This document shows positions 1-64,000 of a stretch of DNA of 64,000 bases, in pieces. Made by a program: the position numbers and the translations under genes. Each line of letters starts with the position of its first letter. Position 1 is the first letter of the stretch. Under the pieces are notes generated by a model. That model was given only the letters and a program-made list of their open reading frames with translations, searched no databases and was not told the origin of the DNA. The DNA comes from an uncultured Poribacteria bacterium (GTDB lineage: Bacteria; Poribacteria; WGA-4E; WGA-3G), in NCBI GenBank assembly GCA_951828515.1, contig OX639992.1, positions 5,000,217 to 5,064,216 of the forward strand. The letters are read 5' to 3'.

Positions 1-424
1 TAGCATCCTCTTTCTTAAACCGGAATTTTCCCAACCATTGCTTGTAATCACCGTTTGACGGCACGTTTCTGGCGGGATTCGAGCGCAATTGTCCAAGAGC
101 CAAGGCAATATTCTCAGCAACGGTGAGATTTTCAATCAGCATAAAGTGCTGATGCACCATACCGATACCGTTAGCAATCGCGTCTCGTGGTGACTTTGCG
201 CGTAACCTACGCTGCCACGCTTCGCGATCGGTAACATAGATCCGTCCACCCGATGGTTGGTAAAGACCGTAGATGAGGTTCATCAATGTGGACTTCCCCG
301 CCCCATTTTCTCCTAAAATCGCGTGGATTTCGCCGGCTCGTAACTCAAAATCGACGCCGTCAACAGCGGCAAAGTCGCCGAAAGTTTTCGTTATATTCCG
401 AAGTTCAAGGATGTTTTCTGCCAT
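1..424 (-). CDS. ABC transporter ATP-binding protein (partial, runs off left edge)
   Basis: About 141 residues are visible, starting with an ATG whose complement is at 422-424. The N-terminus reads MAENILELRNITKTFG and carries a Walker A GENGAGKS near residue 40. A Q-loop segment MVHQHFMLIENLTVAENIAL follows, wording typical of ATPases of the BMP/nucleoside (YufO/NupO-like) importer group and simple-sugar importers. It would energise uptake at the inner membrane. The three BMP-type binding proteins at 1.8-5.1 kb on the opposite strand are plausible partners. Permeases are not in view and may lie to the left. The signature motif and Walker B are beyond the edge. Confidence 0.9.
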   Translation of the reverse strand, partial: MAENILELRNITKTFGDFAAVDGVDFELRAGEIHAILGENGAGKSTLMNLIYGLYQPSGGRIYVTDREAWQRRLRAKSPRDAIANGIGMVHQHFMLIENLTVAENIALALGQLRSNPARNVPSNGDYKQWLGKFRFKKEDA

Positions 425-605
425 AGTTGTCAGTTGTTAGGTCGCTGTGCTTTCAGGGCGTTTCGCTGCGCTCCACTCTCAGTTATCAGGGCGTTCACTG
501 TGAGTAACTTCCTGTTTGAGGAGTTACCTTCAACAACACGTGACTGACAACTGGCAACTGAGAGGTTGACGGAATGAAATGGAGTCAACCGCCCTAATAA
601 CTATT
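425..605. repeat. Intergenic repeat of the ATCAGTTGTCAG family
   Basis: This short spacer holds degenerate copies of CAGTTGTCAGTT / AACTGACAACT and two AGGGCGTTT stretches. The same words recur in many spacers of the window (14.7, 38.5, 59.3, 60.1 and 62.0 kb). No gene is visible. Confidence 0.5.
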
Positions 606-1448
606 CTATTGTGTCCATTCTGCTGCTCTTGCTGTTGTTAGCTCGCCATCGTAAGCGATAACCCGAAGTGAAACTTTCCAACGCTCACCCGCCGGTGTTG
701 ATATCGACCCCGTCCACGTCGGATTATAGAGAGCCATCCCATAATCTCGTATAAACCATGGACCCCGAACATCTTTATTCAGGATTGTCATACAGACCCC
801 AAAGTGTCCATGTTCACTTAACATATTCTGGTAGGCAACGAAATCTGATTCACCTTCATGAACGACCTCGACACCCCCGTTACGTCCGTTATCGCCCAAC
901 ACAATACCGCCCATGACAGGCAGCAGTCTCGGTTCAACGCGGATACCGATGCTTCCGAACTTCGTCTGCGGATAGGTCGCAGCACCGTAGGACGCAATTT
1001 TTTCGCTCGTCATATCGCAGACGGTGGCATCCGCGAGCGCGTAAAGATTGACAGTACGGATTTCGTCAATCAACGGTTCTTCGTTCTCATCTCGCCAGAC
1101 AACATTTTGAACGAACTGAACACCATCCGCGTATGGGGTAATCTCAATCTCTTTTTGTGTGTCCATCCGTCCCAACTTCTCAAAAACCTTATCTGTGAAG
1201 GAACGACGGGGTGGCGATGCCCAGAAACCTGCCTCCCTTTCACCGACCTGTACAGGTCCTTGTCCAACAAAGATACCGTTATGGAAGGGATGATCGAAGG
1301 CGAACTCCTGAACAACGGTATGTCCTGCTGGTGTATAGAACGGAAAGACGAAGGGACGATAAAAATTCGCACCGACACCGCCCAAACAGCGACCCGTATC
1401 GTTTTGAACAACTAAATGGGTCTTGGCATTTATTTTTACTTCAAACAC
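606..1448 (-). CDS. DUF6807 (PmoA-like) family protein
   Basis: 280 aa with a GTG start at 1448, preceded by AGGAGCG about 10 nt upstream. The family is recognised from the N-terminal region with HPFHNGIFVGQG and the C-terminal GSIS..GERWKVSLRVIAYDG, and by similarity in layout to the protein at 29879-31024. Members are often labelled 'methane oxygenase PmoA', but that name is not supported by function. They usually sit beside carbohydrate catabolism genes in Planctomycetes-like and Poribacteria-like genomes. No signal peptide is seen, so it is likely cytoplasmic. It lies between the ABC ATPase (same strand) and the BMP genes (opposite strand). Function unknown. Confidence 0.75.
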   Translation of the reverse strand: MFEVKINAKTHLVVQNDTGRCLGGVGANFYRPFVFPFYTPAGHTVVQEFAFDHPFHNGIFVGQGPVQVGEREAGFWASPPRRSFTDKVFEKLGRMDTQKEIEITPYADGVQFVQNVVWRDENEEPLIDEIRTVNLYALADATVCDMTSEKIASYGAATYPQTKFGSIGIRVEPRLLPVMGGIVLGDNGRNGGVEVVHEGESDFVAYQNMLSEHGHFGVCMTILNKDVRGPWFIRDYGMALYNPTWTGSISTPAGERWKVSLRVIAYDGELTTARAAEWTQ

Positions 1449-1818
1449 GTATTTCTTACGCTCCTATTTATGTTAATCCTAAAAAGTATATGTAATTTGT
1501 GCAAGTATGTCAACAGAAATTCTGTAGAAATACGGATACATGGTGATTCAAATATCTCTCCTACAAAGTAGCAATCAGCAGTTGAGAAGTTAGAAGTTGT
1601 CTGAATCAGGATTTTGAGGTTTTCAGGATTAGGGAACGGGTGATAAATCATCCTACTACAAACAGAAGCGCGATAAATGCCTAATCAAGGGGCGCGAGTA
1701 GAACTACTCCTACAGGAGAAATAAATGCTTCAAATGCAATGTTATTGTCGCTTTACATTTTTCGCGTAAACATGTTATACTGTTCCAAACATTTCTGTAA
1801 AGAAGGAGAAATCTTGAA
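1449..1818. other. 370-bp intergenic region with the bmp promoter
   Basis: A divergent spacer. It holds the probable promoter for the BMP genes at 1752-1780 and a short motif GGGGCGCGAGTAGAACTACTCC near 1687. I see no gene in it. Confidence 0.6.
1752..1780 (+). promoter_or_regulatory. Probable sigma-70 promoter for the BMP cluster
   Basis: TTTACA at 1752-1757, a 17-bp spacer, then TTATAC at 1775-1780 (or TATACT with an 18-bp spacer). The GTG start of the first BMP gene lies about 40 nt downstream, behind AAGGAG at 1803-1808. Confidence 0.55.
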
Positions 1819-2880
1819 GTGATACAGACATTTTATAAGTTACGCAATAACGTTGCAATCTATGCATTATACTTGGGCATTTTCATCATTGGACTTATGC
1901 TAATCGGGAGCGCGAACCTTGAGGCAAAAGGGGAACCTGAAAAATTTAAGGTTGCCATGCTGCTTCCGGGTTCAATCAGTGATGCGGGTTGGAACGCTTT
2001 AGCGTATGAAGGGCTGAAAGCGATTGAGAAACAACTCGGCGCGGAAATCAGCCACGCTGAGACCCGAACCCCGACAGATCAGGAAGAACAATTCCGTGCC
2101 TACGCACTCGACGGTTACAACATGGTGTTCGGACACGGATACGAGTTTCAAGACCCCGCAAAGGCGGTCGCACCTGATTTTCCAGAAACGATTTTCATTA
2201 CGTCCTCCGGTGGCACGATTACCGACAACATCTCACCCGTCAACTTTCGTGTTGAGCAGGCTGCCTATCTGTTAGGGATGATCGCAGGATCGATGACCCA
2301 AACAAATAAACTCGGTGTGATGGGTGGGCAGAACATTCCATCTGTCAACAGCACGTTTATGGCGTTTGAAGGTGGCGCGAAAAGTGTGAATCCTGATATA
2401 GAAGTATCTTGGGTATACGTCGGAAACTGGGAGGATATCGGTAAAGGGAAGGAACTTGCCCTCGCACAGATTAATGAAAGCGTTGACTTCATTTTTCCGA
2501 ATGCAGATGCCGCGGGACTCGGTGCCTATGAGGCGGCTGAGATTTTTAATGAATCTGAAACTGCCCAAAAAGAGGGAAGAATGGTATACACCTTCGGCGC
2601 GAACCGTGACAAGAGTGATATATCTCCAACTGTGATTGCAAATGCAGTGATTACGCCGAACGCCTTTGTGAAAATCGCCACAATCGTTAAGGAAGGCAAG
2701 TTTAAGCCGCAGATTTATACATTCAACATGCTAACGGATGAGGCAATCACCCTCACCTATAGCCCAGCATTGAAGGATAAGGTGCCGGAAGCAGTGCAAA
2801 AAGCCGTTGCGGATGCGAAAGCCAAAATCCTCGCAGGCGAGTTGAAGGTACCACAAATCGACTTCAGTGAAGAGGACTAA
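1819..2880 (+). CDS. BMP-family ABC transporter substrate-binding protein, copy 1
   Basis: 353 aa with a GTG start at 1819 and AAGGAG 10 nt upstream. An N-terminal hydrophobic helix (about residues 14-33) anchors or exports it. No lipobox Cys is present, unlike the next gene. The BMP/PnrA-type periplasmic-binding fold starts at KFKVAMLLPGSISDAGWN, and GVMGGQNIPSVNSTFMAFEGGA is a family-like segment. Members bind nucleosides or related ligands for an ABC importer. It is first of three tandem paralogs and is probably co-transcribed with them. The ligand cannot be read from sequence. Confidence 0.88.
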   Translation: MIQTFYKLRNNVAIYALYLGIFIIGLMLIGSANLEAKGEPEKFKVAMLLPGSISDAGWNALAYEGLKAIEKQLGAEISHAETRTPTDQEEQFRAYALDGYNMVFGHGYEFQDPAKAVAPDFPETIFITSSGGTITDNISPVNFRVEQAAYLLGMIAGSMTQTNKLGVMGGQNIPSVNSTFMAFEGGAKSVNPDIEVSWVYVGNWEDIGKGKELALAQINESVDFIFPNADAAGLGAYEAAEIFNESETAQKEGRMVYTFGANRDKSDISPTVIANAVITPNAFVKIATIVKEGKFKPQIYTFNMLTDEAITLTYSPALKDKVPEAVQKAVADAKAKILAGELKVPQIDFSEED

Positions 2881-2912
2881 CCTATCCTTAACAGCACAGG
2901 AAGATCCACCAC

Positions 2913-3992
2913 ATGACACGACGGATGTATTGGAAATTGGCAGATAGTCTTGTAAGTTCCACCCTAACCCTATGTCTTTTGGCAATCGGATTTATGTTGG
3001 GTTGTGAGAGACTTCAGGATAGCAGCAAAATTATCCATACGCCAGAGCCAGAGACGCTCAAGGTCGGTATGCTTCTGCCGGGTTCTATTAGCGATCAAGG
3101 ATGGAATGCCTTGGCGCACGATGGATTAAAAGCGATTGAAGCGGAGTTAGGGGCGGAAATTAGCTATGTTGAAAGCCTCACCCCTGCTGATTGGGAAGCA
3201 GATTTTCGTTCCTATGCGATGCAAGGGTATAATCTCATTTTCGGGCACGGCTACGAGTATCAGGAAGCAGCAATAGCGGTCGCACAAGACCATCCTGAGA
3301 TCGTTTTTATTACGTCCGCCGGGGCAAGTGGGGCGATTCGCGAGAACGTCTCACCCATCGTCTTTCGGCTCGAACAAGCCACGTATCTCTTGGGCATAAT
3401 ATCCGGTATGATGACGCAAACTGATAAGATCGGTATTATCGGTGGGCAGGAACTCCCTTCTGGCAGTAGCACATTTATGGCGTTTGAAGGTGGCGTAAAA
3501 AGCGTTAACCCTGACGCAGTCGTGCAACGCGACTATGTGGAAGACTGGGAAAACATTCCCAAGGCAAGAGAACTGGCACTCGCACAGATACAAGAAGGTG
3601 TTGATTTTATTTTTCACAACGCGAATGAGGCTGGAATCGGGGTGTTTGAAGCAGTCGTCTCGGCACAGGATTCTGGCAAAACCGTTTATTCCTTCGGTGC
3701 CAACCGAGACCAAAGTGCTGTTTCCCCTCGGGCAGTGCTCGCCAATGCCGTAATTACGCCGAGAGCCTACGTACAACTCGCGACGGCTGTCAAAAACGGG
3801 ACTTTTAAATCTAAACTCTATGTCTTTACAATGACAACCGATGGTGCAATCGCTTTAACGTATAACCCAGAACTGAGGGATCAGGTACCTGGAAATGTGC
3901 AGCAAAAAGTTGAAGAGACGAGACTGCAAATCCTCGCGGGTACATTGGAAGTCCCGCAAATTGATTTCACTGCAGGAGATAACGCAGAATAA
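2913..3992 (+). CDS. BMP-family substrate-binding lipoprotein, copy 2
   Basis: 359 aa, 32 bp after copy 1, with AGGAAG upstream of the ATG. The N-terminal helix ends in GFMLGCE, a lipobox with the Cys near residue 30, so this copy is probably a lipoprotein. The mature part begins LKVGMLLPGSISDQGWN and aligns end to end with copies 1 and 3, including FGHGYEYQ and the C-terminal LEVPQIDF. It is the most diverged of the three at the N-terminus. Tandem duplication with change of anchoring suggests related but different ligands or expression. Confidence 0.88.
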   Translation: MTRRMYWKLADSLVSSTLTLCLLAIGFMLGCERLQDSSKIIHTPEPETLKVGMLLPGSISDQGWNALAHDGLKAIEAELGAEISYVESLTPADWEADFRSYAMQGYNLIFGHGYEYQEAAIAVAQDHPEIVFITSAGASGAIRENVSPIVFRLEQATYLLGIISGMMTQTDKIGIIGGQELPSGSSTFMAFEGGVKSVNPDAVVQRDYVEDWENIPKARELALAQIQEGVDFIFHNANEAGIGVFEAVVSAQDSGKTVYSFGANRDQSAVSPRAVLANAVITPRAYVQLATAVKNGTFKSKLYVFTMTTDGAIALTYNPELRDQVPGNVQQKVEETRLQILAGTLEVPQIDFTAGDNAE

Positions 3993-4088
3993 AAATTGTT
4001 AACTACCAGCAGTCAGCAGTCAGAAATATCTCAAAAAATTTCTATAAATACATATGCCTATGCCATTAGGCAAGGGAGGAAAATTTAC

Positions 4089-5135
4089 GTGAAACAAATG
4101 ACTCGTAAATCGGAATACGGCATTGCAATCTATGTCCTACTTCTATCTCTTATCGCAATTGGACTTATACTCATTGGAAATACGGAGCTCGATGCGAAAG
4201 GACCTGAGAAATTCAAAGTTGCTTTGCTTTTACCCGCCTCTATCACAGATGGAGGATGGAACGCTTTCGCTTATGATGGACTCAAAGCGATAGAAAAGGA
4301 GTTAGGCGCGGAAATTAGCCACGTTGAGAGCCGAACTCCCACTGATCAGGAAGCACACTTTCGCGATTATGCCATGGATGGGTATCAGCTTGTTTTTGGA
4401 CACGGCTTTGGATATCAGGATCCTGCGAAACAAGTTGCCCCAGATTTCCCTGAAACAGTTTTTATTACATCAACCGGTAACACCGTCACCGATAACATAG
4501 CTCCAATAGTTTTCGCGATTGAGGAACCTGTTTACTTGTTAGGGGTTATAGCCGGATCGATGACCCAAACAAACAAAATCGGTATTGTCGGTGGACAAAA
4601 CATCTCTGCTATCAATAGTATGTTCAGTGCATTTGAACAGGGGGCAAAGAGTGTTAACCCTGATATCGTGGTTCGTCGGGCGTATGTCGGCAATTGGTCG
4701 GACATCGGTAAAGGCAAGGAACTCGCCCTTGCGCATATTAATGAAGGCAGCGATTTTCTCTTTCCAGTTGCGGATGTCGCAGGACTCGGCGTTTTTCAAG
4801 CCGTAGAAGCTGCACAAGCCGATGGAAAGACCGTCTATGCCTTCGGGGTATATCGAGACCAAAGCGAGTTGTCCCCTACAACTATAGTCGCGAGTGCCAT
4901 TGTTACACCCAAGGTGTTTGTAAAACTCGCCAAGGTTGTAATGGAAGGAACCTTTGAACCGCAACCCTATCGCTTCACTATGGCAGAAGATGAAGCACTT
5001 ACTTACGTCTATAATCCTGCCTTGAAGGATAAGGTGCCAGAGACGGTGCAAAAAGTCGTTGAGGACACAAAAGCCAAAGTCATTGCTGGCGAATTGAAGG
5101 TGTCGCAAACTTATTTGACTGAACCGCACGAATAA
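4089..5135 (+). CDS. BMP-family substrate-binding protein, copy 3
   Basis: 348 aa from a GTG at 4089, chosen because GGAGGA lies at 4075-4080. The reading frame is open upstream to 3996, but that part is translated spacer repeat (CAGCAGTCAGCAGTCAG). An N-terminal membrane helix is followed by KFKVALLLPASITDGGWN and the same fold as copies 1 and 2, closest to copy 1. No lipobox is seen. It is last gene of the tandem trio and lies 40 bp before the formate dehydrogenase gene. Confidence 0.87.
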   Translation: MKQMTRKSEYGIAIYVLLLSLIAIGLILIGNTELDAKGPEKFKVALLLPASITDGGWNAFAYDGLKAIEKELGAEISHVESRTPTDQEAHFRDYAMDGYQLVFGHGFGYQDPAKQVAPDFPETVFITSTGNTVTDNIAPIVFAIEEPVYLLGVIAGSMTQTNKIGIVGGQNISAINSMFSAFEQGAKSVNPDIVVRRAYVGNWSDIGKGKELALAHINEGSDFLFPVADVAGLGVFQAVEAAQADGKTVYAFGVYRDQSELSPTTIVASAIVTPKVFVKLAKVVMEGTFEPQPYRFTMAEDEALTYVYNPALKDKVPETVQKVVEDTKAKVIAGELKVSQTYLTEPHE

Positions 5136-5175
5136 TCTCTGTAAGATCCGTAAATCTGTATTTGGGGTATGCATC

Positions 5176-7944
5176 ATGACGCACACAATGGAAATTGACG
5201 GTGTGGAAGTTACCTTTTCTGAGGGTGAAACGATCCTTGAGATTGCTAACAGAAGCGCGCAGCACCTTGTAAAGTCCGAGCAGGGGGACATGTCTGTAGG
5301 GGCGCAACGCCATCAAAAAGAAATTCCAACGCTCTGCTACGACCCAAGGCTTGAGCCTTTCGGTGGATGTCGCCTTTGTATCGTCGAAGTAGAAGGTGCG
5401 CGAAATCCGGTGGCGTCTTGCACGACGAAAGCCACACCAGGGATGGTCGTCCGCACAGCGACCGATACAATAGAGGCGTACCGGAAGACCCTGCTCGAAA
5501 TGGTTGTCAGCGAGAATCGTGAAGTCGATGTGTCTCCACTGCGTGGTTATGCATCTGGCGAACTCACAGACCTCCGGGATAGGTATGAAATTGACGGTAC
5601 ACGTATAACGGGCACAACATCTGGCGTGAATAAAACCGATGAAAATCCGTTCATTCTCAGGGATTATGAACTCTGTATCTCCTGTTATCGGTGTGTCCGC
5701 GTCTGTGCTGAACAAGAAGGCGATCATGCCATCAACGTTATGAATCGCGGTTTCCATACACAGATTACGACTGAATTTGACGGACTTCTCAGGGACTCCG
5801 CCTGCACCTTCTGTGGACAGTGTATCCAAACCTGTCCGACAGGGGCACTCGGTGACAAAAAAGCACTCCGCGCGGTTGATGAGATAGCCGACGTTGTGCC
5901 TGACAAAACTCGCACAATCTGTCCTTACTGTGGGGTGGGATGTTCTGTTGATGTACTAACGAAAAACGAAAAAATCGTCGGTATCCACCCCGCAATGGAT
6001 GGACCCGCCAATCAAGGCGCGCTCTGTGTTAAAGGTCAGTTTGCTTACGACTTCGTCCAGCATCCCGACCGACTGAAAACACCACTCGTCCGCCGAGAAG
6101 ATGGAGAACTCCACGAAGCCACATGGGAACATGCTCTTGACAAAGCCGCTGAGGGATACCGGAAAGTCTATGCTGAACACGGTAGACATAGCATCTACGG
6201 CGTCGCCTCTGGGCGCGCCCCGAGTGAAGCGGCATATCTCATGCAGAAATTTATCCGTGCTGGGTTCGGAACGAATTACATCGACAACTGTAGCCGTGCC
6301 TGACACGCCCCGACCGTTGCCGGTCTGGCAGCGACAATCGGACGTGGCGCGATGTCGAATCCGCTCGTTGATATGCAGAAACCGGATGTAATTTTCTGTA
6401 TCGGCACGAATATGACAGAGTGCCATCCTGTTGCGGCGACGGGATTAAAAAAGGCGGTCGCCCGCGGTGCTAAACTCATCGTCGCCGATCCGAGACGCAT
6501 CGGATTAGCGGAGATGTCGGATCTCTTCTTGCCGCTCCGCGTCGGTTCGGATACAGCATTGCTTCTCGGAATGGCACACGTGATCGCTCGTGAAGGCTTA
6601 ATTGATGAAGAATTCATCAAAGGTCGCACGACAGGGTTTGATGAATTCTTCGAGCATCTCAGTCAATGGACCCCAGAATGGGCAGAAGAGATCACTGAGG
6701 TACCAGCGAAGGATATTGAAAAAGCGGCAATGTGGTATGGTACCGCAAACAGAGGTGCTATCTACTATACGTTAGGGATCACGGAGCATATCTGTGGCGT
6801 TGAGAACGTGCAGAGTCTCTGCAATCTTGCCCTGATGACCGGTAATATCGGGCGAGAGGGCACAGGTATCAATCCGATGCGTGGGCAGAACAACATTCAA
6901 GGTGCAGGCGATAGCGGCGCATTGCCGAACAATTACCCCGGCTTCCAAGCCGTCACGGATCCAGAATATCAGGCGAAGTTCAAAGCCGCTTATGGCAAAG
7001 AGGTTGACTTGGAGAAAGGTATCACCAAAGTCACTGCCTTAGAACTCTGCGGTGACAGTATCCATGCGATGCTGATTGATGGCGAAAACACATTGCTATC
7101 GGATCCGGATCGGGAGCATTGTGAACACGCGCTTCGTTCGTTGGAACATCTCGTTGTTATTGACATCTTCCTCACTGAAACAGCGGAACTCGCCGATGTC
7201 GTGCTACCAGCAACCGCATGGGGTGAGACGGACGGGATCTGTACGAACACGGAGCGTCGCGTCCAACGGCTGCGCGCTGCAGTCCCACCTCTGGGTGAGG
7301 CAAAACCGGATTGGTGGATTATCTGTCAAATCGCGCAACGTCTCGGTTTAAAAGGCTTCGATTATGACACCCCAGAACCGATCTTCAACGAACTCTGCGA
7401 ACTTTCACCGATTTATGCCGGATTGGATTGGGAACGTATCGACAAAGGTGCCACAGATATTGTAAACAATCAGTGGCCCGTGCCGCACAAAGAACATCCC
7501 GGCACACCGAGATTACACGAAGAAACGTTCACGAACGGACGCGGTATCTTTTCCAACGTGCATTACCGAGATCCCGCTGAGACGATTAGCGATGATTTCC
7601 CCGTATGGCTCACAACGGGGAGACGCTTACAATCCTATCATACGCGCACACAGACGGGTAGGGCAGAGGGAATTGATTACCTCTTGCCGGAAGAATCACT
7701 GGAAGTGAATCCTACTGACATTGAGAAATGGAAATTGACGGACGGGGAATGGTGCAAAATGAGCAGTGCACGTGGAAGTATCACTATCAAAGTAAAAGCG
7801 ACGAACCGTTCGCCGCGCGGCACAGTCTTCGCAAGTTTCAGCTTCGCAGATGTTCCTGTCAACCTATTGACCGGTTCTGGCTACGATCCAGTTACCCATA
7901 CCGCCGAGTTAAAAGTGTGTCCGGTGCGCTTAGAGCCGCTTTAA
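5176..7944 (+). CDS. fdhA: Selenocysteine-containing NAD-linked formate dehydrogenase, alpha subunit
   Basis: One 922-residue gene interrupted only by an in-frame TGA at 6301-6303, read as selenocysteine 376 in NCSRA-U-HAPTVAG, the active-site context of formate dehydrogenases. The N-terminal [2Fe-2S] domain has Cys54, 65, 68 and 82. A ferredoxin-like pair of [4Fe-4S] clusters follows (C167/170/173/177 and C210/213/216/220), then the Mo/W-bis-MGD domain with its own cluster (C249, 252, 256, 284). It oxidises formate to CO2 and passes electrons to an NADH-type module, probably the protein at 36823-38454. A SECIS hairpin follows the UGA. selABC and tRNA-Sec are not in this window. Confidence 0.95.
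6301..6346 (+). promoter_or_regulatory. SECIS element for UGA recoding in fdhA
   Basis: It begins at the UGA codon. The apical stem CGTTGCC (6315-6321) pairs with GGCAGCG (6327-6333) around the loop GGTCT. A middle stem CCGA (6310-6313) pairs with TCGG (6338-6341), and a lower stem CACG (6304-6307) pairs with CGTG (6343-6346). Loop sequence and placement closely match the E. coli fdhF SECIS bound by SelB. Confidence 0.93.
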
Positions 7945-7979
7945 TATTTTTGGCACACAAGAAGCATAGGAGACTCTCT

Positions 7980-8171
7980 ATGAAAACGCAAAAGTACATT
8001 TATTGGCAAGATGAAACAGTTTTTATCGGATATTTGGAGGCGTATCCCGATTATTGGACGCAAGGAGAAACCTTTGAAGCCTTAGAGGAAAACCTCCTGG
8101 ATCTTTACAAGGAACTTACGAGTGGGGCTATTCCGTGTGTTCGAAAGATTGCCGAGTTGCAGATTGCATGA
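7980..8171 (+). CDS. hicB: HicB-family antitoxin
   Basis: 63 aa with ATG at 7980 and AGGAGA upstream. The protein is the small partial RNase-H-like HicB core: IYWQDETVFIGYLEAYPDYWTQGET followed by an EALEENLLDLYKEL helix. No C-terminal DNA-binding domain is present, so autoregulation may be weak or depend on a partner. Its stop overlaps the hicA start (ATGA). The antitoxin-first order differs from the more common hicA-hicB order. It starts 36 bp after fdhA and could share its transcript. Confidence 0.85.
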   Translation: MKTQKYIYWQDETVFIGYLEAYPDYWTQGETFEALEENLLDLYKELTSGAIPCVRKIAELQIA

Positions 8172-8344
8172 AAAGACAAAACTTGATTCGTGAGTTAAAA
8201 AAGATAGGGTGTGTCCTTATTCGTCATGGTGCGAAGCATGATTGGTATCAGAATCCGAACACTCGCGTTTCTCAACCGGTGCCGTGCCACAGGGAAATTA
8301 AAGATGTGTTAGCAAAACACATTCTTAAAATGCTTAGGGATTAA
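8168..8344 (+). CDS. hicA: HicA-family mRNA interferase toxin
   Basis: 58 aa starting at the ATG that overlaps the hicB stop by four bases. It carries the HicA double-stranded RNA-binding-like fold, with GCVLIRHGAKHDWY (catalytic His in G-x-x-H) and the C-terminal PVPCHREIKDVLAKHILKML. HicA cleaves mRNA unless bound by HicB. The reading frame is intact, so the pair is probably functional. Confidence 0.87.
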   Translation: MKRQNLIRELKKIGCVLIRHGAKHDWYQNPNTRVSQPVPCHREIKDVLAKHILKMLRD

Positions 8345-8356
8345 AGGAGATTTTGT

Positions 8357-8662
8357 ATGACTTGGAAATCACAATGGTCAGAACAGCACACAGACGCTGA
8401 TGCCTTAAAACAACAGTTAAAATCTGAAGGCTTTGATGCCTACGAATGGACAGGCCGTCCGGGCGGTGCCTATCTCGATTATATTCACACGCAAGATGAA
8501 GTCGTCTGTGTGTTGGCTGGCACGGCTGATGTGAAGGTTGCCGATGAACAAGGCACAGTCGAACCCGGCGACCGGATGGATGTCCCCGCGAACACGTATC
8601 ATTCCATCACTGTCACAGGCGAGGCACCATTAGTGGTCTTGACAGGGATGCGAAGAAATTAA
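8357..8662 (+). CDS. Cupin-domain protein
   Basis: 101 aa with AAAGGAGA before the ATG, 12 bp after hicA. A single small cupin barrel is indicated by GGAYLDYIHTQDEVVCVLAG...VEPGDRMDVPANTYHSI. The first motif has H and E positions (IHTQDE) and the second has the terminal His (YHSI), so a metal site is plausible. The substrate is not predictable. It probably belongs to the same transcript as hicBA. Confidence 0.75.
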   Translation: MTWKSQWSEQHTDADALKQQLKSEGFDAYEWTGRPGGAYLDYIHTQDEVVCVLAGTADVKVADEQGTVEPGDRMDVPANTYHSITVTGEAPLVVLTGMRRN

Positions 8663-8728
8663 GACTTTTTAATAGGGCTTACGCACCGTCCTTTACTTAT
8701 CCGCATCACAAGTAAACTCTTCCGACCC

Positions 8729-8890
8729 AACTCAGGACCGTAGTCCGTAATGAAATGGAGGTGTTTTTGCTTGGGGTGTTTTTGCTTGGGCGTTTCCCTT
8801 GATAGGGCGTTTCCCTTTCTTCAGATAGGAGGAAGACATGCTGTGCATGAAACCTGCTTCATTACTCCGCAAGGTAAAATAAAAAAGGAA
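8729..8890 (+). repeat. Composite leader repeat before pepA
   Basis: Positions 8729-8761 hold a 33-bp sequence repeated exactly at 41347-41379 (it contains GGACCGTAGTCC, a small hairpin, and ends AATGGAGG). Two copies of GTGTTTTTGCTTGG with GGGCGTTTCCC follow (8761-8813). The module ends in CTCCGCAAGGTAAAAT (8865-8880), the same block found before several other start codons. Confidence 0.75.
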
Positions 8891-8900
8891 AATTAGAAAT

Positions 8901-10388
8901 ATGAATATTACTGTAAAAACCGGTGGGTTTTCTCAGGAGCAGACCGATGTCATAGCCATCGGTGTATTAGAAAACCCGGATTTCTATAGCGCACCTCTCC
9001 AAAACATAGAACAAGCTCTCGGTGGACGCATCCGTGAAGTGATGAACCTTGGCGATTTCACAGGCAAACATAAAACGACCAGCTGGCTCTATACAAACGG
9101 AGCCATCGCGGCACCGCGTGTGCTTTTGGTGGGTTTGGGTGAATATCACGATCTCACTACCGAGAAAGTGCGCGAGGCTGCAGGGAACGCCGCGCGAGCG
9201 ATCCGCGATATGGGTTTAAGTACCGCCGCAATTCCGATTCCTATTGAAGCCACTCCTGAAATGATCCAAGCCGCCACGGAGGCAAGCCTTCTTTCACTCT
9301 ATCAGTTCAACGAACATAGAACAGACACCGACGATGACGATAAGAAAAAGAAACTTGAATCTATGACGTTTTTAGTCGAAAATGAGCAAATCAAGGCAAC
9401 GATAGAAAACGCTGTGCAGCGCGGAGAAACGATAGCCAACGGCACACTCCTCGCTCGCGACCTCAGTAACCAGCCCGCAAACTATCTCACACCGATACAA
9501 CTTGCTGAAAAGGCACAAACGGTGGCAGAAGCGGCGGGACTCGATTGCGAAATTTTTGACAAAGCAACCCTCGAAGAGAAAGGCTTTCGCACCCTCCTCG
9601 CTGTCGCACAAGGGAGTGTCGAAGAACCACGGTTTATTATTCTGGAATATACACCAGACGGTGAAGGACAAGACACTGTCGTGCTTGCCGGAAAAGGGAT
9701 TACCTTCGATACAGGTGGGATATCGCTCAAAGGTGGAAGCGGTATGCATGAGATGAAGCACGATATGTCGGGGGCTGCAGCTGTGATTGGTGCGATGCAG
9801 GTGATTGGACATCTGAAGCCAAACGTGCGGGTCATCGGTGTAATTGCGGCGACTGAGAATATGCCGAGTGGAACCGCTGTTAAACCGGGCGATGTCGTCA
9901 CCGCTTACGGCGGTAAAACGATTGAGATCCTCAACACTGATGCCGAGGGACGGCTGGTATTAGCAGATGCTCTCGGATGGGCGGCTCAGTATAATCCGAA
10001 AGGCGTTATCGACTTAGCCACACTCACCGGTGCCGTGATTACCTGTTTAGGACATATCGCAGCAGGTGCGATGGGTACGGATCCCGAACTCATGGCGAAA
10101 GTGAAATCGGCAGCCGTGAAGACACACGAACGGGTTTGGGAGTTACCACTTTGGGACGATTACGATGAAGGGGTTAAAAGCAAGATCGCGGACGTGCAGA
10201 ATATCGGGGACGGCACTGCTGGCACGATTGCAGGTGCCGCATTCTTGAAGAAATTCGCGGAAGGTTATCCGTGGGTTCACCTCGATATCGCTGGCACTGC
10301 TTGGGGCATGAAGGGTTCCAGCTACATCCCTGAAGGCGCGTCCGGATACGGTGTGCGGTTGCTGGTGCAATTGGTTGAGGATTGGTAG
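8901..10388 (+). CDS. pepA: Leucyl aminopeptidase (peptidase M17)
   Basis: 495 aa, the usual M17 length, with a non-catalytic N-terminal domain and a C-terminal two-metal catalytic domain. Metal and catalytic residues lie in AGKGITFDTGGISLK (near residue 255-270), DMSGAA, and the family signature NTDAEGRLVLADAL (near 340). It removes N-terminal amino acids from peptides in the cytoplasm as a hexamer. Start at 8901 follows AAAAAGGAAAATT in the repeat-derived leader. It is convergent with the S9 peptidase. Confidence 0.95.
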   Translation: MNITVKTGGFSQEQTDVIAIGVLENPDFYSAPLQNIEQALGGRIREVMNLGDFTGKHKTTSWLYTNGAIAAPRVLLVGLGEYHDLTTEKVREAAGNAARAIRDMGLSTAAIPIPIEATPEMIQAATEASLLSLYQFNEHRTDTDDDDKKKKLESMTFLVENEQIKATIENAVQRGETIANGTLLARDLSNQPANYLTPIQLAEKAQTVAEAAGLDCEIFDKATLEEKGFRTLLAVAQGSVEEPRFIILEYTPDGEGQDTVVLAGKGITFDTGGISLKGGSGMHEMKHDMSGAAAVIGAMQVIGHLKPNVRVIGVIAATENMPSGTAVKPGDVVTAYGGKTIEILNTDAEGRLVLADALGWAAQYNPKGVIDLATLTGAVITCLGHIAAGAMGTDPELMAKVKSAAVKTHERVWELPLWDDYDEGVKSKIADVQNIGDGTAGTIAGAAFLKKFAEGYPWVHLDIAGTAWGMKGSSYIPEGASGYGVRLLVQLVEDW

Positions 10389-10421
10389 TTGCCGAGATAA
10401 ATCAACCTTGGAAGCAATCTG

Positions 10422-10478
10422 AGTGAAACCCAACACTGCATAGTTTAGGCATCGGATCGTAGATTGTTGGGTTTCACT
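10422..10478. repeat. Perfect 14-bp inverted repeat between convergent genes
   Basis: AGTGAAACCCAACA at 10422-10435 is perfectly complementary to TGTTGGGTTTCACT at 10465-10478, with a 29-nt loop. It sits between the converging ends of pepA and the S9 peptidase. It could act as a bidirectional terminator, although no U-tract is obvious, or it is a dispersed palindrome. Confidence 0.65.
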
Positions 10479-10499
10479 ACATGCTCAAGTCAAACCACG

Positions 10500-12836
10500 C
10501 TATTTAAGATATTCGTCATACCAACTTAGAATCCGTTCCCAATAATCGGCGAGTTTTTCGTTTGACCAAAAGTCAGGGGCGTGATCTGCCTCCTTATACT
10601 TCAACAAAACAACCTCCTTCTCAAGCCTCGCAAGCCCCATAAACATTTCCTTCGCCTGTTCAAAGGGTATGAAATCTTGATCTCCGTGAATCAGAAGTAA
10701 TGGTGTTTCAACCTTATCCAGATGAAAGACTGGCGAACCATCAATGTAGCGTTGTGGAAATTCCCATAAAGGTCCACCCATCCCAGCCTGTCCAGCCTCG
10801 TACCAACCGGTACCAAGACCATTATCCCCATTAAGGTACCCACTGATTAAGTTGCCCTTAGATGCAATAGCGACTGCCGCCTTGAATCGCGTTGTCTGTG
10901 TAATAAGGACATTCACGGTATATCCACCGAAACTGTGACCGATGACACCCAACCTTTCAGCATCTACCTTTTTCGTCGCAATTGCTGCATCAATTCCTGG
11001 AAGAATTACCTCTGAGAATTGCTTGTATGGCTCGATCTCCTGTACGGGAAAATCGGGTAAGAAAACCGCATAACCTCGTGAAACAAACATACCTGTATGG
11101 AAATACCCTACACTATTGGCAAAACTAAACTGGTTGACGTAGTGCGAGGGCATACTTCCTGCATAGACGTTCACAATCATTGGTGCTGGATTTTCCGCCG
11201 ATGCCTTAGATGGTAGCACGAGAATCCCTTTAATGGTTTGACTGTCTTTAAGCGTCCACTCAATCAATTCACTCCTACCAAAGTCAATAGTTTGTAAATG
11301 CGGATTAACGTCTGTAATTTGCCGCGGGGATTCAAAAGCAACATCGCTCATCCAGATATTCTGTGGTTCTCGGTTACTTTCGACAACGTATATAAATTCT
11401 CCAGTTTCCTCAGCTACATCTTGAAAAAAGCGACCTACATGAACAAGTCGATGCTTGTGTTCCTCCCGTAAAAGTGTAACAGTGTTATCCCTGAGACTCA
11501 GACGATAAAAACTGTGACAGCTCTGTTTGTGGTCATAAACTTTTAGCGCGATAGCGTTGTTAACCGTCCAAGGTGCATACCCTTCGCTGGGATAGAATAT
11601 GTCATGAACAGAAAACTCATAGTTTTCCGTTAAGTTTTGTATCGTGCCACCGTTCAGCGGGACTTTCCAGATTTCCCCACGCGCGATGCAAAGAAGTGCC
11701 TCGCTTTCTCCTATCCAGAGAGGTGGTTTATACTCTTGTCCAAGGTCAACATCAAGACTTTCCGTGAGATTACGAACGATACCTGTTTCCACATTAACAA
11801 CGAACGCGTCCCCTGATGCCAGATCGCCTTCTGTTGTGTACGCAATGTATCTTGAATCTGGTGACCAACTAACAGTGATGCCATATCCCATTTGAATTTT
11901 CCGCACAAGGGGTTCAATTCTCGTGGATGAAGTCTCGTTTAACTCCTTTGACATCGGTAAAACGTAGAGAGCAAATACCGGTTGTTGAGCAGTCGGTGTT
12001 TCAGAGCCTAAGTAAACTATAACGGCTACGTGCTCCCCGTCAGGAGCTATATCGAAACTTCTAACCATATACTCATTCATCAACGAATATGTTTTCCCTG
12101 TTTTAGTATCAGCAATAGTTAAGTCTATGTCTTGTTTCCCGAATGGGTTTGTCATACGGGTCTGGTCTTCTTCAAGGGTCTCATTTTCTTGTTCTTGAAG
12201 TCGTTTTTTGGGCCAGTCCCAAATTTCGACAAAGGATGGTTCCTGCGGAGTTTTACGCGAAAATTTAGGCACGTTTGATTCGTCATCTATCAAGGAAATT
12301 GATTTGAAAAGTACATAACGTCCATCCGGGGTCCATTTCGGCACCTCAAAGCCAAAAAACGTCCGAACGGTTGTAGATGAGAACTCTTGCATATCATCAG
12401 ATTCTCTATTCCAGATAAATAGATGGGGTTTACCCATCCGATCTGAAAAAAAGGCGAGACGTGTTCCATCGAGAGACCACCTCGGTGCCCAACTTGAGCC
12501 CCAATCCGGGGTGAGGTTCCGATGCTCACCTGTTTGCGTATTCGTCACCCAAATCGTTGCGTAACCCACTTCAAGCGTCACCACTCCAGTTTTGGAATAT
12601 ATTGAGTCTCCACCGCCTCCTTCATACTGTTCACGGTTCTGCGTAGTGTAAGCAACCCAGTTTCCATCGGAGGTAATGTCAATAGGAACTCTATCAGTGA
12701 TCTTGTTGAATTTAAATAAATCTTCAAGTTTTAAAGGATTCATTTCTTCTCCGGCGCCAATGGCTGTTGTTGCCATAACGACTAAATAAAAGAGTAAACC
12801 AGAGCAAACGTTAACGATGTTTTTATAATTCATCAT
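10500..12836 (-). CDS. Secreted S9-family serine peptidase (prolyl oligopeptidase type)
   Basis: 778 aa. An N-terminal signal-like segment (VCSGLLFYLVVMATTAIGA) is followed by a beta-propeller region of repeated WSPD/WSLDG blades (about residues 40-500). The C-terminal alpha/beta-hydrolase domain has nucleophile GHSFGGY, Asp in HGDQDFIPFEQ, and His in EADHAPDFW. The family includes dipeptidyl and acylaminoacyl peptidases acting on short peptides, probably here in the periplasm. Its neighbour pepA also handles peptides but is on the other strand. Confidence 0.92.
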   Translation of the reverse strand: MMNYKNIVNVCSGLLFYLVVMATTAIGAGEEMNPLKLEDLFKFNKITDRVPIDITSDGNWVAYTTQNREQYEGGGGDSIYSKTGVVTLEVGYATIWVTNTQTGEHRNLTPDWGSSWAPRWSLDGTRLAFFSDRMGKPHLFIWNRESDDMQEFSSTTVRTFFGFEVPKWTPDGRYVLFKSISLIDDESNVPKFSRKTPQEPSFVEIWDWPKKRLQEQENETLEEDQTRMTNPFGKQDIDLTIADTKTGKTYSLMNEYMVRSFDIAPDGEHVAVIVYLGSETPTAQQPVFALYVLPMSKELNETSSTRIEPLVRKIQMGYGITVSWSPDSRYIAYTTEGDLASGDAFVVNVETGIVRNLTESLDVDLGQEYKPPLWIGESEALLCIARGEIWKVPLNGGTIQNLTENYEFSVHDIFYPSEGYAPWTVNNAIALKVYDHKQSCHSFYRLSLRDNTVTLLREEHKHRLVHVGRFFQDVAEETGEFIYVVESNREPQNIWMSDVAFESPRQITDVNPHLQTIDFGRSELIEWTLKDSQTIKGILVLPSKASAENPAPMIVNVYAGSMPSHYVNQFSFANSVGYFHTGMFVSRGYAVFLPDFPVQEIEPYKQFSEVILPGIDAAIATKKVDAERLGVIGHSFGGYTVNVLITQTTRFKAAVAIASKGNLISGYLNGDNGLGTGWYEAGQAGMGGPLWEFPQRYIDGSPVFHLDKVETPLLLIHGDQDFIPFEQAKEMFMGLARLEKEVVLLKYKEADHAPDFWSNEKLADYWERILSWYDEYLK

Positions 12837-13052
12837 ATTTCCCCAACCACACTATACTTCGGTGGAATACTATAATTAAAGCATTTGGTGTTAAACCTAC
12901 TCATAACAAAGTTGACTTTTCAAGACATAAGCAAATAACCTTACAATTATTAATGACGTGATTCAACAGCAAAAACGTGCATAAATTATAAAATACTTCT
13001 AATCTTAAGCAATAAATTGGATAAGTAGGGTTTCGGAATCACTCTTAACCTG

Positions 13053-13091
13053 CAAAAAAAAAGCGAAAGAGGCTTCAACAACCCCTTTCGC
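13053..13091 (-). terminator. Rho-independent terminator of leuA
   Basis: On the minus strand GCGAAAGGGG pairs with CCTCTTTCGC (one mismatch) and is followed by nine T residues, 20 bp after the leuA stop codon. Confidence 0.9.
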
Positions 13092-13110
13092 CGAATTGTA
13101 TCTGGAAAGA

Positions 13111-14664
13111 TTATCCTTCCGAACGGATCTGAATTAACTTGTTAACAGCGTGGATGTAAGCCCGCGCGCTCGCCTCAATGATATCCGTACTGGCACCGTG
13201 CCCAGTGATAATGTTTCCATTGTCCTGTACCTTCAGCGAAACTTCACCGATAGCGTCCTCACCTTCGGTTACGGAACGGATCTGGTAGTCGATGAGGTTG
13301 AGTTGAATATCGACAATTTGGCTAATCGCCTTAAACGCCGCATCCACGGGTCCATCCCCTGTTGAGGCTTTCTCAACTATGCCATCTTCCGTCCGAACCC
13401 CAACTGTCGTTGTTGGTGAGATTCTCGTTCCACTGACGATTTGGATGTAATCCAACTCAAAGACAGCAGGAATGGAGCGAATTTCATCGCTCATGATCGC
13501 TTCAAGGTCGGCATCCTGCACTGATTTCTTCTTATCAGCAACCCGCAGGAATCTTTCATACACTTTGTCCAACTGATCTGCGTCCACTTCGTAGCCGAGT
13601 TCGCTGAGTCGGTGTCTGAGGGCATTGCGTCCGGAACGCGGACTGAGAACCAGCTGACTCTCTTTCCATCCAATCTCCTTCGGATCAATGATTTCAAAGG
13701 TCACGCGCGATTTGATGATACCGTCCTGATGGATACCCGAACTGTGTGCGAATGCGTTCGCACCGACAATCGCTTTGTTCGGTTGAACAGCAATGCCCAT
13801 TGTCCGACTCACACGCCGACTGATTGGAACGATTTCTTTCGCGTTAATCTCGGTGTAATACGCTTTGAAGTAGTCACGTCGGGTTCGGATCGCCATGACG
13901 ACCTCTTCCAGCGAAGTATTACCCGCACGTTCTCCGAGTCCGTTGATTGTGCACTCCACCTGTCGCGCGCCCTGCTCGACTGCTATCAGGCTGTTCGCAA
14001 CTGCTAAACCGAGGTCGTTATGACAGTGTACACTAATAATGGCATCATTAACATTCGGGACATTCTCCATGATACCTTTAATCAAGCCACCAAATTCCGT
14101 TGGTACAGTCCAGCCGACGGTTTCCGGGATATTGACGACGGTTGCCCCCGCAGCGATCGTTGCTTCAACGACTTCATAAAGAAACGCTAATTCCGTCCGT
14201 CCCGCGTCCATTGGTGAAAATTCGACATTCGCATCCGGGTGTCCTTCGCACAAACTCTTTGCATAGGCAACCGCATCGGTTGCCATCCGCAGCGTATCTT
14301 CGGGAGTCGTCCGTGTAATGCGTCCCATGTGGATCGGGGATGTTCCGACAAAAGTATGGATACGGGCGCGTGGCGCGTCCTCAATGGCTTTCCATGCCGC
14401 AGTAATGTCCTTCTCCACAACGCGAGAGAGCGCACAAATCTCCGGGCCTTCAACCTCGTTGGCTATCCGATTGACGGCTTCAAAATCTCCCGGCGACGAA
14501 ATTGGGAATCCGGCTTCAATGATATCAACATTTAATTTGGCGAGGTGCTTGGCAATCTCCAGTTTTTCCTCAATACCGAGTGCGGCACCGGGTGTCTGTT
14601 CAGCATCACGGAGCGTTGTATCGAAAATATAGACTTTCTGCTGGTTGTTTTGAGAAGCGTCCAA
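13111..14664 (-). CDS. leuA: 2-isopropylmalate synthase
   Basis: 517 aa from a TTG start at 14664 with GGAGG about 9 nt upstream. It condenses acetyl-CoA with 2-oxoisovalerate, the first committed step of leucine synthesis. The TIM-barrel domain has the metal and substrate motifs TTLRDAEQTPGAAL, HCHNDLGLAVANS and NGLGERAGN. The C-terminal allosteric LeuA dimer domain (from about residue 390) is full length, so leucine feedback is expected. No other leu genes are adjacent. Confidence 0.94.
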   Translation of the reverse strand: MDASQNNQQKVYIFDTTLRDAEQTPGAALGIEEKLEIAKHLAKLNVDIIEAGFPISSPGDFEAVNRIANEVEGPEICALSRVVEKDITAAWKAIEDAPRARIHTFVGTSPIHMGRITRTTPEDTLRMATDAVAYAKSLCEGHPDANVEFSPMDAGRTELAFLYEVVEATIAAGATVVNIPETVGWTVPTEFGGLIKGIMENVPNVNDAIISVHCHNDLGLAVANSLIAVEQGARQVECTINGLGERAGNTSLEEVVMAIRTRRDYFKAYYTEINAKEIVPISRRVSRTMGIAVQPNKAIVGANAFAHSSGIHQDGIIKSRVTFEIIDPKEIGWKESQLVLSPRSGRNALRHRLSELGYEVDADQLDKVYERFLRVADKKKSVQDADLEAIMSDEIRSIPAVFELDYIQIVSGTRISPTTTVGVRTEDGIVEKASTGDGPVDAAFKAISQIVDIQLNLIDYQIRSVTEGEDAIGEVSLKVQDNGNIITGHGASTDIIEASARAYIHAVNKLIQIRSEG

Positions 14665-14686
14665 GGCTCTGTTCCTCCAATTTAGA

Positions 14687-14821
14687 GTCGTCAGTTATCA
14701 GTTGTCAGCCGCCGGTTAAGGGCACCCTTGTAGGAAGCGGTTCCTTCGGATTGCAGCACGCCAAGAAGGGATAATGTGTTATATAAAGCCTCTTAACTGA
14801 AAACCGAAAACTGATAACTAT
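14687..14821. repeat. MITE-like inverted repeat between leuA and aroF
   Basis: It starts GTCAGTTATCAGTTGTCAG, followed by CCGGTTAAG, and ends in the near reverse complement CTTAACTGAAAACCGAAAAC and TGATAACT. The outer ends can pair and flank about 70 bp of unique sequence. Similar units lie at 38460-38602 and 60072-60189. Confidence 0.65.
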
Positions 14822-14824
14822 TCC

Positions 14825-15850
14825 CTACATTTCACGACCGACAGCGATGGCAATCGGCTTCAGTTCCCGCATCAGGGTCTCGAATTGATCTGGGAACAAC
14901 GACTGCGCGCCATCTCCCGTCATGGAATGATCTGGATCGTGATGCACTTCAAGCAACAATCCATCCGCCCCTGCCGCCACAGATGCCTTCGTCATATCAC
15001 ACACAAGACTCCGAATACCCGTGCCGTGACTCGGATCAACAATAATAGGCAGGTGGCTCAACTCGTGAATGACAGGCACGGCGTTCAAATCAAGCGTGTT
15101 GCGGGTGTGCGTTTCATAAGTCCGAATGCCGCGCTCACAGAGAATGACATCGGGATTTCCTTCAGCGAGGATATACTCGGCGGCGAGGAGCCATTCTTCA
15201 ATCGTCGCGGACATCCCACGTTTGAGAATCACAGGCTTATTTGCACGTCCGACTTCACGCAACAGATAGAAATTCGTCATGTTCCGCGTGCCGAGTTGGA
15301 ACATATCTGTATATTCACCAACGAGTTCAACTTCGTGTGGGGTCATGACTTCGGTGACGATACCGAGCCCGGTTTCGGCTTTCGCCGCCTCCAGCATTTT
15401 GAGAGCCTCTTCACCATAACCTTGGAAACTGTAAGGTCCTGTTCTGGGTTTAAAGGCACCACCCCTGATGAAACTGGCACCGGCACTCTGAACCTGTCGA
15501 GCAATGGTTACGATCTGTTCCGTGCTTTCTACTGCGCACGGACCCGCAATGACGGGCACCTGACGTCCACCAATCTTTGTGTCGTTGACCGCAATGACCG
15601 TCGGTTCATCCCGAAACTCACGGCTTGCCAATTTGAACGGTGCCGTAATCGGCATCGTTCGATCAACACCGGACATTGACTCTATCGGAATATCACCAAG
15701 CAATGTTTTATCTCCTATGACGCCGATGACAGTGTGTCTCTCGCCGACTGAGACTTGTGCTTTCAATCCTACATCTTCGATCCGTTTTACAACAGCATCG
15801 ACATCTGCTTGTGTCGCATTGGTTTTGGTAACAATTACCATGCTTTTCAA
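14825..15850 (-). CDS. aroF: 3-deoxy-7-phosphoheptulonate (DAHP) synthase, type I-beta
   Basis: 341 aa. An N-terminal ferredoxin-like/ACT-type regulatory domain (residues 1-70, MVIVTKTNATQADVDAVVKRIEDVGLK) is fused to the catalytic barrel, as in Thermotoga-like enzymes. Catalytic motifs include VIAGPCAVES, GGAFKPRTGPYSFQG and DPSHGTG. It joins PEP and erythrose-4-phosphate at the entry of aromatic amino acid synthesis. GGAGG lies 12 nt before the ATG. Its leader contains a 39-bp tandem repeat. Confidence 0.94.
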   Translation of the reverse strand: MKSMVIVTKTNATQADVDAVVKRIEDVGLKAQVSVGERHTVIGVIGDKTLLGDIPIESMSGVDRTMPITAPFKLASREFRDEPTVIAVNDTKIGGRQVPVIAGPCAVESTEQIVTIARQVQSAGASFIRGGAFKPRTGPYSFQGYGEEALKMLEAAKAETGLGIVTEVMTPHEVELVGEYTDMFQLGTRNMTNFYLLREVGRANKPVILKRGMSATIEEWLLAAEYILAEGNPDVILCERGIRTYETHTRNTLDLNAVPVIHELSHLPIIVDPSHGTGIRSLVCDMTKASVAAGADGLLLEVHHDPDHSMTGDGAQSLFPDQFETLMRELKPIAIAVGREM

Positions 15851-15870
15851 CTACCTCCGCCTTTTTTATT

Positions 15871-15976
15871 CAAGTTTTCGGTTGGCAAGCTGCACCGTCT
15901 TTTCAATAGCAAGTTTTCGGTTGGCAAGCTGCACCGTCTTCTCAATAGCAAGTTTTCGGTTGGCAAGCTGCACCGA
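15871..15976. repeat. 39-bp direct tandem repeat (2.7 copies) in the aroF leader
   Basis: Copies start at 15871, 15910 and 15949 with CAAGTTTTCGGTTGGCAAGC; the third stops after CTGCACCG. The unit length is a multiple of three, and the minus strand is open through all copies (LANRKLAIEKTVQ repeated). The repeat lies 20 bp upstream of the aroF start. Confidence 0.95.
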
Positions 15977-16637
15977 AAAAATACGCTCTGTCGCAATCAA
16001 ATTCGGTTAAAAAAAATACCCAACATCAAAAATTTCTTTTCAACGCCGGGTGGTGATAGTCAAATCAGTTAATCTTTGTAATACGGGCATTACCTACGAA
16101 CCTTCACCACCTGTCGTTGCTGTACAAGTACAGGTACAGATACAGATATAATCCAAAAAAACCTGCAAACAAGCCTTTGCTTGTAAACAGTGTAAAAAGA
16201 GACCATGCATCGGAGAAAGTGTCCCGTAAAGAGACTGGACCAACCCACACATGAACTATCTGTACTGCGGTAGTATCACGTCGAAGCGTTCGCATTATCA
16301 AGTTCCTAAAAATTCGAGAAGTAAAAGGTCGCGCCCCTAATGTTCTGAAACCAAACTCCGCTATCAAATATCAAAGCGGATCTGTCTCTTACTAACATAA
16401 GACGTTATTTCTCAAAAAGCGTTTAAAACTTTCGCAAGGAATAGCGTCTTGAATAGAGGATACCGTAATTTTCTGTAAAACAATTAATCCTATTATATAA
16501 TAACACATTTTTTTATGCAAGTCAAATTTCTTTTTTGGTAACCGTAGATGTGAAGCCGTTTTTCAGCCAATAAAATGGCGTTGACTCCAAAATTAAGGTG
16601 TGATAAGATACGAAAAGAGAACACTACGGAGAAAACT
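15977..16637. other. 660-bp region without a confident gene
   Basis: AT-rich spacer between divergent aroF and udk. It holds a short run of GTACAG/ATACAG repeats near 16121-16150. An 87-codon minus-strand reading frame at 16104-16367 ends in a low-complexity LYLYLYLY tail made by those repeats; I do not consider it a likely gene. Nothing else is recognisable. Confidence 0.4.
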
Positions 16638-17288
16638 ATGCCGAAACCAGAACATTTCACACCGATTACCATAGGGATTATGGGTGGCTCCGCTTCTGGA
16701 AAGACGACGTTCGCGACTGCCTTAGCAGAACAACTCACGGAACTCTCACCTGTCGTGCTAAATCAGGACTCCTATTTTCGCGACTGGTCAGAATACTCAG
16801 AAGCGGAACGGGAACGTGTCATCACCGCGAATCACCCCGATGCCGTTCTATGGGATGCCCTCATTGCAGACATCAAGAAACTCCGCGAGGGTGACGCAAT
16901 TACCAAACCTACCCCCGGCACGCGTGCCGCGCAACGCGATAAGAAAAAAGCGAGCGTGCAACCGAGCAAGGTTGTTATTGTAGAAGGACACCTCATCTTC
17001 TGGAGTGAGGACCTACGAGATTTAATGGATATAAAACTGTTTCTTGATGTAGATGCACATGAACGTGTCCTGCGACGGATGCTCCGTGATGTCGCACAAC
17101 GTGGAGGCGACCTCGAGTGGGCTATTAACTGGTATCGGCGCGATGTCCTCCCTAATTTTCCTGTCTATACCGAACCCTGCAAGCAGTATGCTGATCTCGT
17201 TATCCCGTTCCAAGATGAAAACCCGGTTGCGTTACATACACTGGTCGCCGGAATCCGCGCTCGAATCAAGGAAAATGGATCGACTTAG
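16638..17288 (+). CDS. udk: Uridine kinase-like P-loop kinase
   Basis: 216 aa from the ATG at 16638, preceded by GGAGAAA; a longer in-frame start at 16575 lacks a ribosome site. Walker A is GGSASGKTTFA (residues 16-26). Features of uridine kinases follow: LNQDSYFRD, NHPDAVLWDAL, VVIVEGHLIFW, and RRMLRDVAQRG as the lid region. It phosphorylates uridine or cytidine in pyrimidine salvage. The phosphoribulokinase/uridine kinase superfamily assignment is firm, the exact substrate less so. Confidence 0.85.
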   Translation: MPKPEHFTPITIGIMGGSASGKTTFATALAEQLTELSPVVLNQDSYFRDWSEYSEAERERVITANHPDAVLWDALIADIKKLREGDAITKPTPGTRAAQRDKKKASVQPSKVVIVEGHLIFWSEDLRDLMDIKLFLDVDAHERVLRRMLRDVAQRGGDLEWAINWYRRDVLPNFPVYTEPCKQYADLVIPFQDENPVALHTLVAGIRARIKENGST

Positions 17289-17349
17289 CAGTTATAGTGA
17301 AGTCAAAAAATAAGTTGATACTTATTCAGCGAACCCTTGCACCGCCGCT

Positions 17350-17370
17350 GGCGAGGATTGTAACCTCGCC
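17350..17370. repeat. GGCGAGG hairpin repeat, possible terminator
   Basis: GGCGAGG and CCTCGCC are separated by 7 nt, 61 bp after udk. A near-identical hairpin occurs at 60364-60384. Confidence 0.6.
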
Positions 17371-17716
17371 CACTGTCAATGCCCAAATAATTATGGGCTT
17401 TACTATAACAGTCGCAGAAGGCACTTCTATCTCTACTCTTTCTATCTATCAAAGTCATTTTGACATCACGTCCTGCCACAGTGGCAAGGGGTGCGCCAAT
17501 TTGGCGAACCTGTTTTTCTATCCTATTCTATCAACGCTACCACATTTTCGGCAGGAATGAGTCCCACTCGCGACTCCTGCCACGCTTTAGTATCTTCCTC
17601 TGTAGGAGCGAGTTTCACTCGCGACCTCCGAATGCCGTCTCAATACAGGTCTCAACCCTGGTTACACGTTTACGAGTGACTTTCTCAGGATACGTAATTT
17701 TGGATAAAAAGCAGTT

Positions 17717-17732
17717 TTGGCACGGAATTTGC
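17717..17732 (+). promoter_or_regulatory. Sigma-54-type promoter (upstream copy) before hsp20
   Basis: TTGGCAC-GGAAT-TTGC matches the -24/-12 consensus TTGGCAC-N5-TTGC. It lies about 150 bp before the hsp20 start. Confidence 0.65.
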
Positions 17733-17789
17733 CTTATATACAAACAGACAAACAGAGAGGTAAGCACCTCCATATCGACTCAGAAGAGA

Positions 17790-17829
17790 TTGGCACAAAA
17801 CTTGCAACCTATTTGGTATAGAACTTGCA
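17790..17829 (+). promoter_or_regulatory. Sigma-54-type promoter(s) proximal to hsp20
   Basis: TTGGCAC-AAAAC-TTGCA at 17790-17806 is a full consensus -24/-12 site. A degenerate site, TTGGTAT-AGAAC-TTGCA, follows at 17813-17829. The Hsp20 start is 40-60 nt downstream with GAAGGAGAA as ribosome site. Expression is probably under RpoN and an enhancer-binding protein. Confidence 0.75.
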
Positions 17830-17868
17830 TCTAACATCTACAGAAACAAAATTCAGAAGGAGAAAAAA

Positions 17869-18321
17869 ATGACTTACTTAACGACACGCAGACCGATGAG
17901 AAATCTGTTCAACCTCCACAACGAGATGGGACGCATTTTTGGAGGTCTTTTTGCCCTCCAAGAAGGCGGAACGGATACGGAAGAAACCTCTTGGATGCCC
18001 ACGGTAGACATCTCTGAAACGGAAAACGGATATGAAATTCGAGCCGAACTTCCGGGTGTCTCCGAAAACGATGTCAACGTCTCCGTAACCGACAACGTCC
18101 TCACCGTCAAAGGTGAGAAACGGCAGGAAGAGGAAACGGAAGGCAAGGATTACCACCGTGTGGAAAGACGGTACGGCAGTTTCCAAAGGAGTTTCGCGTT
18201 ACCGAGGCACATCGAAACCGATGCCATCAAGGCAGGATTCAAGGATGGTGTCTTGACCCTCGGAATTCCGAAGCCGGAAGTCGTAAAACCGACAGCGATC
18301 CCTATCACAACTGGAACCTAA
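17869..18321 (+). CDS. Small heat-shock protein, Hsp20/alpha-crystallin family
   Basis: 150 aa. The N-terminal arm has RNLFNLHNEMGRIFGGLFAL, the alpha-crystallin domain spans about residues 42-140 (PTVDISETENGYEIRAELPGV, then DNVLTVKGEKR), and the conserved GVLTL-x-I-P-K motif is at the end (GVLTLGIPKPEV). It is an ATP-independent holdase that forms oligomers and protects unfolding proteins. Its promoter region has sigma-54-type sites, and transcription ends at the hairpin at 18345-18378. Confidence 0.95.
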   Translation: MTYLTTRRPMRNLFNLHNEMGRIFGGLFALQEGGTDTEETSWMPTVDISETENGYEIRAELPGVSENDVNVSVTDNVLTVKGEKRQEEETEGKDYHRVERRYGSFQRSFALPRHIETDAIKAGFKDGVLTLGIPKPEVVKPTAIPITTGT

Positions 18322-18344
18322 TACATTTTCCATAGCACAAAATG

Positions 18345-18378
18345 AAAAGGCTGACGCGTGAATGTGTCAGCCTTTTTT
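18345..18378. terminator. Bidirectional terminator between hsp20 and aquaporin gene
   Basis: AAAAGGCTGAC (18345-18355) pairs perfectly with GTCAGCCTTTT (18366-18376). The hairpin ends in six T on the plus strand and four T on the minus strand, so it suits both converging genes. Confidence 0.9.
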
Positions 18379-18394
18379 CTCTGTGATACGCGTG

Positions 18395-19063
18395 CTACGC
18401 CTCTCCTTTATCTTTCAAAACACAGATATACAAAAGCGCGGCAAGGATCGCACCGACGAATGGTCCTACAAAATAGAGCCAGAGGTCTGCATAGTTACCG
18501 CTGACAATAGCAGGTCCCAACGTCCGGGCAGGGTTAAGCGAAGCCCGTGTCAATGGTCCCCCCATGACGATGCAAAACATCAACGCCAATCCGATAGCGA
18601 GCCCTGCGAAGTTCCCTGCTTTCCCGCTCACAGCAGTATTAAAAATAGTATTGACGAGGAAGAAGGTGAGTATGATTTCGATGATAAGTCCTTGCGTTGC
18701 AGTAACCGTGAAGGGGCCGCCATTAGCCTCTGTGGTTAGAATCGTCACACCCAGATCACCGGGATCCGGTAGCACGACGTTAAGCAGAACCGCCCCCAAA
18801 ATTCCGCCAAGAAACTGCACAATCCAATAACCGACAGCTACAACGAATTCGATTTCGCCTGCTATCAAGAATCCCAACGTCACAGCCGGATTGATATGTG
18901 TGCCGGAGATATGTCCGTAGGCATAAATAAACGCTATAACAACAAAACCGTGAGCGAATGCCGCCCCAATTAAACCACCTGCACCCATCGCTACCGAGCC
19001 TGCACCGATAAAGATGAGCGCGAAGGTACCGACAAATTCGACAACTAATTTCTTCGTATTCAT
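18395..19063 (-). CDS. Aquaporin / major intrinsic protein (MIP) channel
   Basis: 222 aa and six predicted membrane helices. Both half-helix motifs are present: HINPAVTLG (near residue 57) and SLNPARTLGPA (near residue 176). The inner-membrane channel passes water and possibly small neutral solutes. The residues after the second NPA (NPARTLGP rather than NPARDLGP) fit water channels better than glycerol facilitators. It is convergent with hsp20 and shares its terminator. Confidence 0.93.
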   Translation of the reverse strand: MNTKKLVVEFVGTFALIFIGAGSVAMGAGGLIGAAFAHGFVVIAFIYAYGHISGTHINPAVTLGFLIAGEIEFVVAVGYWIVQFLGGILGAVLLNVVLPDPGDLGVTILTTEANGGPFTVTATQGLIIEIILTFFLVNTIFNTAVSGKAGNFAGLAIGLALMFCIVMGGPLTRASLNPARTLGPAIVSGNYADLWLYFVGPFVGAILAALLYICVLKDKGEA

Positions 19064-19387
19064 GAAACCCCGCTATGAGTGTCCTATTCTAAAATGACAT
19101 AGTCTGTTGGATTGATGCCTTCCCATTTCGGGTATTCCAGTTTTCCAGCGTTGGAAGTAGCATGTGTGCCAAATCCATTGAAACCCGATTGCTTCCCAAT
19201 ATGTACGACGATAACTTTATTATACCTTAATTTTACATCAAATTTTGGACAATATTATAGCATTTATGTGGCTTCGTCAAAAGTTGCAGTGGTGTCGCGC
19301 AGTTAAAAATTGTGGACATTCAACCAATGCTATGCTATGCTAAAAATCACAGAAGTTCATAGATATTACACAACAGAGGAGAAATTG
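19064..19387. other. 323-bp spacer with a possible coding relic
   Basis: The minus strand at about 19084-19237 reads as an open fragment ending GKLEYPKWEGINPTDYVILE before a stop, without a start codon. It may be the tail of a lost gene. The plus side holds the leader of the GH32 gene with AGAGGAGAAATTG as ribosome site. Confidence 0.3.
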
Positions 19388-20944
19388 ATGGCTAACGAAG
19401 ACTATACCTCGCGTGTACCACATTATACGTTCCCAGACACACTGGCAGAGCAGGAAGCAGCGTTGGAAACGAACCCACTGATGCAACGGCTCAATGCTTA
19501 TCGGAAAACGTATGAAGGTGATCCGCACCGTCCGATTTATCACTATATTAACCCGGAAGCGATGCTTAACGACCCGAACGGTCTCTGTTTCTGGCAGGGA
19601 CAATGGCATCTCTTCTATCAGGCATACCCACCTGAGGATACACGGCAGCACTGGGGGCATGCAATCAGTGATGACCTCATCCACTGGCGCGACCTTCCCT
19701 ACGCGATATATCCGAACCCAGAAAGATGCTGCTTCTCCGGTTCAACGCTTGTCGAGGAAGACCGCGTAATTGCGATGTATCACGGAACGGTTGTCGGCAA
19801 CATGGTAGCAGTGTCAAGCGATCCATTGCTTCTCAATTGGGAGAAAGTCTCTGGAAAAGCGGTTATCCCATCGCAACACGCCGACGGCACAACACCCGTC
19901 TATCGCGTTTTCGATCCATGTATCTGGAAAAAAGACGGTATGTATTACTCGCTTTCGGGGGGTACACTCCCACACGGACCCGGCGGTAAACGAGTCCGTG
20001 CGAATTTTCTGCTCCGTTCAGCAGATCTGGCAAACTGGGTTTACCTGCATCCCTTCATCGAAGATGATATGTACACCTTAGTCGGCGATGACGGCGCGTG
20101 TCCTTACTTTTGGCCCATCGGCGACCGGCACATGCTCCTTTTCTTCAGCCACATGAGCGGCGGTCAGTATCTACTCGGTGATTATGATACCGAACGCGAC
20201 AAGTTTATCGTGACAGCAGGTGCGAAGAACAATTTCGGAGCGGCATCCCCTGCCGGTGTTCACGCTCCCTCTGCTGTCCCTGATGGTAACGGCGGTCTTA
20301 TTGTTATCTACAACATGAACCCAGCGAAGCCCACAAAAGGCTGGAATCAGATCATGACACTGCCGCGTCGCCTCACGCTCCTCTCCAGAGATGAAGTCGG
20401 AATTGAGCCCGCTGGCGACATTGAATCGCTACGGTATGCACATCAGCGTGTCAATGCGATGACACTCCCCGCAAACGAGGAGGTCGTGCTCGAAAGCATA
20501 AACGGCACCGCTATGGAAATTGAGCTTGAGATCGATCCGAAATCGGCACCGATGGTTGAATTGAACGTCCTCCGGTCACCGCAGAAGGAAGAGTTCACCC
20601 GTATCGCCTTCTTCAGGGAACGCGGTATGCGCAACCCAGATGTGCCGGATCGCGTTCGCGACAGTTTACTCACGATTGATTCATCCTATTCATCAATAGC
20701 GTCCGATGTCCTCTCACGCGCACCCGAAACTGGAGCCGTCTCAATTGCACAAGATGAGACGCTGAAATTACGGGTATTTGTTGACAAAAGCGTTGTAGAA
20801 GTCTTCGCGAATGGGAAGCAGTGTGTGGCGATGCGCGTTTATCCCGACAAGGAAGAGAGTGTCGGGGTGTCGTTACGTTCGCAAGGACAATCCTGCGAAC
20901 TCAAATCCTTAGATGCTTGGCAGATGCAGGACATCTATGCTTAA
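19388..20944 (+). CDS. Glycoside hydrolase family 32 protein (fructosidase-like), copy 1
   Basis: 518 aa from ATG 19388, with GAGGAGAA upstream; the frame is open for 26 more codons without a good ribosome site. The five-blade propeller shows the nucleophile motif MLNDPNGLCFW (near residue 60), FSGS, FDPCIW as the RDP-type motif, and a C-terminal beta-sandwich with FVDKSVVEVFANG. GH32 enzymes release fructose from sucrose or fructans. The usual acid/base motif (E-C-P) reads DDGACPYF, so the acid may have shifted by a few residues. No signal peptide, so the substrate is probably imported. Confidence 0.88.
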   Translation: MANEDYTSRVPHYTFPDTLAEQEAALETNPLMQRLNAYRKTYEGDPHRPIYHYINPEAMLNDPNGLCFWQGQWHLFYQAYPPEDTRQHWGHAISDDLIHWRDLPYAIYPNPERCCFSGSTLVEEDRVIAMYHGTVVGNMVAVSSDPLLLNWEKVSGKAVIPSQHADGTTPVYRVFDPCIWKKDGMYYSLSGGTLPHGPGGKRVRANFLLRSADLANWVYLHPFIEDDMYTLVGDDGACPYFWPIGDRHMLLFFSHMSGGQYLLGDYDTERDKFIVTAGAKNNFGAASPAGVHAPSAVPDGNGGLIVIYNMNPAKPTKGWNQIMTLPRRLTLLSRDEVGIEPAGDIESLRYAHQRVNAMTLPANEEVVLESINGTAMEIELEIDPKSAPMVELNVLRSPQKEEFTRIAFFRERGMRNPDVPDRVRDSLLTIDSSYSSIASDVLSRAPETGAVSIAQDETLKLRVFVDKSVVEVFANGKQCVAMRVYPDKEESVGVSLRSQGQSCELKSLDAWQMQDIYA

Positions 20945-21029
20945 CACTCCCCCGTCAAATCCCCATGCTTTAGCTTGCGGGATGTAGACGGCATAAGGTT
21001 TTATTGGAAAAATAGATTTGACATTTAAG

Positions 21030-21085
21030 TCAATGAAAAATCAGTTTGATTTTTCATTGACGATCTCCGTCAAATTTGCTATTAT
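21030..21085 (+). promoter_or_regulatory. Promoter with palindromic operator before the disrupted secreted-protein gene
   Basis: A perfect inverted repeat TCAATGAAAAATCA-GTT-TGATTTTTCATTGA spans 21030-21060. Its last bases form the -35 box TTGACG (21057-21062), followed by a 17-bp spacer and TATTAT (21080-21085). The same arrangement occurs at 33422-33479. Confidence 0.75.
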
Positions 21086-21347
21086 CAGGCAATTGATCGG
21101 AAGAATGCCTCTGAGATTTTATTTTTCACTCTGAATGCTTTGAAACCAATAGGGAGATATGCCTATGATTAGACGAATTCTCTTTTACCTATGCTTCTGC
21201 TGTGTATTCGCATCTCTCTCTTATGCCCTTGATACCCCTAAGATCTTTACAAAGGATAATGTGCTCGCCGCGGGGTAAGTTGCAGTTCGGTATTTCCTAC
21301 TACAACCTATAAGAACCTGTTAGAATCTAAAGTTGTGTCATTTTTTC

Positions 21348-21376
21348 TTGACAATACTTTGAGAAAGTGCTATAAT
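21348..21376 (+). promoter_or_regulatory. Consensus sigma-70 promoter inside the IS relic
   Basis: TTGACA at 21348-21353, a 17-bp spacer and TATAAT at 21371-21376, an exact consensus. The start point would fall at about 21383, right at the beginning of the structured leader. Confidence 0.85.
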
Positions 21377-21380
21377 AAGT

Positions 21381-21464
21381 GTATCACGTGGTGAGGACTT
21401 TTCACCTACCCGCAAGGGTAGCCTCCTCGCCGACCGACAGTGAAAAGCGGTAAAAGCGTGATAC
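21381..21464 (+). ncRNA. Predicted pseudoknotted leader RNA of the tnpB relic
   Basis: Four perfect or near-perfect helices fit in 84 nt. GTATCACG (21381-21388) pairs with CGTGATAC (21457-21464). GGTGAGGA (21390-21397) pairs with TCCTCGCC (21424-21431). CTACCC (21406-21411) pairs with GGGTAG (21416-21421) across a GCAA tetraloop. CTTTTCAC (21398-21405) pairs with GTGAAAAG (21440-21447), which crosses the second helix and so makes a pseudoknot. The tnpB start follows 10 nt later. Confidence 0.6.
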
Positions 21465-21474
21465 GTGAGAATCC

Positions 21475-21815
21475 ATGCCTTTACGAACACAGCAAATAGA
21501 ACTGAATCCCAATAACAAGCAATCTACGTGTATGTCTGAACATTGTGGCTATGCCCGTGTTGCTTTCAACTTTGGTTTGTCGTCGTTCAAAGTCGGTTTA
21601 GACCAAGACGAATGGCGAAGCCATGTTGATATCAAGCGTGAGTTTAACGCCGTCAAATACGATAAGTTTCACTAACGCAGCAATCAACCTGTGTCCTGTC
21701 TCATAAAGCACCGTCGCGGTGAGTTGCACCGAGACGCGAAACGCCTGTGGAGTTTCGGTAAGACCTCGTTGAGAGGCACGAAACGAAGAAGCAGGAAGTC
21801 GACACAAACTCAAAG
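21475..21815 (+). pseudogene. tnpB: TnpB (IS200/IS605 OrfB) remnant
   Basis: The N-terminal 66 residues match the TnpB start (LRTQQIELNPNNKQ, HCGYARVAFNF, REFNAVKYDKF) and stop at 21673-21675. In the +1 frame the next bases give NAAIN (21674-21688), the motif near the last RuvC aspartate of TnpB, followed by a degraded tail. About 250-300 residues of the nuclease core are missing. TnpB is the RNA-guided nuclease ancestor of Cas12; this copy cannot be active. Confidence 0.82.
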
Positions 21816-22499
21816 ATCTATAGGTTTTGATAGGTTCTTTCGGTTTTGATAGGTTCTACACAACGGTGTTATAATGACGGATTTAGCAGTAGTGATATGA
21901 CCCTGATTATACAACTCACTGTCGGGAAGGATGTTATTTTTGACGAGGGCTTTGAGGTGAAGTATCATGTTCCTGACGAAGACGTTGAGGGTTGGACTGA
22001 ACTCGAGTTTGACGATACGAAGTGGAAAAAGGGCATCATCAGCATCGGGTACGGTGATGGTGATGACAATACGGAAATCAAATCAGGGGAGGTCGGTTCA
22101 CTTTACACGCGCTATCACTTCAATGTACCTGAGGCGGTCACAACGAAAAAAATTATGTTTCGGATTGACTATGACGATTCCTACATCCTTTGGCTGAATG
22201 GGGTTGAAATCGGACGTTCAGCCAATATCGCAACACTCTCTCCTGTAGGCGAAATTCCTGTATGGGATGTGTCGAAAATTGTGGATTCAATGCCTGATGT
22301 TGAAGCAACGAAAGTCCCGAAAGGAAAACCGAACAAAGACCGTTGGAAGAAACCTGTCACACCCAGAGAACGGGATGTGCACGAGACAATTCATGAATTT
22401 GAGATTGATGTCAAATTTGGTGGCGGATCAGCGTTGTCGGTTGAAGCTACAAGCAAATTAACAACGCTATGGGCAAGACTGAAAGGTTATTCCGATTGA

Positions 22500-22787
22500 C
22501 AAGAATCATCCGTTTTTTTTGCTGCTATTTCCCGATTTGATACTGGGGACTTGATGCTGAATTCTGGGTATCAGCTTCAAGTCTCCTGCATCCCCTGATT
22601 TCCGAATTACCCATTATCCGTTCTCACCTGCTACGAATCGATTTGAACTCAAACCATCACCGCGCCATCCAATTTTTCAGCAACTTATCGAAAGCAATTT
22701 TGCTGGCAAAACTTGGAGTTTGAGAAGTAGCTCGCGCCACGCAAAATCAAAAACTTACAAGCGAGACTTTGAATAAGGAAATCCGAT
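22500..22787. other. 288-bp spacer before the second GH32 gene
   Basis: I see no gene. A T-rich run (CCGTTTTTTTTGC) lies just after the pseudogene, and an imperfect ACTTGATGCTGAA...TTCAAGT inverted pairing lies near 22549-22582. An AAGGAAATCC ribosome site precedes the next start. Confidence 0.4.
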
Positions 22788-24410
22788 ATGGCAGACACAT
22801 GGGAAAAACTCCGAGGTAAAACATATCCGGATACAGAGGCGGAGCAGTTCGCTGCCCTTGAAACGGATGAGACGGTGCGTGACTACAAGCAACGGAGAGA
22901 GGCGTGGGCATCAGATCCCTACCGTCCCATCTATCATATCTCCTCTCTCTACGGCATGGGGGATGCGAACGGACTTTGCGAATGGCAGGGCAGGTATCAC
23001 CTGTTTTATCAATTCGGTCCCCCAGATGTCAATCGGGTGCACTGGGGACACTGTTATAGCGAAGATTTGGTGCACTGGCACGATCTCCCACCGGCGTTGT
23101 ATCCAGATACTGAACTGCACTGCTTTAGCGGACAGTGTCTCGTGGAAGATGAACGGGTTATTGCCATCTACCACGGCAAAATGTCAGGGAATAGTATCGC
23201 CACTGCCAACGATCCACTCCTACTCAACTGGAAAAAGCATCCGAACAATCCAGTCATTCCGAATGTTGAAACGAACACATACGAGCAGCCTTACAACGTC
23301 TTTGATCCCTGCATCTGGAAAGAAGAGAACGGATATTATTCGATCTCAGGAACATCGGCGAACGGTTGGATTCGTGAGCGGCGTAGGTCCGCTTCCCACC
23401 TCTTTTACTCAAAGGATTTGACGCATTGGGAATATCTCCATCCTTTACTGATTGATGATGTCTTCTGTGACTTGGGTGAAGATGGTGCAGTGCCAAATTT
23501 CTTGCCCATTGGAAACGGTAAACACATCTTGCTCCTTTTCAGTCATAAGCGTTCGGCGCGCTACTACATCGGCGAATACGACTCTGGAACACACAAGTTT
23601 ACACCTGAATACCACGGTAGAATCAACCACGGCACCTTCGGTGGTGGGATGGTCGCCTGCCCCTCTGCGACAATAGATTCTCGCGGTCGCCTCATCGCCA
23701 TCTTAAATTGCGCCGATGGCAGGCAGAGTGAAAAAGCCGCGTCGGGGTTATGTATGACCCTCCCGTGGCACCTCACGCTGAAAGAGGACAACGCACTGGC
23801 GATGGAACCGGTAGAAGAGGTGAAAAGTCTACGAGGCACACGCACTCGATTCACTGACATCGCGTTATCAGCGAATGAAGAACGCGTCATTGACAATGCC
23901 GCAGGCAAAGCGATTGAAATAGACATGACCGTTGACATCGGAACAGCACGGGAGTTCGGTTTGTATGTGTTCCGCTCCCCAAACGGAAGTGAACGGACAA
24001 AAATATCTATCTACAACCACAGGCACGGCAAGACCAACGATAGCCTGCAGATTGACACATCCTATTCCTCCCTGCGGACAGACCTTGTTGGTAGACCCCC
24101 AGAAAATGCCCCGTTCCGTCTGAGCAGCGACGGCAGGGTTCGTCTCCGCATTTTCCTTGATCGGAGTCTTATCGAAGTCTTCGCTGACAACAGGGAGTGT
24201 CTGCCAGAATGGGCGTTTCCACGGAGAGGCATTGACAAACTATTTCCCCTGTTTTCGCGACAGTGCGCCGTTGCACGCGTCTATCCCCAGCAAGAAGAGA
24301 GCAACGGTATCTCGCTTTTCGCAATCGGCGGAGAGGCGAAGGTCGTTTCGATGGATGTGTGGCAGATGCGCGCTATCTGGCAGGAATTGAAGTATCGGGA
24401 AGGGGAGTAG
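22788..24410 (+). CDS. Glycoside hydrolase family 32 protein, copy 2
   Basis: 540 aa and clearly paralogous to 19388-20944 along its length (ALETDETV..YKQRREAW, WQGRYHLFYQFGPPDVNRVHWGH, VFDPCIW). The nucleophile motif is altered from MLNDPNG to GMGDANG, keeping the Asp and Asn-Gly but losing the Asn-Asp-Pro context. The acid region reads GEDGAVPNF. The C-terminal sandwich has an insertion of about 20 residues (ECLPEWAFPRRGIDKLFPLF) after EVFADN. It may have a changed specificity or reduced activity. It is the likely partner of copy 1 in breakdown of beta-fructosides. Confidence 0.85.
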   Translation: MADTWEKLRGKTYPDTEAEQFAALETDETVRDYKQRREAWASDPYRPIYHISSLYGMGDANGLCEWQGRYHLFYQFGPPDVNRVHWGHCYSEDLVHWHDLPPALYPDTELHCFSGQCLVEDERVIAIYHGKMSGNSIATANDPLLLNWKKHPNNPVIPNVETNTYEQPYNVFDPCIWKEENGYYSISGTSANGWIRERRRSASHLFYSKDLTHWEYLHPLLIDDVFCDLGEDGAVPNFLPIGNGKHILLLFSHKRSARYYIGEYDSGTHKFTPEYHGRINHGTFGGGMVACPSATIDSRGRLIAILNCADGRQSEKAASGLCMTLPWHLTLKEDNALAMEPVEEVKSLRGTRTRFTDIALSANEERVIDNAAGKAIEIDMTVDIGTAREFGLYVFRSPNGSERTKISIYNHRHGKTNDSLQIDTSYSSLRTDLVGRPPENAPFRLSSDGRVRLRIFLDRSLIEVFADNRECLPEWAFPRRGIDKLFPLFSRQCAVARVYPQQEESNGISLFAIGGEAKVVSMDVWQMRAIWQELKYREGE

Positions 24411-24433
24411 CCATAAGAGGAAGAGGCTAACCT

Positions 24434-25309
24434 ATGCTTTATTTAATCGCTATTCTCGCGGTCAGCATACTACTGGCAACTGCAACAGCACAGAGCGTCA
24501 ACATTTCCGAACCTATTCCTCCGCTGGATACCGTTCGCAAAACTTTTAACTTGGACCCGTTTTACGAACAGTGGATCGATGTGGAAGGATTGCCCGTTGT
24601 CGCATCAGCACAGGTGAGTCCTTACGCCGTAAAGGAAGCGGCATGGCTCATTCGACAGATGATCGGGCATCGTCAGGATATACTAAAAGCACTCGCGGAA
24701 AACAATGTGCGTTTCGTTGTGATGGCATATAACGAACTCACAACCCAAATCCCTGAACATAGTGACCTCCAACCCGACTATTATTGGGACCGACGCGCAC
24801 GCGGTTTGGGTTCCACCCCCGCAAGACCCGCTGTAAGTTGTGGTGAGGAAAACCTCCTTAACTACGCAGGCGACCCTTATTCGACAGAGAACATTTTAGT
24901 CCACGAATTCGCGCATGCGATCCACCAAATGGGTTTGAACACGGTGGATCCGAGTTTTGATGATCGCCTTCAGGTAATGTTCGAGGTGGCAGTCGAAAAA
25001 GGGTTGTGGAAAGATACCTATGCTATTACAAACAAGGCAGAATACTGGGCTGAAGGGACGCAATCTTGGTTTGACACAAATCGGGCAAATGACGATCAAC
25101 ACAACCACGTTGATACCCGCGATAAGTTGAAAGAATACGATCCATCGCTCGCTGCACTGCTCACCGAGGTTTTCGGCGATACCGAATGGCGATACACACA
25201 GGCAGTAACCCGCACGCATCTCTCACATCTCCAAGGATTCAATCCGGAGGCATCTCCAAAATTTGAGTGGTCTCCCGAATTGATTGAATACGATCTAAGG
25301 AGCAATTAG
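24434..25309 (+). CDS. Secreted zinc metallopeptidase-like protein
   Basis: 291 aa with a signal peptide (LYLIAILAVSILLATATAQS). Zincin motif HEFAH lies at residues 157-161 in NILVHEFAHAIHQMG, and the downstream segment NKAEYWAEGTQSWFD (about 200-214) offers the third zinc ligand, as in gluzincins. A Cys at 136 is alone. It probably acts in the periplasm or outside the cell on an unknown substrate. It lies 23 bp after GH32 copy 2 and may be co-transcribed with it. Confidence 0.7.
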   Translation: MLYLIAILAVSILLATATAQSVNISEPIPPLDTVRKTFNLDPFYEQWIDVEGLPVVASAQVSPYAVKEAAWLIRQMIGHRQDILKALAENNVRFVVMAYNELTTQIPEHSDLQPDYYWDRRARGLGSTPARPAVSCGEENLLNYAGDPYSTENILVHEFAHAIHQMGLNTVDPSFDDRLQVMFEVAVEKGLWKDTYAITNKAEYWAEGTQSWFDTNRANDDQHNHVDTRDKLKEYDPSLAALLTEVFGDTEWRYTQAVTRTHLSHLQGFNPEASPKFEWSPELIEYDLRSN

Positions 25310-25310
25310 C

Positions 25311-25940
25311 GTGAATGAAGTTGTCCAGAAGGTTACAGCGTTTATAGTGCGCGAACGAAATGGTGTCAAAGAATTACTCGTCTTTAAACATCCAACAGCG
25401 GGTGTTCAAATTCCTGCAGGCACTGTTGAAAAGGGTGAAGATATCGAAACCGCTGTAAGGAGAGAAACTTATGAAGAAACAGGCTTACAGTTCGTAGAGA
25501 TTGAAAACTATCTCGGTTGTTTTGAAAATGAGTTGGAAAATAACCAAAGAATCATAGCGGAAACAACCCAAGTTTATATCGAACCCAGCTTAACCGCAAT
25601 TCCCTACAAGCGAAAACTACCGAAAGGACTTACGGTTAATTATCTTTCCACTGGAGAGGATTTTACACACATTTCATACATTGAGTATGAATATGACAAA
25701 TCCCACAAGCCCATACGTATCGATTCTAACGTTACAGGATGGATTCCGAATGAAAAATTAAGCGCGCAGAAGAAAAGACATTTTTTCCTTATGTCCACAC
25801 AAGAGAAAACAGCAGATGCATGGGAACTAAAGAGTGATATGGGGCATATTTTCAAACCATACTGGACTCCGCTTTCACCGAAACCCGATATTATACCACC
25901 ACAAGATAAGTGGTTGGATTTTGTCTACGCGAAAATCTGA
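25311..25940 (+). CDS. Nudix hydrolase
   Basis: 209 aa, GTG start one base after the previous stop, with AAGGAG inside the end of the metallopeptidase gene. The Nudix box is complete: G-TVEKG-E-DIETAVR-RE-TYEETG-L (near residues 39-61). The C-terminal half (about residues 110-209) is an unrecognised extension rich in aromatic residues. The substrate (nucleoside diphosphate linked to X) cannot be deduced. Tight coupling to the gene before suggests one transcript. Confidence 0.85.
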   Translation: MNEVVQKVTAFIVRERNGVKELLVFKHPTAGVQIPAGTVEKGEDIETAVRRETYEETGLQFVEIENYLGCFENELENNQRIIAETTQVYIEPSLTAIPYKRKLPKGLTVNYLSTGEDFTHISYIEYEYDKSHKPIRIDSNVTGWIPNEKLSAQKKRHFFLMSTQEKTADAWELKSDMGHIFKPYWTPLSPKPDIIPPQDKWLDFVYAKI

Positions 25941-25969
25941 ATTGTGGTAAAATAGATATAACATCGTAG

Positions 25970-26005
25970 GTGTTTTTGCTTGGGGTTTTTGATAGGACGT
26001 TTCTT
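25970..26005 (+). repeat. GTGTTTTTGCTTGG repeat copy
   Basis: GTGTTTTTGCTTGGGG, then TTTTTGATAGGACGTTTC. It matches the copies at 8761-8813, 55470-55493 (minus) and 55821-55847, the last inside a coding region. Confidence 0.7.
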
Positions 26006-26066
26006 TTTTCGCAAGGTTGAACGTTTGTCCCAAACGCTCAACGTCCGGAAAAAGGATAGAACAATT

Positions 26067-27215
26067 ATGAAACGGATAAAAATTACTTCACTTGGACAAA
26101 TACCGAAAGCCGATATCTCCTTTGGCGATCTCACTGTGTTTGTTGGTGAGCAGGCAAGTGGAAAGAGCATTCTACTCCAACTGATAAAACTCGTTTTAGA
26201 CGCGGACGATATTACGCAAACACTGAAGAAACATGGGTTTGATTGGCACGGAAAAACCGAGCATTTTTTGTCGATCTACTTCGGTGAAGGGATGGAGAAA
26301 ATTTGGGACAACGCATTGACAAAAATCACCGTGGACAACGAAGCCTTTCTGCTTGACAAAGTGTTAGAAAAAAAAGGAAGAAAAAAAGCAGAGTCCCTTT
26401 GCCTGATACCTGCCCACCGAGCGATGACGCTCAAAGATGGCTGGCCTCGTGCTTTCACAGATTATGCGATTGGGGACCCGTATGTTGTCAAGCAATTCAG
26501 TGAGCATTTGCGTTTACTGTTGGAAATGAGTTCAAGTTCTCGTGAGGACATCATTTTTCCACAGGCCGGCCGGATGAATAAGACAATACGAGATACAATT
26601 GGAGAAAATATCTTTAGACGGGCTCAAGTTAAACTCGACCGTTCTGGTTTGCGAAAACGCATTGTTTTAGACGTTGAAAGTACTCAGCTCCCTTTTATGA
26701 CCTGGTCCACTGGGCAAAGAGAATTTTTGCCACTTTTGATGGGCTTGTACCGATCAATGCCCTCAGGCGGAACACGAAAGAAAAATAATCTCAATTGGGT
26801 TGTTATTGAAGAACCGGAGATGGGGTTACATCCCCAATCTATTTCAGTTTTGTTCATCATTTTCTTTGATCTCTTGCGGCGTGGCTACAAAGTTATCGTC
26901 TCTACCCATTCATCTCAAGTCCCTGAACTGATATGGGCAATACAGTTGCTCGCCAAATGGAATGCCGCTCCAACGCATCTATTGAAATTATTGGATTTGA
27001 ACGTCACTCCCTTTGCCACGGAATTGACGAAAACAGTATTTGAGGAAAAAACCTTCAAAACCTATTATTTCTCTCCGCATAATGAAGTTAAAAACATTTC
27101 TACCTTAGATGCTGAAGATTCGGATGAAGCGGTTTCAGATTGGGGAGGACTTACACTGTTCAGCACGAAGGTGGCTGATGTCCTCTCTGAAGCAATGTGG
27201 AGGGCAGACCTGTGA
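26067..27215 (+). CDS. AAA-type ATPase (OLD/SMC-like) of a two-gene unit
   Basis: 382 aa from ATG 26067 with AAAGGATAG upstream; the longer open frame starts in repeat sequence. Walker A GEQASGKS is at residues 27-34 directly after the first beta strand, as in RecF/OLD-type ATPases. The C-terminal signature and Walker B region reads WSTGQREFLPLLMGLY, then WVVIEEPEMGLHPQ, and STHSSQVPELIWA follows as the switch region. No TOPRIM nuclease domain is attached. The next gene overlaps it by four bases and encodes a nuclease-like protein. The layout resembles bipartite phage-defence units, but the role is unproven. Confidence 0.8.
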   Translation: MKRIKITSLGQIPKADISFGDLTVFVGEQASGKSILLQLIKLVLDADDITQTLKKHGFDWHGKTEHFLSIYFGEGMEKIWDNALTKITVDNEAFLLDKVLEKKGRKKAESLCLIPAHRAMTLKDGWPRAFTDYAIGDPYVVKQFSEHLRLLLEMSSSSREDIIFPQAGRMNKTIRDTIGENIFRRAQVKLDRSGLRKRIVLDVESTQLPFMTWSTGQREFLPLLMGLYRSMPSGGTRKKNNLNWVVIEEPEMGLHPQSISVLFIIFFDLLRRGYKVIVSTHSSQVPELIWAIQLLAKWNAAPTHLLKLLDLNVTPFATELTKTVFEEKTFKTYYFSPHNEVKNISTLDAEDSDEAVSDWGGLTLFSTKVADVLSEAMWRADL

Positions 27216-27670
27216 ACTTTGCTGAGGCAGTTCAGGGGACTCCCGAACTTGCCGAATGTCTAAGAGCTGGGTTACAGGCGTTGGGTTCAAATCGCCGTAA
27301 AATCAGTGTGGATTCAACACGCAACTTGACAGGAAGTGTTGATATAGATGCTTGTCTCACAAGACGTTATCCGAATGCACCTCGTTGGGATTACGCATTT
27401 GGCTATAAGGACAGGGTTTACTATGTTGAGGTCCATCAAGGTCGCACGGGTGAGATGGCAAACGTCATCGGAAAATTAGATTGGTTAAGACAATGGCGCG
27501 CACGTTCGGCAACAAACCTTGAAGGTTTGAAACATCGGAGCACTTATCATTGGATTTCCACCGGAAGAATCGATTCAGCATTTGCCAAAAATAATAGATA
27601 TCGCAGAATTTTGCGTCAAAAGAGCATTTTTGGACCTGATCCTATATTGAACGCGGATGTTGTTTTGTGA
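27212..27670 (+). CDS. PD-(D/E)xK-like small protein paired with the ATPase
   Basis: 152 aa from a GTG at 27212 that overlaps the ATPase stop (GTGA), with GGAGGG 7 nt upstream; a GTG at 27197 is also possible. Asp60 in APRWDYAFGY and Glu73 in VYYVEVHQ fall on two adjacent strands, spaced like PD-(D/E)xK nucleases, with His75 in place of the usual Lys. An upstream Glu lies in TPELAECLRAGLQAL. I do not recognise a named family. Translation coupling implies a joint function with the ATPase. Confidence 0.65.
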   Translation: MNFAEAVQGTPELAECLRAGLQALGSNRRKISVDSTRNLTGSVDIDACLTRRYPNAPRWDYAFGYKDRVYYVEVHQGRTGEMANVIGKLDWLRQWRARSATNLEGLKHRSTYHWISTGRIDSAFAKNNRYRRILRQKSIFGPDPILNADVVL

Positions 27671-27699
27671 ACATATCGCTACCGAAAAAGGAGAAAAAG

Positions 27700-28803
27700 A
27701 TGACAACGTATCGAGCAGGTGTAATCGGTTTAGGTCGTATGGGAAGTACTTTCGACGATGAAATCACACAAGGCGGTTCGATCTTTCTACCGTATTGCCA
27801 CGGTCCAACGTACCATGCTGCACCGAATGTAGAACTGGCGGCGGGTGCTGACCTACACGCCGAGCAAGCCGCAATTTTCGGTGAGCGGTGGGGGCTGAAC
27901 TCTGACCATATCTACAGCGATTATCGCGAAATGCTGGAGAAGGAAAATCTCGACATCGTCAGTGTCTGCACGACGGCACGGATACGGTCGACCATTGTGC
28001 AAGATGTGGCGCGCTCCAGTGTCAGAGCGATCTGGGCAGAAAAACCGATCGCGCTCAGTCTCGCCGAAGCGGATACGATGGTGGAAACCTGTCGAGCAGA
28101 AGGTGTCGCACTGGCGATCAATTGTGCACGACGTTGGAATCCGTTCTTTAGCGAAGCCCGAAAACTTATTGACGAAGGCGAAATCGGTGATGTTCTTCAG
28201 GTAACAGTCTATGCCCAGTGCGGACTTTCACATAACGGCAGTCATGCCATCGACATCTTGCGGTACATGGCAGGTGGAAACGTAGAATGGGTTTTCGGTG
28301 AAATGGAATCCGATGAAGCCGCCGCGGGTGAAAGTGACCTGCAGGGAAACGGCTACCTCGTTTTTGACAATGGCGTGCGTGCGTATTTGCGGAGTACATC
28401 GTGTGGCGCGGCACCGTGGGAGGTCGATGTCATCGGTACAACGGGACGTATTCGTTCTGTCAATAACGCCGAAACCTTCGAGTTGATTCGTGTGATTCCG
28501 GGTGGACGGCGCGGACGCGGCGTACCTGCACAGTGCCCATTTCCGATCCCCGTACGGATGCAGGGAATGGGACTGACAATCGTTGAAGATCTCATTAACG
28601 CCATTGAGAACGGAACTTCTCCGAAGTGTTCGGGAGAAGATGGACGTGCTGCGCTGGAGGTAGCAATGGCACTTCGGGAGTCACATCGCCGTGGTGGTGT
28701 AAAAGTGGAGTTACCGATCGAAGACCGGAGCCTCCAGATCCTCTCCTCAGAGATTCAAAATGACGACACACCGGCTCGAGTTCGGCGATTACAGGCGCGC
28801 TGA
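27700..28803 (+). CDS. Gfo/Idh/MocA-family oxidoreductase
   Basis: 367 aa from ATG 27700, preceded by AAGGAGAAA. The Rossmann motif GVIGLGRMGSTFDDE begins at residue 6. The conserved EKPIALSLAEAD (around residue 118) is the family's cofactor-binding EKP motif. A C-terminal alpha/beta domain follows with the catalytic region RRWNP and HAIDILRYMAG. It uses NAD(P) to oxidise or reduce a sugar, inositol or derivative. It starts 29 bp after the nuclease-like gene but is probably unrelated to it, belonging with the carbohydrate genes downstream. Confidence 0.92.
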   Translation: MTTYRAGVIGLGRMGSTFDDEITQGGSIFLPYCHGPTYHAAPNVELAAGADLHAEQAAIFGERWGLNSDHIYSDYREMLEKENLDIVSVCTTARIRSTIVQDVARSSVRAIWAEKPIALSLAEADTMVETCRAEGVALAINCARRWNPFFSEARKLIDEGEIGDVLQVTVYAQCGLSHNGSHAIDILRYMAGGNVEWVFGEMESDEAAAGESDLQGNGYLVFDNGVRAYLRSTSCGAAPWEVDVIGTTGRIRSVNNAETFELIRVIPGGRRGRGVPAQCPFPIPVRMQGMGLTIVEDLINAIENGTSPKCSGEDGRAALEVAMALRESHRRGGVKVELPIEDRSLQILSSEIQNDDTPARVRRLQAR

Positions 28804-28882
28804 TAGAAGATGTCTATTTGTTTGTCAGGTTACGCGCAGATTTTCGGTCATTCTGTGTGCGTTTCTTAAAATCGGACGCGTA

Positions 28883-29026
28883 GCCTGCAACAACGGCGCA
28901 GGCGGGTACTTAGAAAGGCACATCAAAATCTAAACTTGCGTCGTTCTCCCGCAAGGTATAATTAAAAATAGGAAGGCACATCAAAATCTAAACTCGTGCC
29001 GTTCTTCCGCAAGGTATAATTAAAAA
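28883..29026 (+). repeat. Composite leader repeat before the PhyH gene
   Basis: Hairpin GCCTGC-N9-GCAGGC at 28883-28903 is followed by two tandem units of about 58 bp (from AGGCACATCAAAATCTAAAC). Each unit ends in CCGCAAGGTATAATTAAAAA (28949-28968 and 29008-29027). The start codon at 29028 directly abuts the second. Confidence 0.85.
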
Positions 29027-29027
29027 C

Positions 29028-29846
29028 ATGAAACCAGCAGATTATGCGTTTTTTAGAGAAAATGGCTACGTCTCACTCGGTAAGATTCTGAGCGATACCG
29101 AGGTTGAGCATTTTGTTCATAGTTTCGATCGGGACCGCACTGAAGTTGAAGATCACTGGTATCGTATCGGACATTACCAAACCGTGAATTGCGATGCACT
29201 TCTGACTTCACCTGAATTCGACAATGTGGTTCGGCATCCGATCGTCATGGATTGCCTACACACACTGATGGGCAATCCTCCTTGCTTTTCAGAAATCTGC
29301 ATCCGACACATGGCACCGTATGATGGTGAACTGAATCGCGGCTGGCATCGAGATGGTCCCAGGCACTGGCTTGAACACCCGTTGCGTATTGGGTTCATAC
29401 AGTTGATGCTGTACCTGACCGATGTTGATGAAACGACACACTGTTTCTCATTATCACCGGAATCAGTGGAAGCGGAGATTCTCGAAACAGACGAACAGTT
29501 GGCGCGTGGCGGAATTGTTAATTTGTACGGACCCGCTGGGACAGCCATACTCTTCAATATCGGTGTTTTACACACCGCTACGACCCGTCCGACTCAGGAA
29601 GAACGCAAGACGGTACAAGTCTATTACGGGCACCCGAACCGTCGGTACTTGAGCGAGGATTCGATTATACCTGTCGAACTTTGGCGAGACCATTCAGATC
29701 CTGAGGCGCGTGCCTTTTATAGCGTCTTCAACAACAAGACGCGCGACTACCTTGAACACACGGATTCAACGGGTGAATTGCTGTTTGAGGACACTTTGGC
29801 ACTCCTTCGCGAACTGGATGTCAAGCACCGCAAGCGCCCGCAGTGA
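29028..29846 (+). CDS. Phytanoyl-CoA dioxygenase (PhyH) family protein, copy A
   Basis: 272 aa, an Fe(II)/2-oxoglutarate oxygenase fold. The iron triad is visible as HRD (His107, Asp109 in GWHRDGP) and a distal His in LHTATTRPTQEERKTVQ, with the Arg that binds 2-oxoglutarate nearby. The N-terminal FFRENGYVSLGKILSDTEVEHF is typical of the family. Such enzymes hydroxylate diverse small molecules, and the substrate is unknown. The start codon follows the repeat leader with no other ribosome site. Confidence 0.88.
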   Translation: MKPADYAFFRENGYVSLGKILSDTEVEHFVHSFDRDRTEVEDHWYRIGHYQTVNCDALLTSPEFDNVVRHPIVMDCLHTLMGNPPCFSEICIRHMAPYDGELNRGWHRDGPRHWLEHPLRIGFIQLMLYLTDVDETTHCFSLSPESVEAEILETDEQLARGGIVNLYGPAGTAILFNIGVLHTATTRPTQEERKTVQVYYGHPNRRYLSEDSIIPVELWRDHSDPEARAFYSVFNNKTRDYLEHTDSTGELLFEDTLALLRELDVKHRKRPQ

Positions 29847-29878
29847 ATTGGTGACGGTCTGCTGCGTACTGTTAACGC

Positions 29879-31024
29879 TTAAGACTCTGAGTCCGTCAAA
29901 ACCTCCGCCTGCACTGGATCTATATAGCATTGATAATGCCGTTCGACATCTGCCTCCGGTGTAACACCTGCATGGACGTAGACCGCAAATCTCAGACGGA
30001 AACGGTCATCTTCTAATTCATCAGGGGGATGGTGAAGGATGCTCATCTGTTCCTGCACAGCAATTTCCCCGAAAAGTCCCGGATGTTCAGCGTTTTCTGG
30101 GTGATCAAACAGCGCGATACCAGCCACCCCATCTCCCACTGTGCCTCCGAGATCACACCACCGCGCCCGTTGATGATGCACCACTGTTCTGCCAATCTGT
30201 CCTTCAGAATTTTCAACATGCCCTTTCTCCGGGATACCCATTGACGGGTTCAAACGCGCCACAAAGAGGAATTGCCGATCACCGATATCCAACGGCGGAG
30301 TGGTTTCGTGAGTAATTTCCAGCAACCGCCGCGTATTGCTTCCGTACCATACCCGAGCAGTCCGCGTTTCTGTCATGATAACTTCACCATCTCCCTTGAC
30401 ATGGATCAGGTCTTCGACAAATTCGGCGTAGACGTTTCCTTCAGTGATTCGGACAAAGCGTTGGTGCAACATCTTCCCGCAGGGTCCATAAGGGGGTTCA
30501 TCCCAATCAGACCAGATGTTCGCTGACCCACCTTCACCGTGCCCTCCGTAGGCGAGGTAGAGCCCTGTGTGATGCGGATGGTCGCCGCCACCAGCCCCGC
30601 GAACCACAGTCCCATGATTTCCGTTCAGAGGCCAAAAGTAAGGCTTCCAGACACCGAGAAAGTTGTAGCGTGCAAATAACGCGTCATCGGCAGAAATAAG
30701 CAAATGCGCGGGTTTCTGTTCGATTTGATAACGGGCTTTTGGTAGTGGCTTATGGATCTGTCGGATCGCATAATATGCCGATGTCCCCGCCGGAAGTTCG
30801 CTTGTCTGCCATGCAAGTTCACGGAGCGTCGGCTCGAATTGACATGGGACATCCTCTTCGGAGACATGGCCGTCTGCATCAGCTGTGGACATCGCAAGTC
30901 CTGAAATCCCTTCCTGCCAATCGGGAAAGTAACGTTTCGGCTTGAAACGCATGCGGACGAGATCGTTGTCTCGCGTGACCGAACCCGTCTCAATTTTGAT
31001 GATTGCATTTCGATTTTTTGTCAA
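29879..31024 (-). CDS. DUF6807 (PmoA-like) family protein, long form
   Basis: 381 aa from a TTG start at 31024 behind AGGAG. The C-terminal 280 residues correspond to the family, with FWPLNGNHGTVVRGAGGGDHPHHTGLYLAYGGHG (histidine-rich) as the core motif. The N-terminal 90 residues resemble a beta-rich extension. It lies downstream of a PhyH gene on the same strand and converges with another. Joint occurrence with oxygenases and a sugar-type oxidoreductase suggests carbohydrate or small-molecule catabolism. The function is not known. Confidence 0.75.
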   Translation of the reverse strand: MTKNRNAIIKIETGSVTRDNDLVRMRFKPKRYFPDWQEGISGLAMSTADADGHVSEEDVPCQFEPTLRELAWQTSELPAGTSAYYAIRQIHKPLPKARYQIEQKPAHLLISADDALFARYNFLGVWKPYFWPLNGNHGTVVRGAGGGDHPHHTGLYLAYGGHGEGGSANIWSDWDEPPYGPCGKMLHQRFVRITEGNVYAEFVEDLIHVKGDGEVIMTETRTARVWYGSNTRRLLEITHETTPPLDIGDRQFLFVARLNPSMGIPEKGHVENSEGQIGRTVVHHQRARWCDLGGTVGDGVAGIALFDHPENAEHPGLFGEIAVQEQMSILHHPPDELEDDRFRLRFAVYVHAGVTPEADVERHYQCYIDPVQAEVLTDSES

Positions 31025-31142
31025 TGATTAACTCCTGTTCGCTTCACAGTGAAATTGTTCAACCTACCAGCACAAATCGCACATCTCTTGCACGACAGAC
31101 ACATCTGATTGACGCAATTCGTTTGGAAGTTGTTCTACATTT

Positions 31143-32363
31143 CTACCAACTCCGAATAAAGTCCTCTACCTCGAAATTCACTGGCATATCCGTCAGTTGA
31201 TAGCGCATTACACGAGATGCTCTGTCTGGAACAGATCGGGCAATTTCTGCCTCGATTTTCGCGTATAGCGTCGAAAACCGTTTCCAGATACTTTCGGCAT
31301 CTTCGGCGGAAAAACGATCCGAGAAATCCTCATAGAGATGGAAATTGAGTCGGTGCGCAGAGATTGCACCGATGCGTTTTTCAATCGAAAGTTTACTGAC
31401 TTCCGGGTCTTTGAGTTTACGGACTTTATCCGCTAATTTTGAGAGGAATACAACCGCGACCATGCGTTCTTCTTCACCCGGGTGCAGCTTTGCCAATCCA
31501 TTTCGACAAGCATCAGCATCTTTGTTGCGGATGGCATGGAAGGTTGATTCAATCAGATCGCTCTGCTGCTGCTGAAGTTGGAAGAAATGTTCAAATTGAG
31601 AGCGAGCCTCAGCCGGAAGATGCTGTGTAAATCCCATATTCCAATAAAAGTGGTCAACGATCGGATACGAATCTCCCCCGAAAGCGCGATATCCGAGGTG
31701 AACCGTCCGTCGCAATTTTGTGCTATAATTGCTGCCCCAGTGCAAGCCCATGTGGCTATAGACGACCCCATCTCCTGCTGACAGTTCGATTGGAATCCCA
31801 CCCGGCATCGGCTCCTGTGGGCGTGATAATAGGTGTTGATATTCTTCTGGAGTATTTGGACGGCAGTAGCTTCTCGGCACGAGCCAGAATACGCTATCAT
31901 CGTAAAGCGGGATGTTCCACTGAACGTAGCCTGGTCCATTTTTAACATAATCCATCTGCATCCCCTTCAGCGGTGCCTGTCCCGTTGGGTCAATATCACG
32001 ATGCCAACTCGCCGGACCGTGATCTTGCACAGGATTACACATCAGCGCCATCAGTGTGATCGCTGCATCGGGTGCTCTCATGAGTTGTTGACTCACACCG
32101 AGGGTATTCTCATGCAGACAAAATTCCACGGTATCCGCGGTCTCTGCGTCAACGACTTCGTCGAAAAACACTCTCGGTTGTGCACTCGTTGTCCAAACGC
32201 CTCCGGGTTTCTCTTCCGGTTTCCGTTCGCGTGCCCAGACTCCTTTTTGCTTCTCAACGAGGGTTTCAAAACTCGTTCTCAACGTTTCCAGTTGATCAGG
32301 TGGAACAACCTGTCGCAGCACGATATAACCGTCATCAATGAGTTGTTGTGGATCTACCTTCAT
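31143..32363 (-). CDS. Phytanoyl-CoA dioxygenase (PhyH) family protein, copy B
   Basis: 406 aa, longer than the usual 270-300. The N-terminal DDGYIVLRQVVPPDQLETLRTSFE, iron motif SWHRDIDP (His-x-Asp) and distal His in SHMGLHWGSNYSTKLRRTVHLGYRAF are all present, so it should be active. The C-terminal 130 residues are a helical extension (EHFFQLQQQQSDLIESTFHAI) that I do not recognise. It is probably co-transcribed with the DUF6807 gene 118 bp downstream. Confidence 0.86.
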   Translation of the reverse strand: MKVDPQQLIDDGYIVLRQVVPPDQLETLRTSFETLVEKQKGVWARERKPEEKPGGVWTTSAQPRVFFDEVVDAETADTVEFCLHENTLGVSQQLMRAPDAAITLMALMCNPVQDHGPASWHRDIDPTGQAPLKGMQMDYVKNGPGYVQWNIPLYDDSVFWLVPRSYCRPNTPEEYQHLLSRPQEPMPGGIPIELSAGDGVVYSHMGLHWGSNYSTKLRRTVHLGYRAFGGDSYPIVDHFYWNMGFTQHLPAEARSQFEHFFQLQQQQSDLIESTFHAIRNKDADACRNGLAKLHPGEEERMVAVVFLSKLADKVRKLKDPEVSKLSIEKRIGAISAHRLNFHLYEDFSDRFSAEDAESIWKRFSTLYAKIEAEIARSVPDRASRVMRYQLTDMPVNFEVEDFIRSW

Positions 32364-32504
32364 TGTCAGTTCCCATTTCTAAAAATAGAGTTTAGTAAAA
32401 CCACCCGAAGGTTCAGTCCTTTGGAAGGTTTCTATTTTACCCTGGACTTCTGTCAAGAAATGAACATAAAAAGAACCGCTTATGTTGTCTGAATTTGACA
32501 ATCA

Positions 32505-33308
32505 TTAATGATAAAATTGCGAGGTTTTAATCCGCCCCCAGGTGAGACTCAACTTCCCGATGGGCTGGACAGTTAAACCCTCTGACTCAAAGTTCTGCTT
32601 GATTTCTTCCGGTGTTAGTACTTTCTTATAGATGCGCACTTCGTCCACCGCACCTATCAAGTATCCATCAGTGTTGCCATCTTGAGCGATGTTCCAGTTC
32701 GTTTCACCGCCGCCTAAATTACCGGACATTGCCTCCTCCTCTTTGACGAGGACGCTATCGACATATACCTGTGCCTTATCCTCTTCGCGTGTTGCCACCA
32801 CATGGTGCCATTTGCCATCGGCGTAGTCCTCATCGGTTATCCACGCTTTTCTGATGTTGTTGGCTTGCTCGGTATAGTATCGGAGTTGTCCGGTATCCTG
32901 ATTAAAGCCCAACCGAAAGAAATGATCGAAGAAATTCGTTTTATTTGTCAGGAGATATTGCCAACCGACGCGACTGTTAGGGGTTTTCAAAAACCACACT
33001 TCATACGACGCTGGTTTCTCCCCGATATTGAAAATGATCGGCAGCTCCACACAATCCGGTTTTCCACCAAAATTGAGTGCTTCTCCGAGATGCCCTTCAA
33101 TGGACTCCGGCTCACCGACGATTGTTCCATCCTTACCGCCAACGATATCTTTAACCGTATCGCCGGCGGTGTCGTTTTTGTCAAGTGTGTAATAACTCAC
33201 TAAGCCGTCCGTGACGACTTGAGCCTCCACCCCAATAATTAAGGTGACAGTACAGACAAGGATACAACTGATTTGAATTGCCCACCAATTTAGACGTTTC
33301 GGTTTCAT
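32505..33308 (-). CDS. Secreted LamG/concanavalin A-like domain protein with C-terminal tail motif
   Basis: 267 aa from the ATG at 33308, chosen because GGAG lies just before it; an ATG four codons upstream lacks one. The signal peptide (WWAIQISCILVCTVTLIIGVEA) is followed by a LamG domain (about residues 30-230): DGLVSYYTLDKNDTAGD, HLGEALNFGGKPDCVEL, GKWHHVVATREEDKAQVYVD and AVDEVRIYKKVLTPEEI. It ends in GKLSLTWGRIKTSQFYH, a tail shared in pattern with two other secreted proteins here. Role probably glycan or surface binding. Confidence 0.88.
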   Translation of the reverse strand: MKPKRLNWWAIQISCILVCTVTLIIGVEAQVVTDGLVSYYTLDKNDTAGDTVKDIVGGKDGTIVGEPESIEGHLGEALNFGGKPDCVELPIIFNIGEKPASYEVWFLKTPNSRVGWQYLLTNKTNFFDHFFRLGFNQDTGQLRYYTEQANNIRKAWITDEDYADGKWHHVVATREEDKAQVYVDSVLVKEEEAMSGNLGGGETNWNIAQDGNTDGYLIGAVDEVRIYKKVLTPEEIKQNFESEGLTVQPIGKLSLTWGRIKTSQFYH

Positions 33309-33421
33309 AATTGTCTCCATTTTTCCAGTATAGCGATACGATGTGGAAAATTAACGGATACCCTCTGAATCGCGTTTATCACATTTCGATTGTCGCCATA
33401 ATGGCAAATATGAGGAAGATT

Positions 33422-33479
33422 GTCAATAAAAAAATCAAACTGATTTTTGATTGACTTGTGTGTCCAAAACTGGTATCCT
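33422..33479 (+). promoter_or_regulatory. Promoter with palindromic operator before the alpha/beta hydrolase gene
   Basis: The inverted repeat GTCAATAAAAAAATCA-AAC-TGATTTTTGATTGAC (33422-33455) overlaps the -35 box TTGACT (33451-33456). A 17-bp spacer and TATCCT (33474-33479) follow. It is nearly the reverse complement of the palindrome at 21030-21060, with identical placement relative to the promoter. Confidence 0.75.
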
Positions 33480-33518
33480 CATAACAACGCATTAATATCA
33501 TTAAATACAGGGATAGAA

Positions 33519-34403
33519 ATGTCCCAAGAGCAAGTACTTCTGATTAATAGTGTTCGACTTTGGACAGCCGTTCAAGGTACAGGGCTACCGATGGTGCTTT
33601 GTCACGGCGGTCCCGGTAGTTACGACTATCTCGGACCCGTCGCCGATATGGTTCCTGACTTATGTCAGATTGTCCGATACGATCAACGTGGAAGTGGTCG
33701 CTCACAATTGGTAGGTCCCTACGACGTATTCACATTTGTTGATGATTTAGAGGGATTGAGAAGGCATTTCAATTTTGAACGTTGGATTGTTGGGGGGCAT
33801 TCATGGGGTGCGGGACTCGCTTTGGCTTATGCAGTTAGGTTTCCAGTTCGGACGTCAGCAGTTCTTCACATTGCAGGTACAGGTATTGATGACCGATGGC
33901 ACGATGAATATCGCGAAAATCGGTTGAATGCACTCAGGGAAATAGAACGTGAAGAATATCAACGTCTGCGTGCACAAAGGGAACACGTTGAGGGTTCTGA
34001 ACAGGAACGAATATTAGGCAGACTTCGCACTTTAAGTCGCATGACAGATGTATTTGATCCGAATCAAGTTGACAACCTTCCAAGTTTTGATGAATACCCT
34101 GTGAGCAATGAAGCGAACGAGAAGGTCGGCGCAGACTGGAAGAATTACACCAGAGATTCAAGATTCCGGCAATCGGTTTACAATCTGTCCATGCCTGTTC
34201 TCTTCCTTCATGGTGCCTGCGATCCGCGTCCGAGTCACTTTATAGAGACACTTGCCTCCAAGCTCCCTCGTAGTACGTTTGCATCGATCCCCGAATCGGG
34301 ACACTGTCCTTGGGTAGAGAAACCCGATGAAGTGAAAGCATCACTCAGGCAGTTTGTAGTAGATTACGTAATTAAGGAGACAGTAGGAGCAAGTAGACTT
34401 TAG
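33519..34403 (+). CDS. Alpha/beta hydrolase (proline iminopeptidase-like)
   Basis: 294 aa from ATG 33519, with GGGATAG upstream. The oxyanion motif HGGPGSYDYL and nucleophile GGHSWGAGLA are present, as is DQRGSGRS, a signature of S33 prolyl aminopeptidases. The catalytic Asp lies in HGACDPRPSHF and His in ESGHCPWVEKP. It likely hydrolyses an amide or ester in the cytoplasm. Its promoter carries the palindrome described at 33422-33479, so it may be under dedicated repressor control. Confidence 0.85.
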   Translation: MSQEQVLLINSVRLWTAVQGTGLPMVLCHGGPGSYDYLGPVADMVPDLCQIVRYDQRGSGRSQLVGPYDVFTFVDDLEGLRRHFNFERWIVGGHSWGAGLALAYAVRFPVRTSAVLHIAGTGIDDRWHDEYRENRLNALREIEREEYQRLRAQREHVEGSEQERILGRLRTLSRMTDVFDPNQVDNLPSFDEYPVSNEANEKVGADWKNYTRDSRFRQSVYNLSMPVLFLHGACDPRPSHFIETLASKLPRSTFASIPESGHCPWVEKPDEVKASLRQFVVDYVIKETVGASRL

Positions 34404-34463
34404 GAGAAAATAAAACGATATAAGTGGATACACCACTCTATTAATAGCACGGGAGGTCAACAG

Positions 34464-34970
34464 ATGAAACCGAGATTGAGCATCCTTATTCTATACGCAG
34501 GTATACTTGTGTCTTTACCCTTTGTCGGTTGCGGAGTCGTTATGCCAGAGGGTGAATATGAGGCACCGCAGTTGCCAAAATCCGAACTCGCCACTATCAA
34601 AATTGACCCAGAGGGAGGCTGGTTGCAACGGTATCACCTAATTGTGTTCCGAATTGATGGTAAGTTAGCCGTGAGTAAAAATATTGAGGCGCGTGAAGAG
34701 GTCTCTATTGATGACGAGATTCTGGTCACGCCAGGGAAGCACGATATGTCATTGCTCGTTGTATACGAATCTTTTCATGAGGATACACCGAGTGACCGCC
34801 AAGTTGTGTCGAGGTTTTCTGCTGATGTAGAAGCCGGCAGCACCTATTTTCTAACAGGGGAGTTGCGTAGTGAATTCAGCCTGAAGAGTAAACTGGTCGA
34901 TACAAATAAAGATAAAGTCGTCAGCAAACCAAAGCGTTTCATTCCATTTGAATTTAGTGGTTCATTATAA
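34464..34970 (+). CDS. Hypothetical lipoprotein
   Basis: 168 aa with GGGAGG upstream. The signal ends in the lipobox VGCG (LPFVGCGVV), Cys near residue 23, so the mature protein is membrane-anchored. The rest is a beta-rich domain (ATIKIDPEGGWLQRYHLIVFRIDGK, GKHDMSLLVVYESF, STYFLTGEL) with no family I can name. It lies between the hydrolase and PhyH genes on the same strand. Confidence 0.7.
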   Translation: MKPRLSILILYAGILVSLPFVGCGVVMPEGEYEAPQLPKSELATIKIDPEGGWLQRYHLIVFRIDGKLAVSKNIEAREEVSIDDEILVTPGKHDMSLLVVYESFHEDTPSDRQVVSRFSADVEAGSTYFLTGELRSEFSLKSKLVDTNKDKVVSKPKRFIPFEFSGSL

Positions 34971-35010
34971 GTAATTCTAAAATTGACCACAGTTTGAAAT
35001 AGGAGACAGT

Positions 35011-35883
35011 ATGCTAATTCGCGGTGAGGACAGTGCGATTAATCTGCCTTCTACACTGACAGAAGAGGAAAAGTGGCACTACGATCTGTTTGGTTACCTG
35101 ATACTTCGGCAGGTGGTATCGCCAGCTGAGGTTGAACGGATGCTTGAGATAGCGAATAGGTGGTTTGCAGATCCCGAAACCGTACCTGAACTGGTGAATG
35201 TCACTCAAGACGAATATAGTGGTGTCCTGAACAACGTTCAGTACGGCGATCGGATTTTTGAACGGCTATCGCTTAATGAGGAGGTCCTACGGGTTGTGAT
35301 GGGCTTGATGTGGAATCGTCCACGGCTTTTTAATTGCGCGCTCGTCTTACAGAAGCAACGTCCTATTCCTGAAGGTGAAAAGGAGAGGCTTCATCGCGAT
35401 ACCAGCGGTTTTGAATTCCCCGACGGATTCCATAATCCACATAACGACTACCAAGCTGGGAACGGACAAATCTACAGCAACTTCGTCAACACCGCCATAA
35501 CGCTTGTCGATGTGCCGAAGGACAACGGTTTCATGTGTATCCCCGGCACGCATAAATCGAGAATCAAGTTTCCTGCGACGCTTGACATCGACAATGAGTG
35601 GGCACCCGCAATCACCTTTGAGTTAAAGGCAGGGGATTGTCTCGTCTTCTCGCCGCGCCTGATGCACGGCGCGAAATTCTGGAAAGCCGATTACCCACGC
35701 CGAGTCGTCTTCAATCGGTATCAATTCAGTTTCTATTTCAATGAAAACTATAACCTACCGATAGAAGCGCATCGACACTGTATCTCTAACGACGAATATG
35801 AATTGGAATCGATCCAGCGAAACGAAAAGGGGTTTGTCAAACGGATCCTCAAAAAACTGGAGACCGGAGAGGAACTATGCTGA
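35011..35883 (+). CDS. Phytanoyl-CoA dioxygenase (PhyH) family protein, copy C
   Basis: 290 aa with AGGAGA upstream. The iron triad is intact: His128 and Asp130 in RLHRDTSGF, distal His in LMHGAKFW, and Arg in YPRRVVFNRYQ. The N-terminal motif EEKWHYDLFGYLILRQVVS is shared with the next gene, which overlaps it by seven bases. The two are clear paralogs (ITLVDVPKDNGFMCIPGTHKS against VSLVDVPPGNGFACIPGSHKS) and may form a functional pair. Confidence 0.88.
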   Translation: MLIRGEDSAINLPSTLTEEEKWHYDLFGYLILRQVVSPAEVERMLEIANRWFADPETVPELVNVTQDEYSGVLNNVQYGDRIFERLSLNEEVLRVVMGLMWNRPRLFNCALVLQKQRPIPEGEKERLHRDTSGFEFPDGFHNPHNDYQAGNGQIYSNFVNTAITLVDVPKDNGFMCIPGTHKSRIKFPATLDIDNEWAPAITFELKAGDCLVFSPRLMHGAKFWKADYPRRVVFNRYQFSFYFNENYNLPIEAHRHCISNDEYELESIQRNEKGFVKRILKKLETGEELC

Positions 35884-36695
35884 CACAGGAAGAAAAATGG
35901 CACCTCGATCTGCTCGGCTATTTTGTAGTGCGCAACGCCGTGCCGAAGTCTGACATCGAACTGATGAAGGCACAGATGTTCGAGTGGTACGAATGGGATG
36001 CGGGCGATTTCAAGTTCCCGATGCGGATCAATGCCCCAGAGGGAAAGCCGTGGTGGGTCTACAACATGCATTACGGGCACGAAGCGTTCCAACGGCTCAT
36101 CTTGAACCCAGAAATCCTGCGTGTAGCAACTGCCCTGACTTGGAATCATCCACGCGTTTTTGATGTCGTAGCGAATATCTGTTACCCCAACGCTGACGGC
36201 TTGGAATTGCACGGTGGGCATAAAGGGTGGTTCCGAAGTCCACACCACCAATACCAAGTCGCTAACGATGAGATCTTCGCGAGTTTCTTCAACCTCTCCG
36301 TTTCGCTCGTGGATGTGCCACCCGGCAATGGATTCGCCTGTATTCCCGGAAGCCACAAATCCAGCTTCCAATATCCAGAACACATCACGATGGACGATCC
36401 ACCACCGACAGTTCACAGTGTCCCAGTGAACGCTGGCGATTTCATCGTATTTCTGCCGAATACGCGACACGCTGGACGACGCTGGAGCCATGAAGATTAC
36501 CCGCGTATAACAGTATTCTTGCGCTGGGTCTATGCGAAACAATTTCATCACGCCGACTCGTCTTGGTGGCTTCCGTTTGATGCACATAAGGACGAAATTC
36601 CAGAGGCACTGCATGAACTTGAAAGCCGAGATCACGGCCAGCGAGAGGCGTTGAATGAACTCATAAATCCGTTTAAAGTCGATATTCCGGAATGA
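35877..36695 (+). CDS. PhyH-family protein, copy D, with HxG in place of HxD
   Basis: 272 aa, ATG overlapping the end of copy C. The position of the iron-binding HxD reads LHGG (His112, Gly114), and the distal His198 is kept in TRHAGRRW, as is YPRITVFLRW. Loss of the aspartate carboxylate is what separates SyrB2/WelO5-type halogenases from hydroxylases in this superfamily, so a halogenase or a non-catalytic partner of copy C are both possible. The N-terminus and fold otherwise match copy C. Confidence 0.85.
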   Translation: MLTQEEKWHLDLLGYFVVRNAVPKSDIELMKAQMFEWYEWDAGDFKFPMRINAPEGKPWWVYNMHYGHEAFQRLILNPEILRVATALTWNHPRVFDVVANICYPNADGLELHGGHKGWFRSPHHQYQVANDEIFASFFNLSVSLVDVPPGNGFACIPGSHKSSFQYPEHITMDDPPPTVHSVPVNAGDFIVFLPNTRHAGRRWSHEDYPRITVFLRWVYAKQFHHADSSWWLPFDAHKDEIPEALHELESRDHGQREALNELINPFKVDIPE

Positions 36696-36723
36696 AAAAT
36701 GTCAAAGCACAAACCCTGTCATT

Positions 36724-36779
36724 TTTCCGAAAGGTAGAATTAAAAAAGCGTTGACGTGGAGTTGCGGAACTGGTAAGAT
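36724..36779 (+). promoter_or_regulatory. Promoter of the formate dehydrogenase beta gene, next to a leader-repeat fragment
   Basis: A degenerate leader block (TTCCGAAAGGTAGAATTAAAAAA, 36725-36747) is followed by TTGACG (36751-36756), a 17-bp spacer and TAAGAT (36774-36779). The gene start is 44 nt further, after TTGGAGAAATAG. Confidence 0.6.
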
Positions 36780-36822
36780 GCACAAAGAATTCACCTTTTG
36801 CGTTACAGTATTGGAGAAATAG

Positions 36823-38454
36823 ATGGCAGCCCCGACAAATCGAGAAGTGATTGCCCACTGGTGCGATGAACCTGCTCCATTGCTTGCATTGTTACACGCC
36901 TTCCATGACCGAGATGGGTTTATATCGGAGGCAGTTCTTCGCGACATCACAGTCGGACTTCGGATCCCGCTCGCGGAACTCTTCGGTACGCTAACGTTCT
37001 ACCACCATTTTTCCCGTGAAACTCCAGGACAGGACGCACCGCGCGTCTGTACCGGACCCGTGTGTCGGTTACAAGGTGGCTTGGAAATCCTTGAGGCACT
37101 CAAAGACCAAGGTGCGACCCCGATGCCGTGTGCTGGAAGGTGCGACGATTGTGTGCCGGTGCTGAAAGGGCATCAGGTGCTCGTCGGAAAACAGGTAGAT
37201 ACGCTTTCTGTGCAACCCACGCCTTTACCCCCACCACATCCGGGCGATGGCGAAGAATGCCTCTTCGCCGAAATTCGAGAACCCGAACGCAATACGCTTG
37301 CAGGCTACCAACGTGCCGGCGGCTATGAAGCACTAACCCGTGCGTTGACAACACTCACACAAACAGATGTGATTGAAATGCTTAAAGAGAGCCAACTTGC
37401 GGGTAGAGGCGGTGCAGGATTCCCAACAGGCATGAAATGGGAATCGGTCTTGAATGCACCAGGCGAGCCGAAAACGATCGTCTGTAACGCCGATGAAGGC
37501 GAACCGGGGTGTTTCAAGGATCGGGTCATTCTCGACTATGCGCCACACGCCGTAATTGAAGGGATGACGCTCGCCGCTTACGCGACAGGTGCGACGCGCG
37601 GCTTTATCTATCTGCGATATGAGTACCCAGAAACCCTAAAAATACTTGAACGTGCACTCGCGGAAGCAGAGGCAGCAGGACTGCTTGGTGATACCATCCT
37701 CGGTGAAGATTTCAACTTCAACATCTACATTCGACGGGGCGCGGGTGCTTATGTCTGTGGGGAAGAGGGATCGCTATTGAATAGTCTGGAAGGGAAACAT
37801 CCGTTCCCGAGGAATCGCCCGCCCTATCCTGTAACACACGGATTTGAGAACTTGCCCACCGTTGTAAATAACGTGGAAACACTCGCCGCCGCTGTCCAGA
37901 TTTTACGACACGGTGCCGTGTGGTACAAAAACCTCAGTTGTGACGAAAACTTAGCAGGCACAAAGATTATTAGCCTTTCCGGCGACATCCAGAGACCGGG
38001 TAACTACGAGGTGCCTTTCGGACTTCCGTTAAAGAAGTTTCTCTACGAATGGGCAGGTGGCGCGCCAGAGGGACGCGAAATTCAAGCGATTACGACAGCG
38101 GGGTTATCTGGTGGGTTTATCGCTGGTGCCAACTTTGATATTACTATCGATGAACCGAGTTTCCAAAAGGTAGGGGCGATGCTTGGGGCAGCAGGAATAA
38201 TGGTGTTTGATGACACGCGAGATATGCTTGATGTCGCACGCAACGCAATGGAATTTTTTGCCGAAGAATCTTGCGGAAAATGTTTCCCTTGTCGTATCGG
38301 CACACATCGACTGACAGAACTTTTGGCTGAGCCTTTGCACCCAAATTCGGAGGCACTTATTTCAGAAATTGGAGCCGTTATGAGGGCAACGAGCGCATGT
38401 GGACTCGGCACTGCCGCACCAAACATTACGGATAGCCTGATGAGGTATTTCTAA
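36823..38454 (+). CDS. fdhB: NAD-linked formate dehydrogenase beta subunit (NuoE-NuoF fusion)
   Basis: 543 aa. The N-terminal thioredoxin-like [2Fe-2S] domain (residues 1-130) has four Cys in CTGPVC and CAGRCDDC, like NuoE. The NuoF part has the NADH site GRGGAGFPTGMKW (near 195), the FMN-binding CNADEGEPGCFKDR and YVCGEEGSLLNSLEGKHPFPR, and a C-terminal [4Fe-4S] cluster (ESCGKCFPCRIG plus TSACG). It passes electrons from FdhA to NAD+. FdhA lies 29 kb upstream, so the complex is encoded at two loci. A related use in a hydrogenase cannot be excluded. Confidence 0.9.
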   Translation: MAAPTNREVIAHWCDEPAPLLALLHAFHDRDGFISEAVLRDITVGLRIPLAELFGTLTFYHHFSRETPGQDAPRVCTGPVCRLQGGLEILEALKDQGATPMPCAGRCDDCVPVLKGHQVLVGKQVDTLSVQPTPLPPPHPGDGEECLFAEIREPERNTLAGYQRAGGYEALTRALTTLTQTDVIEMLKESQLAGRGGAGFPTGMKWESVLNAPGEPKTIVCNADEGEPGCFKDRVILDYAPHAVIEGMTLAAYATGATRGFIYLRYEYPETLKILERALAEAEAAGLLGDTILGEDFNFNIYIRRGAGAYVCGEEGSLLNSLEGKHPFPRNRPPYPVTHGFENLPTVVNNVETLAAAVQILRHGAVWYKNLSCDENLAGTKIISLSGDIQRPGNYEVPFGLPLKKFLYEWAGGAPEGREIQAITTAGLSGGFIAGANFDITIDEPSFQKVGAMLGAAGIMVFDDTRDMLDVARNAMEFFAEESCGKCFPCRIGTHRLTELLAEPLHPNSEALISEIGAVMRATSACGLGTAAPNITDSLMRYF

Positions 38455-38459
38455 TATGG

Positions 38460-38602
38460 TTATCGGTCGTCGGTTGCTGGTCGCTGGAGGAAGGGTTGTC
38501 GGTTATCAGAGGAATAGTTATCGATTATTAGTTAAAGAGGGATCTGATTTAACCAAACCCCTCTTAACCGACGACCGACAACTGATAACTGACAACTATT
38601 AA
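38460..38602. repeat. MITE-like inverted repeat between fdhB and the MFS gene
   Basis: Begins CGGTCGTCGGTTGCTGG...TTGTCGGTTATCAG, passes through GTTAAAGAGGG and CCCTCTTAAC, and ends CGACCGACAACTGATAACTG. The two halves can fold on each other. Same family as 14687-14821 and 60072-60189. Confidence 0.65.
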
Positions 38603-38605
38603 AGA

Positions 38606-39793
38606 ATGTGGAGTCGCGGATTTATTTTTCTTTGCGCCATCGTGTTCGTTGTCGGTTTGGTAACAGGACCGGTACAGATGCTGTTTCCGGTCTACGCGGA
38701 GACGGTTTTAGAAGAGACTGCACTGTTCGCGGCATTGTTACGCGCACTGCCTATCGGGTTAGGTGGACTCTCGGCACTGATAGGCGGAACGCTGAGTGAT
38801 CGGTTCGGGCGGAAACCGGCTATCCTTATCGGGATAACAGGCGCGGTCGTCGTAGGGACACTTTTCACGACAGAAACGCCGTTGTTTATCTGGGGTATCC
38901 TCTGTTACGAAGGTATCGCATCGGGGTTCAAGACTGCGGGTGGACAAACCTACCTCATCAGCGTCGTGCCGTCGAACCGATTGGGATGGGCGACAGGATG
39001 GTACTTTATCAATATGACTGTCGGGAGCGCAGTCGGGAGTGCCATCGCAGGAGAAGTCATTGATCGTATCGACTATAGTGTTTTCGGGATCGGTGCTGTA
39101 GCATTGGCAGGTTTGTTGTTTGTAGGTGCGTGTTTCCTTCTACCTCGGTTGGCAGGACACTCTTCCGAAACCCAACGAAAACGCGAGGGGCTATGGAAAT
39201 CGACCCTTAACGTCGCGGCATACCTCGATCTAAGTCGGCGGCGGAACATGCAAATGCTGATCGGTTTACGGGTTTTCCCGACCTATTATTGGGGTTCCGT
39301 GAACTTGCTCATGCCGATCTTGATTGCCCGTGCCGCTGGCATTAAAGCGACAGGCTACTACGGTGCGATAAGTCTACTGTTTGCTTTTGGATGCCAATTG
39401 GCTGTTGGGAGAATATGTGATGCGATTGGACATCGCATGCCTGCTCTCGTGGCGAACGCGCTTGTTACACTCCTCGCTTTTGGTGTGGCGTTCTTTCACG
39501 ATTCTTTAATTGCGCTGGAAGTTTTCGGGATACTTGGTGCAGGCGCGGCGTGGGGGCTTTCGACGACTATCCCCCGGTTTATCAATGAATTTACTGAGCC
39601 TCATGAGAAAGGACACGGTGTTGGTCTTACACATTTAGCATGGAGTACTGGGTTTCTTCTCGGTTATGTAGCCAGTGGCTTTTTGATGAGTTTCTCTGTT
39701 CACGTCCCATTTATTGTTGCAGGAATTTTCCTGATGTTTTCAACAGGTATTGCTTACAAACTTCAATATACAAATACTAAGATTACAAACTAA
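38606..39793 (+). CDS. Major facilitator superfamily (MFS) transporter
   Basis: 395 aa and about 12 hydrophobic helices. The loop 2-3 motif is GGTLSDRFGRKPAILIG (near residue 70), diagnostic for MFS. The second half repeats the pattern weakly (GRICDAIGHRMPAL). It exports or imports a small solute in the inner membrane; the substrate is unknown and drug-efflux-type families are the closest in look. No clear ribosome site is visible because the start abuts the inverted repeat. Confidence 0.85.
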   Translation: MWSRGFIFLCAIVFVVGLVTGPVQMLFPVYAETVLEETALFAALLRALPIGLGGLSALIGGTLSDRFGRKPAILIGITGAVVVGTLFTTETPLFIWGILCYEGIASGFKTAGGQTYLISVVPSNRLGWATGWYFINMTVGSAVGSAIAGEVIDRIDYSVFGIGAVALAGLLFVGACFLLPRLAGHSSETQRKREGLWKSTLNVAAYLDLSRRRNMQMLIGLRVFPTYYWGSVNLLMPILIARAAGIKATGYYGAISLLFAFGCQLAVGRICDAIGHRMPALVANALVTLLAFGVAFFHDSLIALEVFGILGAGAAWGLSTTIPRFINEFTEPHEKGHGVGLTHLAWSTGFLLGYVASGFLMSFSVHVPFIVAGIFLMFSTGIAYKLQYTNTKITN

Positions 39794-39831
39794 CAGTTTG
39801 TGCTACTTTCAAACTAAGGAAGGAATGCATA

Positions 39832-40356
39832 ATGATTATTGCAGAACTTGATTTAGAAAACGCAGAACATCGCGAACTCACCAATTCCGAATGGCGTTAT
39901 GGCGATGGGCTCGTTCCCGGTGAACCCAACGGGGGTTTAGTGAACCTGATGAAAGAAAGCCCCGCCCGTCACGCTGATTATGACGATTCAGGTTGGGAAA
40001 TATGTGAGGACATCCAAGCAGTCATCTCCGAAGGACTCTGTTTCGGTTGGTATCGAATCACCGTGACGCTTCCAGAGGAAGTTGATGGCACTTCAATTGC
40101 TGGGTCGCAGGTGTGGTTCCACACGTGTATTGATGACTATGGTGAAGTTTGGGTCGATGGCGAGATTGACCTGGCATTCGGAGAATCAGGACGTGGTGCC
40201 GCCTCCGGTTTCAATGCTCCGCAACGCGTTGTGGTTACGGAAAGCGCGGAACCGGGTGCGAAACATGTCATCGCATGCTTGGCGATCAACGGTCCCCTCG
40301 CCAGACCGGGAGGTGGTATTTTCCTCCGTTTCGCAAAATTAGAGTTTGAACAATAA
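39832..40356 (+). CDS. Galactose-binding-like (jelly-roll) domain protein
   Basis: 174 aa, AAGGAAGG upstream. The beta-sandwich pattern resembles the N-terminal sugar-binding domain of GH2 enzymes: FGWYRITVTLPEEVDG, VWFHTCIDDYGEVWVDGEIDL and RPGGGIFLRFAKLEFE. No signal peptide or catalytic domain is present. Likely a cytoplasmic binding protein or a domain lost from a larger enzyme. Confidence 0.6.
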   Translation: MIIAELDLENAEHRELTNSEWRYGDGLVPGEPNGGLVNLMKESPARHADYDDSGWEICEDIQAVISEGLCFGWYRITVTLPEEVDGTSIAGSQVWFHTCIDDYGEVWVDGEIDLAFGESGRGAASGFNAPQRVVVTESAEPGAKHVIACLAINGPLARPGGGIFLRFAKLEFEQ

Positions 40357-40362
40357 CAGTGG

Positions 40363-40560
40363 TCAGCCATCAGTAGGGGCAATCCCTTGTGGTTGCCCTG
40401 CCTTTGAGCAAAAATAGCAGTCAGTTCTCAGTAGGGGCAATCCCTTGTGGTTGCCCTACTTTTGTAGCTTGTGGTTGCCCTGCCTTTGTAGCTTGTGGTT
40501 GTCCTGCCTTTGTGGCTTGTGGTTGCCCTGCCTTTGTAGCTAATCGTTGACTGCTGGCAG
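40363..40560. repeat. 24-bp minisatellite upstream of queC
   Basis: Four contiguous 24-bp units of the type CTTGTGGTTGCCCTGCCTTT-GTAG start at 40444, 40468, 40492 and 40516. Two further partial copies lie upstream (near 40386 and 40434), within longer blocks that begin GTAGGGGCAATCCCTTGTGG. Confidence 0.9.
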
Positions 40561-40585
40561 CCGACACCGTAATAAAGGAAAAGAA

Positions 40586-41272
40586 TTGCGTAAAAAAGCA
40601 GTCGTCTTATTCAGTGGCGGCTTAGATTCAACAACAGTACTCGCTATCGCTCAAGATGAGGGGTACGACACATATTGCATGAGTTTTCGGTACGGTCAGC
40701 GACACACAGTGGAACTACAGTGTGCCAAAAACATTGCAAAGGCATTAGGCATCAAACAACACATCGTCGTTGACATTGACCTGCGGACCTTCGGATCATC
40801 AGCATTGACAGCAGATATTGACGTACCAAGGGACAGACCCGATACGGAAATGGGAAATAGTATCCCGATAACCTATGTCCCCGCCCGAAACACAATTTTT
40901 CTCTCCTACGCACTCGCTTATGCTGAAGTTCTCGCCAGTGATACCATTTTTATCGGAGCCAACGCCATTGATTACAGTGGCTATCCAGATTGTCGTCCCG
41001 AATATATAGACGCTTATGAAACGATGGCAAACCTCGCGACACAAGCCGGCGTTGAAGGTAAAACGAAATTGAGAATTCGCGCCCCACTTATTGATAAAAC
41101 GAAGGCAGAAATTATTCAAATTGGCGCGGCACTCGGTGTCGATTACGGTCTCACCTTAAGTTGCTACGATCCAGATACCGAAGGCAGAGCATGTGGTGGA
41201 TGCGATAGTTGCTTGCTCCGAAAGAAAGGCTTTCAAGAGGCGGGTATCCCTGATCCAACCCGATATATTTAG
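40586..41272 (+). CDS. queC: 7-cyano-7-deazaguanine synthase
   Basis: 228 aa from a TTG start at 40586 behind AAAGGAAAAG; an upstream ATG would add 13 repeat-derived residues. It has the N-type ATP pyrophosphatase PP-loop [19 protein letters not shown], and the C-terminal zinc site C-x8-C-x2-C-x2-C in [19 protein letters not shown]. It converts 7-carboxy-7-deazaguanine to preQ0 for queuosine tRNA or DNA 7-deazaguanine modification. No other que genes are adjacent. Confidence 0.95.
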
Positions 41273-41346
41273 CGGTTTTTAATTTCTGGATCCTTTGGCA
41301 GCGCTCCAAATGTAAAGCAAAGACAAAAGCAAAACTCCTCGGACAC

Positions 41347-41444
41347 AACTCAGGACCGTAGTCCGTAATGAAATGGAGGACGGATACGGGGAAGGCGTGC
41401 TCAGCATGAAACCCACTTCATTCCTCCGCAAGGTATAATTAAAA
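41347..41444 (+). repeat. Composite leader repeat before the first HAD gene
   Basis: Positions 41347-41379 repeat 8729-8761 exactly (33 bp). The tail GCATGAAACCCACTTCATT then TCCTCCGCAAGGTATAATTA (41421-41440) matches the pepA leader with few changes and ends at the start codon. Confidence 0.85.
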
Positions 41445-41445
41445 T

Positions 41446-42162
41446 ATGATAAAAGCAGTTTTCTTTGATTTTTATCAGACGTTAGGCGTTTGGGGAGAAT
41501 CACTTAGACCCAGACTCCAAAGAATCACGGATCGGTACGGGTCTAAAATTGATTGGGAACGCTATGCAACGGCACGCGAGAACCTCTATTCGGACGCGTC
41601 AGGTTCCGATCCTGCCGGACACACCCTTCTTGGAACAATGCAGGAAATCATTGAAAGTTACTGCGAATTTATAAGGGAACTTGGGGTTCAAGAACATGTA
41701 GAACAGGTGACGTGGGAACTGTTACAATCTGAACACTCGTTCTTTGCTGCCAGTGCCGCTATGCTCTACGATGATACTGTCCCGACCCTTCAGTATTTAC
41801 GAGATGCCGGTTTTAAATTAGCAATTGTTTCAAACTGGGATACACCCTTGGATCCACTTACGGAGCGGCTTGGCATTGCGCACTATTTCGACATAATTGT
41901 CGCCTCACACGATGCACGCGTCCTGTCAGCAAAACCGGATCCGCATATCTTCAACTACACACTCGCAGCGGTCGGTGTTTCGGCGGAGGAAGCCGTTCAT
42001 GTTGGGGATACTTACGAGGCGGATATCGTTGGGGCAAAAAATGCGGGAATCCGTCCGATATTGATTGATCGAGACAACACACAAACCGGCAGATGGCAAG
42101 AAACGATTCAGAGTCTGTCCGAACTACCAATATTGCTTTCCGATAGTATTCGTAAAGCATAA
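41446..42162 (+). CDS. HAD-family hydrolase, copy 1
   Basis: 238 aa. Motif I FFDFYQTLG has Tyr where most HADs have Asp (usual DxDxT is here D-F-Y-Q-T), with the nucleophile Asp retained. Motif II is IVSNWD, and motif III/IV are AKPDPHIFNYTLA and VHVGDTYEADIVGAKNAGI. The alpha-helical cap is of the C1 type (residues 15-100). Probably a small-molecule phosphatase. The following gene is a tandem duplicate. Confidence 0.88.
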   Translation: MIKAVFFDFYQTLGVWGESLRPRLQRITDRYGSKIDWERYATARENLYSDASGSDPAGHTLLGTMQEIIESYCEFIRELGVQEHVEQVTWELLQSEHSFFAASAAMLYDDTVPTLQYLRDAGFKLAIVSNWDTPLDPLTERLGIAHYFDIIVASHDARVLSAKPDPHIFNYTLAAVGVSAEEAVHVGDTYEADIVGAKNAGIRPILIDRDNTQTGRWQETIQSLSELPILLSDSIRKA

Positions 42163-42172
42163 AACGAAGATT

Positions 42173-42871
42173 ATGGTAAAAACCGTTTTCCTTGATTTTT
42201 ACAAAACATTGTATTTTCATAGGCGGACGCTTGAAGAAAACCTGCGGAGAATCGCAGCGCGGTATCGCGTTGAGATCAATTGGGAACGTTTTGAAACAGC
42301 GCAAGAGAGTTTATTCGCCGATACAGCAGTGTTTGACCCTACTACCTATTCTCTAATGGAATCGCTGATGACTACAGTGAAGCGAGAATGCGAGTTTATA
42401 AGAGAACTGGGCGTTCACGAGTATGCGGAACAGATGGCGTGGGAGTTGTTGCAATCTGGGCACTTCCTCTTTGCTTCGGACAGTGGTGCACTCTACAGTG
42501 ATGTCATCCCAACACTTCAGCATTTGCAGGAAACGGGTTTCAAATTAGCGATCGTTTCCAATTGGGAGTCTCCTTTGGATCCACTCACCGAGCGGTTAGG
42601 GATCGCTGCGTATTTTGAGGCAATTGTTGCCTCGCATGATATGCGCGTCCGGTCCGAGAAACCGGATTCCCATATCTTCAACTACGCACTCGCAGCAGTC
42701 GGTACTTCGGCAGAGGAAGTCGTCCATGTCGGAGATACGTATGAGGCGGATATTGTCGGAGCAAGAGATGTAGGCATTCGTCCCATATTGCTTGACCGAG
42801 ACGACACTCAAACCGGCAGATGGAAAGAAACGATTCAGAGTCTGTCTGAATTGCCCAAACTACTCGCTTAA
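42173..42871 (+). CDS. HAD-family hydrolase, copy 2
   Basis: 232 aa from ATG 42173, 11 bp after copy 1. It aligns with it end to end (FLDFYKTLYF, AIVSNWESPLDPLTERLGIA, SEKPDSHIFNYALAAVGTSAEEVVHVGDTYEADIVGARD). It shares the D-F-Y-x-T motif I. Motif II has Glu after Trp instead of Asp. Recent tandem duplication; a different substrate is possible. Confidence 0.88.
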   Translation: MVKTVFLDFYKTLYFHRRTLEENLRRIAARYRVEINWERFETAQESLFADTAVFDPTTYSLMESLMTTVKRECEFIRELGVHEYAEQMAWELLQSGHFLFASDSGALYSDVIPTLQHLQETGFKLAIVSNWESPLDPLTERLGIAAYFEAIVASHDMRVRSEKPDSHIFNYALAAVGTSAEEVVHVGDTYEADIVGARDVGIRPILLDRDDTQTGRWKETIQSLSELPKLLA

Positions 42872-42986
42872 TTCTTGATTTTCACGTGCCATACAAATAT
42901 GATTCCGTTTCCGAATTATACGGTATCCCAATCGCTCTAATGCACGGACAACTCTATTTTTGGGCATCTACTGGAAAACGAGACAT
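42872..42986 (-). pseudogene. hicA: hicA toxin relic (frameshifted and truncated)
   Basis: The ATG at 42986 overlaps the hicB stop (TGATG on the minus strand). It encodes MSRFPVDA, then after a one-base shift PKNRVVRALERLGYRIIRKRNHICMARENQ, the usual N-terminal half of HicA with its active-site His. The C-terminal half is missing where the HAD gene ends. The toxin is dead. Confidence 0.75.
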
Positions 42987-43204
42987 CAGATACCCACTTC
43001 AGTTACAAAAACGTCCAAGGCGGGTGCTTCAATTTCGAGTTCTTCTTTTCCAAAAGTCTCAATGTAAAACCGAATTGCAGAGGTTACGTCCTCAACACTT
43101 TCTTGGTATGTATCGCCTTGTCCTATGACAACACCTTTTAAGCCAAGCGGGTAGGCGACATAGCCATCAGTATGTTTTTCGACGATAATTTTGAACGGTT
43201 GCAT
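42986..43204 (-). CDS. hicB: HicB-family antitoxin, orphan
   Basis: 72 aa from the ATG at 43204 (MQPFKIIVEKHTDGYVAYPLGL); a longer start at 43234 is possible. HicB fold pattern: GYVAYPLGLKGVVIGQGDTYQESVEDVTSAIRFYIETFG. The adjacent hicA is broken, so this antitoxin has lost its cognate toxin and may persist as a neutral or anti-addiction remnant. Confidence 0.8.
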   Translation of the reverse strand: MQPFKIIVEKHTDGYVAYPLGLKGVVIGQGDTYQESVEDVTSAIRFYIETFGKEELEIEAPALDVFVTEVGI

Positions 43205-43340
43205 TTTTCTTTTCTTCTGTTTGTGGGAATTCATCTACTGACTGGACATCGAGTTGCGATGAAGAAAAATGTGCGTCTGCAAGAGACCGAGAGCGAGTTC
43301 GCCGATACGGTAGAACACATCGCCCCGGAGACATAGGAGA

Positions 43341-44026
43341 CTACTCGCTCTGTTCCACGCGAGGTGGAGGCGGATCTATATATATCTTACCTTGAGCTCT
43401 GCGCTTTTTCTCTTCGGCCTTCAAGTAATCGTAGAGTTCCTCTATAGAATTGAATTGGGCAGCAAATTCTGCTTTCATTCGATAGCATTCTTCAAGGATA
43501 GGATCTGTCTGTGGTTCAAGTTGCTCTTTCATCTGTATCTCCTCAATTAACACCGCGGGTGTACAGAGAGTTGTTGGTCGATATCCAGCGGTTAGACAAA
43601 CGTCAGTGATATGCTGCCGCTTGGTTTCATTAACAATATGCTTATAGTTCCAAGAAACGAGATACTCAATATTGTAGACTACAGCAATAGCAATATGTTG
43701 CGCGTCCGGTAGAAATTGCGGTAGCACGGTCCCTTCGTCGATCAACTTATGTGCAAGCGCAGCAGCCTCCAGCGACAGAGGCAATGTCCTTAGGTCGTCT
43801 AACAATATAATCCGACGCTGAGATTCTCTTGGATCGCCACGTTTAGCCTCACCGAGAACTACATCTGAAGTGACAAACTCAAAAGCATCGGAATATTCCT
43901 CCCACAACTGCCGAGTTGATCGTTGTCGATCAAATACCGTTACATCGTTCTGGGGCGTGCTACCAAGTAACTGACCACTGTCGTTTCAATGTAAACTTTC
44001 GGTCTTCCAGCTGTATAGTGTAACAT
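43341..44026 (-). pseudogene. PIN-domain toxin, one-base frameshift, fused in frame to its probable antitoxin
   Basis: From ATG 44026 the frame gives a PIN start (KVYIETTVVSYLVARP) and stops at 43940. One base out of frame, it continues DVTVFDRQRSTRQLWEEY and a full PIN core with acidic residues in LGEAKRG, LPDAQHIAIAVVYNIEYLVSWNYKHI. The PIN part then runs without a stop into MKEQLEPQTDPILEECYRMKAEFAAQFNSIEELYDYLK, which resembles separately encoded antitoxins next to such toxins. GAGGAG lies 6 nt before that internal ATG (43532), so the 63-aa antitoxin could still be made. Confidence 0.72.
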
Positions 44027-44047
44027 AAAATAGGGGCTTTGGCAAAT

Positions 44048-45325
44048 CTATTCACTAAACCGCGAGCGCAATGCCCACAAACCTTGTCCGGGTTCACTGA
44101 TATAGAAAAAGCCACCATCGTTGAACCCATCGACAAGTGTTGCAGGATTATATTCAGCAAGTACTTCATCCACAGGTGCCCAGTGGTAGCCGACCGATTC
44201 AATTTCGGCTTGCGTGAGGTGTTCTGTCGCATAAGTGACGTTGAAACGTCCTTCGGTACTGCCGTGAATCAGATGTGCAGCAGCGGAAAGGTTGTCTTGC
44301 AACTCTGGATTTTCTGAAACAGCGTTGAGTGTCGCCGGTGTGCCGCAATAGCCGTATTTTCGGATGAGTCGGTCGATTTCAGCGTCCTCACCGAACTCAC
44401 GGAGTCCGGGTGCGATGATAATCAATTCACCATCGTCCGCCATCGCCATCCGCGTGCGATAGATCGCCTTGTTACCGAGCCATGTACTTTTGAACTCCCT
44501 CGGATCCAAATAGACGACCACCTTCTCTAAAGGTTCATCTAAGAACGTCATATTGACGGATCTGCTCAATTCGGCAGCGGTCTCAAAGGTGCGTGCGTCA
44601 TCGCCAACGTAAAGACCGCGCATTACACGCTCACCGGATGCATCTGCATCCATGACGCTCATGACATACACGATACCGAGTTGCTTCAGGTAGTGGGCAT
44701 GGGCGTAATTCAGCACTCTCCTGACAGAGGTATCCGTTCGTCCCATAAGCCGTTCCATTCCGTCTACGGCACCGAGGAAATGGGATTTGTTGATCATTTC
44801 AACACCACCTGCGCCGACGAGGATGTTCTTAAATCCGTTAGCGATACCGATAACTTCATGCGGAATCACCTGTCCGACGGAGATGATGAGTTCGTAGTTT
44901 CCTTCTACAAGACGGCGGTTCACGGCAACAGGGATACTATAATCGAGTTTACCGCCCGACACCTCTTGCACGACCTCGGAGGGGACTTCACCGAAGTGGT
45001 GTAGTCCCCTCCGCCAGTGATGGACGTGATAGGTTGCTTTCGGTAAATCGCCATACATCTCGGCAATTTGCGGTTCGGTCATCGGGGCATGTGTGCCGAT
45101 AGCGGGGAGGATATCGAAGGTGGTACCGTTTGCTATGTCCCATAGTTCATAGAGAAGTTGAGTAAGTTCGCCAGCGTTTGAATGGAGGCGTGTTATATCC
45201 GGCGGGATTACTAATATTTTCTTCGGGATACCGCCTAATTTGAGGAGTGCCTCGTGCAGTAAGGCGCGTTTTTCTTCAGAGGTGATGACGGTGTCTCTTC
45301 CACCCTGGGTAATGTAAGTTGACAT
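44048..45325 (-). CDS. LarA-like (DUF2088) nickel-dependent racemase family protein
   Basis: 425 aa from ATG 45325; upstream open frame is repeat sequence. Family motifs: LVIPPDITRLHS near residue 37, THAPMTEPQIAEMYG and VHHWRRGLHH as metal/cofactor region, and NGFKNILVGAGG. LarA interconverts D- and L-lactate with a pincer nickel nucleotide; relatives act on other 2-hydroxyacids. No larBCE maturation genes are in the window. Start follows the leader block at 45326-45352. Confidence 0.8.
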   Translation of the reverse strand: MSTYITQGGRDTVITSEEKRALLHEALLKLGGIPKKILVIPPDITRLHSNAGELTQLLYELWDIANGTTFDILPAIGTHAPMTEPQIAEMYGDLPKATYHVHHWRRGLHHFGEVPSEVVQEVSGGKLDYSIPVAVNRRLVEGNYELIISVGQVIPHEVIGIANGFKNILVGAGGVEMINKSHFLGAVDGMERLMGRTDTSVRRVLNYAHAHYLKQLGIVYVMSVMDADASGERVMRGLYVGDDARTFETAAELSRSVNMTFLDEPLEKVVVYLDPREFKSTWLGNKAIYRTRMAMADDGELIIIAPGLREFGEDAEIDRLIRKYGYCGTPATLNAVSENPELQDNLSAAAHLIHGSTEGRFNVTYATEHLTQAEIESVGYHWAPVDEVLAEYNPATLVDGFNDGGFFYISEPGQGLWALRSRFSE

Positions 45326-45352
45326 TTTTTTGATTTTCCTTGTGGTTCGGTA
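45326..45352 (-). repeat. Leader block before the LarA-like gene
   Basis: Minus strand reads CCGAACCACAAGGAAAATCA and a run of A directly before the ATG, a variant of the CCGCAAGGTAWAATTAAAA block. Confidence 0.55.
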
Positions 45353-45444
45353 TGGATGAACGGGAGAGCGGAAGGATAGAAGAGGGGAAGAGCTACTTGG
45401 TGCGAAGTGACCTTCTTCCAAACTTTTCCTTAGCACGTCCATGT

Positions 45445-46224
45445 CTAATAGGCCCCCTTAATTGTCCCCCATGTTGTGCTTAACTTATCCTGAGGTTCGA
45501 CGGGTAAAACGAGGTCTTCGACAGCATCACCGACAAAAATGTTATCAAGATAGACAAGACCATAGTGACCGAACTTACCGGTTTTGAAGTTTCCGTCTTC
45601 ACCTTCTGTCGCTGGATCTACTTTGTCAAACGACGTTTTGTCGTCCCGTTCTTTCAACTTGAAGGTGAATTTATCACCTGAGAGGACCAGTTGTGCGCGA
45701 TACCAGACTTCGGGGTCGTTTTCCACCAGCCCGGCTTTGACCTGTGCCCAACCGCCTTGCCGTTTGTAGAAATGGTAATCTCTACCGCCTTGTCGCCTGT
45801 CACTCAGATAGAATTTCTCACCATCCTGAAAGCGGAAGACAACACCCATATAGAAATCATCGGGGAACATCATATCCCATTCAGCAACATAATCGTCCCA
45901 GCCTGCGTCACCAAAGACGTAGATGGATCCACCGACATCATGCCGTGAAGCATTAGACCCCTTGTCGGACGTTGCCAGGACTTTATTACTCGCCTTTTTC
46001 GGATCGGCGACGACTTTTGCGGTTGTGGCTCCGTCGTGTCCGACCTCCCATTTACTGGGTTCCTCACCGATACTATCTTTTTCAAAGTCGTCGTGAAATA
46101 GTAACACTGCCGATGCGTGCATCGCTATACTGAGGCACAACAAAGGCACAACAATTTTAAGCCTAGGTTTCGTTTTTTCAGAAACTTGGTTACACCGAAA
46201 AAGAGATAGATATCTAAAACGCAT
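45445..46224 (-). CDS. Secreted DUF1080-like/concanavalin-like protein with C-terminal tail motif
   Basis: 259 aa from ATG 46224, preceded by AAGGAGAAG. Signal-anchor region LKIVVPLLCLSIAMHASA. The mature part has FHDDFEKDSIGEEPSKWEVG and a beta-sandwich with GWDDYVAEWDMMFPDDFYMGVVFRFQDGEKFY, similar to 3-keto-disaccharide hydrolase/LamG-like folds. It ends DKLSTTWGTIKGAY, the shared tail. Probably binds or processes glycans outside the inner membrane. Confidence 0.75.
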   Translation of the reverse strand: MRFRYLSLFRCNQVSEKTKPRLKIVVPLLCLSIAMHASAVLLFHDDFEKDSIGEEPSKWEVGHDGATTAKVVADPKKASNKVLATSDKGSNASRHDVGGSIYVFGDAGWDDYVAEWDMMFPDDFYMGVVFRFQDGEKFYLSDRRQGGRDYHFYKRQGGWAQVKAGLVENDPEVWYRAQLVLSGDKFTFKLKERDDKTSFDKVDPATEGEDGNFKTGKFGHYGLVYLDNIFVGDAVEDLVLPVEPQDKLSTTWGTIKGAY

Positions 46225-46294
46225 TTTCTTCTCCTTATTGGAACAACACAAGGTTAAAAAACCTCGCCAATGCAAGTCAAAACAGGATTTGAAT

Positions 46295-46939
46295 TTACGC
46301 CTTACCCTTGGTTACAAAGGTGATTTTAATGTCAGTCGCGTTGCCTTCGGTAGTGGTGACTTTACCAACAATAACGTAGACGGTTTCGTTGATAAGCTCC
46401 CTACCTTTGACAAGCGCAAGCGTACCTATATTGCCAGCAACTTTCGCGATCCAACCAACATCATCCCCACCTTCGGTTTGGAGGGCAATATTTCCGGTTA
46501 CCTCTTCAGTGAACTCAATCACTATCTTCCCGTCGCTGTTTATAACTTCGGGATCAACATCTATGTCCCCGTCTTTGACAGTCCCCCCTATGATGTGCGG
46601 CGGGGAACAGCAAGGCGCGGTAACGATATAGTTGAGTGCTTGAATTCCATCAGCCCATCTGAGCGTCAATGCCAGGGGACCAGGAGTGAAGGGACCTGTG
46701 ATGGTCGCTGTTTTGCCTGAAAATGTTACAGTACCAACATTCACCGTGACATCAAGGGGTGGGTTGTCAAAATTAATTGTAATAGTCCCATTCGCGGCAA
46801 TCTCGCCGCCCGGCGGGGTTGCGCTTACGAAGTTAGCTGGGAAAGGGTCCTCTGCTGTATCTTCACTGCAGCCAGCGAGCATTGAAACAGCGAGTAAGCC
46901 TGTCAGTAATAATGCTAAGCTTCTAAACAATTTTGTCAT
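46295..46939 (-). CDS. Ig-like domain lipoprotein
   Basis: 214 aa. Lipobox MLAGCSED (Cys near residue 24). Two Ig-like repeats follow: NFVSATPPGGEIAANGTITINFDN, then IDVDPEVINSDGKIVIEFTEEVTG, both of the SbsA/Big_5-type 'ATPP...G...ITI.F' pattern. The Cys pair in APCCSPPH sits in the linker. A surface or periplasmic adhesion-like role is possible. It is the next gene upstream of the tail-motif protein on the same strand. Confidence 0.8.
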   Translation of the reverse strand: MTKLFRSLALLLTGLLAVSMLAGCSEDTAEDPFPANFVSATPPGGEIAANGTITINFDNPPLDVTVNVGTVTFSGKTATITGPFTPGPLALTLRWADGIQALNYIVTAPCCSPPHIIGGTVKDGDIDVDPEVINSDGKIVIEFTEEVTGNIALQTEGGDDVGWIAKVAGNIGTLALVKGRELINETVYVIVGKVTTTEGNATDIKITFVTKGKA

Positions 46940-46962
46940 GAGCGTCAGCTCTATAAAAGGAA

Positions 46963-47715
46963 TTACAATGCTACGACGGGATTTTTCAGAACGCCAATGC
47001 CCTCAATTTCAATCTCAACGACATCACCGGCTTTTAATGCGGTCGTTGTGCCCGGAGTACCCGTAAAGATCGCATCCCCCGGTTCAAGGGTAATCGCTTG
47101 CGAAATGAAACTGACAACTGTTGTTACTGGGAAAATAAGGTCGGCGGTGGTCTGTTTCTGAACGACTTCGCCGTTGATACGGGTCTCTAATTGTGCATCG
47201 GTATAGTCAAGATCGGTAACGATGACGGGACCTATGGGACCGAAGGTATCCGAGGCTTTGGCGCGCCACCACTGCAAGTCGTTGCTTTGCCAAGTCCGGG
47301 CACTGACATCGTTGCCACATGTCACACCCAAAATATTGGCGGCTGCCTCTTCTGGTGTCGCTTTCCGGGTCTGTTTCTTCATTATGACGACGAGTTCCCC
47401 TTCGGCATGCACTTCGTCATCACCATCGGGTAATTCAATGTTGCCCTCTGGGTCGTTAATACAGGAAGGCGTTTTGATGAAAATTTCGGGGTTTTGTGGT
47501 TCCGGAGCCCCGCCTAAATGGCTCCGATAATTCAAGCCGACAGCCAATACCTTGGTAGGGGTTGTCGGGGCAAGTAATTTGACGTCCGCCAATGCAACGG
47601 TCTCCCCAGTCTCGCTATGTTCACCGAATGGGCATCCCGATAGGATGTTCAGATTGTCTCCTGAGACAATGCCGTAACCGATTGTTCCATTTAATTCGTA
47701 TCGTGCTAATTTCAT
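46963..47715 (-). CDS. Fumarylacetoacetate hydrolase (FAH) family protein
   Basis: 250 aa from ATG 47715, preceded by AAGGAGATT; the frame extends upstream without support. Metal-binding acidic residues are in VHAEGELVVIMKK (E-x-E), and the rest of the core is GLNYRSHLGG, NDVSARTWQ, DTFGPIGPVIV and GDAIFTGTPGTTTALKAGDVVEIEIEGIG. The family covers FAH, 2-hydroxyhepta-2,4-diene-1,7-dioate isomerases and acylpyruvases. Exact reaction not predictable. Confidence 0.92.
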   Translation of the reverse strand: MKLARYELNGTIGYGIVSGDNLNILSGCPFGEHSETGETVALADVKLLAPTTPTKVLAVGLNYRSHLGGAPEPQNPEIFIKTPSCINDPEGNIELPDGDDEVHAEGELVVIMKKQTRKATPEEAAANILGVTCGNDVSARTWQSNDLQWWRAKASDTFGPIGPVIVTDLDYTDAQLETRINGEVVQKQTTADLIFPVTTVVSFISQAITLEPGDAIFTGTPGTTTALKAGDVVEIEIEGIGVLKNPVVAL

Positions 47716-47889
47716 AGTAATCTCCTTCTTCGTTTTTCGACATAATTTATCAGCCGAAGTCTGCCATATTTTACCGCGTATACGGTGGTCTGTCAATTTA
47801 TTTCTTTGGATGCAAATCGGGCTTATAAAGCCCTCCCACAAAAACGCCTCGCGAGAATTGAATGGCTCTGGGTGTGCCACTGCAATAAT

Positions 47890-47918
47890 TTGACATTTCG
47901 CCCGAAATGTGCTACAAT
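47890..47918 (+). promoter_or_regulatory. Sigma-70 promoter with palindrome in its spacer
   Basis: TTGACA (47890-47895), 17-bp spacer, TACAAT (47913-47918). CATTTCG-CC-CGAAATG (47894-47909) fills the spacer and could be an operator. It points toward argC, from which it is separated by the MITE-like element. Confidence 0.65.
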
Positions 47919-47931
47919 TCCTAATACAATT

Positions 47932-48051
47932 AGGACTTACGCACTTGACCCGTTTTCGTGTGGTCTTTGGTTCGTAGTAGCGCAATTTATTGCGCCTTCT
48001 TGGGGAATATCCGCTCAATTTTGGCATGAAAGCCAATTTTGCGTAAGTCCT
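47932..48051. mobile_element. 120-bp MITE-like element
   Basis: Terminal inverted repeats AGGACTTACGCA (47932-47943) and TGCGTAAGTCCT (48040-48051) are perfect over 12 bp. An internal palindrome GCGCAATTTATTGCGC lies near 47982. A similar GGGCTTACGCAC end occurs near 8676. No coding capacity. Confidence 0.75.
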
Positions 48052-48082
48052 GATAATTCTATAACCTTAAACGGAACTTGTA

Positions 48083-48196
48083 GCCTGCAACAACGGCGCA
48101 GGCGGATTTAAGAAAGACACGTGAAAGATAGGACGTACGTTGTTCCTCCGCAAGGTAAATTAAAAAAATCGTTCTCCCGCAAGGTAAATTAAAAAA
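48083..48196 (+). repeat. Composite leader repeat before argC
   Basis: Hairpin GCCTGC-N9-GCAGGC (48083-48103), then two tandem leader blocks CTCCGCAAGGTAAATTAAAA (from 48146) and CTCCCGCAAGGTAAATTAAA (from 48174), the second ending at the start codon. Confidence 0.85.
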
Positions 48197-49240
48197 ATGA
48201 TAAAGATTGGTATTGTTGGTGCATCCGGATATAGCGGTAGTGAGTTATTGCGCTTCCTCGTCAACCATCCAGGCGAACTTCAGGTAGCACTCTGCACATC
48301 CGAGACCTACGCAGGACAGTGTATCGACAGCGTCCTCCCGAATCTTCGAGGGTTTCTATCGTCCAAATTTGAAACCTTAGATCTCGACTCCCTCAAAGAG
48401 AGAGTGGATGTCGTTGTGCTCGCTGTCCCGCATAAGGTGGCGATGTCTTTCGTACCGCAGATTTTGGCACAAGGTTTGCGTGTCGTGGATTTTAGCGCGG
48501 ATTATCGTCTTGAGGATGCCGAAACTTACGAAGCCTGGTATCATGTGGAACATACGAGTACATCACTCATGTCCAAGTCTGTGTACGGGCTACCCGAACG
48601 CTATCGCGATTGCATTCGTTCCGCCCAACTCGTCGCGAACCCAGGCTGCTATCCAACAAGTGCCATACTTGCCGCACTGCCGTTCGTGAAACACGAGGTC
48701 GTGGAATTAGATTCCATCATCGTCGACTCGAAGTCAGGCATCTCAGGGGCTGGTCCGAAACCGAGTGAAAACACGCACTACGCGAATCGGGAGTCCAATT
48801 TTATCGCTTACAATATCGGTATCCATCGGCATACACCAGAAATTGAACAGGAGTTGAGTGCTGTCGCATCTGAACCGGTTCGCGTGACGTTCACACCACA
48901 CCTTGTCCCGATGACACGTGGTATCCTTAGCACTGTCTACATGCGTCTCACAGAAAATATTTCTACAGCGGAAGCCATTGACATGTACGCAAAGTTCTAT
49001 GAGAATGAGCCGTTCGTTCGGGTACTTCCAACCGGTACATATCCACAAACAAAAGCAGTTCTCGGTAGCAACTATTGCGATGTTGGTCTTGAAGTGGATA
49101 CGCGGACACGTCGGATCGTCGCGATGGCAGCGATCGACAATCTCGGTAAAGGAGCAGCGGGAGCCGTCGTGCAGAATCTCAACCTGATGTTCGGCTTCAA
49201 AGAAACTGACGGGCTGAAGGTGCCAGGGATGATGCCGTAG
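48197..49240 (+). CDS. argC: N-acetyl-gamma-glutamyl-phosphate reductase
   Basis: 347 aa, full length. NADP-binding GIVGASGYSGSELLRFL at the N-terminus, catalytic Cys in VANPGCYPTSAILAALPF, and the substrate motif HRHTPEIEQEL. It reduces N-acetylglutamyl phosphate in arginine synthesis. No other arg gene is adjacent, and the gene starts directly after a repeat leader. lpxB follows on the same strand. Confidence 0.96.
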   Translation: MIKIGIVGASGYSGSELLRFLVNHPGELQVALCTSETYAGQCIDSVLPNLRGFLSSKFETLDLDSLKERVDVVVLAVPHKVAMSFVPQILAQGLRVVDFSADYRLEDAETYEAWYHVEHTSTSLMSKSVYGLPERYRDCIRSAQLVANPGCYPTSAILAALPFVKHEVVELDSIIVDSKSGISGAGPKPSENTHYANRESNFIAYNIGIHRHTPEIEQELSAVASEPVRVTFTPHLVPMTRGILSTVYMRLTENISTAEAIDMYAKFYENEPFVRVLPTGTYPQTKAVLGSNYCDVGLEVDTRTRRIVAMAAIDNLGKGAAGAVVQNLNLMFGFKETDGLKVPGMMP

Positions 49241-49322
49241 AATGGCTATCAGCTGTCAGCTGTGGCAGTCGGTAGGTTCTTGTGGGAGTTACAACATTTG
49301 CTGATGCCACAAACATCTTTTT

Positions 49323-49358
<36 letters not shown>

Positions 49359-49360
49359 TT

Positions 49361-50518
49361 ATGATTGTTGCTGGAGAACCCTCTGGTGACTTACACGCTT
49401 CCCATGTCGCACATCAACTCACAGCACTTTGTCCCGATATAACACTTTTCGGCATGGGCGGCGACTTGATGGAAAAGGCATCCGTGACACTCGATTTTCA
49501 TATCCGAGATTCCGCTGTCATGGGGTTTGCCGATGTTATTACTGTCCTACCGATGTTCCTTCGGAAACAAGCGCATTTGAAACGCTGTATCCGTGAGGAA
49601 CGACCCGATGTTCTTCTCCTTGTGGATTTTGCGGAGTTTAATATGCCGTTAGCCAAGTTCGCTCGGAAGCACGGGGTTCCAGTCGTGTATTACATTCCGC
49701 CGAAAGCGTGGGCATGGCGGGCAAAGCGGGCGCAGAAGTTAGCAAAGTGGGCAAACGTCGTCGCGGCAATCTTTCCGTTTGAAGCAGAATTCTACCGAAA
49801 CGCGGGGGCGAACGCCGAATTTGTCGGACATCCGCTCGTCGATTTCGCACAGACACCCCTCAGCACACAAACCGCACGCGAACATCTCGAGCTAAGCGAA
49901 ACAGCAGACGATGAGAATACGCCTGTCATCGGATTGATGCCAGGGAGCCGCCGTTCCGAAATCCAACACATTTTGCCAGTCATGCTAAGAGCCGCGGCGA
50001 ACATCGCTCAGGTCTACCCAAATGCTCAGTGGGTTCTGCCGTTAGCCCCCGGAATTTCACACGAACTCATTGCCAAATGTCAACACGAACAAAACCAGTC
50101 AGGGATACAGATTCCACGCATCAAGATCGTGGAAGACGCAACTTATGCGGCAATGCGAGCATCAACGCTATTGTTGGTTACCTCTGGTACAGCGACACTC
50201 GAAGCAACATGCATCGGTACACCGATGATTATCGTTTTTCGTACCGCATCCCTTAACTGGCACATCGTCAGATCGTTGACCCCATTGGAACGGAGCGGAC
50301 TTCCCAATCTTATCGCAGAACGAGACATTGTGCCAGAACTCCTACAAACCGAACTGACGCCGACTGCTTTGACGGATCTATCCCTTGATTTCCTGCAGAA
50401 TCCACAGAAACGAGAGACACAGCGGGAGGCACTTCAAACCGTGCACGCACAACTTGGTACCGCTGGTGCGGCTGAGCGCACGGCGGAATTAGTGTTAGAT
50501 GCTGCAAAAAGTCTGTAA
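49361..50518 (+). CDS. lpxB: Lipid-A-disaccharide synthase
   Basis: 385 aa from ATG 49361 (MIVAGEPSGDLHASHV, the canonical start); upstream open frame is repeat. Further GT19 motifs: GMGGDLMEKA, VMGFADVI, VVYYIPPKAWAWRAKRA, FVGHPLVD, LMPGSRRSEIQHILPVML. It joins UDP-2,3-diacylglucosamine and lipid X in lipid A synthesis at the inner membrane. Followed by lpxK, the next-but-one step. No clear ribosome site, only the CCGAAAA repeat. Confidence 0.96.
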   Translation: MIVAGEPSGDLHASHVAHQLTALCPDITLFGMGGDLMEKASVTLDFHIRDSAVMGFADVITVLPMFLRKQAHLKRCIREERPDVLLLVDFAEFNMPLAKFARKHGVPVVYYIPPKAWAWRAKRAQKLAKWANVVAAIFPFEAEFYRNAGANAEFVGHPLVDFAQTPLSTQTAREHLELSETADDENTPVIGLMPGSRRSEIQHILPVMLRAAANIAQVYPNAQWVLPLAPGISHELIAKCQHEQNQSGIQIPRIKIVEDATYAAMRASTLLLVTSGTATLEATCIGTPMIIVFRTASLNWHIVRSLTPLERSGLPNLIAERDIVPELLQTELTPTALTDLSLDFLQNPQKRETQREALQTVHAQLGTAGAAERTAELVLDAAKSL

Positions 50519-50607
50519 AGTGCTCTAAAGTGCCTAAAGTTATTAGGAAATCTTCTTTCAACTTTACAGACTTCGCAACTTTAGTACACTTGCAAACTTT
50601 ATTCACG

Positions 50608-51792
50608 ATGAAACTCACACACACCCGCGATCTTGCCTCACTACAGCAGAAATTTCTCACCACTCCTCTACGCTTTTTATTCACGCCATTGAGTTGGCTC
50701 TATGCGGCAAGCGTCCAACTACGGAATATTTTATACACACACGAGGTCTTAAAAGCGCGCAGGTTACCGTGCCGAGTCATCAGTGTCGGTAACATTATTG
50801 TTGGCGGGACAGGTAAAACACCTGCTGTTATTGCCATTGCGAAACATCTTCAAAGAGAGGGAAGGCGGGTCGCTATTCTGCTGCGCGGATATAAACGTCG
50901 TGTTCGTGAAAAAGTGACAATTGTCTCGGACGGCGAAAAAGTGCATGCCTCTCCTATAAAAAGTGGTGATGAAGCCTACATGATGGCGAAACACCTCAGA
51001 AACATTCCTATTCTTGTAGGTAAATGTCGCTATCTGGCAGCTCAGGTTGCACTCGAACGTTTCAAAGTAGATGTCCTGCTCTTAGACGATGGATTTCAGC
51101 ACCGGCAACTTGCGCGTGATGTTGATATTCTCACTATTCCCGCAACGCATCCCTTCGGCAGTCCAGAGAAATTACTACCCGCAGGAACCCTACGTGAACC
51201 ACTCACCGCGCTTCGACGCGCAGACCTTATCTTACTGACGCATGCAGACACACCTAACACATCCGCACATATCAAAAAATTGGTGAAACCGTTGGCACCG
51301 AACACACCGATTTCAGAAAGCGTTCACCAGCCAACACATCTCTATCCGTTAGCCGTCAGTAATCAGTGGAATAGCAGTCAGCAAGAGGCAGTAGGTTCAC
51401 CAGAAAACCTTCTCACTGAAGGTTTCCGAAAGCCGATGAAAACCGATAGCCACTCTTCTGATATAAAAGAACTTAAAGGAAAACGGATCCTCGCAGTTTG
51501 TGGAATTGGAGACCCGGACGCGTTTGTTGCGACCCTCATACGATGCGCCGTTGCGAGTGTGAAACTATTGGCATTTCCCGATCACTACGTTTATACAGAA
51601 ACCGATAAACAGCTGATATCTACGGCTTTTCAAGAAGCAGCGGCAGACCTGATTGTCACAACACAGAAAGACGAGCAAAAATTAGCGCACTTTGGAGAGA
51701 ATTGGAACCTTCCGATAGTCGTTTTGGCGGTTGCACTGGTTATTACGGAAGGAGATGAGAAGTTTAATGATGTGTTGCTGGGTGCCAGTTAG
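50608..51792 (+). CDS. lpxK: Tetraacyldisaccharide 4'-kinase
   Basis: 394 aa from ATG 50608 (the frame is open from 50530). N-terminal membrane-associated helix FTPLSWLYAASVQLRN. P-loop SVGNIIVGGTGKTPAVI, then ILLRGYKR, SGDEAYMMAKHL and LLDDGFQHRQLARDVDI, all LpxK signatures. It phosphorylates the lipid A precursor. An insertion of about 35 residues near 250-290 (VSNQWNSSQQEAVGSPENLLTE) resembles translated repeat sequence. Pairs with lpxB 90 bp upstream. Confidence 0.93.
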   Translation: MKLTHTRDLASLQQKFLTTPLRFLFTPLSWLYAASVQLRNILYTHEVLKARRLPCRVISVGNIIVGGTGKTPAVIAIAKHLQREGRRVAILLRGYKRRVREKVTIVSDGEKVHASPIKSGDEAYMMAKHLRNIPILVGKCRYLAAQVALERFKVDVLLLDDGFQHRQLARDVDILTIPATHPFGSPEKLLPAGTLREPLTALRRADLILLTHADTPNTSAHIKKLVKPLAPNTPISESVHQPTHLYPLAVSNQWNSSQQEAVGSPENLLTEGFRKPMKTDSHSSDIKELKGKRILAVCGIGDPDAFVATLIRCAVASVKLLAFPDHYVYTETDKQLISTAFQEAAADLIVTTQKDEQKLAHFGENWNLPIVVLAVALVITEGDEKFNDVLLGAS

Positions 51793-51893
51793 TTTGCAGC
51801 GCAAGTTAACACAAACTTCCGCCATAACTGTTTATGTTGAACTCACGTTGTCTTAGATGCAGAGTCGGGATGTGGAGATCCGCTACAAGGGAA

Positions 51894-54416
51894 CTAAATC
51901 GTTTTACGTTGCCGGTCAAGCCACTTGACAGAAAAATGGAGCAGGTTTTCCATAATTTTATCGTTGACCTGAACATCCGCTTGTGTCCCATTCTTCAAAC
52001 TGGTGACGATGTATAGTCCTTTTTGGAATGGAAGGAGGAGTAGCGCGGAGGCATCTTCAGACCCATTTCTCGGAATGCCTACAGCAACCGAGTTGATTTT
52101 CGCGAGAGATGTCCATTTCCCAAGAGGATCCAGCCACATATCATCGAGTCGAATAAAGGGCTGGTCCTGCGTTTCTAGATCGGCATGATTCCCATTAAGT
52201 GGATTCGGATGTTGGAAAATACGTGAGCGTTTCCCCTGTGATGTAGGTAAGAGATCATAAGTCTCTTCACATTCAATTCCGGTGAGCGGCTCCGGAATCC
52301 ATCCAGTGCCACGACGCTGTTTCGCACTGGCTTTGACATCCTGCCCGGAAATGATGGCGATGCCACCTTGGCTGACGAAATTTTTAATGCGATGCTCAGC
52401 ATCTATGTTTAAGCGATAGCCAGATTTGTAAATTTCACCGTTACCAATCCACAAAATATCAGTCTTTGCGAGCCGATCATTACGCAAATCCCGAACTTCA
52501 TTGTAAATTATATGGTGATCCTGAACGTATTCAAACCGTTCAAGGACCGGAAACTCGACGGTGGATGTGTTTCCAGTCAGTGCCATGAGTTTAAGCGGCA
52601 TCGCGATCTGGACTTCCGAGCGTTTTATATCAGGTGTCTTGGAAAGCCCGTTTCTCGATTTCCAAATCGCAGTGTTTATGCTCCTCACAATTCGATTCCG
52701 CATCCGTTTTCGGCTACGTATACGACGTTCCGCAGTGTTTAGGCTACGGGGTTGTGGATAAATAAGTGGAGTTAACGCCGCGTGCCGAACTGGGTTACCG
52801 TGTACCTGCTCAACGAGGGAAGCGTGCGCTGTAATACGGGCGCGATTTATCGGTAGAAGCCGCTTGTAGATAGGAAATCCATGGCGGAGTTTATTATCAA
52901 AACGACGAAACGCGTTTTCAACGTCCCATCTTCGACTATAACTCACATCAATCGCCTTTAAATCAATACGTTCTTCATTGATATTTGTCACATATCCGTG
53001 AACAACGTTGATCCCGTGGATAGCATTGCCATCTTTGTCCGTAATAGCGATATCCTCCGTATCACGCATGTCCAAGATACTGTCTGTCAAGCCGGTAAGA
53101 CTGAAAAGCTCAGGTTGGTATTTCTCCGCGCTTTCAACGATTGTGCAGTAGCGGCGCGGGAAAACGATATCCGCATCCCGGAAGGAGCGAAACTTGAACC
53201 AAATTTTTTTGTAATTGTTTATGGCGCGCGTGTCTCGAACAGCAACACGCTCGAAAGGTTCCACGTTATGTTTAATGACAGGCTCTACCTCAAGCCTTTG
53301 AACACTGAAGGCACCGATATGGTGTTTGTACTCATAATCCTTCTCCCACTTCGGCGAGTCTTCTGTCAACCGAATGCGTCCAAGTTGGATTGTATACGGT
53401 GTATTGTTCTCAAAAATGATTGCATTGCTTTCTGCGCGACACCGTAAGCCTCGATCATCACGATGGTTGAGGTTTGCAAGATCTTTCTTGAATTCATGTT
53501 CATATTCCCATTCGTCTGCGTAGCCGTTGTTATCCTTATCTTTTACATCCATGAGTGCCATGTGTTTCTCATTGTAATCTTTGAGGATAGCCGTGTACTC
53601 AGCGGTATGCTCACCGAAACGGACTCGGACTTTGACGCGCGTCCCAATCAGTCGTTCGATTAAACGTTCATAACTTTCCTGCTCCAAGTAACTGGCGGAT
53701 TCATCTTCCAATTTGTCGAACCTTTTTTCCAGGTCGCCGCCTCCCTCTTCATAAACCTGACGGTACCTCTCTAAGCGCTTATTTGCGCCTCTTGTGAAAC
53801 TGCTCCATGCCATGCTAATGGCTTCTTTCAACGCCTCTTTGAGGGCGATGAACATATTTCGGATCTTCCGTCCAATTTTATAGATGAGAGGTGGATGGTA
53901 AACCCGCTCAAGCTCCCACGCGCGTTCTCTGAGTTCACGCGCATTCATCGAATCATGATAACGGATGTAGGAAACAATCCCCTCGTCACGTTCCTCGTTG
54001 GTGAAGATATAACTCGGCGCATGCCCCCGTTGCCGGGATTCCTCAGAGATAATTTCCATCCCTGTAAATTCCAATCGCATGGTGCCTCGGTAACGCCGGC
54101 CGTCCTTCATCTGAAAAACGACGTATTTATTCAGGAGTTGCTTAAGAAGTTTGTCCTTTTTAAAGAGCCTGATTATATAGCCGACGCTACTAATTATAAA
54201 GACAAGAAGGATAACTCCGACGTAGACCTGTGAGTTTGACCACCAGCTCCGCGCCTGTTTTTGGACCTCCTCAACGACATTGGATTCTTGCCCGAATGCT
54301 GAGGGCAGGAGTATGAAAAACATCGAAACAAGAATTAAGCATGCTATTCTCTCTATAGACATGGCTCTCCGTTGGAAAGCTTTAAAGGAATTCCTTTTCA
54401 GTACTTTTCTATACAT
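51894..54416 (-). CDS. Large membrane-anchored protein with C-terminal GATase-like domain
   Basis: 840 aa (start may be at 54362). A signal peptide (LILVSMFFILLPSAFGQ) and a second membrane helix (VGVILLVFIISSVGYII, about residues 68-85) precede a strand-rich segment KYVVFQMKDGRRYRGTMRLEF. Charged helices (about 185-265) and a long unrecognised middle follow. The last 220 residues show a class I glutamine-amidotransferase-like fold (TDILWIGNGEIY, FVSQGGIAIISG), as in DUF4159-type proteins, without a visible catalytic triad. I cannot assign a function. Confidence 0.7.
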   Translation of the reverse strand: MYRKVLKRNSFKAFQRRAMSIERIACLILVSMFFILLPSAFGQESNVVEEVQKQARSWWSNSQVYVGVILLVFIISSVGYIIRLFKKDKLLKQLLNKYVVFQMKDGRRYRGTMRLEFTGMEIISEESRQRGHAPSYIFTNEERDEGIVSYIRYHDSMNARELRERAWELERVYHPPLIYKIGRKIRNMFIALKEALKEAISMAWSSFTRGANKRLERYRQVYEEGGGDLEKRFDKLEDESASYLEQESYERLIERLIGTRVKVRVRFGEHTAEYTAILKDYNEKHMALMDVKDKDNNGYADEWEYEHEFKKDLANLNHRDDRGLRCRAESNAIIFENNTPYTIQLGRIRLTEDSPKWEKDYEYKHHIGAFSVQRLEVEPVIKHNVEPFERVAVRDTRAINNYKKIWFKFRSFRDADIVFPRRYCTIVESAEKYQPELFSLTGLTDSILDMRDTEDIAITDKDGNAIHGINVVHGYVTNINEERIDLKAIDVSYSRRWDVENAFRRFDNKLRHGFPIYKRLLPINRARITAHASLVEQVHGNPVRHAALTPLIYPQPRSLNTAERRIRSRKRMRNRIVRSINTAIWKSRNGLSKTPDIKRSEVQIAMPLKLMALTGNTSTVEFPVLERFEYVQDHHIIYNEVRDLRNDRLAKTDILWIGNGEIYKSGYRLNIDAEHRIKNFVSQGGIAIISGQDVKASAKQRRGTGWIPEPLTGIECEETYDLLPTSQGKRSRIFQHPNPLNGNHADLETQDQPFIRLDDMWLDPLGKWTSLAKINSVAVGIPRNGSEDASALLLLPFQKGLYIVTSLKNGTQADVQVNDKIMENLLHFSVKWLDRQRKTI

Positions 54417-54541
54417 GATACAGGGCCTCCTTTTCTTTCGGTTATTAGCGAGAAGTCATCGGCAGGAAACGTCCAATCAAAACACTTTGATTTATCAGGA
54501 AATCTCTTTGCTGAAAACCGAAGACTGACAACTGACAACCA

Positions 54542-55402
54542 TTAAAAAATATGAACTCCGTTTTCGGCGGCAATTCGCCGGACATTCGCGTTCGCGAGTG
54601 GGATTTTCTCCGTAGGGAGATGTTCTATCAATCCATAGCCATTCGGATAGAGTGCGTCAAAACGTTTTAATGCGACACCAAGTGCCAATTCACCCTCACC
54701 GGGTACCTCTTCATTGAGATGGAGTACCAAACCGTTCTGTACGCTGATGTCTTTGATATGCGCCATCGGTGCGATCGGTCCCATGACATCGAAAATGTAG
54801 TTAAGCCGCGCCTCGCTCTCATAGACCTGTCGAAGCGTTTGAAAGTGATTGACGAAATCCATGACAATGCGAAGTCGCTCGGAACCGACACGCTCCACCA
54901 CCTCCCGACACGTTTCCGGTGAATCCATAATTGAGACAGCGTGTGTTTCCATAACAAGCGTCAGTTCGTGCCGTTCTGCATGCTCTGCAATCGGTTTCAA
55001 GGTGTCAATCAAACGTTCCATTGATTCTGGCAGATGGTTATCTCGATGGGATGTCCAAGCACCATCGGGATTGAGGCTACCTGCACGAAAAAGATAATGG
55101 TGTGCCTTGAGAGAGGTAGCGGTTGCCATGCCGCGTTGGACGCTGGCAATACCTGCTTCTCGGACAGCCGCATCTGGATGAAAAAGGCATTCCTCGTAAG
55201 TGATGCCGAATTGGACAAGGTCAAGTTCCGCGGCTTCTAACATTTGCACACAACGAAGAGAAGCGTCTGGCGGTACAGATGGAATCTCCGCGCTACGGAA
55301 ATGGAAACTTAAACCGGTAAACTCCAATGCCTTGATTTTATCTATCTCATCCGATGTGAGGGTGCGAAAGTCCCCACTGATTCCAACAACACCAAGTCTC
55401 AT
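54542..55402 (-). CDS. Sugar phosphate isomerase/epimerase-like TIM-barrel protein
   Basis: 286 aa from ATG 55402 (MRLGVVGISGDFR). AP-endonuclease-2-type barrel with metal ligands in TLVMETHAVS, IVMDFVNHFQ and AHIKDI, and a C-terminal EVPGEGELALGVALKRF. Such proteins isomerise sugars or act on sugar acids in the cytoplasm. Start is right after a leader block (55403-55427, minus). Confidence 0.88.
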   Translation of the reverse strand: MRLGVVGISGDFRTLTSDEIDKIKALEFTGLSFHFRSAEIPSVPPDASLRCVQMLEAAELDLVQFGITYEECLFHPDAAVREAGIASVQRGMATATSLKAHHYLFRAGSLNPDGAWTSHRDNHLPESMERLIDTLKPIAEHAERHELTLVMETHAVSIMDSPETCREVVERVGSERLRIVMDFVNHFQTLRQVYESEARLNYIFDVMGPIAPMAHIKDISVQNGLVLHLNEEVPGEGELALGVALKRFDALYPNGYGLIEHLPTEKIPLANANVRRIAAENGVHIF

Positions 55403-55513
55403 AATTTTAATTATTCCTTGCGGTTCGGTTAGGGTAATTGGGTGACTAAGGTTACTTTCCGTATATCTAGGGGAAACGCCCAAGCAAAAACCCTGCGTCG
55501 TTGTTGCAGGCTA
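55403..55513 (-). repeat. Composite leader repeat before the isomerase gene
   Basis: On the minus strand: hairpin block GTAGCCTGCAACAACGACGC (55494-55513), GTTTTTGCTTGGGCGTTTCC (about 55470-55493), and finally ACCGCAAGGAATAATTAAAA directly before the ATG. Confidence 0.7.
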
Positions 55514-55547
55514 CCGCACAAAACACTCTGGCTCACCAGAAGCCTCT

Positions 55548-58500
55548 TTACCGACGGCTAATGGCTGACGGCTGATGGCTATTCTTCAGCTTTTCCAACA
55601 AGTGTTTTGCCTGTTGGAGGTCTTTCGTATCAAAACCTTCTGAAAACCATTGATATATCGGTCTCAGCAAATTGTAGGCATCCCGACAACGGTCTTGCGT
55701 GCACCACAATTCGCTCAAACTGAGAGCGGCTCGAAGTTCCCACGATTTTGCCCCTTGGCGGCGCGCTATCGCCAATGCCTCCTGAAAATAGGATTCAGCC
55801 TTCGCGACAGAGTTGTCGGAGGGGTGTTTTTGCTTGGCGGTTTCCCCAAATTCCTGCCCACCAACTGCCCCCGTCTCTTTACCGAGGACGAGACAGAGTT
55901 CACCCTTCCGCCGAGTGAGTTCCGCGTCATAGGCGCGCTCGCCTGTTCGTGTGACGACACTTAAGGCAGAATCGAGTGTTTGTAAGGCTAATGTATACTG
56001 TCCTGCGCGTTGATACGCCTGTGCAAGCAACGTGAGAAAGAGTGGCAGTTGCAATTCAGCCCTTGTTTTTTCCCATGCCGCAATGCCCTTACGTATCATT
56101 GTTATGCCCTCTTCTGAACGATTTAGCTCCGTGAGTGCCCAACCCTTCATCACCGTTGCGGCGGCTTCCCAAAGGGAGAATCCGTGTTCTTGACAGATCT
56201 GTAGCATCTGTGTCGCTGTGGTCTCCACTTTCTCAGCTTCATCTTGATGCTGATAAAGCATCGTTTTAAAATGGAGCAACACAGCATCACTAAAAGGGTG
56301 ATTTCTATCCTTACCAATCCTGCCGGCTTCGGCGACTCGCTCTTCCGCTTGTAAAGGATAGCCGAGACACCATAAGAGCGGCGCAGAATAGGCGAGCAGC
56401 GTCATCCCGGGATCCGCTACGAAGTGCAGAAACGTCGGGACGGTATGGTGCTGCGGTTGATAGAGTTCAATTCCCGCCTCGAGATGTGAGAGTGCGTTTT
56501 TGAATTCACTTAAATAGTAGAGCGTTGCGCCGAGTGCTCGATGCGCTTCTACCTCAAACTCAGGATCTCCCGCTTGCTTGGCGATTACAAAACACTGTTT
56601 ACCGAGTTCATGTGCGGAGAGGAATCGTCCGCGCACGAGATAAGAGAGCCATAATCCAAACAGTATGGGAAAGCGGAGATCTTTTATGCGATCAAGCGCA
56701 GCAGCATCTCCTTCCACAGTCGGTTCCTGACGCTCAAGTGTATCCAAGAGTTCCCTCGCTCGTGTATAGGCAACCTCTACTTCCGGTGCGGCATACCCTT
56801 TTGTCGCAATGAGCGCGCTACCAAGAATTGTCTGCAGTTCCAACTCTCGCTCGGCGGTAGCCTCCAACTCTCGGGCATCGGCGTTCGTCGAAAGTTCCTC
56901 AAGTGCCGCAAGTCCTTGCGTGATATGGCGGATACCCTCCACGTTTGCGGAACGCTCAAGTGCGCGTTGCCCGGCACGGTGCCAATAGTCAATCGCTTTT
57001 TCAGGGAGCCCCGCTTCGGTGTAATGATGTGCCACCAGTTCCGATTGGAAACCGCCATCGCCTTGCAACACCTCTGCAATCTGTTGATGGTACTGCTGCC
57101 GCTTACTCCTGAGTAGAGATTGATACGCTGTCTCACGCAGGAGCGGATGTCGGAACGTATAGCGTAGAGGTGAGGGTACCTCGCCTGCATGGACGGACGG
57201 GGAAACCCCGCCCCTACTTCGATTGAGGATGTAGGCGTTTACGAGTGCATTCAATTCGCCTTCCAACAACCCGAAATCAGTAAAAAGGGGATTTCCCAGA
57301 TCAAGCCCAGAAACGACCTCGTATAATAACTCAGCTGTCCATTCCCTTCCAAGCGTTGCACCGAGTTGGACAATCTCCTTCGCAGCACCGAGTTCGTCTA
57401 ATTTCGCTGTCAGTAAATCCTGCAGCGTTACAGGTACCTCCATTGTTTGAGAACGCGGATCTGTTTCATCCGACACGTCAGAAGCCAACGTCAATGGATC
57501 GCCTTCAAGCATCATCTGGGTGAGTTCCTCAACAAATAGAGGGACACCCTCGGTCATTTCCACAATCCGCGTCAACGCCTCCCGTGATAGTGTTGTGTCC
57601 CCTGCGACGTGCTGAATCATCTCCTCCACTTGCGGGGGCGTGAGTGCCGTCAACGTTAGTGCGTTTGCCCACTCTGGACGTAGCAGTTGCTCCAGTGCTT
57701 CTCTATCAAGGACAGAACTCTCAAAATCGCTATCGGAAATTTCGTCATCTGGGAGCTGTCTGTCTTCTGCAAATTGCGCACTGTGTCGAAAATGTTGCGT
57801 GTCGGAGCGACAGGACAAAATTACGAAAATCCGAGCATTTTCGATCTGTGTAATTAAGAGCGTCAGAAATTCTATACTGGACGGGTCAATCCAGTGGAGA
57901 TCTTCAACAACAAAAAGTATGGGCGTTTGTTCAGCCATCTTCAGTAGGACTTGAACGAGAACTTCCAAGGTCTGTTGTCTACGCTGTCTGCGTCCCCAGC
58001 CTGATGGATATGTGTCCTGTTCAACGGGTCTACTATACGGACGAGGACCGACACCGGTTACCGTTTGTTGTTGTATCTCAAAAGGTATCTCCAATAATTC
58101 GGCGAGAAGTGGCAGCGTCTCCGGCGTATGCTCTTGTGCCTCACGATCAGAATTTGAAACTGACGCTGTATCACCTCCCACTGTCGGGATGCTGTAATCG
58201 CGCAACAAATTCTCAAGTTTGTCGAGGCGCGCCTGTGCGGTATCAGTGTTGGTAAACTGTACGACATGCTCCTGGAACAGCGAAAGAATAGGATAGAGCG
58301 GACTACTCTGGTAATAGGGTGAGCATCTGCCTTCCATGGTCACCGCTTCTGGAGTGTGTTCGGCGTACTCTTGAATGAGTTGTAAACATCTTGACTTTCC
58401 AATGCCGGCTTCTCCCTCAATAAGCAGTGCCTGTCCTTTAGATGCCAAGGTCTGTGCCCAACTCTGCTTGAGGGATTCAACCTCGCGCTCGCGCCCGATT

Positions 58501-59264
58501 AAAGGAGTCAATCCGCTTTCACTGGCAATATCCAATCGGCTCTGTGCGGGAATTTCACCTAACACTTGATACACATTCACGGGTTGCGAAATACCACGAA
58601 GCGGCGAAGCACCGAGTGCCGCTGTCGTAAAAAAACCTTCAATTAATTGATGTGTCGTATCACCAATGACAATGCCGTTCGGTGTTGCCAACTTTTGCAT
58701 TCTCGCGGCAACATTTGGCGTTTTACCGACAATGTCGATGGCTTCGGGAGATTCTTCCGCTGCTATATGCCAGACAACAACAAGTCCTGTGTCAATACTA
58801 AGGCGGACGTTGATTTCCGTGCCAAAGGTAGTCCGCAAATACGGATTCAGCGTCTCAATAGCGGCAACGATACCTAACGCGGCTCGGACAGCGCGATGTG
58901 CTGCGTCTTCGTGTGCAATTGGGTAACCGAAATAAACGAGAATGCCATCACCGAAGTAACGCGCGACATGTCCACTTTGGGCTAAAACCACTTCCATGAT
59001 ACAGGTCCGGTATATCTCTAAAAGATTTCGGAGTTCTTCGGGATCCAATTTTTCGGTGAATGCAGTGGAGTCAACAATATCACAGAAAAGGACGGTTAAC
59101 TGGCGGCGCTCTGCCCCATGGGGTAATGCTTGCTCCATGGCAGCGGTATCTACTGCCGGAATTTGACGTGGACGTGCGGAACTATCAAGGGATGTTCCAC
59201 ATTCACCGCAAAATTTGAACGGCGGGTTCAAAAACCCACACTTTGAGCAGCGTTTGTGACGCAT
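55548..59264 (-). CDS. Class III nucleotidyl cyclase - AAA ATPase - TPR regulator
   Basis: 1238 aa. N-terminal zinc ribbon (CSKCGFLNPPFKFCGECG, residues 5-22). Class III cyclase domain (about 50-235) with metal Asp in LFCDIVDST and YFGDGILVYFGYP. STAND-like ATPase (about 265-640) with Walker A EGEAGIGKSRCLQL and Walker B-like ILFVVEDLHWIDPSS. TPR-type helical repeats fill the rest. It probably makes cAMP in response to a signal sensed by the TPR part. A dispersed repeat is translated in frame at 55821-55847 as GETAKQKHPS. Confidence 0.9.
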   Translation of the reverse strand: MRHKRCSKCGFLNPPFKFCGECGTSLDSSARPRQIPAVDTAAMEQALPHGAERRQLTVLFCDIVDSTAFTEKLDPEELRNLLEIYRTCIMEVVLAQSGHVARYFGDGILVYFGYPIAHEDAAHRAVRAALGIVAAIETLNPYLRTTFGTEINVRLSIDTGLVVVWHIAAEESPEAIDIVGKTPNVAARMQKLATPNGIVIGDTTHQLIEGFFTTAALGASPLRGISQPVNVYQVLGEIPAQSRLDIASESGLTPLIGREREVESLKQSWAQTLASKGQALLIEGEAGIGKSRCLQLIQEYAEHTPEAVTMEGRCSPYYQSSPLYPILSLFQEHVVQFTNTDTAQARLDKLENLLRDYSIPTVGGDTASVSNSDREAQEHTPETLPLLAELLEIPFEIQQQTVTGVGPRPYSRPVEQDTYPSGWGRRQRRQQTLEVLVQVLLKMAEQTPILFVVEDLHWIDPSSIEFLTLLITQIENARIFVILSCRSDTQHFRHSAQFAEDRQLPDDEISDSDFESSVLDREALEQLLRPEWANALTLTALTPPQVEEMIQHVAGDTTLSREALTRIVEMTEGVPLFVEELTQMMLEGDPLTLASDVSDETDPRSQTMEVPVTLQDLLTAKLDELGAAKEIVQLGATLGREWTAELLYEVVSGLDLGNPLFTDFGLLEGELNALVNAYILNRSRGGVSPSVHAGEVPSPLRYTFRHPLLRETAYQSLLRSKRQQYHQQIAEVLQGDGGFQSELVAHHYTEAGLPEKAIDYWHRAGQRALERSANVEGIRHITQGLAALEELSTNADARELEATAERELELQTILGSALIATKGYAAPEVEVAYTRARELLDTLERQEPTVEGDAAALDRIKDLRFPILFGLWLSYLVRGRFLSAHELGKQCFVIAKQAGDPEFEVEAHRALGATLYYLSEFKNALSHLEAGIELYQPQHHTVPTFLHFVADPGMTLLAYSAPLLWCLGYPLQAEERVAEAGRIGKDRNHPFSDAVLLHFKTMLYQHQDEAEKVETTATQMLQICQEHGFSLWEAAATVMKGWALTELNRSEEGITMIRKGIAAWEKTRAELQLPLFLTLLAQAYQRAGQYTLALQTLDSALSVVTRTGERAYDAELTRRKGELCLVLGKETGAVGGQEFGETAKQKHPSDNSVAKAESYFQEALAIARRQGAKSWELRAALSLSELWCTQDRCRDAYNLLRPIYQWFSEGFDTKDLQQAKHLLEKLKNSHQPSAISRR
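55821..55847. repeat. GTGTTTTTGCTTGG repeat inside the cyclase gene
   Basis: GGGGTGTTTTTGCTTGGCGG then TTTCCCC matches intergenic copies at 8761-8813, 25970-26005 and 55470-55493. Here it is translated on the minus strand as part of a TPR linker. Confidence 0.8.
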
Positions 59265-59347
59265 AATTTTTTTAGTGGCAGTCGACTTTCAACCGTCGAC
59301 GAAGAGGTTGTCTTACTGATCACTGACCGCTGACGACTGATAACTCT

Positions 59348-60064
59348 TTACTTTCTGAACTGATTCAGATATTCTTCCAACTCGGCATCTCTCGGATCTA
59401 ATTTATATGCCTCTTGATAATAATCAAGTGCCTTATCGGTTCTGCCTACCTTCATATAAAATGAACCGAGATTACGGTAGGCGACACTATGCGTAGGTTT
59501 CAGATCCAAAGCACGAATGTAGTGGTCACGAGCGCGCAATAGATAGACTTTTGTTTGTCCAATCAGGACGTTAAGCGTTATTTCATTTTCCCAACGCTGT
59601 CTATATACCTCGCCACCGAGGTGTGTCGCCTCTTCTTCAATAGCATCAGCGACCGCTTTATCTCGTGTTTTGAGCATGATGGCACCGGAGCTTGTTTTGC
59701 TAACAGCCCCTTTGAGTTCTGCTATTGCCTGCTCAACGGAGTTTTCTCTCAATTCCTGCTCCCACGAGGGCCAACTCGGTCCAGCGTACTTGAGACCTTG
59801 CTCGTAGTAGACAGTCCCAAGATCATTATAGATTTCAGCGTTTTCGGGGCGCATCCTTAACGCCTCGCCGTAAAGTTCAATAGCTTGCTGGTATTTCTTG
59901 GCGTTGAATGCGTCAGTCGCATGCGTTCGGATCTGCTTGAATTCCTCGCTTTCCAAATTAACGGCGATACCCAATTCTGACTTGTCTCTGCCGAAAAAGT
60001 AGATACCCCCAATGAGCAGAATCGCAAGACAGACAGCGATGAGTGTTGGTAGTTGCAATTTCAT
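59348..60064 (-). CDS. Membrane-anchored TPR protein
   Basis: 238 aa. One N-terminal helix (LIAVCLAILLIGGIYFFG) anchors it, followed by TPR units at about 45-80 (DAFNAKKYQQAIELYGEALRMRPENAEIYNDLGTVYYEQG) and 180-235 (YIRALDLKPTHSVAYRNLGSFYMKVGRTDKALDYYQEAYKLDPRD). A non-TPR insert lies between. Likely a periplasmic-facing scaffold. Transcribed toward the cyclase gene, separated by 83 bp of repeat. Confidence 0.85.
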   Translation of the reverse strand: MKLQLPTLIAVCLAILLIGGIYFFGRDKSELGIAVNLESEEFKQIRTHATDAFNAKKYQQAIELYGEALRMRPENAEIYNDLGTVYYEQGLKYAGPSWPSWEQELRENSVEQAIAELKGAVSKTSSGAIMLKTRDKAVADAIEEEATHLGGEVYRQRWENEITLNVLIGQTKVYLLRARDHYIRALDLKPTHSVAYRNLGSFYMKVGRTDKALDYYQEAYKLDPRDAELEEYLNQFRK

Positions 60065-60462
60065 TTTTTTTATAGTTATCAGTTATCAGTTGGCAGCTGT
60101 CGGTTAAAAGCGGCGTTTAGTTAAATAAAGTGCCTCTTTAACCGATGACCGATAACCGATGACTGACAATCATTTCCTCTGATAACTATTTTGTAAACAT
60201 CCACCCCAACTTGGAGTGCTTCCAAGAACCGGTGAATTGTTACATCAAAACCTCTTAACTGAAAACTGTTAACTTTAACCATCAACTTGACTCCGTTATA
60301 TGGTAAAACTTACAAATAACTCTCACTGCGAGGCCAATAGATACGAAAACCTACAGCCCTGCTGGCGAGGTTTCTAACCTCGCCTCTTTAAAGTGTCCCA
60401 TTAATTCTAAAATCTACCATAAATGTTAAAACACGAGTTGATGGTTAAAATTATAAAAACAC
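60065..60462. repeat. 398-bp spacer with MITE-like repeat and hairpin
   Basis: 60072-60189 is a third copy of the inverted AGTTATCAGTTGGCAG...CTGATAACT unit. A GGCGAGG/CCTCGCC hairpin lies at 60364-60384, a copy of 17350-17370. No gene is seen. Confidence 0.7.
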
Positions 60463-61875
60463 TTATCTCCGCCGATTGTTTCTATTAAAAAAAGAGACGG
60501 GAATAACTTGATAGACACCGTCTCGTTCAAAATAGACTTGCGCTCTATTTTGGGTGCGAATACGGTCGTCAACAATTTTGAAAATTTCAAGCGAAGGAAT
60601 TAAGGTGTCGTCAATTTGGTAGATAAAATCTCCACGCTCCAGGGCACTCGCCAATCCACTGTCTTTTTCAACGTGCGTAACAATAACACCGCGCTGCTTA
60701 TATTTCCGTGCCATTGCCTTATCAGGTTGGGCAAGCGTTATACCCCATCCAGATGGTGCATAATTCCATTGTAGGGTTTTCAGTGTGAACTCAGTCTGCC
60801 GCCTTTTCCCACGGCGGATGAACTCACACTGGACGGGTTGATTCAGTGGAAGCAGACGCGTGCGTGCGTTGAAGTCCTGTTCATCCTTTATCCGTTGCCC
60901 TGAAATGGTTACAATGACATCTCCCCGTTTAATACCAGCATCAACAAGAGGACTACGTTTACCTACTTCCGATACCAAAACCCCGGTGTTGCGTGACATC
61001 GACAACTTTTCTGCCAACTCTTCAGTTACAGGCTGTACCTCCAAAGCAAAGTAGGGTGGAATAACACTACCATATTCGGTAATCTGTTTCAAGACCCTTC
61101 GTGCTTTATTGACAGGAATCGCGAAACCGACCCCCTGTGAGCCGCCGCTCGTTGAACGAATGACAGTGTTTATACCGATAAGCTCACCGTGGATGTTCAC
61201 TAACGCACCCCCACTGTTGCCGGGATTAATGGAGGCATCTGTTTGAATCAGGTCTTCATGATATAGGTCTTCGACAGTGAGCATACGCCGTGTCGCGCTC
61301 ACGATACCCACTGTGACTGTGGGCTGCGCATCGCCTAACGATAAGCCGAAAGGATTTCCAATCGCGACGACCCATTCACCTATCAGAAGGGAATCGGAAT
61401 CCCCCCATTTAATTTCTGGTAGCGAGAGCCCATCTGTATCTACCTCCAAAAGAACGAGATCTGAGAAAAGATCGTATCCGACAATCTGTGCCTCAAATTC
61501 CCGTCCATCAGGGATAGTGACGGTAATTTTATCCGCATCCCTGATGACATGATGGTTCGTCAAGATGTGTCCGTTTTTATCAACGATAACTCCAGAACCG
61601 ACCTCTCGTAAGGCACGTCTGCGAGGATAGGTGATTTCACCCCAGAACCATTCGTCAAAAGAGGTTTGTGTTTCAACGCTCCGGACAGCACTAATATTAA
61701 CGACTGCCGGACTCGCTTTCGCGACTGCTGTGACAATTGCGGTGCGCCGTGATGCTGTGACTGTGTTTTGTGCAGTCTCTCTACTGGACCCTACGCTGTA
61801 AGCAAGCGGACAAAGTCCGCCTACAAATATTGAAATGAAGATTAAGAGTTTAATTGGATAGTGTGTAATGCCCAT
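60463..61875 (-). CDS. HtrA/Deg-family periplasmic serine protease with two PDZ domains
   Basis: 470 aa. N-terminal signal or anchor (PIKLLIFISIFVGGLCPLAYS). Trypsin-like domain with His in TNHHVIRDADKITV, Asp in YDLFSDLVLLEVD and Ser in INPGNSGGALVN, all intact. PDZ1 covers about 280-360 (GVLVSEVGKRSPLVDAGIKRGDVIVTISG); a divergent PDZ2 follows (GVIVTHVEKDSGLASALERGDFIYQID). It degrades or refolds misfolded envelope proteins, in keeping with an outer membrane. Confidence 0.95.
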   Translation of the reverse strand: MGITHYPIKLLIFISIFVGGLCPLAYSVGSSRETAQNTVTASRRTAIVTAVAKASPAVVNISAVRSVETQTSFDEWFWGEITYPRRRALREVGSGVIVDKNGHILTNHHVIRDADKITVTIPDGREFEAQIVGYDLFSDLVLLEVDTDGLSLPEIKWGDSDSLLIGEWVVAIGNPFGLSLGDAQPTVTVGIVSATRRMLTVEDLYHEDLIQTDASINPGNSGGALVNIHGELIGINTVIRSTSGGSQGVGFAIPVNKARRVLKQITEYGSVIPPYFALEVQPVTEELAEKLSMSRNTGVLVSEVGKRSPLVDAGIKRGDVIVTISGQRIKDEQDFNARTRLLPLNQPVQCEFIRRGKRRQTEFTLKTLQWNYAPSGWGITLAQPDKAMARKYKQRGVIVTHVEKDSGLASALERGDFIYQIDDTLIPSLEIFKIVDDRIRTQNRAQVYFERDGVYQVIPVSFFNRNNRRR

Positions 61876-62045
61876 TGTCTAAACCGGGTCCCCGACCATT
61901 ACTGGGAAGGGAGATTCACAGGATTATAGACGCACCTTGATCGACACCTGTCGTTTACAGAATCAGCGATTTGCTGAAAGTTTCCGAGAACCATTCTTCC
62001 GATATCTGACGGCTGGAAGCCGACTGCTGATTGCTATGCTTTAAC

Positions 62046-63425
62046 TTAGAGTGTGAGTTTGAGAGAGATGCGATATCCCTCTAACCCAGGGTCAGTATCA
62101 ACAATTTCTTGAACCGCTTCCGACGTTCGGCGTTTGGCGGGAAAATCATCGGCATTCGCGCAGCGGAGGGCGACTCTTGCACCCACTGCACTCGCAGCCC
62201 GCAGATTCGCCAATTCCACCTTCTCCAGCGTATCGTAAGCCGTATGACCGAAACCTCTGCCAGCGGGTGCGGACTCCGGATCACCCATGTGACTCGAAGG
62301 TACACCCTTGAGGAAAAACGGAAAATGATCAGAGTAGGAATGTACTTTTTGTCCAACCGGCATTTCCGTGTGCATCTGCTGTTGTGCGGTGTTAAAGAAA
62401 GGTTCCAATGCGTCCCAATGATGGAGAACAATCCCCTTACGACTTGAGCCGCCTGCGGCATCCATATTCAGCATAAACCGAATGTTATCCAACTCCGACG
62501 CGTGTGCATCGATATAACGAAACGCACCGGTAAGCCCGATTTCTTCCGTGCCGAAAGCGATGAAACGGACAGTACACTTGAGCGAATCCGCGGCATAAGC
62601 AGATAGGACACGAGACGCTTCTATGACGGATACCATTCCTGAAGCGGGGTCGTGCGCGCCTTGTGAAATATCGTGTCCGTCGTAATGGCAACCCACAACC
62701 ACCATCTCATCGGCGTTTTCATTACCCGGCAAATCTGCCACAACGTTCCACGAGGTCCGCGGTTCGTTGATATCCGTTGTTCGGAGTTTTAGTGTTACCT
62801 TCCCGTTTTCTCGTGCTATTAACCGCGCCAAGAATTCGCCATCCTCTTTGCAAACGGATATACCGGGCATAGGCGCAGGTCTGTCATTTTGAAGGCTTCC
62901 CGTTTCGGGACCGACACCCGGGTGTTCACTGACAAATATGAATCCACTCGCACCCGCAAGCACAGCGCGTTCAAATTTCTCCTTGCGGTGTACCCATCTT
63001 CCGAGATCAGGTGGTGAAGCACTCTTCGCCATAACCAGTTTATCGGTAGCAGTATCACCGAGTGCGGTGTATTCGTCAGGACTTCCACATCCAGCGGAGA
63101 CAAGCTCAGTGGTAATGTCAGCGGCAGGACAGTAGGGGAGCGAGATGCAGTGCAAAGTCCGACGAATCGGTTCAATAACCTCAAGCGTCGCTGTGCCACG
63201 TGTCCAACCCGCGTAGGGATACGTCTCAAGTTTGACATTCTGGAGTCCATAACGTTTGAAGCACGCCGCGATGAAGTTTGCGGCTTCATATTCTTCGGGT
63301 GTCCCCGCGAACCGAGCACCATATTCATCGCATAAGACTGTCAGGTTTTCCATGACTTCTTGCGAAGTGTAGATGTCACCGACCATCTGCTGGTCGAGCT
63401 GCAAATAAGGGTTCTTCTTGCTCAT
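62046..63425 (-). CDS. M28-family metallopeptidase
   Basis: 459 aa without a signal peptide, so cytoplasmic. Zinc ligands are visible in VVGCHYDGHDISQGAHDPASG (His and Asp), FGTEEIGLTG (Glu-Glu), LNMDAAGG (Asp) and HSYSDHFPF/SSHMGD (His). A protease-associated-like insert lies around 90-200. It should remove N-terminal residues from peptides. The start codon directly follows a leader block. Confidence 0.9.
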   Translation of the reverse strand: MSKKNPYLQLDQQMVGDIYTSQEVMENLTVLCDEYGARFAGTPEEYEAANFIAACFKRYGLQNVKLETYPYAGWTRGTATLEVIEPIRRTLHCISLPYCPAADITTELVSAGCGSPDEYTALGDTATDKLVMAKSASPPDLGRWVHRKEKFERAVLAGASGFIFVSEHPGVGPETGSLQNDRPAPMPGISVCKEDGEFLARLIARENGKVTLKLRTTDINEPRTSWNVVADLPGNENADEMVVVGCHYDGHDISQGAHDPASGMVSVIEASRVLSAYAADSLKCTVRFIAFGTEEIGLTGAFRYIDAHASELDNIRFMLNMDAAGGSSRKGIVLHHWDALEPFFNTAQQQMHTEMPVGQKVHSYSDHFPFFLKGVPSSHMGDPESAPAGRGFGHTAYDTLEKVELANLRAASAVGARVALRCANADDFPAKRRTSEAVQEIVDTDPGLEGYRISLKLTL

Positions 63426-63426
63426 A

Positions 63427-63513
63427 AATTTTTAATTTTACCTTGCGGAGGAATAACGTCCGTTTCAACTATCAACGGCGTTCCTTAAATCCGCCTGCGC
63501 CGATGTTGCAGGC
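63427..63513 (-). repeat. Composite leader repeat before the M28 gene
   Basis: Minus strand: hairpin GCCTGCAACATCGGCGCAGG (around 63494-63513) then TTCCTCCGCAAGGTAAAATT (63433-63452) and AAAAATTT directly before the ATG. The hairpin part also encodes the last residues of the upstream reading frame. Confidence 0.85.
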
Positions 63514-64000
63514 TGCGTGTCTGGTAGAAAGTTAGAATCCGACTGAGTTTGAAGAGGGGGTAGCGATTCCATCCTTGCGTTAGCGATCTTTTTTAACTGC
63601 CACAAGTCAAGGATATGAATCCGCCGAAACCGTTTCTTAATTATCTGATGCTGTTTAAACTGATTTAGGAGTGTTTCCATTTTCTCAACGGAGCTGCCGA
63701 TCAATTGTGCCAACCGTCTTGTCGAAAGTTTATGTGGGACCCGCTTTGAAACCTGTCCTATTGTCGTGCCTCCGTGTCCCTGTGCGTCGGCGCAGTTCTG
63801 TAACAAAAGTGCGAGTCGCGATGCCGGACTTCGGAACGCAATGTTCAGGAAAGGATTCGTCATTCCACGACGCGATTTCTGAACTGCAGTTACGATATTA
63901 AAATTCTCTGAATCCGCCGAACACCAGGGTAGATACCTCTTTACAAGACTTCCTAAAGTTCTCTGTGACGGCAACGCTAAATGCGGCTTCCGTTTCAAAA
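63465..64000 (-). CDS. Crp/Fnr-type HTH protein (partial, runs off right edge)
   Basis: At least 177 codons are open to the window end. The C-terminal half is a Crp-like winged helix-turn-helix: SPASRLALLLQNCADAQGHGG, then VPHKLSTRRLAQLIGSSVEKMETLLNQFKQHQIIKKRFRRIHILDLWQLKKIA. The N-terminal part in this frame (KRKPHLALPSQRTLGSL) does not look like a cyclic-nucleotide-binding domain, so the gene may be broken just upstream or the effector domain may differ. The C-terminal residues ATSAQADLRNAVDS are translated repeat. Confidence 0.65.
   Translation of the reverse strand, partial: LKRKPHLALPSQRTLGSLVKRYLPWCSADSENFNIVTAVQKSRRGMTNPFLNIAFRSPASRLALLLQNCADAQGHGGTTIGQVSKRVPHKLSTRRLAQLIGSSVEKMETLLNQFKQHQIIKKRFRRIHILDLWQLKKIANARMESLPPLQTQSDSNFLPDTQPATSAQADLRNAVDS

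Follow-up and report, generated by a model that had tools for sequence, protein, structure and literature searches.

The closest described system to the locus analysed here is HygX, an oxygenase of hygromycin B biosynthesis whose structure was solved with Ni/2-oxoglutarate (2OG) and with Fe (PDB 4xc9, 4xca, 4xcb, 4zpi). In HygX, LHGG replaces the HxD motif of the iron site while the distal His is kept, and a Glu stands four residues before this His (the -4 position; NEALMH). The metal coordination of HygX was reportedly found to be unusual in the 2015 paper on the enzyme. Another example is AspH, the human aspartate/asparagine beta-hydroxylase, whose iron binding and hydroxylase activity are established and whose HXG...H site supports hydroxylation without a carboxylate, even single-His variants being active (PMC10947486). 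A different arrangement is that of TlxI-TlxJ (7vbq), a fungal heterodimeric Fe/2OG oxygenase in which two paralogues work together; TlxI and TlxC have been reviewed as auxiliary, dysfunctional 2OG-oxygenase subunits (PMC12141560, PMC11880133). Additionally, 2'-O-methylnucleosides are demethylated by other members of the PhyH family, including a poribacterial one (PMC12709175), so that quite different substrates are possible. Within the Poribacteria, a phylum of marine sponge symbionts, the expansion of this same family was described as extreme and its functions as mostly unexplained (Kamke et al., 2014; PMC3909097), and the portion of that account drawn on here mentions neither Asp-less iron sites nor the gene pair described below.

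The genome under study, a Candidatus Poribacteria represented by a single contig of 5.85 Mb, holds approximately 141 matches to PF05721 in a Pfam profile search. Two of these lie side by side in the window, i.e., the whole stretch of 64,000 nucleotides that was analysed (contig positions 5,000,217-5,064,216). Gene C (35011..35883, + strand) encodes a PhyH-family Fe(II)/2OG oxygenase of 290 aa, and gene D (35877..36695, + strand) a PhyH-family protein of 272 aa; both are intact, co-directional open reading frames that pass the Pfam gathering cut-off of 22 (72.9 bits for C, 33.4 bits for D), and they share seven bases, ATGCTGA, in which the stop of C overlaps the start of D (35877..35883, +). 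Antisense to D runs an open frame of 295 aa (35748-36635, -), also aligned at approximately 65% in other genomes, which is most likely a shadow of the coding sequence of D.

C carries the canonical HRD...H site, with H128-R129-D130 (codons 35392..35400, +) in the same MAFFT columns as H112-G113-G114 of D (36210..36218, +), so that G114 occupies the position of the Asp, D130. The distal His (H219 in C, 35665..35667, +; H198 in D, 36468..36470, +) and the 2OG Arg (R230 in C; R210 in D, 36504..36506, +) are likewise matched by column. The 2-His-1-Asp triad is therefore present in C and absent from D, just as the earlier note had read from this DNA. This holds in every orthologue, with LHGG in 36/36 distinct orthologues of D and HRD in 37/37 of C, and neither D nor its relatives vary at H112, H198 or R210; the general loss of other cofactor residues, which the earlier note had listed as a refutation, was thus looked for and not found. 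Moreover, D is under strong purifying selection, its median dN/dS against same-genus orthologues being 0.040 (0.043 for C; dS >1 for both), and a motif fixed in all orthologues at a dN/dS of approximately 0.04 is neither a chance event nor a sequencing slip. D also has a Pro, P194 (36456..36458, +), at the -4 position in all of its orthologues, as C does at its own -4 position, and no D-specific invariant Asp or Glu was found in the motif regions; at the level of sequence, there is thus no sign of the nearby acid that the earlier note had named as a refutation. By its sequence, D is a protein without either acid, i.e., without the Asp of HxD and without an acid at -4. Three basic residues that lie near the site in the sequence are invariant and specific to the D lineage: H115 (36219..36221, +), H124 and R197, which adjoins the distal His (36465..36467, +). 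Additionally, D has Gln125 where nearly all close relatives have Asp (D125Q). The changes D125Q, H115 and R197 would suit a site for an anion, or a role without catalysis, as well as they suit a two-His oxygenase.

The loss of the HxD Asp is common in these genomes. Approximately 25 PhyH proteins of the source genome have HxG, HxA or HxS instead, and in an alignment of 158 sequences, drawn mostly from the source genome, with close relatives and HygX added, 46 were Asp-less (HxG, HxA, HxS, HxH or similar). In this alignment a Glu at -4 ('TEALTH') was found in 40 of the 46 Asp-less proteins vs 4 of the 112 with HxD. A second set, composed of other poribacterial families plus one Cupriavidus and one Streptomyces plasmid, gave 59 Glu and 6 Asp at -4 among 68 Asp-less sequences and a single Glu among 37 with HxD. 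When the two sets are pooled and Glu or Asp is counted, the -4 acid is present in 105/113 Asp-less proteins vs 9/149 with HxD. Four positions never vary in a set of 18 diverse Asp-less paralogues whose mean column identity is 35%, namely the first His, the -4 Glu, the distal His and the Arg for 2OG. At the former Asp position, Gly, Ala, Ser, His and Gln are found, as are the bulky Trp, Tyr, Leu and Ile. Collectively, this evidence suggests that the iron carboxylate was probably relocated to the -4 position in Asp-less PhyH proteins. The link between Asp and -4 acid is mainly a conservation argument from one large branch, because the Asp state changed only about five times on the tree, which leaves an independent-pairs sign test without power.

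This large Asp-less branch with its near-invariant -4 Glu or Asp extends over the source genome and genomes G036, G040, G044, G054 and G057. Nested in it are two rare proteins that combine the HxD Asp with the -4 Glu (L049 and L330), possibly intermediates or cases of Asp regain. Three others (L203, L337 and L343) retain the -4 Glu but read RxD in the alignment; an Arg seems to replace their first iron His, and the alignment may be off at this point. Elsewhere, a single frame of 581 codons (G000:C1:871983-873470) holds two tandem PhyH domains, and at least one further frame is of similar length.

Against this background, HxG alone is no mark of a halogenase, because it is common in poribacterial PhyH proteins and also occurs in HygX, nearly always with an acid at -4. 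By its sequence, the rare feature of D is not HxG itself but the missing -4 acid as well: of the two features that define a HygX-like site (HxG, HxA or HxS, and Glu or Asp at -4), D has HGG and lacks the acid. When the motif columns were left out, the tree placed D beside C and the other HRD group (86/87) inside the branch of HGG and HAA proteins that carry the -4 Glu. HygX was absent from that tree, in which C and D are nested among poribacterial Asp-less proteins. These relationships would fit a history that begins in a HygX-like branch whose iron carboxylate had already moved from HxD to the -4 Glu; the C/D branch would then have lost this Glu, C may have regained the Asp, and D would have done neither. 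The regain of Asp in C is only moderately supported, because the AU test does not reject a tree that joins D to the HGG paralogues and not to C (p 0.145).

C and D also behave as a pair. Their orthologues occur in an identical set of 35/83 poribacterial genomes. Among 60 loci, some of which are one genome counted twice, 58 show the 7-base overlap and the other two a 40-base gap. The pair is retained in a second family, in which D shares 75-77% identity and no other gene of the window adjoins it except for weak LamG-type matches. There its neighbourhood includes genes for GH32, enolase-like, SDR and xylose-isomerase-like proteins, which give a weak hint of carbohydrate metabolism. Within the genus, the flanking genes are syntenic and hence uninformative on function. 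Four same-genus genomes lack the pair: G033, G002, G025 (one flank readable) and G004. At otherwise collinear loci, the gene at 36823 lies directly next to the PhyH gene at 29028 in G033 and next to the hydrolase at 33447 in G002, C and D both being missing in each case; such joint loss of adjacent genes is weaker evidence of pairing than retention across families. Taken together, the pairing of C and D is strongly supported, and the paired function that the earlier note had derived from the overlap is supported by the shared genomes, the second family and the joint absences. A contig titled Gammaproteobacteria NP59 bears a C-D pair (L114) very close to a poribacterial one (L113) and looks mis-binned. 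Downstream of the gene at 36823, positions 38494-38600 of the window are an interspersed repeat, with matches at many scattered sites in G004, G025 and further genomes.

The structural comparisons also lead to HygX. The AlphaFold2 model of D reached a pLDDT of 88.6 and a pTM of 0.89, with the loop at residues 116-120 below a pLDDT of 50. The sequence of D alone had no match in the PDB by phmmer and a profile was needed; by profile, HygX was the top PDB match of D (E 2e-15). HygX was also first for the model of D by Foldseek, and again by VIA-align in its Ni/2OG-bound form (Z 22.2, rmsd 3.0, 218 aligned), with FtmOx1 less than one Z unit behind; the model of C gave the same Z, 21.1, with HygX as with human PhyH. 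The likeness has its limits, since HygX is 18-20% identical to D, has Glu where D has Pro and belongs to an antibiotic pathway. An NCBIfam search assigned D to no family, and no relative of D was found on plasmids at E 1e-3.

Our leading reading, a tentative one that falls slightly short of an even chance, is that C and D form a unit in which C is an ordinary oxygenase and D a catalytically competent two-His Fe(II)/2OG oxygenase. C would act as an ordinary 2-His-1-Asp enzyme, and D would hold Fe(II) by H112 and H198 only and 2OG by R210, the place of the carboxylate being filled by water or by a group from the substrate, as in human AspH. D could then hydroxylate or oxidatively rearrange the same small molecule as C or the next one, the substrate being possibly carbohydrate-like, and the two proteins may be in physical contact. 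Like D, AspH has an HXG...H site with two His; unlike D, it belongs to another 2OG oxygenase family and acts on protein substrates, the likeness being confined to the iron site. On this comparison, D seems more likely to be an oxygenase than a halogenase.

The main rival, possible but clearly less probable than the two-His oxygenase, takes D for a non-catalytic or regulatory subunit that would form a heterodimer with C and aid its stability or its substrate pocket, in the manner of TlxI-TlxJ or TlxC-TlxA. Such a role would agree with the obligate co-occurrence and overlap of the two genes, with the position of D near C in the tree and with the presence of TlxIJ (7vbq), similar in fold, among the structural matches of both models, and the reviewed auxiliary subunits offer precedents for it. 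D shares with TlxI a neighbouring obligate partner gene, TlxI-TlxJ being a heterodimer and C-D a pair known here from its genes. However, the 2OG Arg is lost in TlxI, and D keeps both this Arg and the two His without exception; its dN/dS is as low as that of C, and its closest Asp-less relatives are solitary, with no HxD partner next to them. The dead partner that the earlier note had offered as one outcome is likewise not favoured, because both His and the 2OG Arg are invariant. A third protein ligand overlooked at the level of sequence, e.g., H115 of the HGGH stretch or an acid that C contributes across a dimer interface, would make D an ordinary oxygenase instead. H115 is invariant and D-specific, and the poorly modelled loop at 116-120 may supply a ligand; nevertheless, we regard this as the least probable of the alternatives, the motif regions being devoid of a D-specific invariant Asp or Glu and HxH variants elsewhere in these genomes often retaining the -4 acid.

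The remaining alternative, which we consider unlikely, is the one that the earlier note had raised from HxG: D would be a new Fe/2OG halogenase that takes up chloride or bromide at the coordination site left free by the carboxylate and passes it on to a substrate which C has prepared. As stated, the argument from HxG was not supported, given the approximately 25 HxG, HxA or HxS paralogues of the source genome, HygX, and AspH, which is a hydroxylase despite its HxG (PMC10947486); moreover, false positives are a known problem of the HXA/G motif (PMC12871659). What survives of it is the lack of a -4 acid in D. SyrB2 also has its Asp replaced (HQA, against G114 in D) and a Ser at -4, so that the objection drawn from HygX misses D, in which P194 stands at that position. 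The invariant basic residues H115, H124 and R197 near the site could likewise suit a halide, and the closest genomes are named Poribacteria, whose members are symbionts of marine sponges (PMC3909097), which implies a halide-rich habitat. No positive sign of a halogenase was seen in return: D does not match the chlorinating-enzyme model TIGR01762 at E values up to 10, no poribacterial protein in the 83 genomes passes its cut-off (0/83), the structure nearest to D is HygX and not a halogenase, and none of the genes next to C and D was recognised as a biosynthetic partner. WelO5 and BesD were not among the structure matches listed, which is not evidence against a halogenase. A more elaborate form, improbable to a slightly greater degree, would have C oxygenate and the carboxylate-free site of D, with its basic residues, transfer chloride or bromide within a heteromeric enzyme, as a lineage apart from SyrB2, WelO5 and BesD that evolved from the branch in which the carboxylate had moved. 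Overall, the halogenase reading is neither supported nor excluded for this PhyH protein, which by nature seems to lack an iron carboxylate and has an obligate partner.

These observations suggest a simple rule for the family, i.e., that a PhyH protein with HxG or HxA and a Glu or Asp at -4 is probably an oxygenase of the HygX type rather than a halogenase. Such a rule would strip many false positives out of halogenase mining and, applied to the source genome, would leave D and its orthologues among very few candidates for a halide assay. If the reading as a halogenase were true, D would represent a halogenase lineage from uncultivated sponge symbionts. If D is active, it would be a naturally occurring Fe/2OG enzyme of the PhyH fold with two His at its iron; because an ordinary relative is always inherited with it, a single pair would then allow a test of what the iron carboxylate does.
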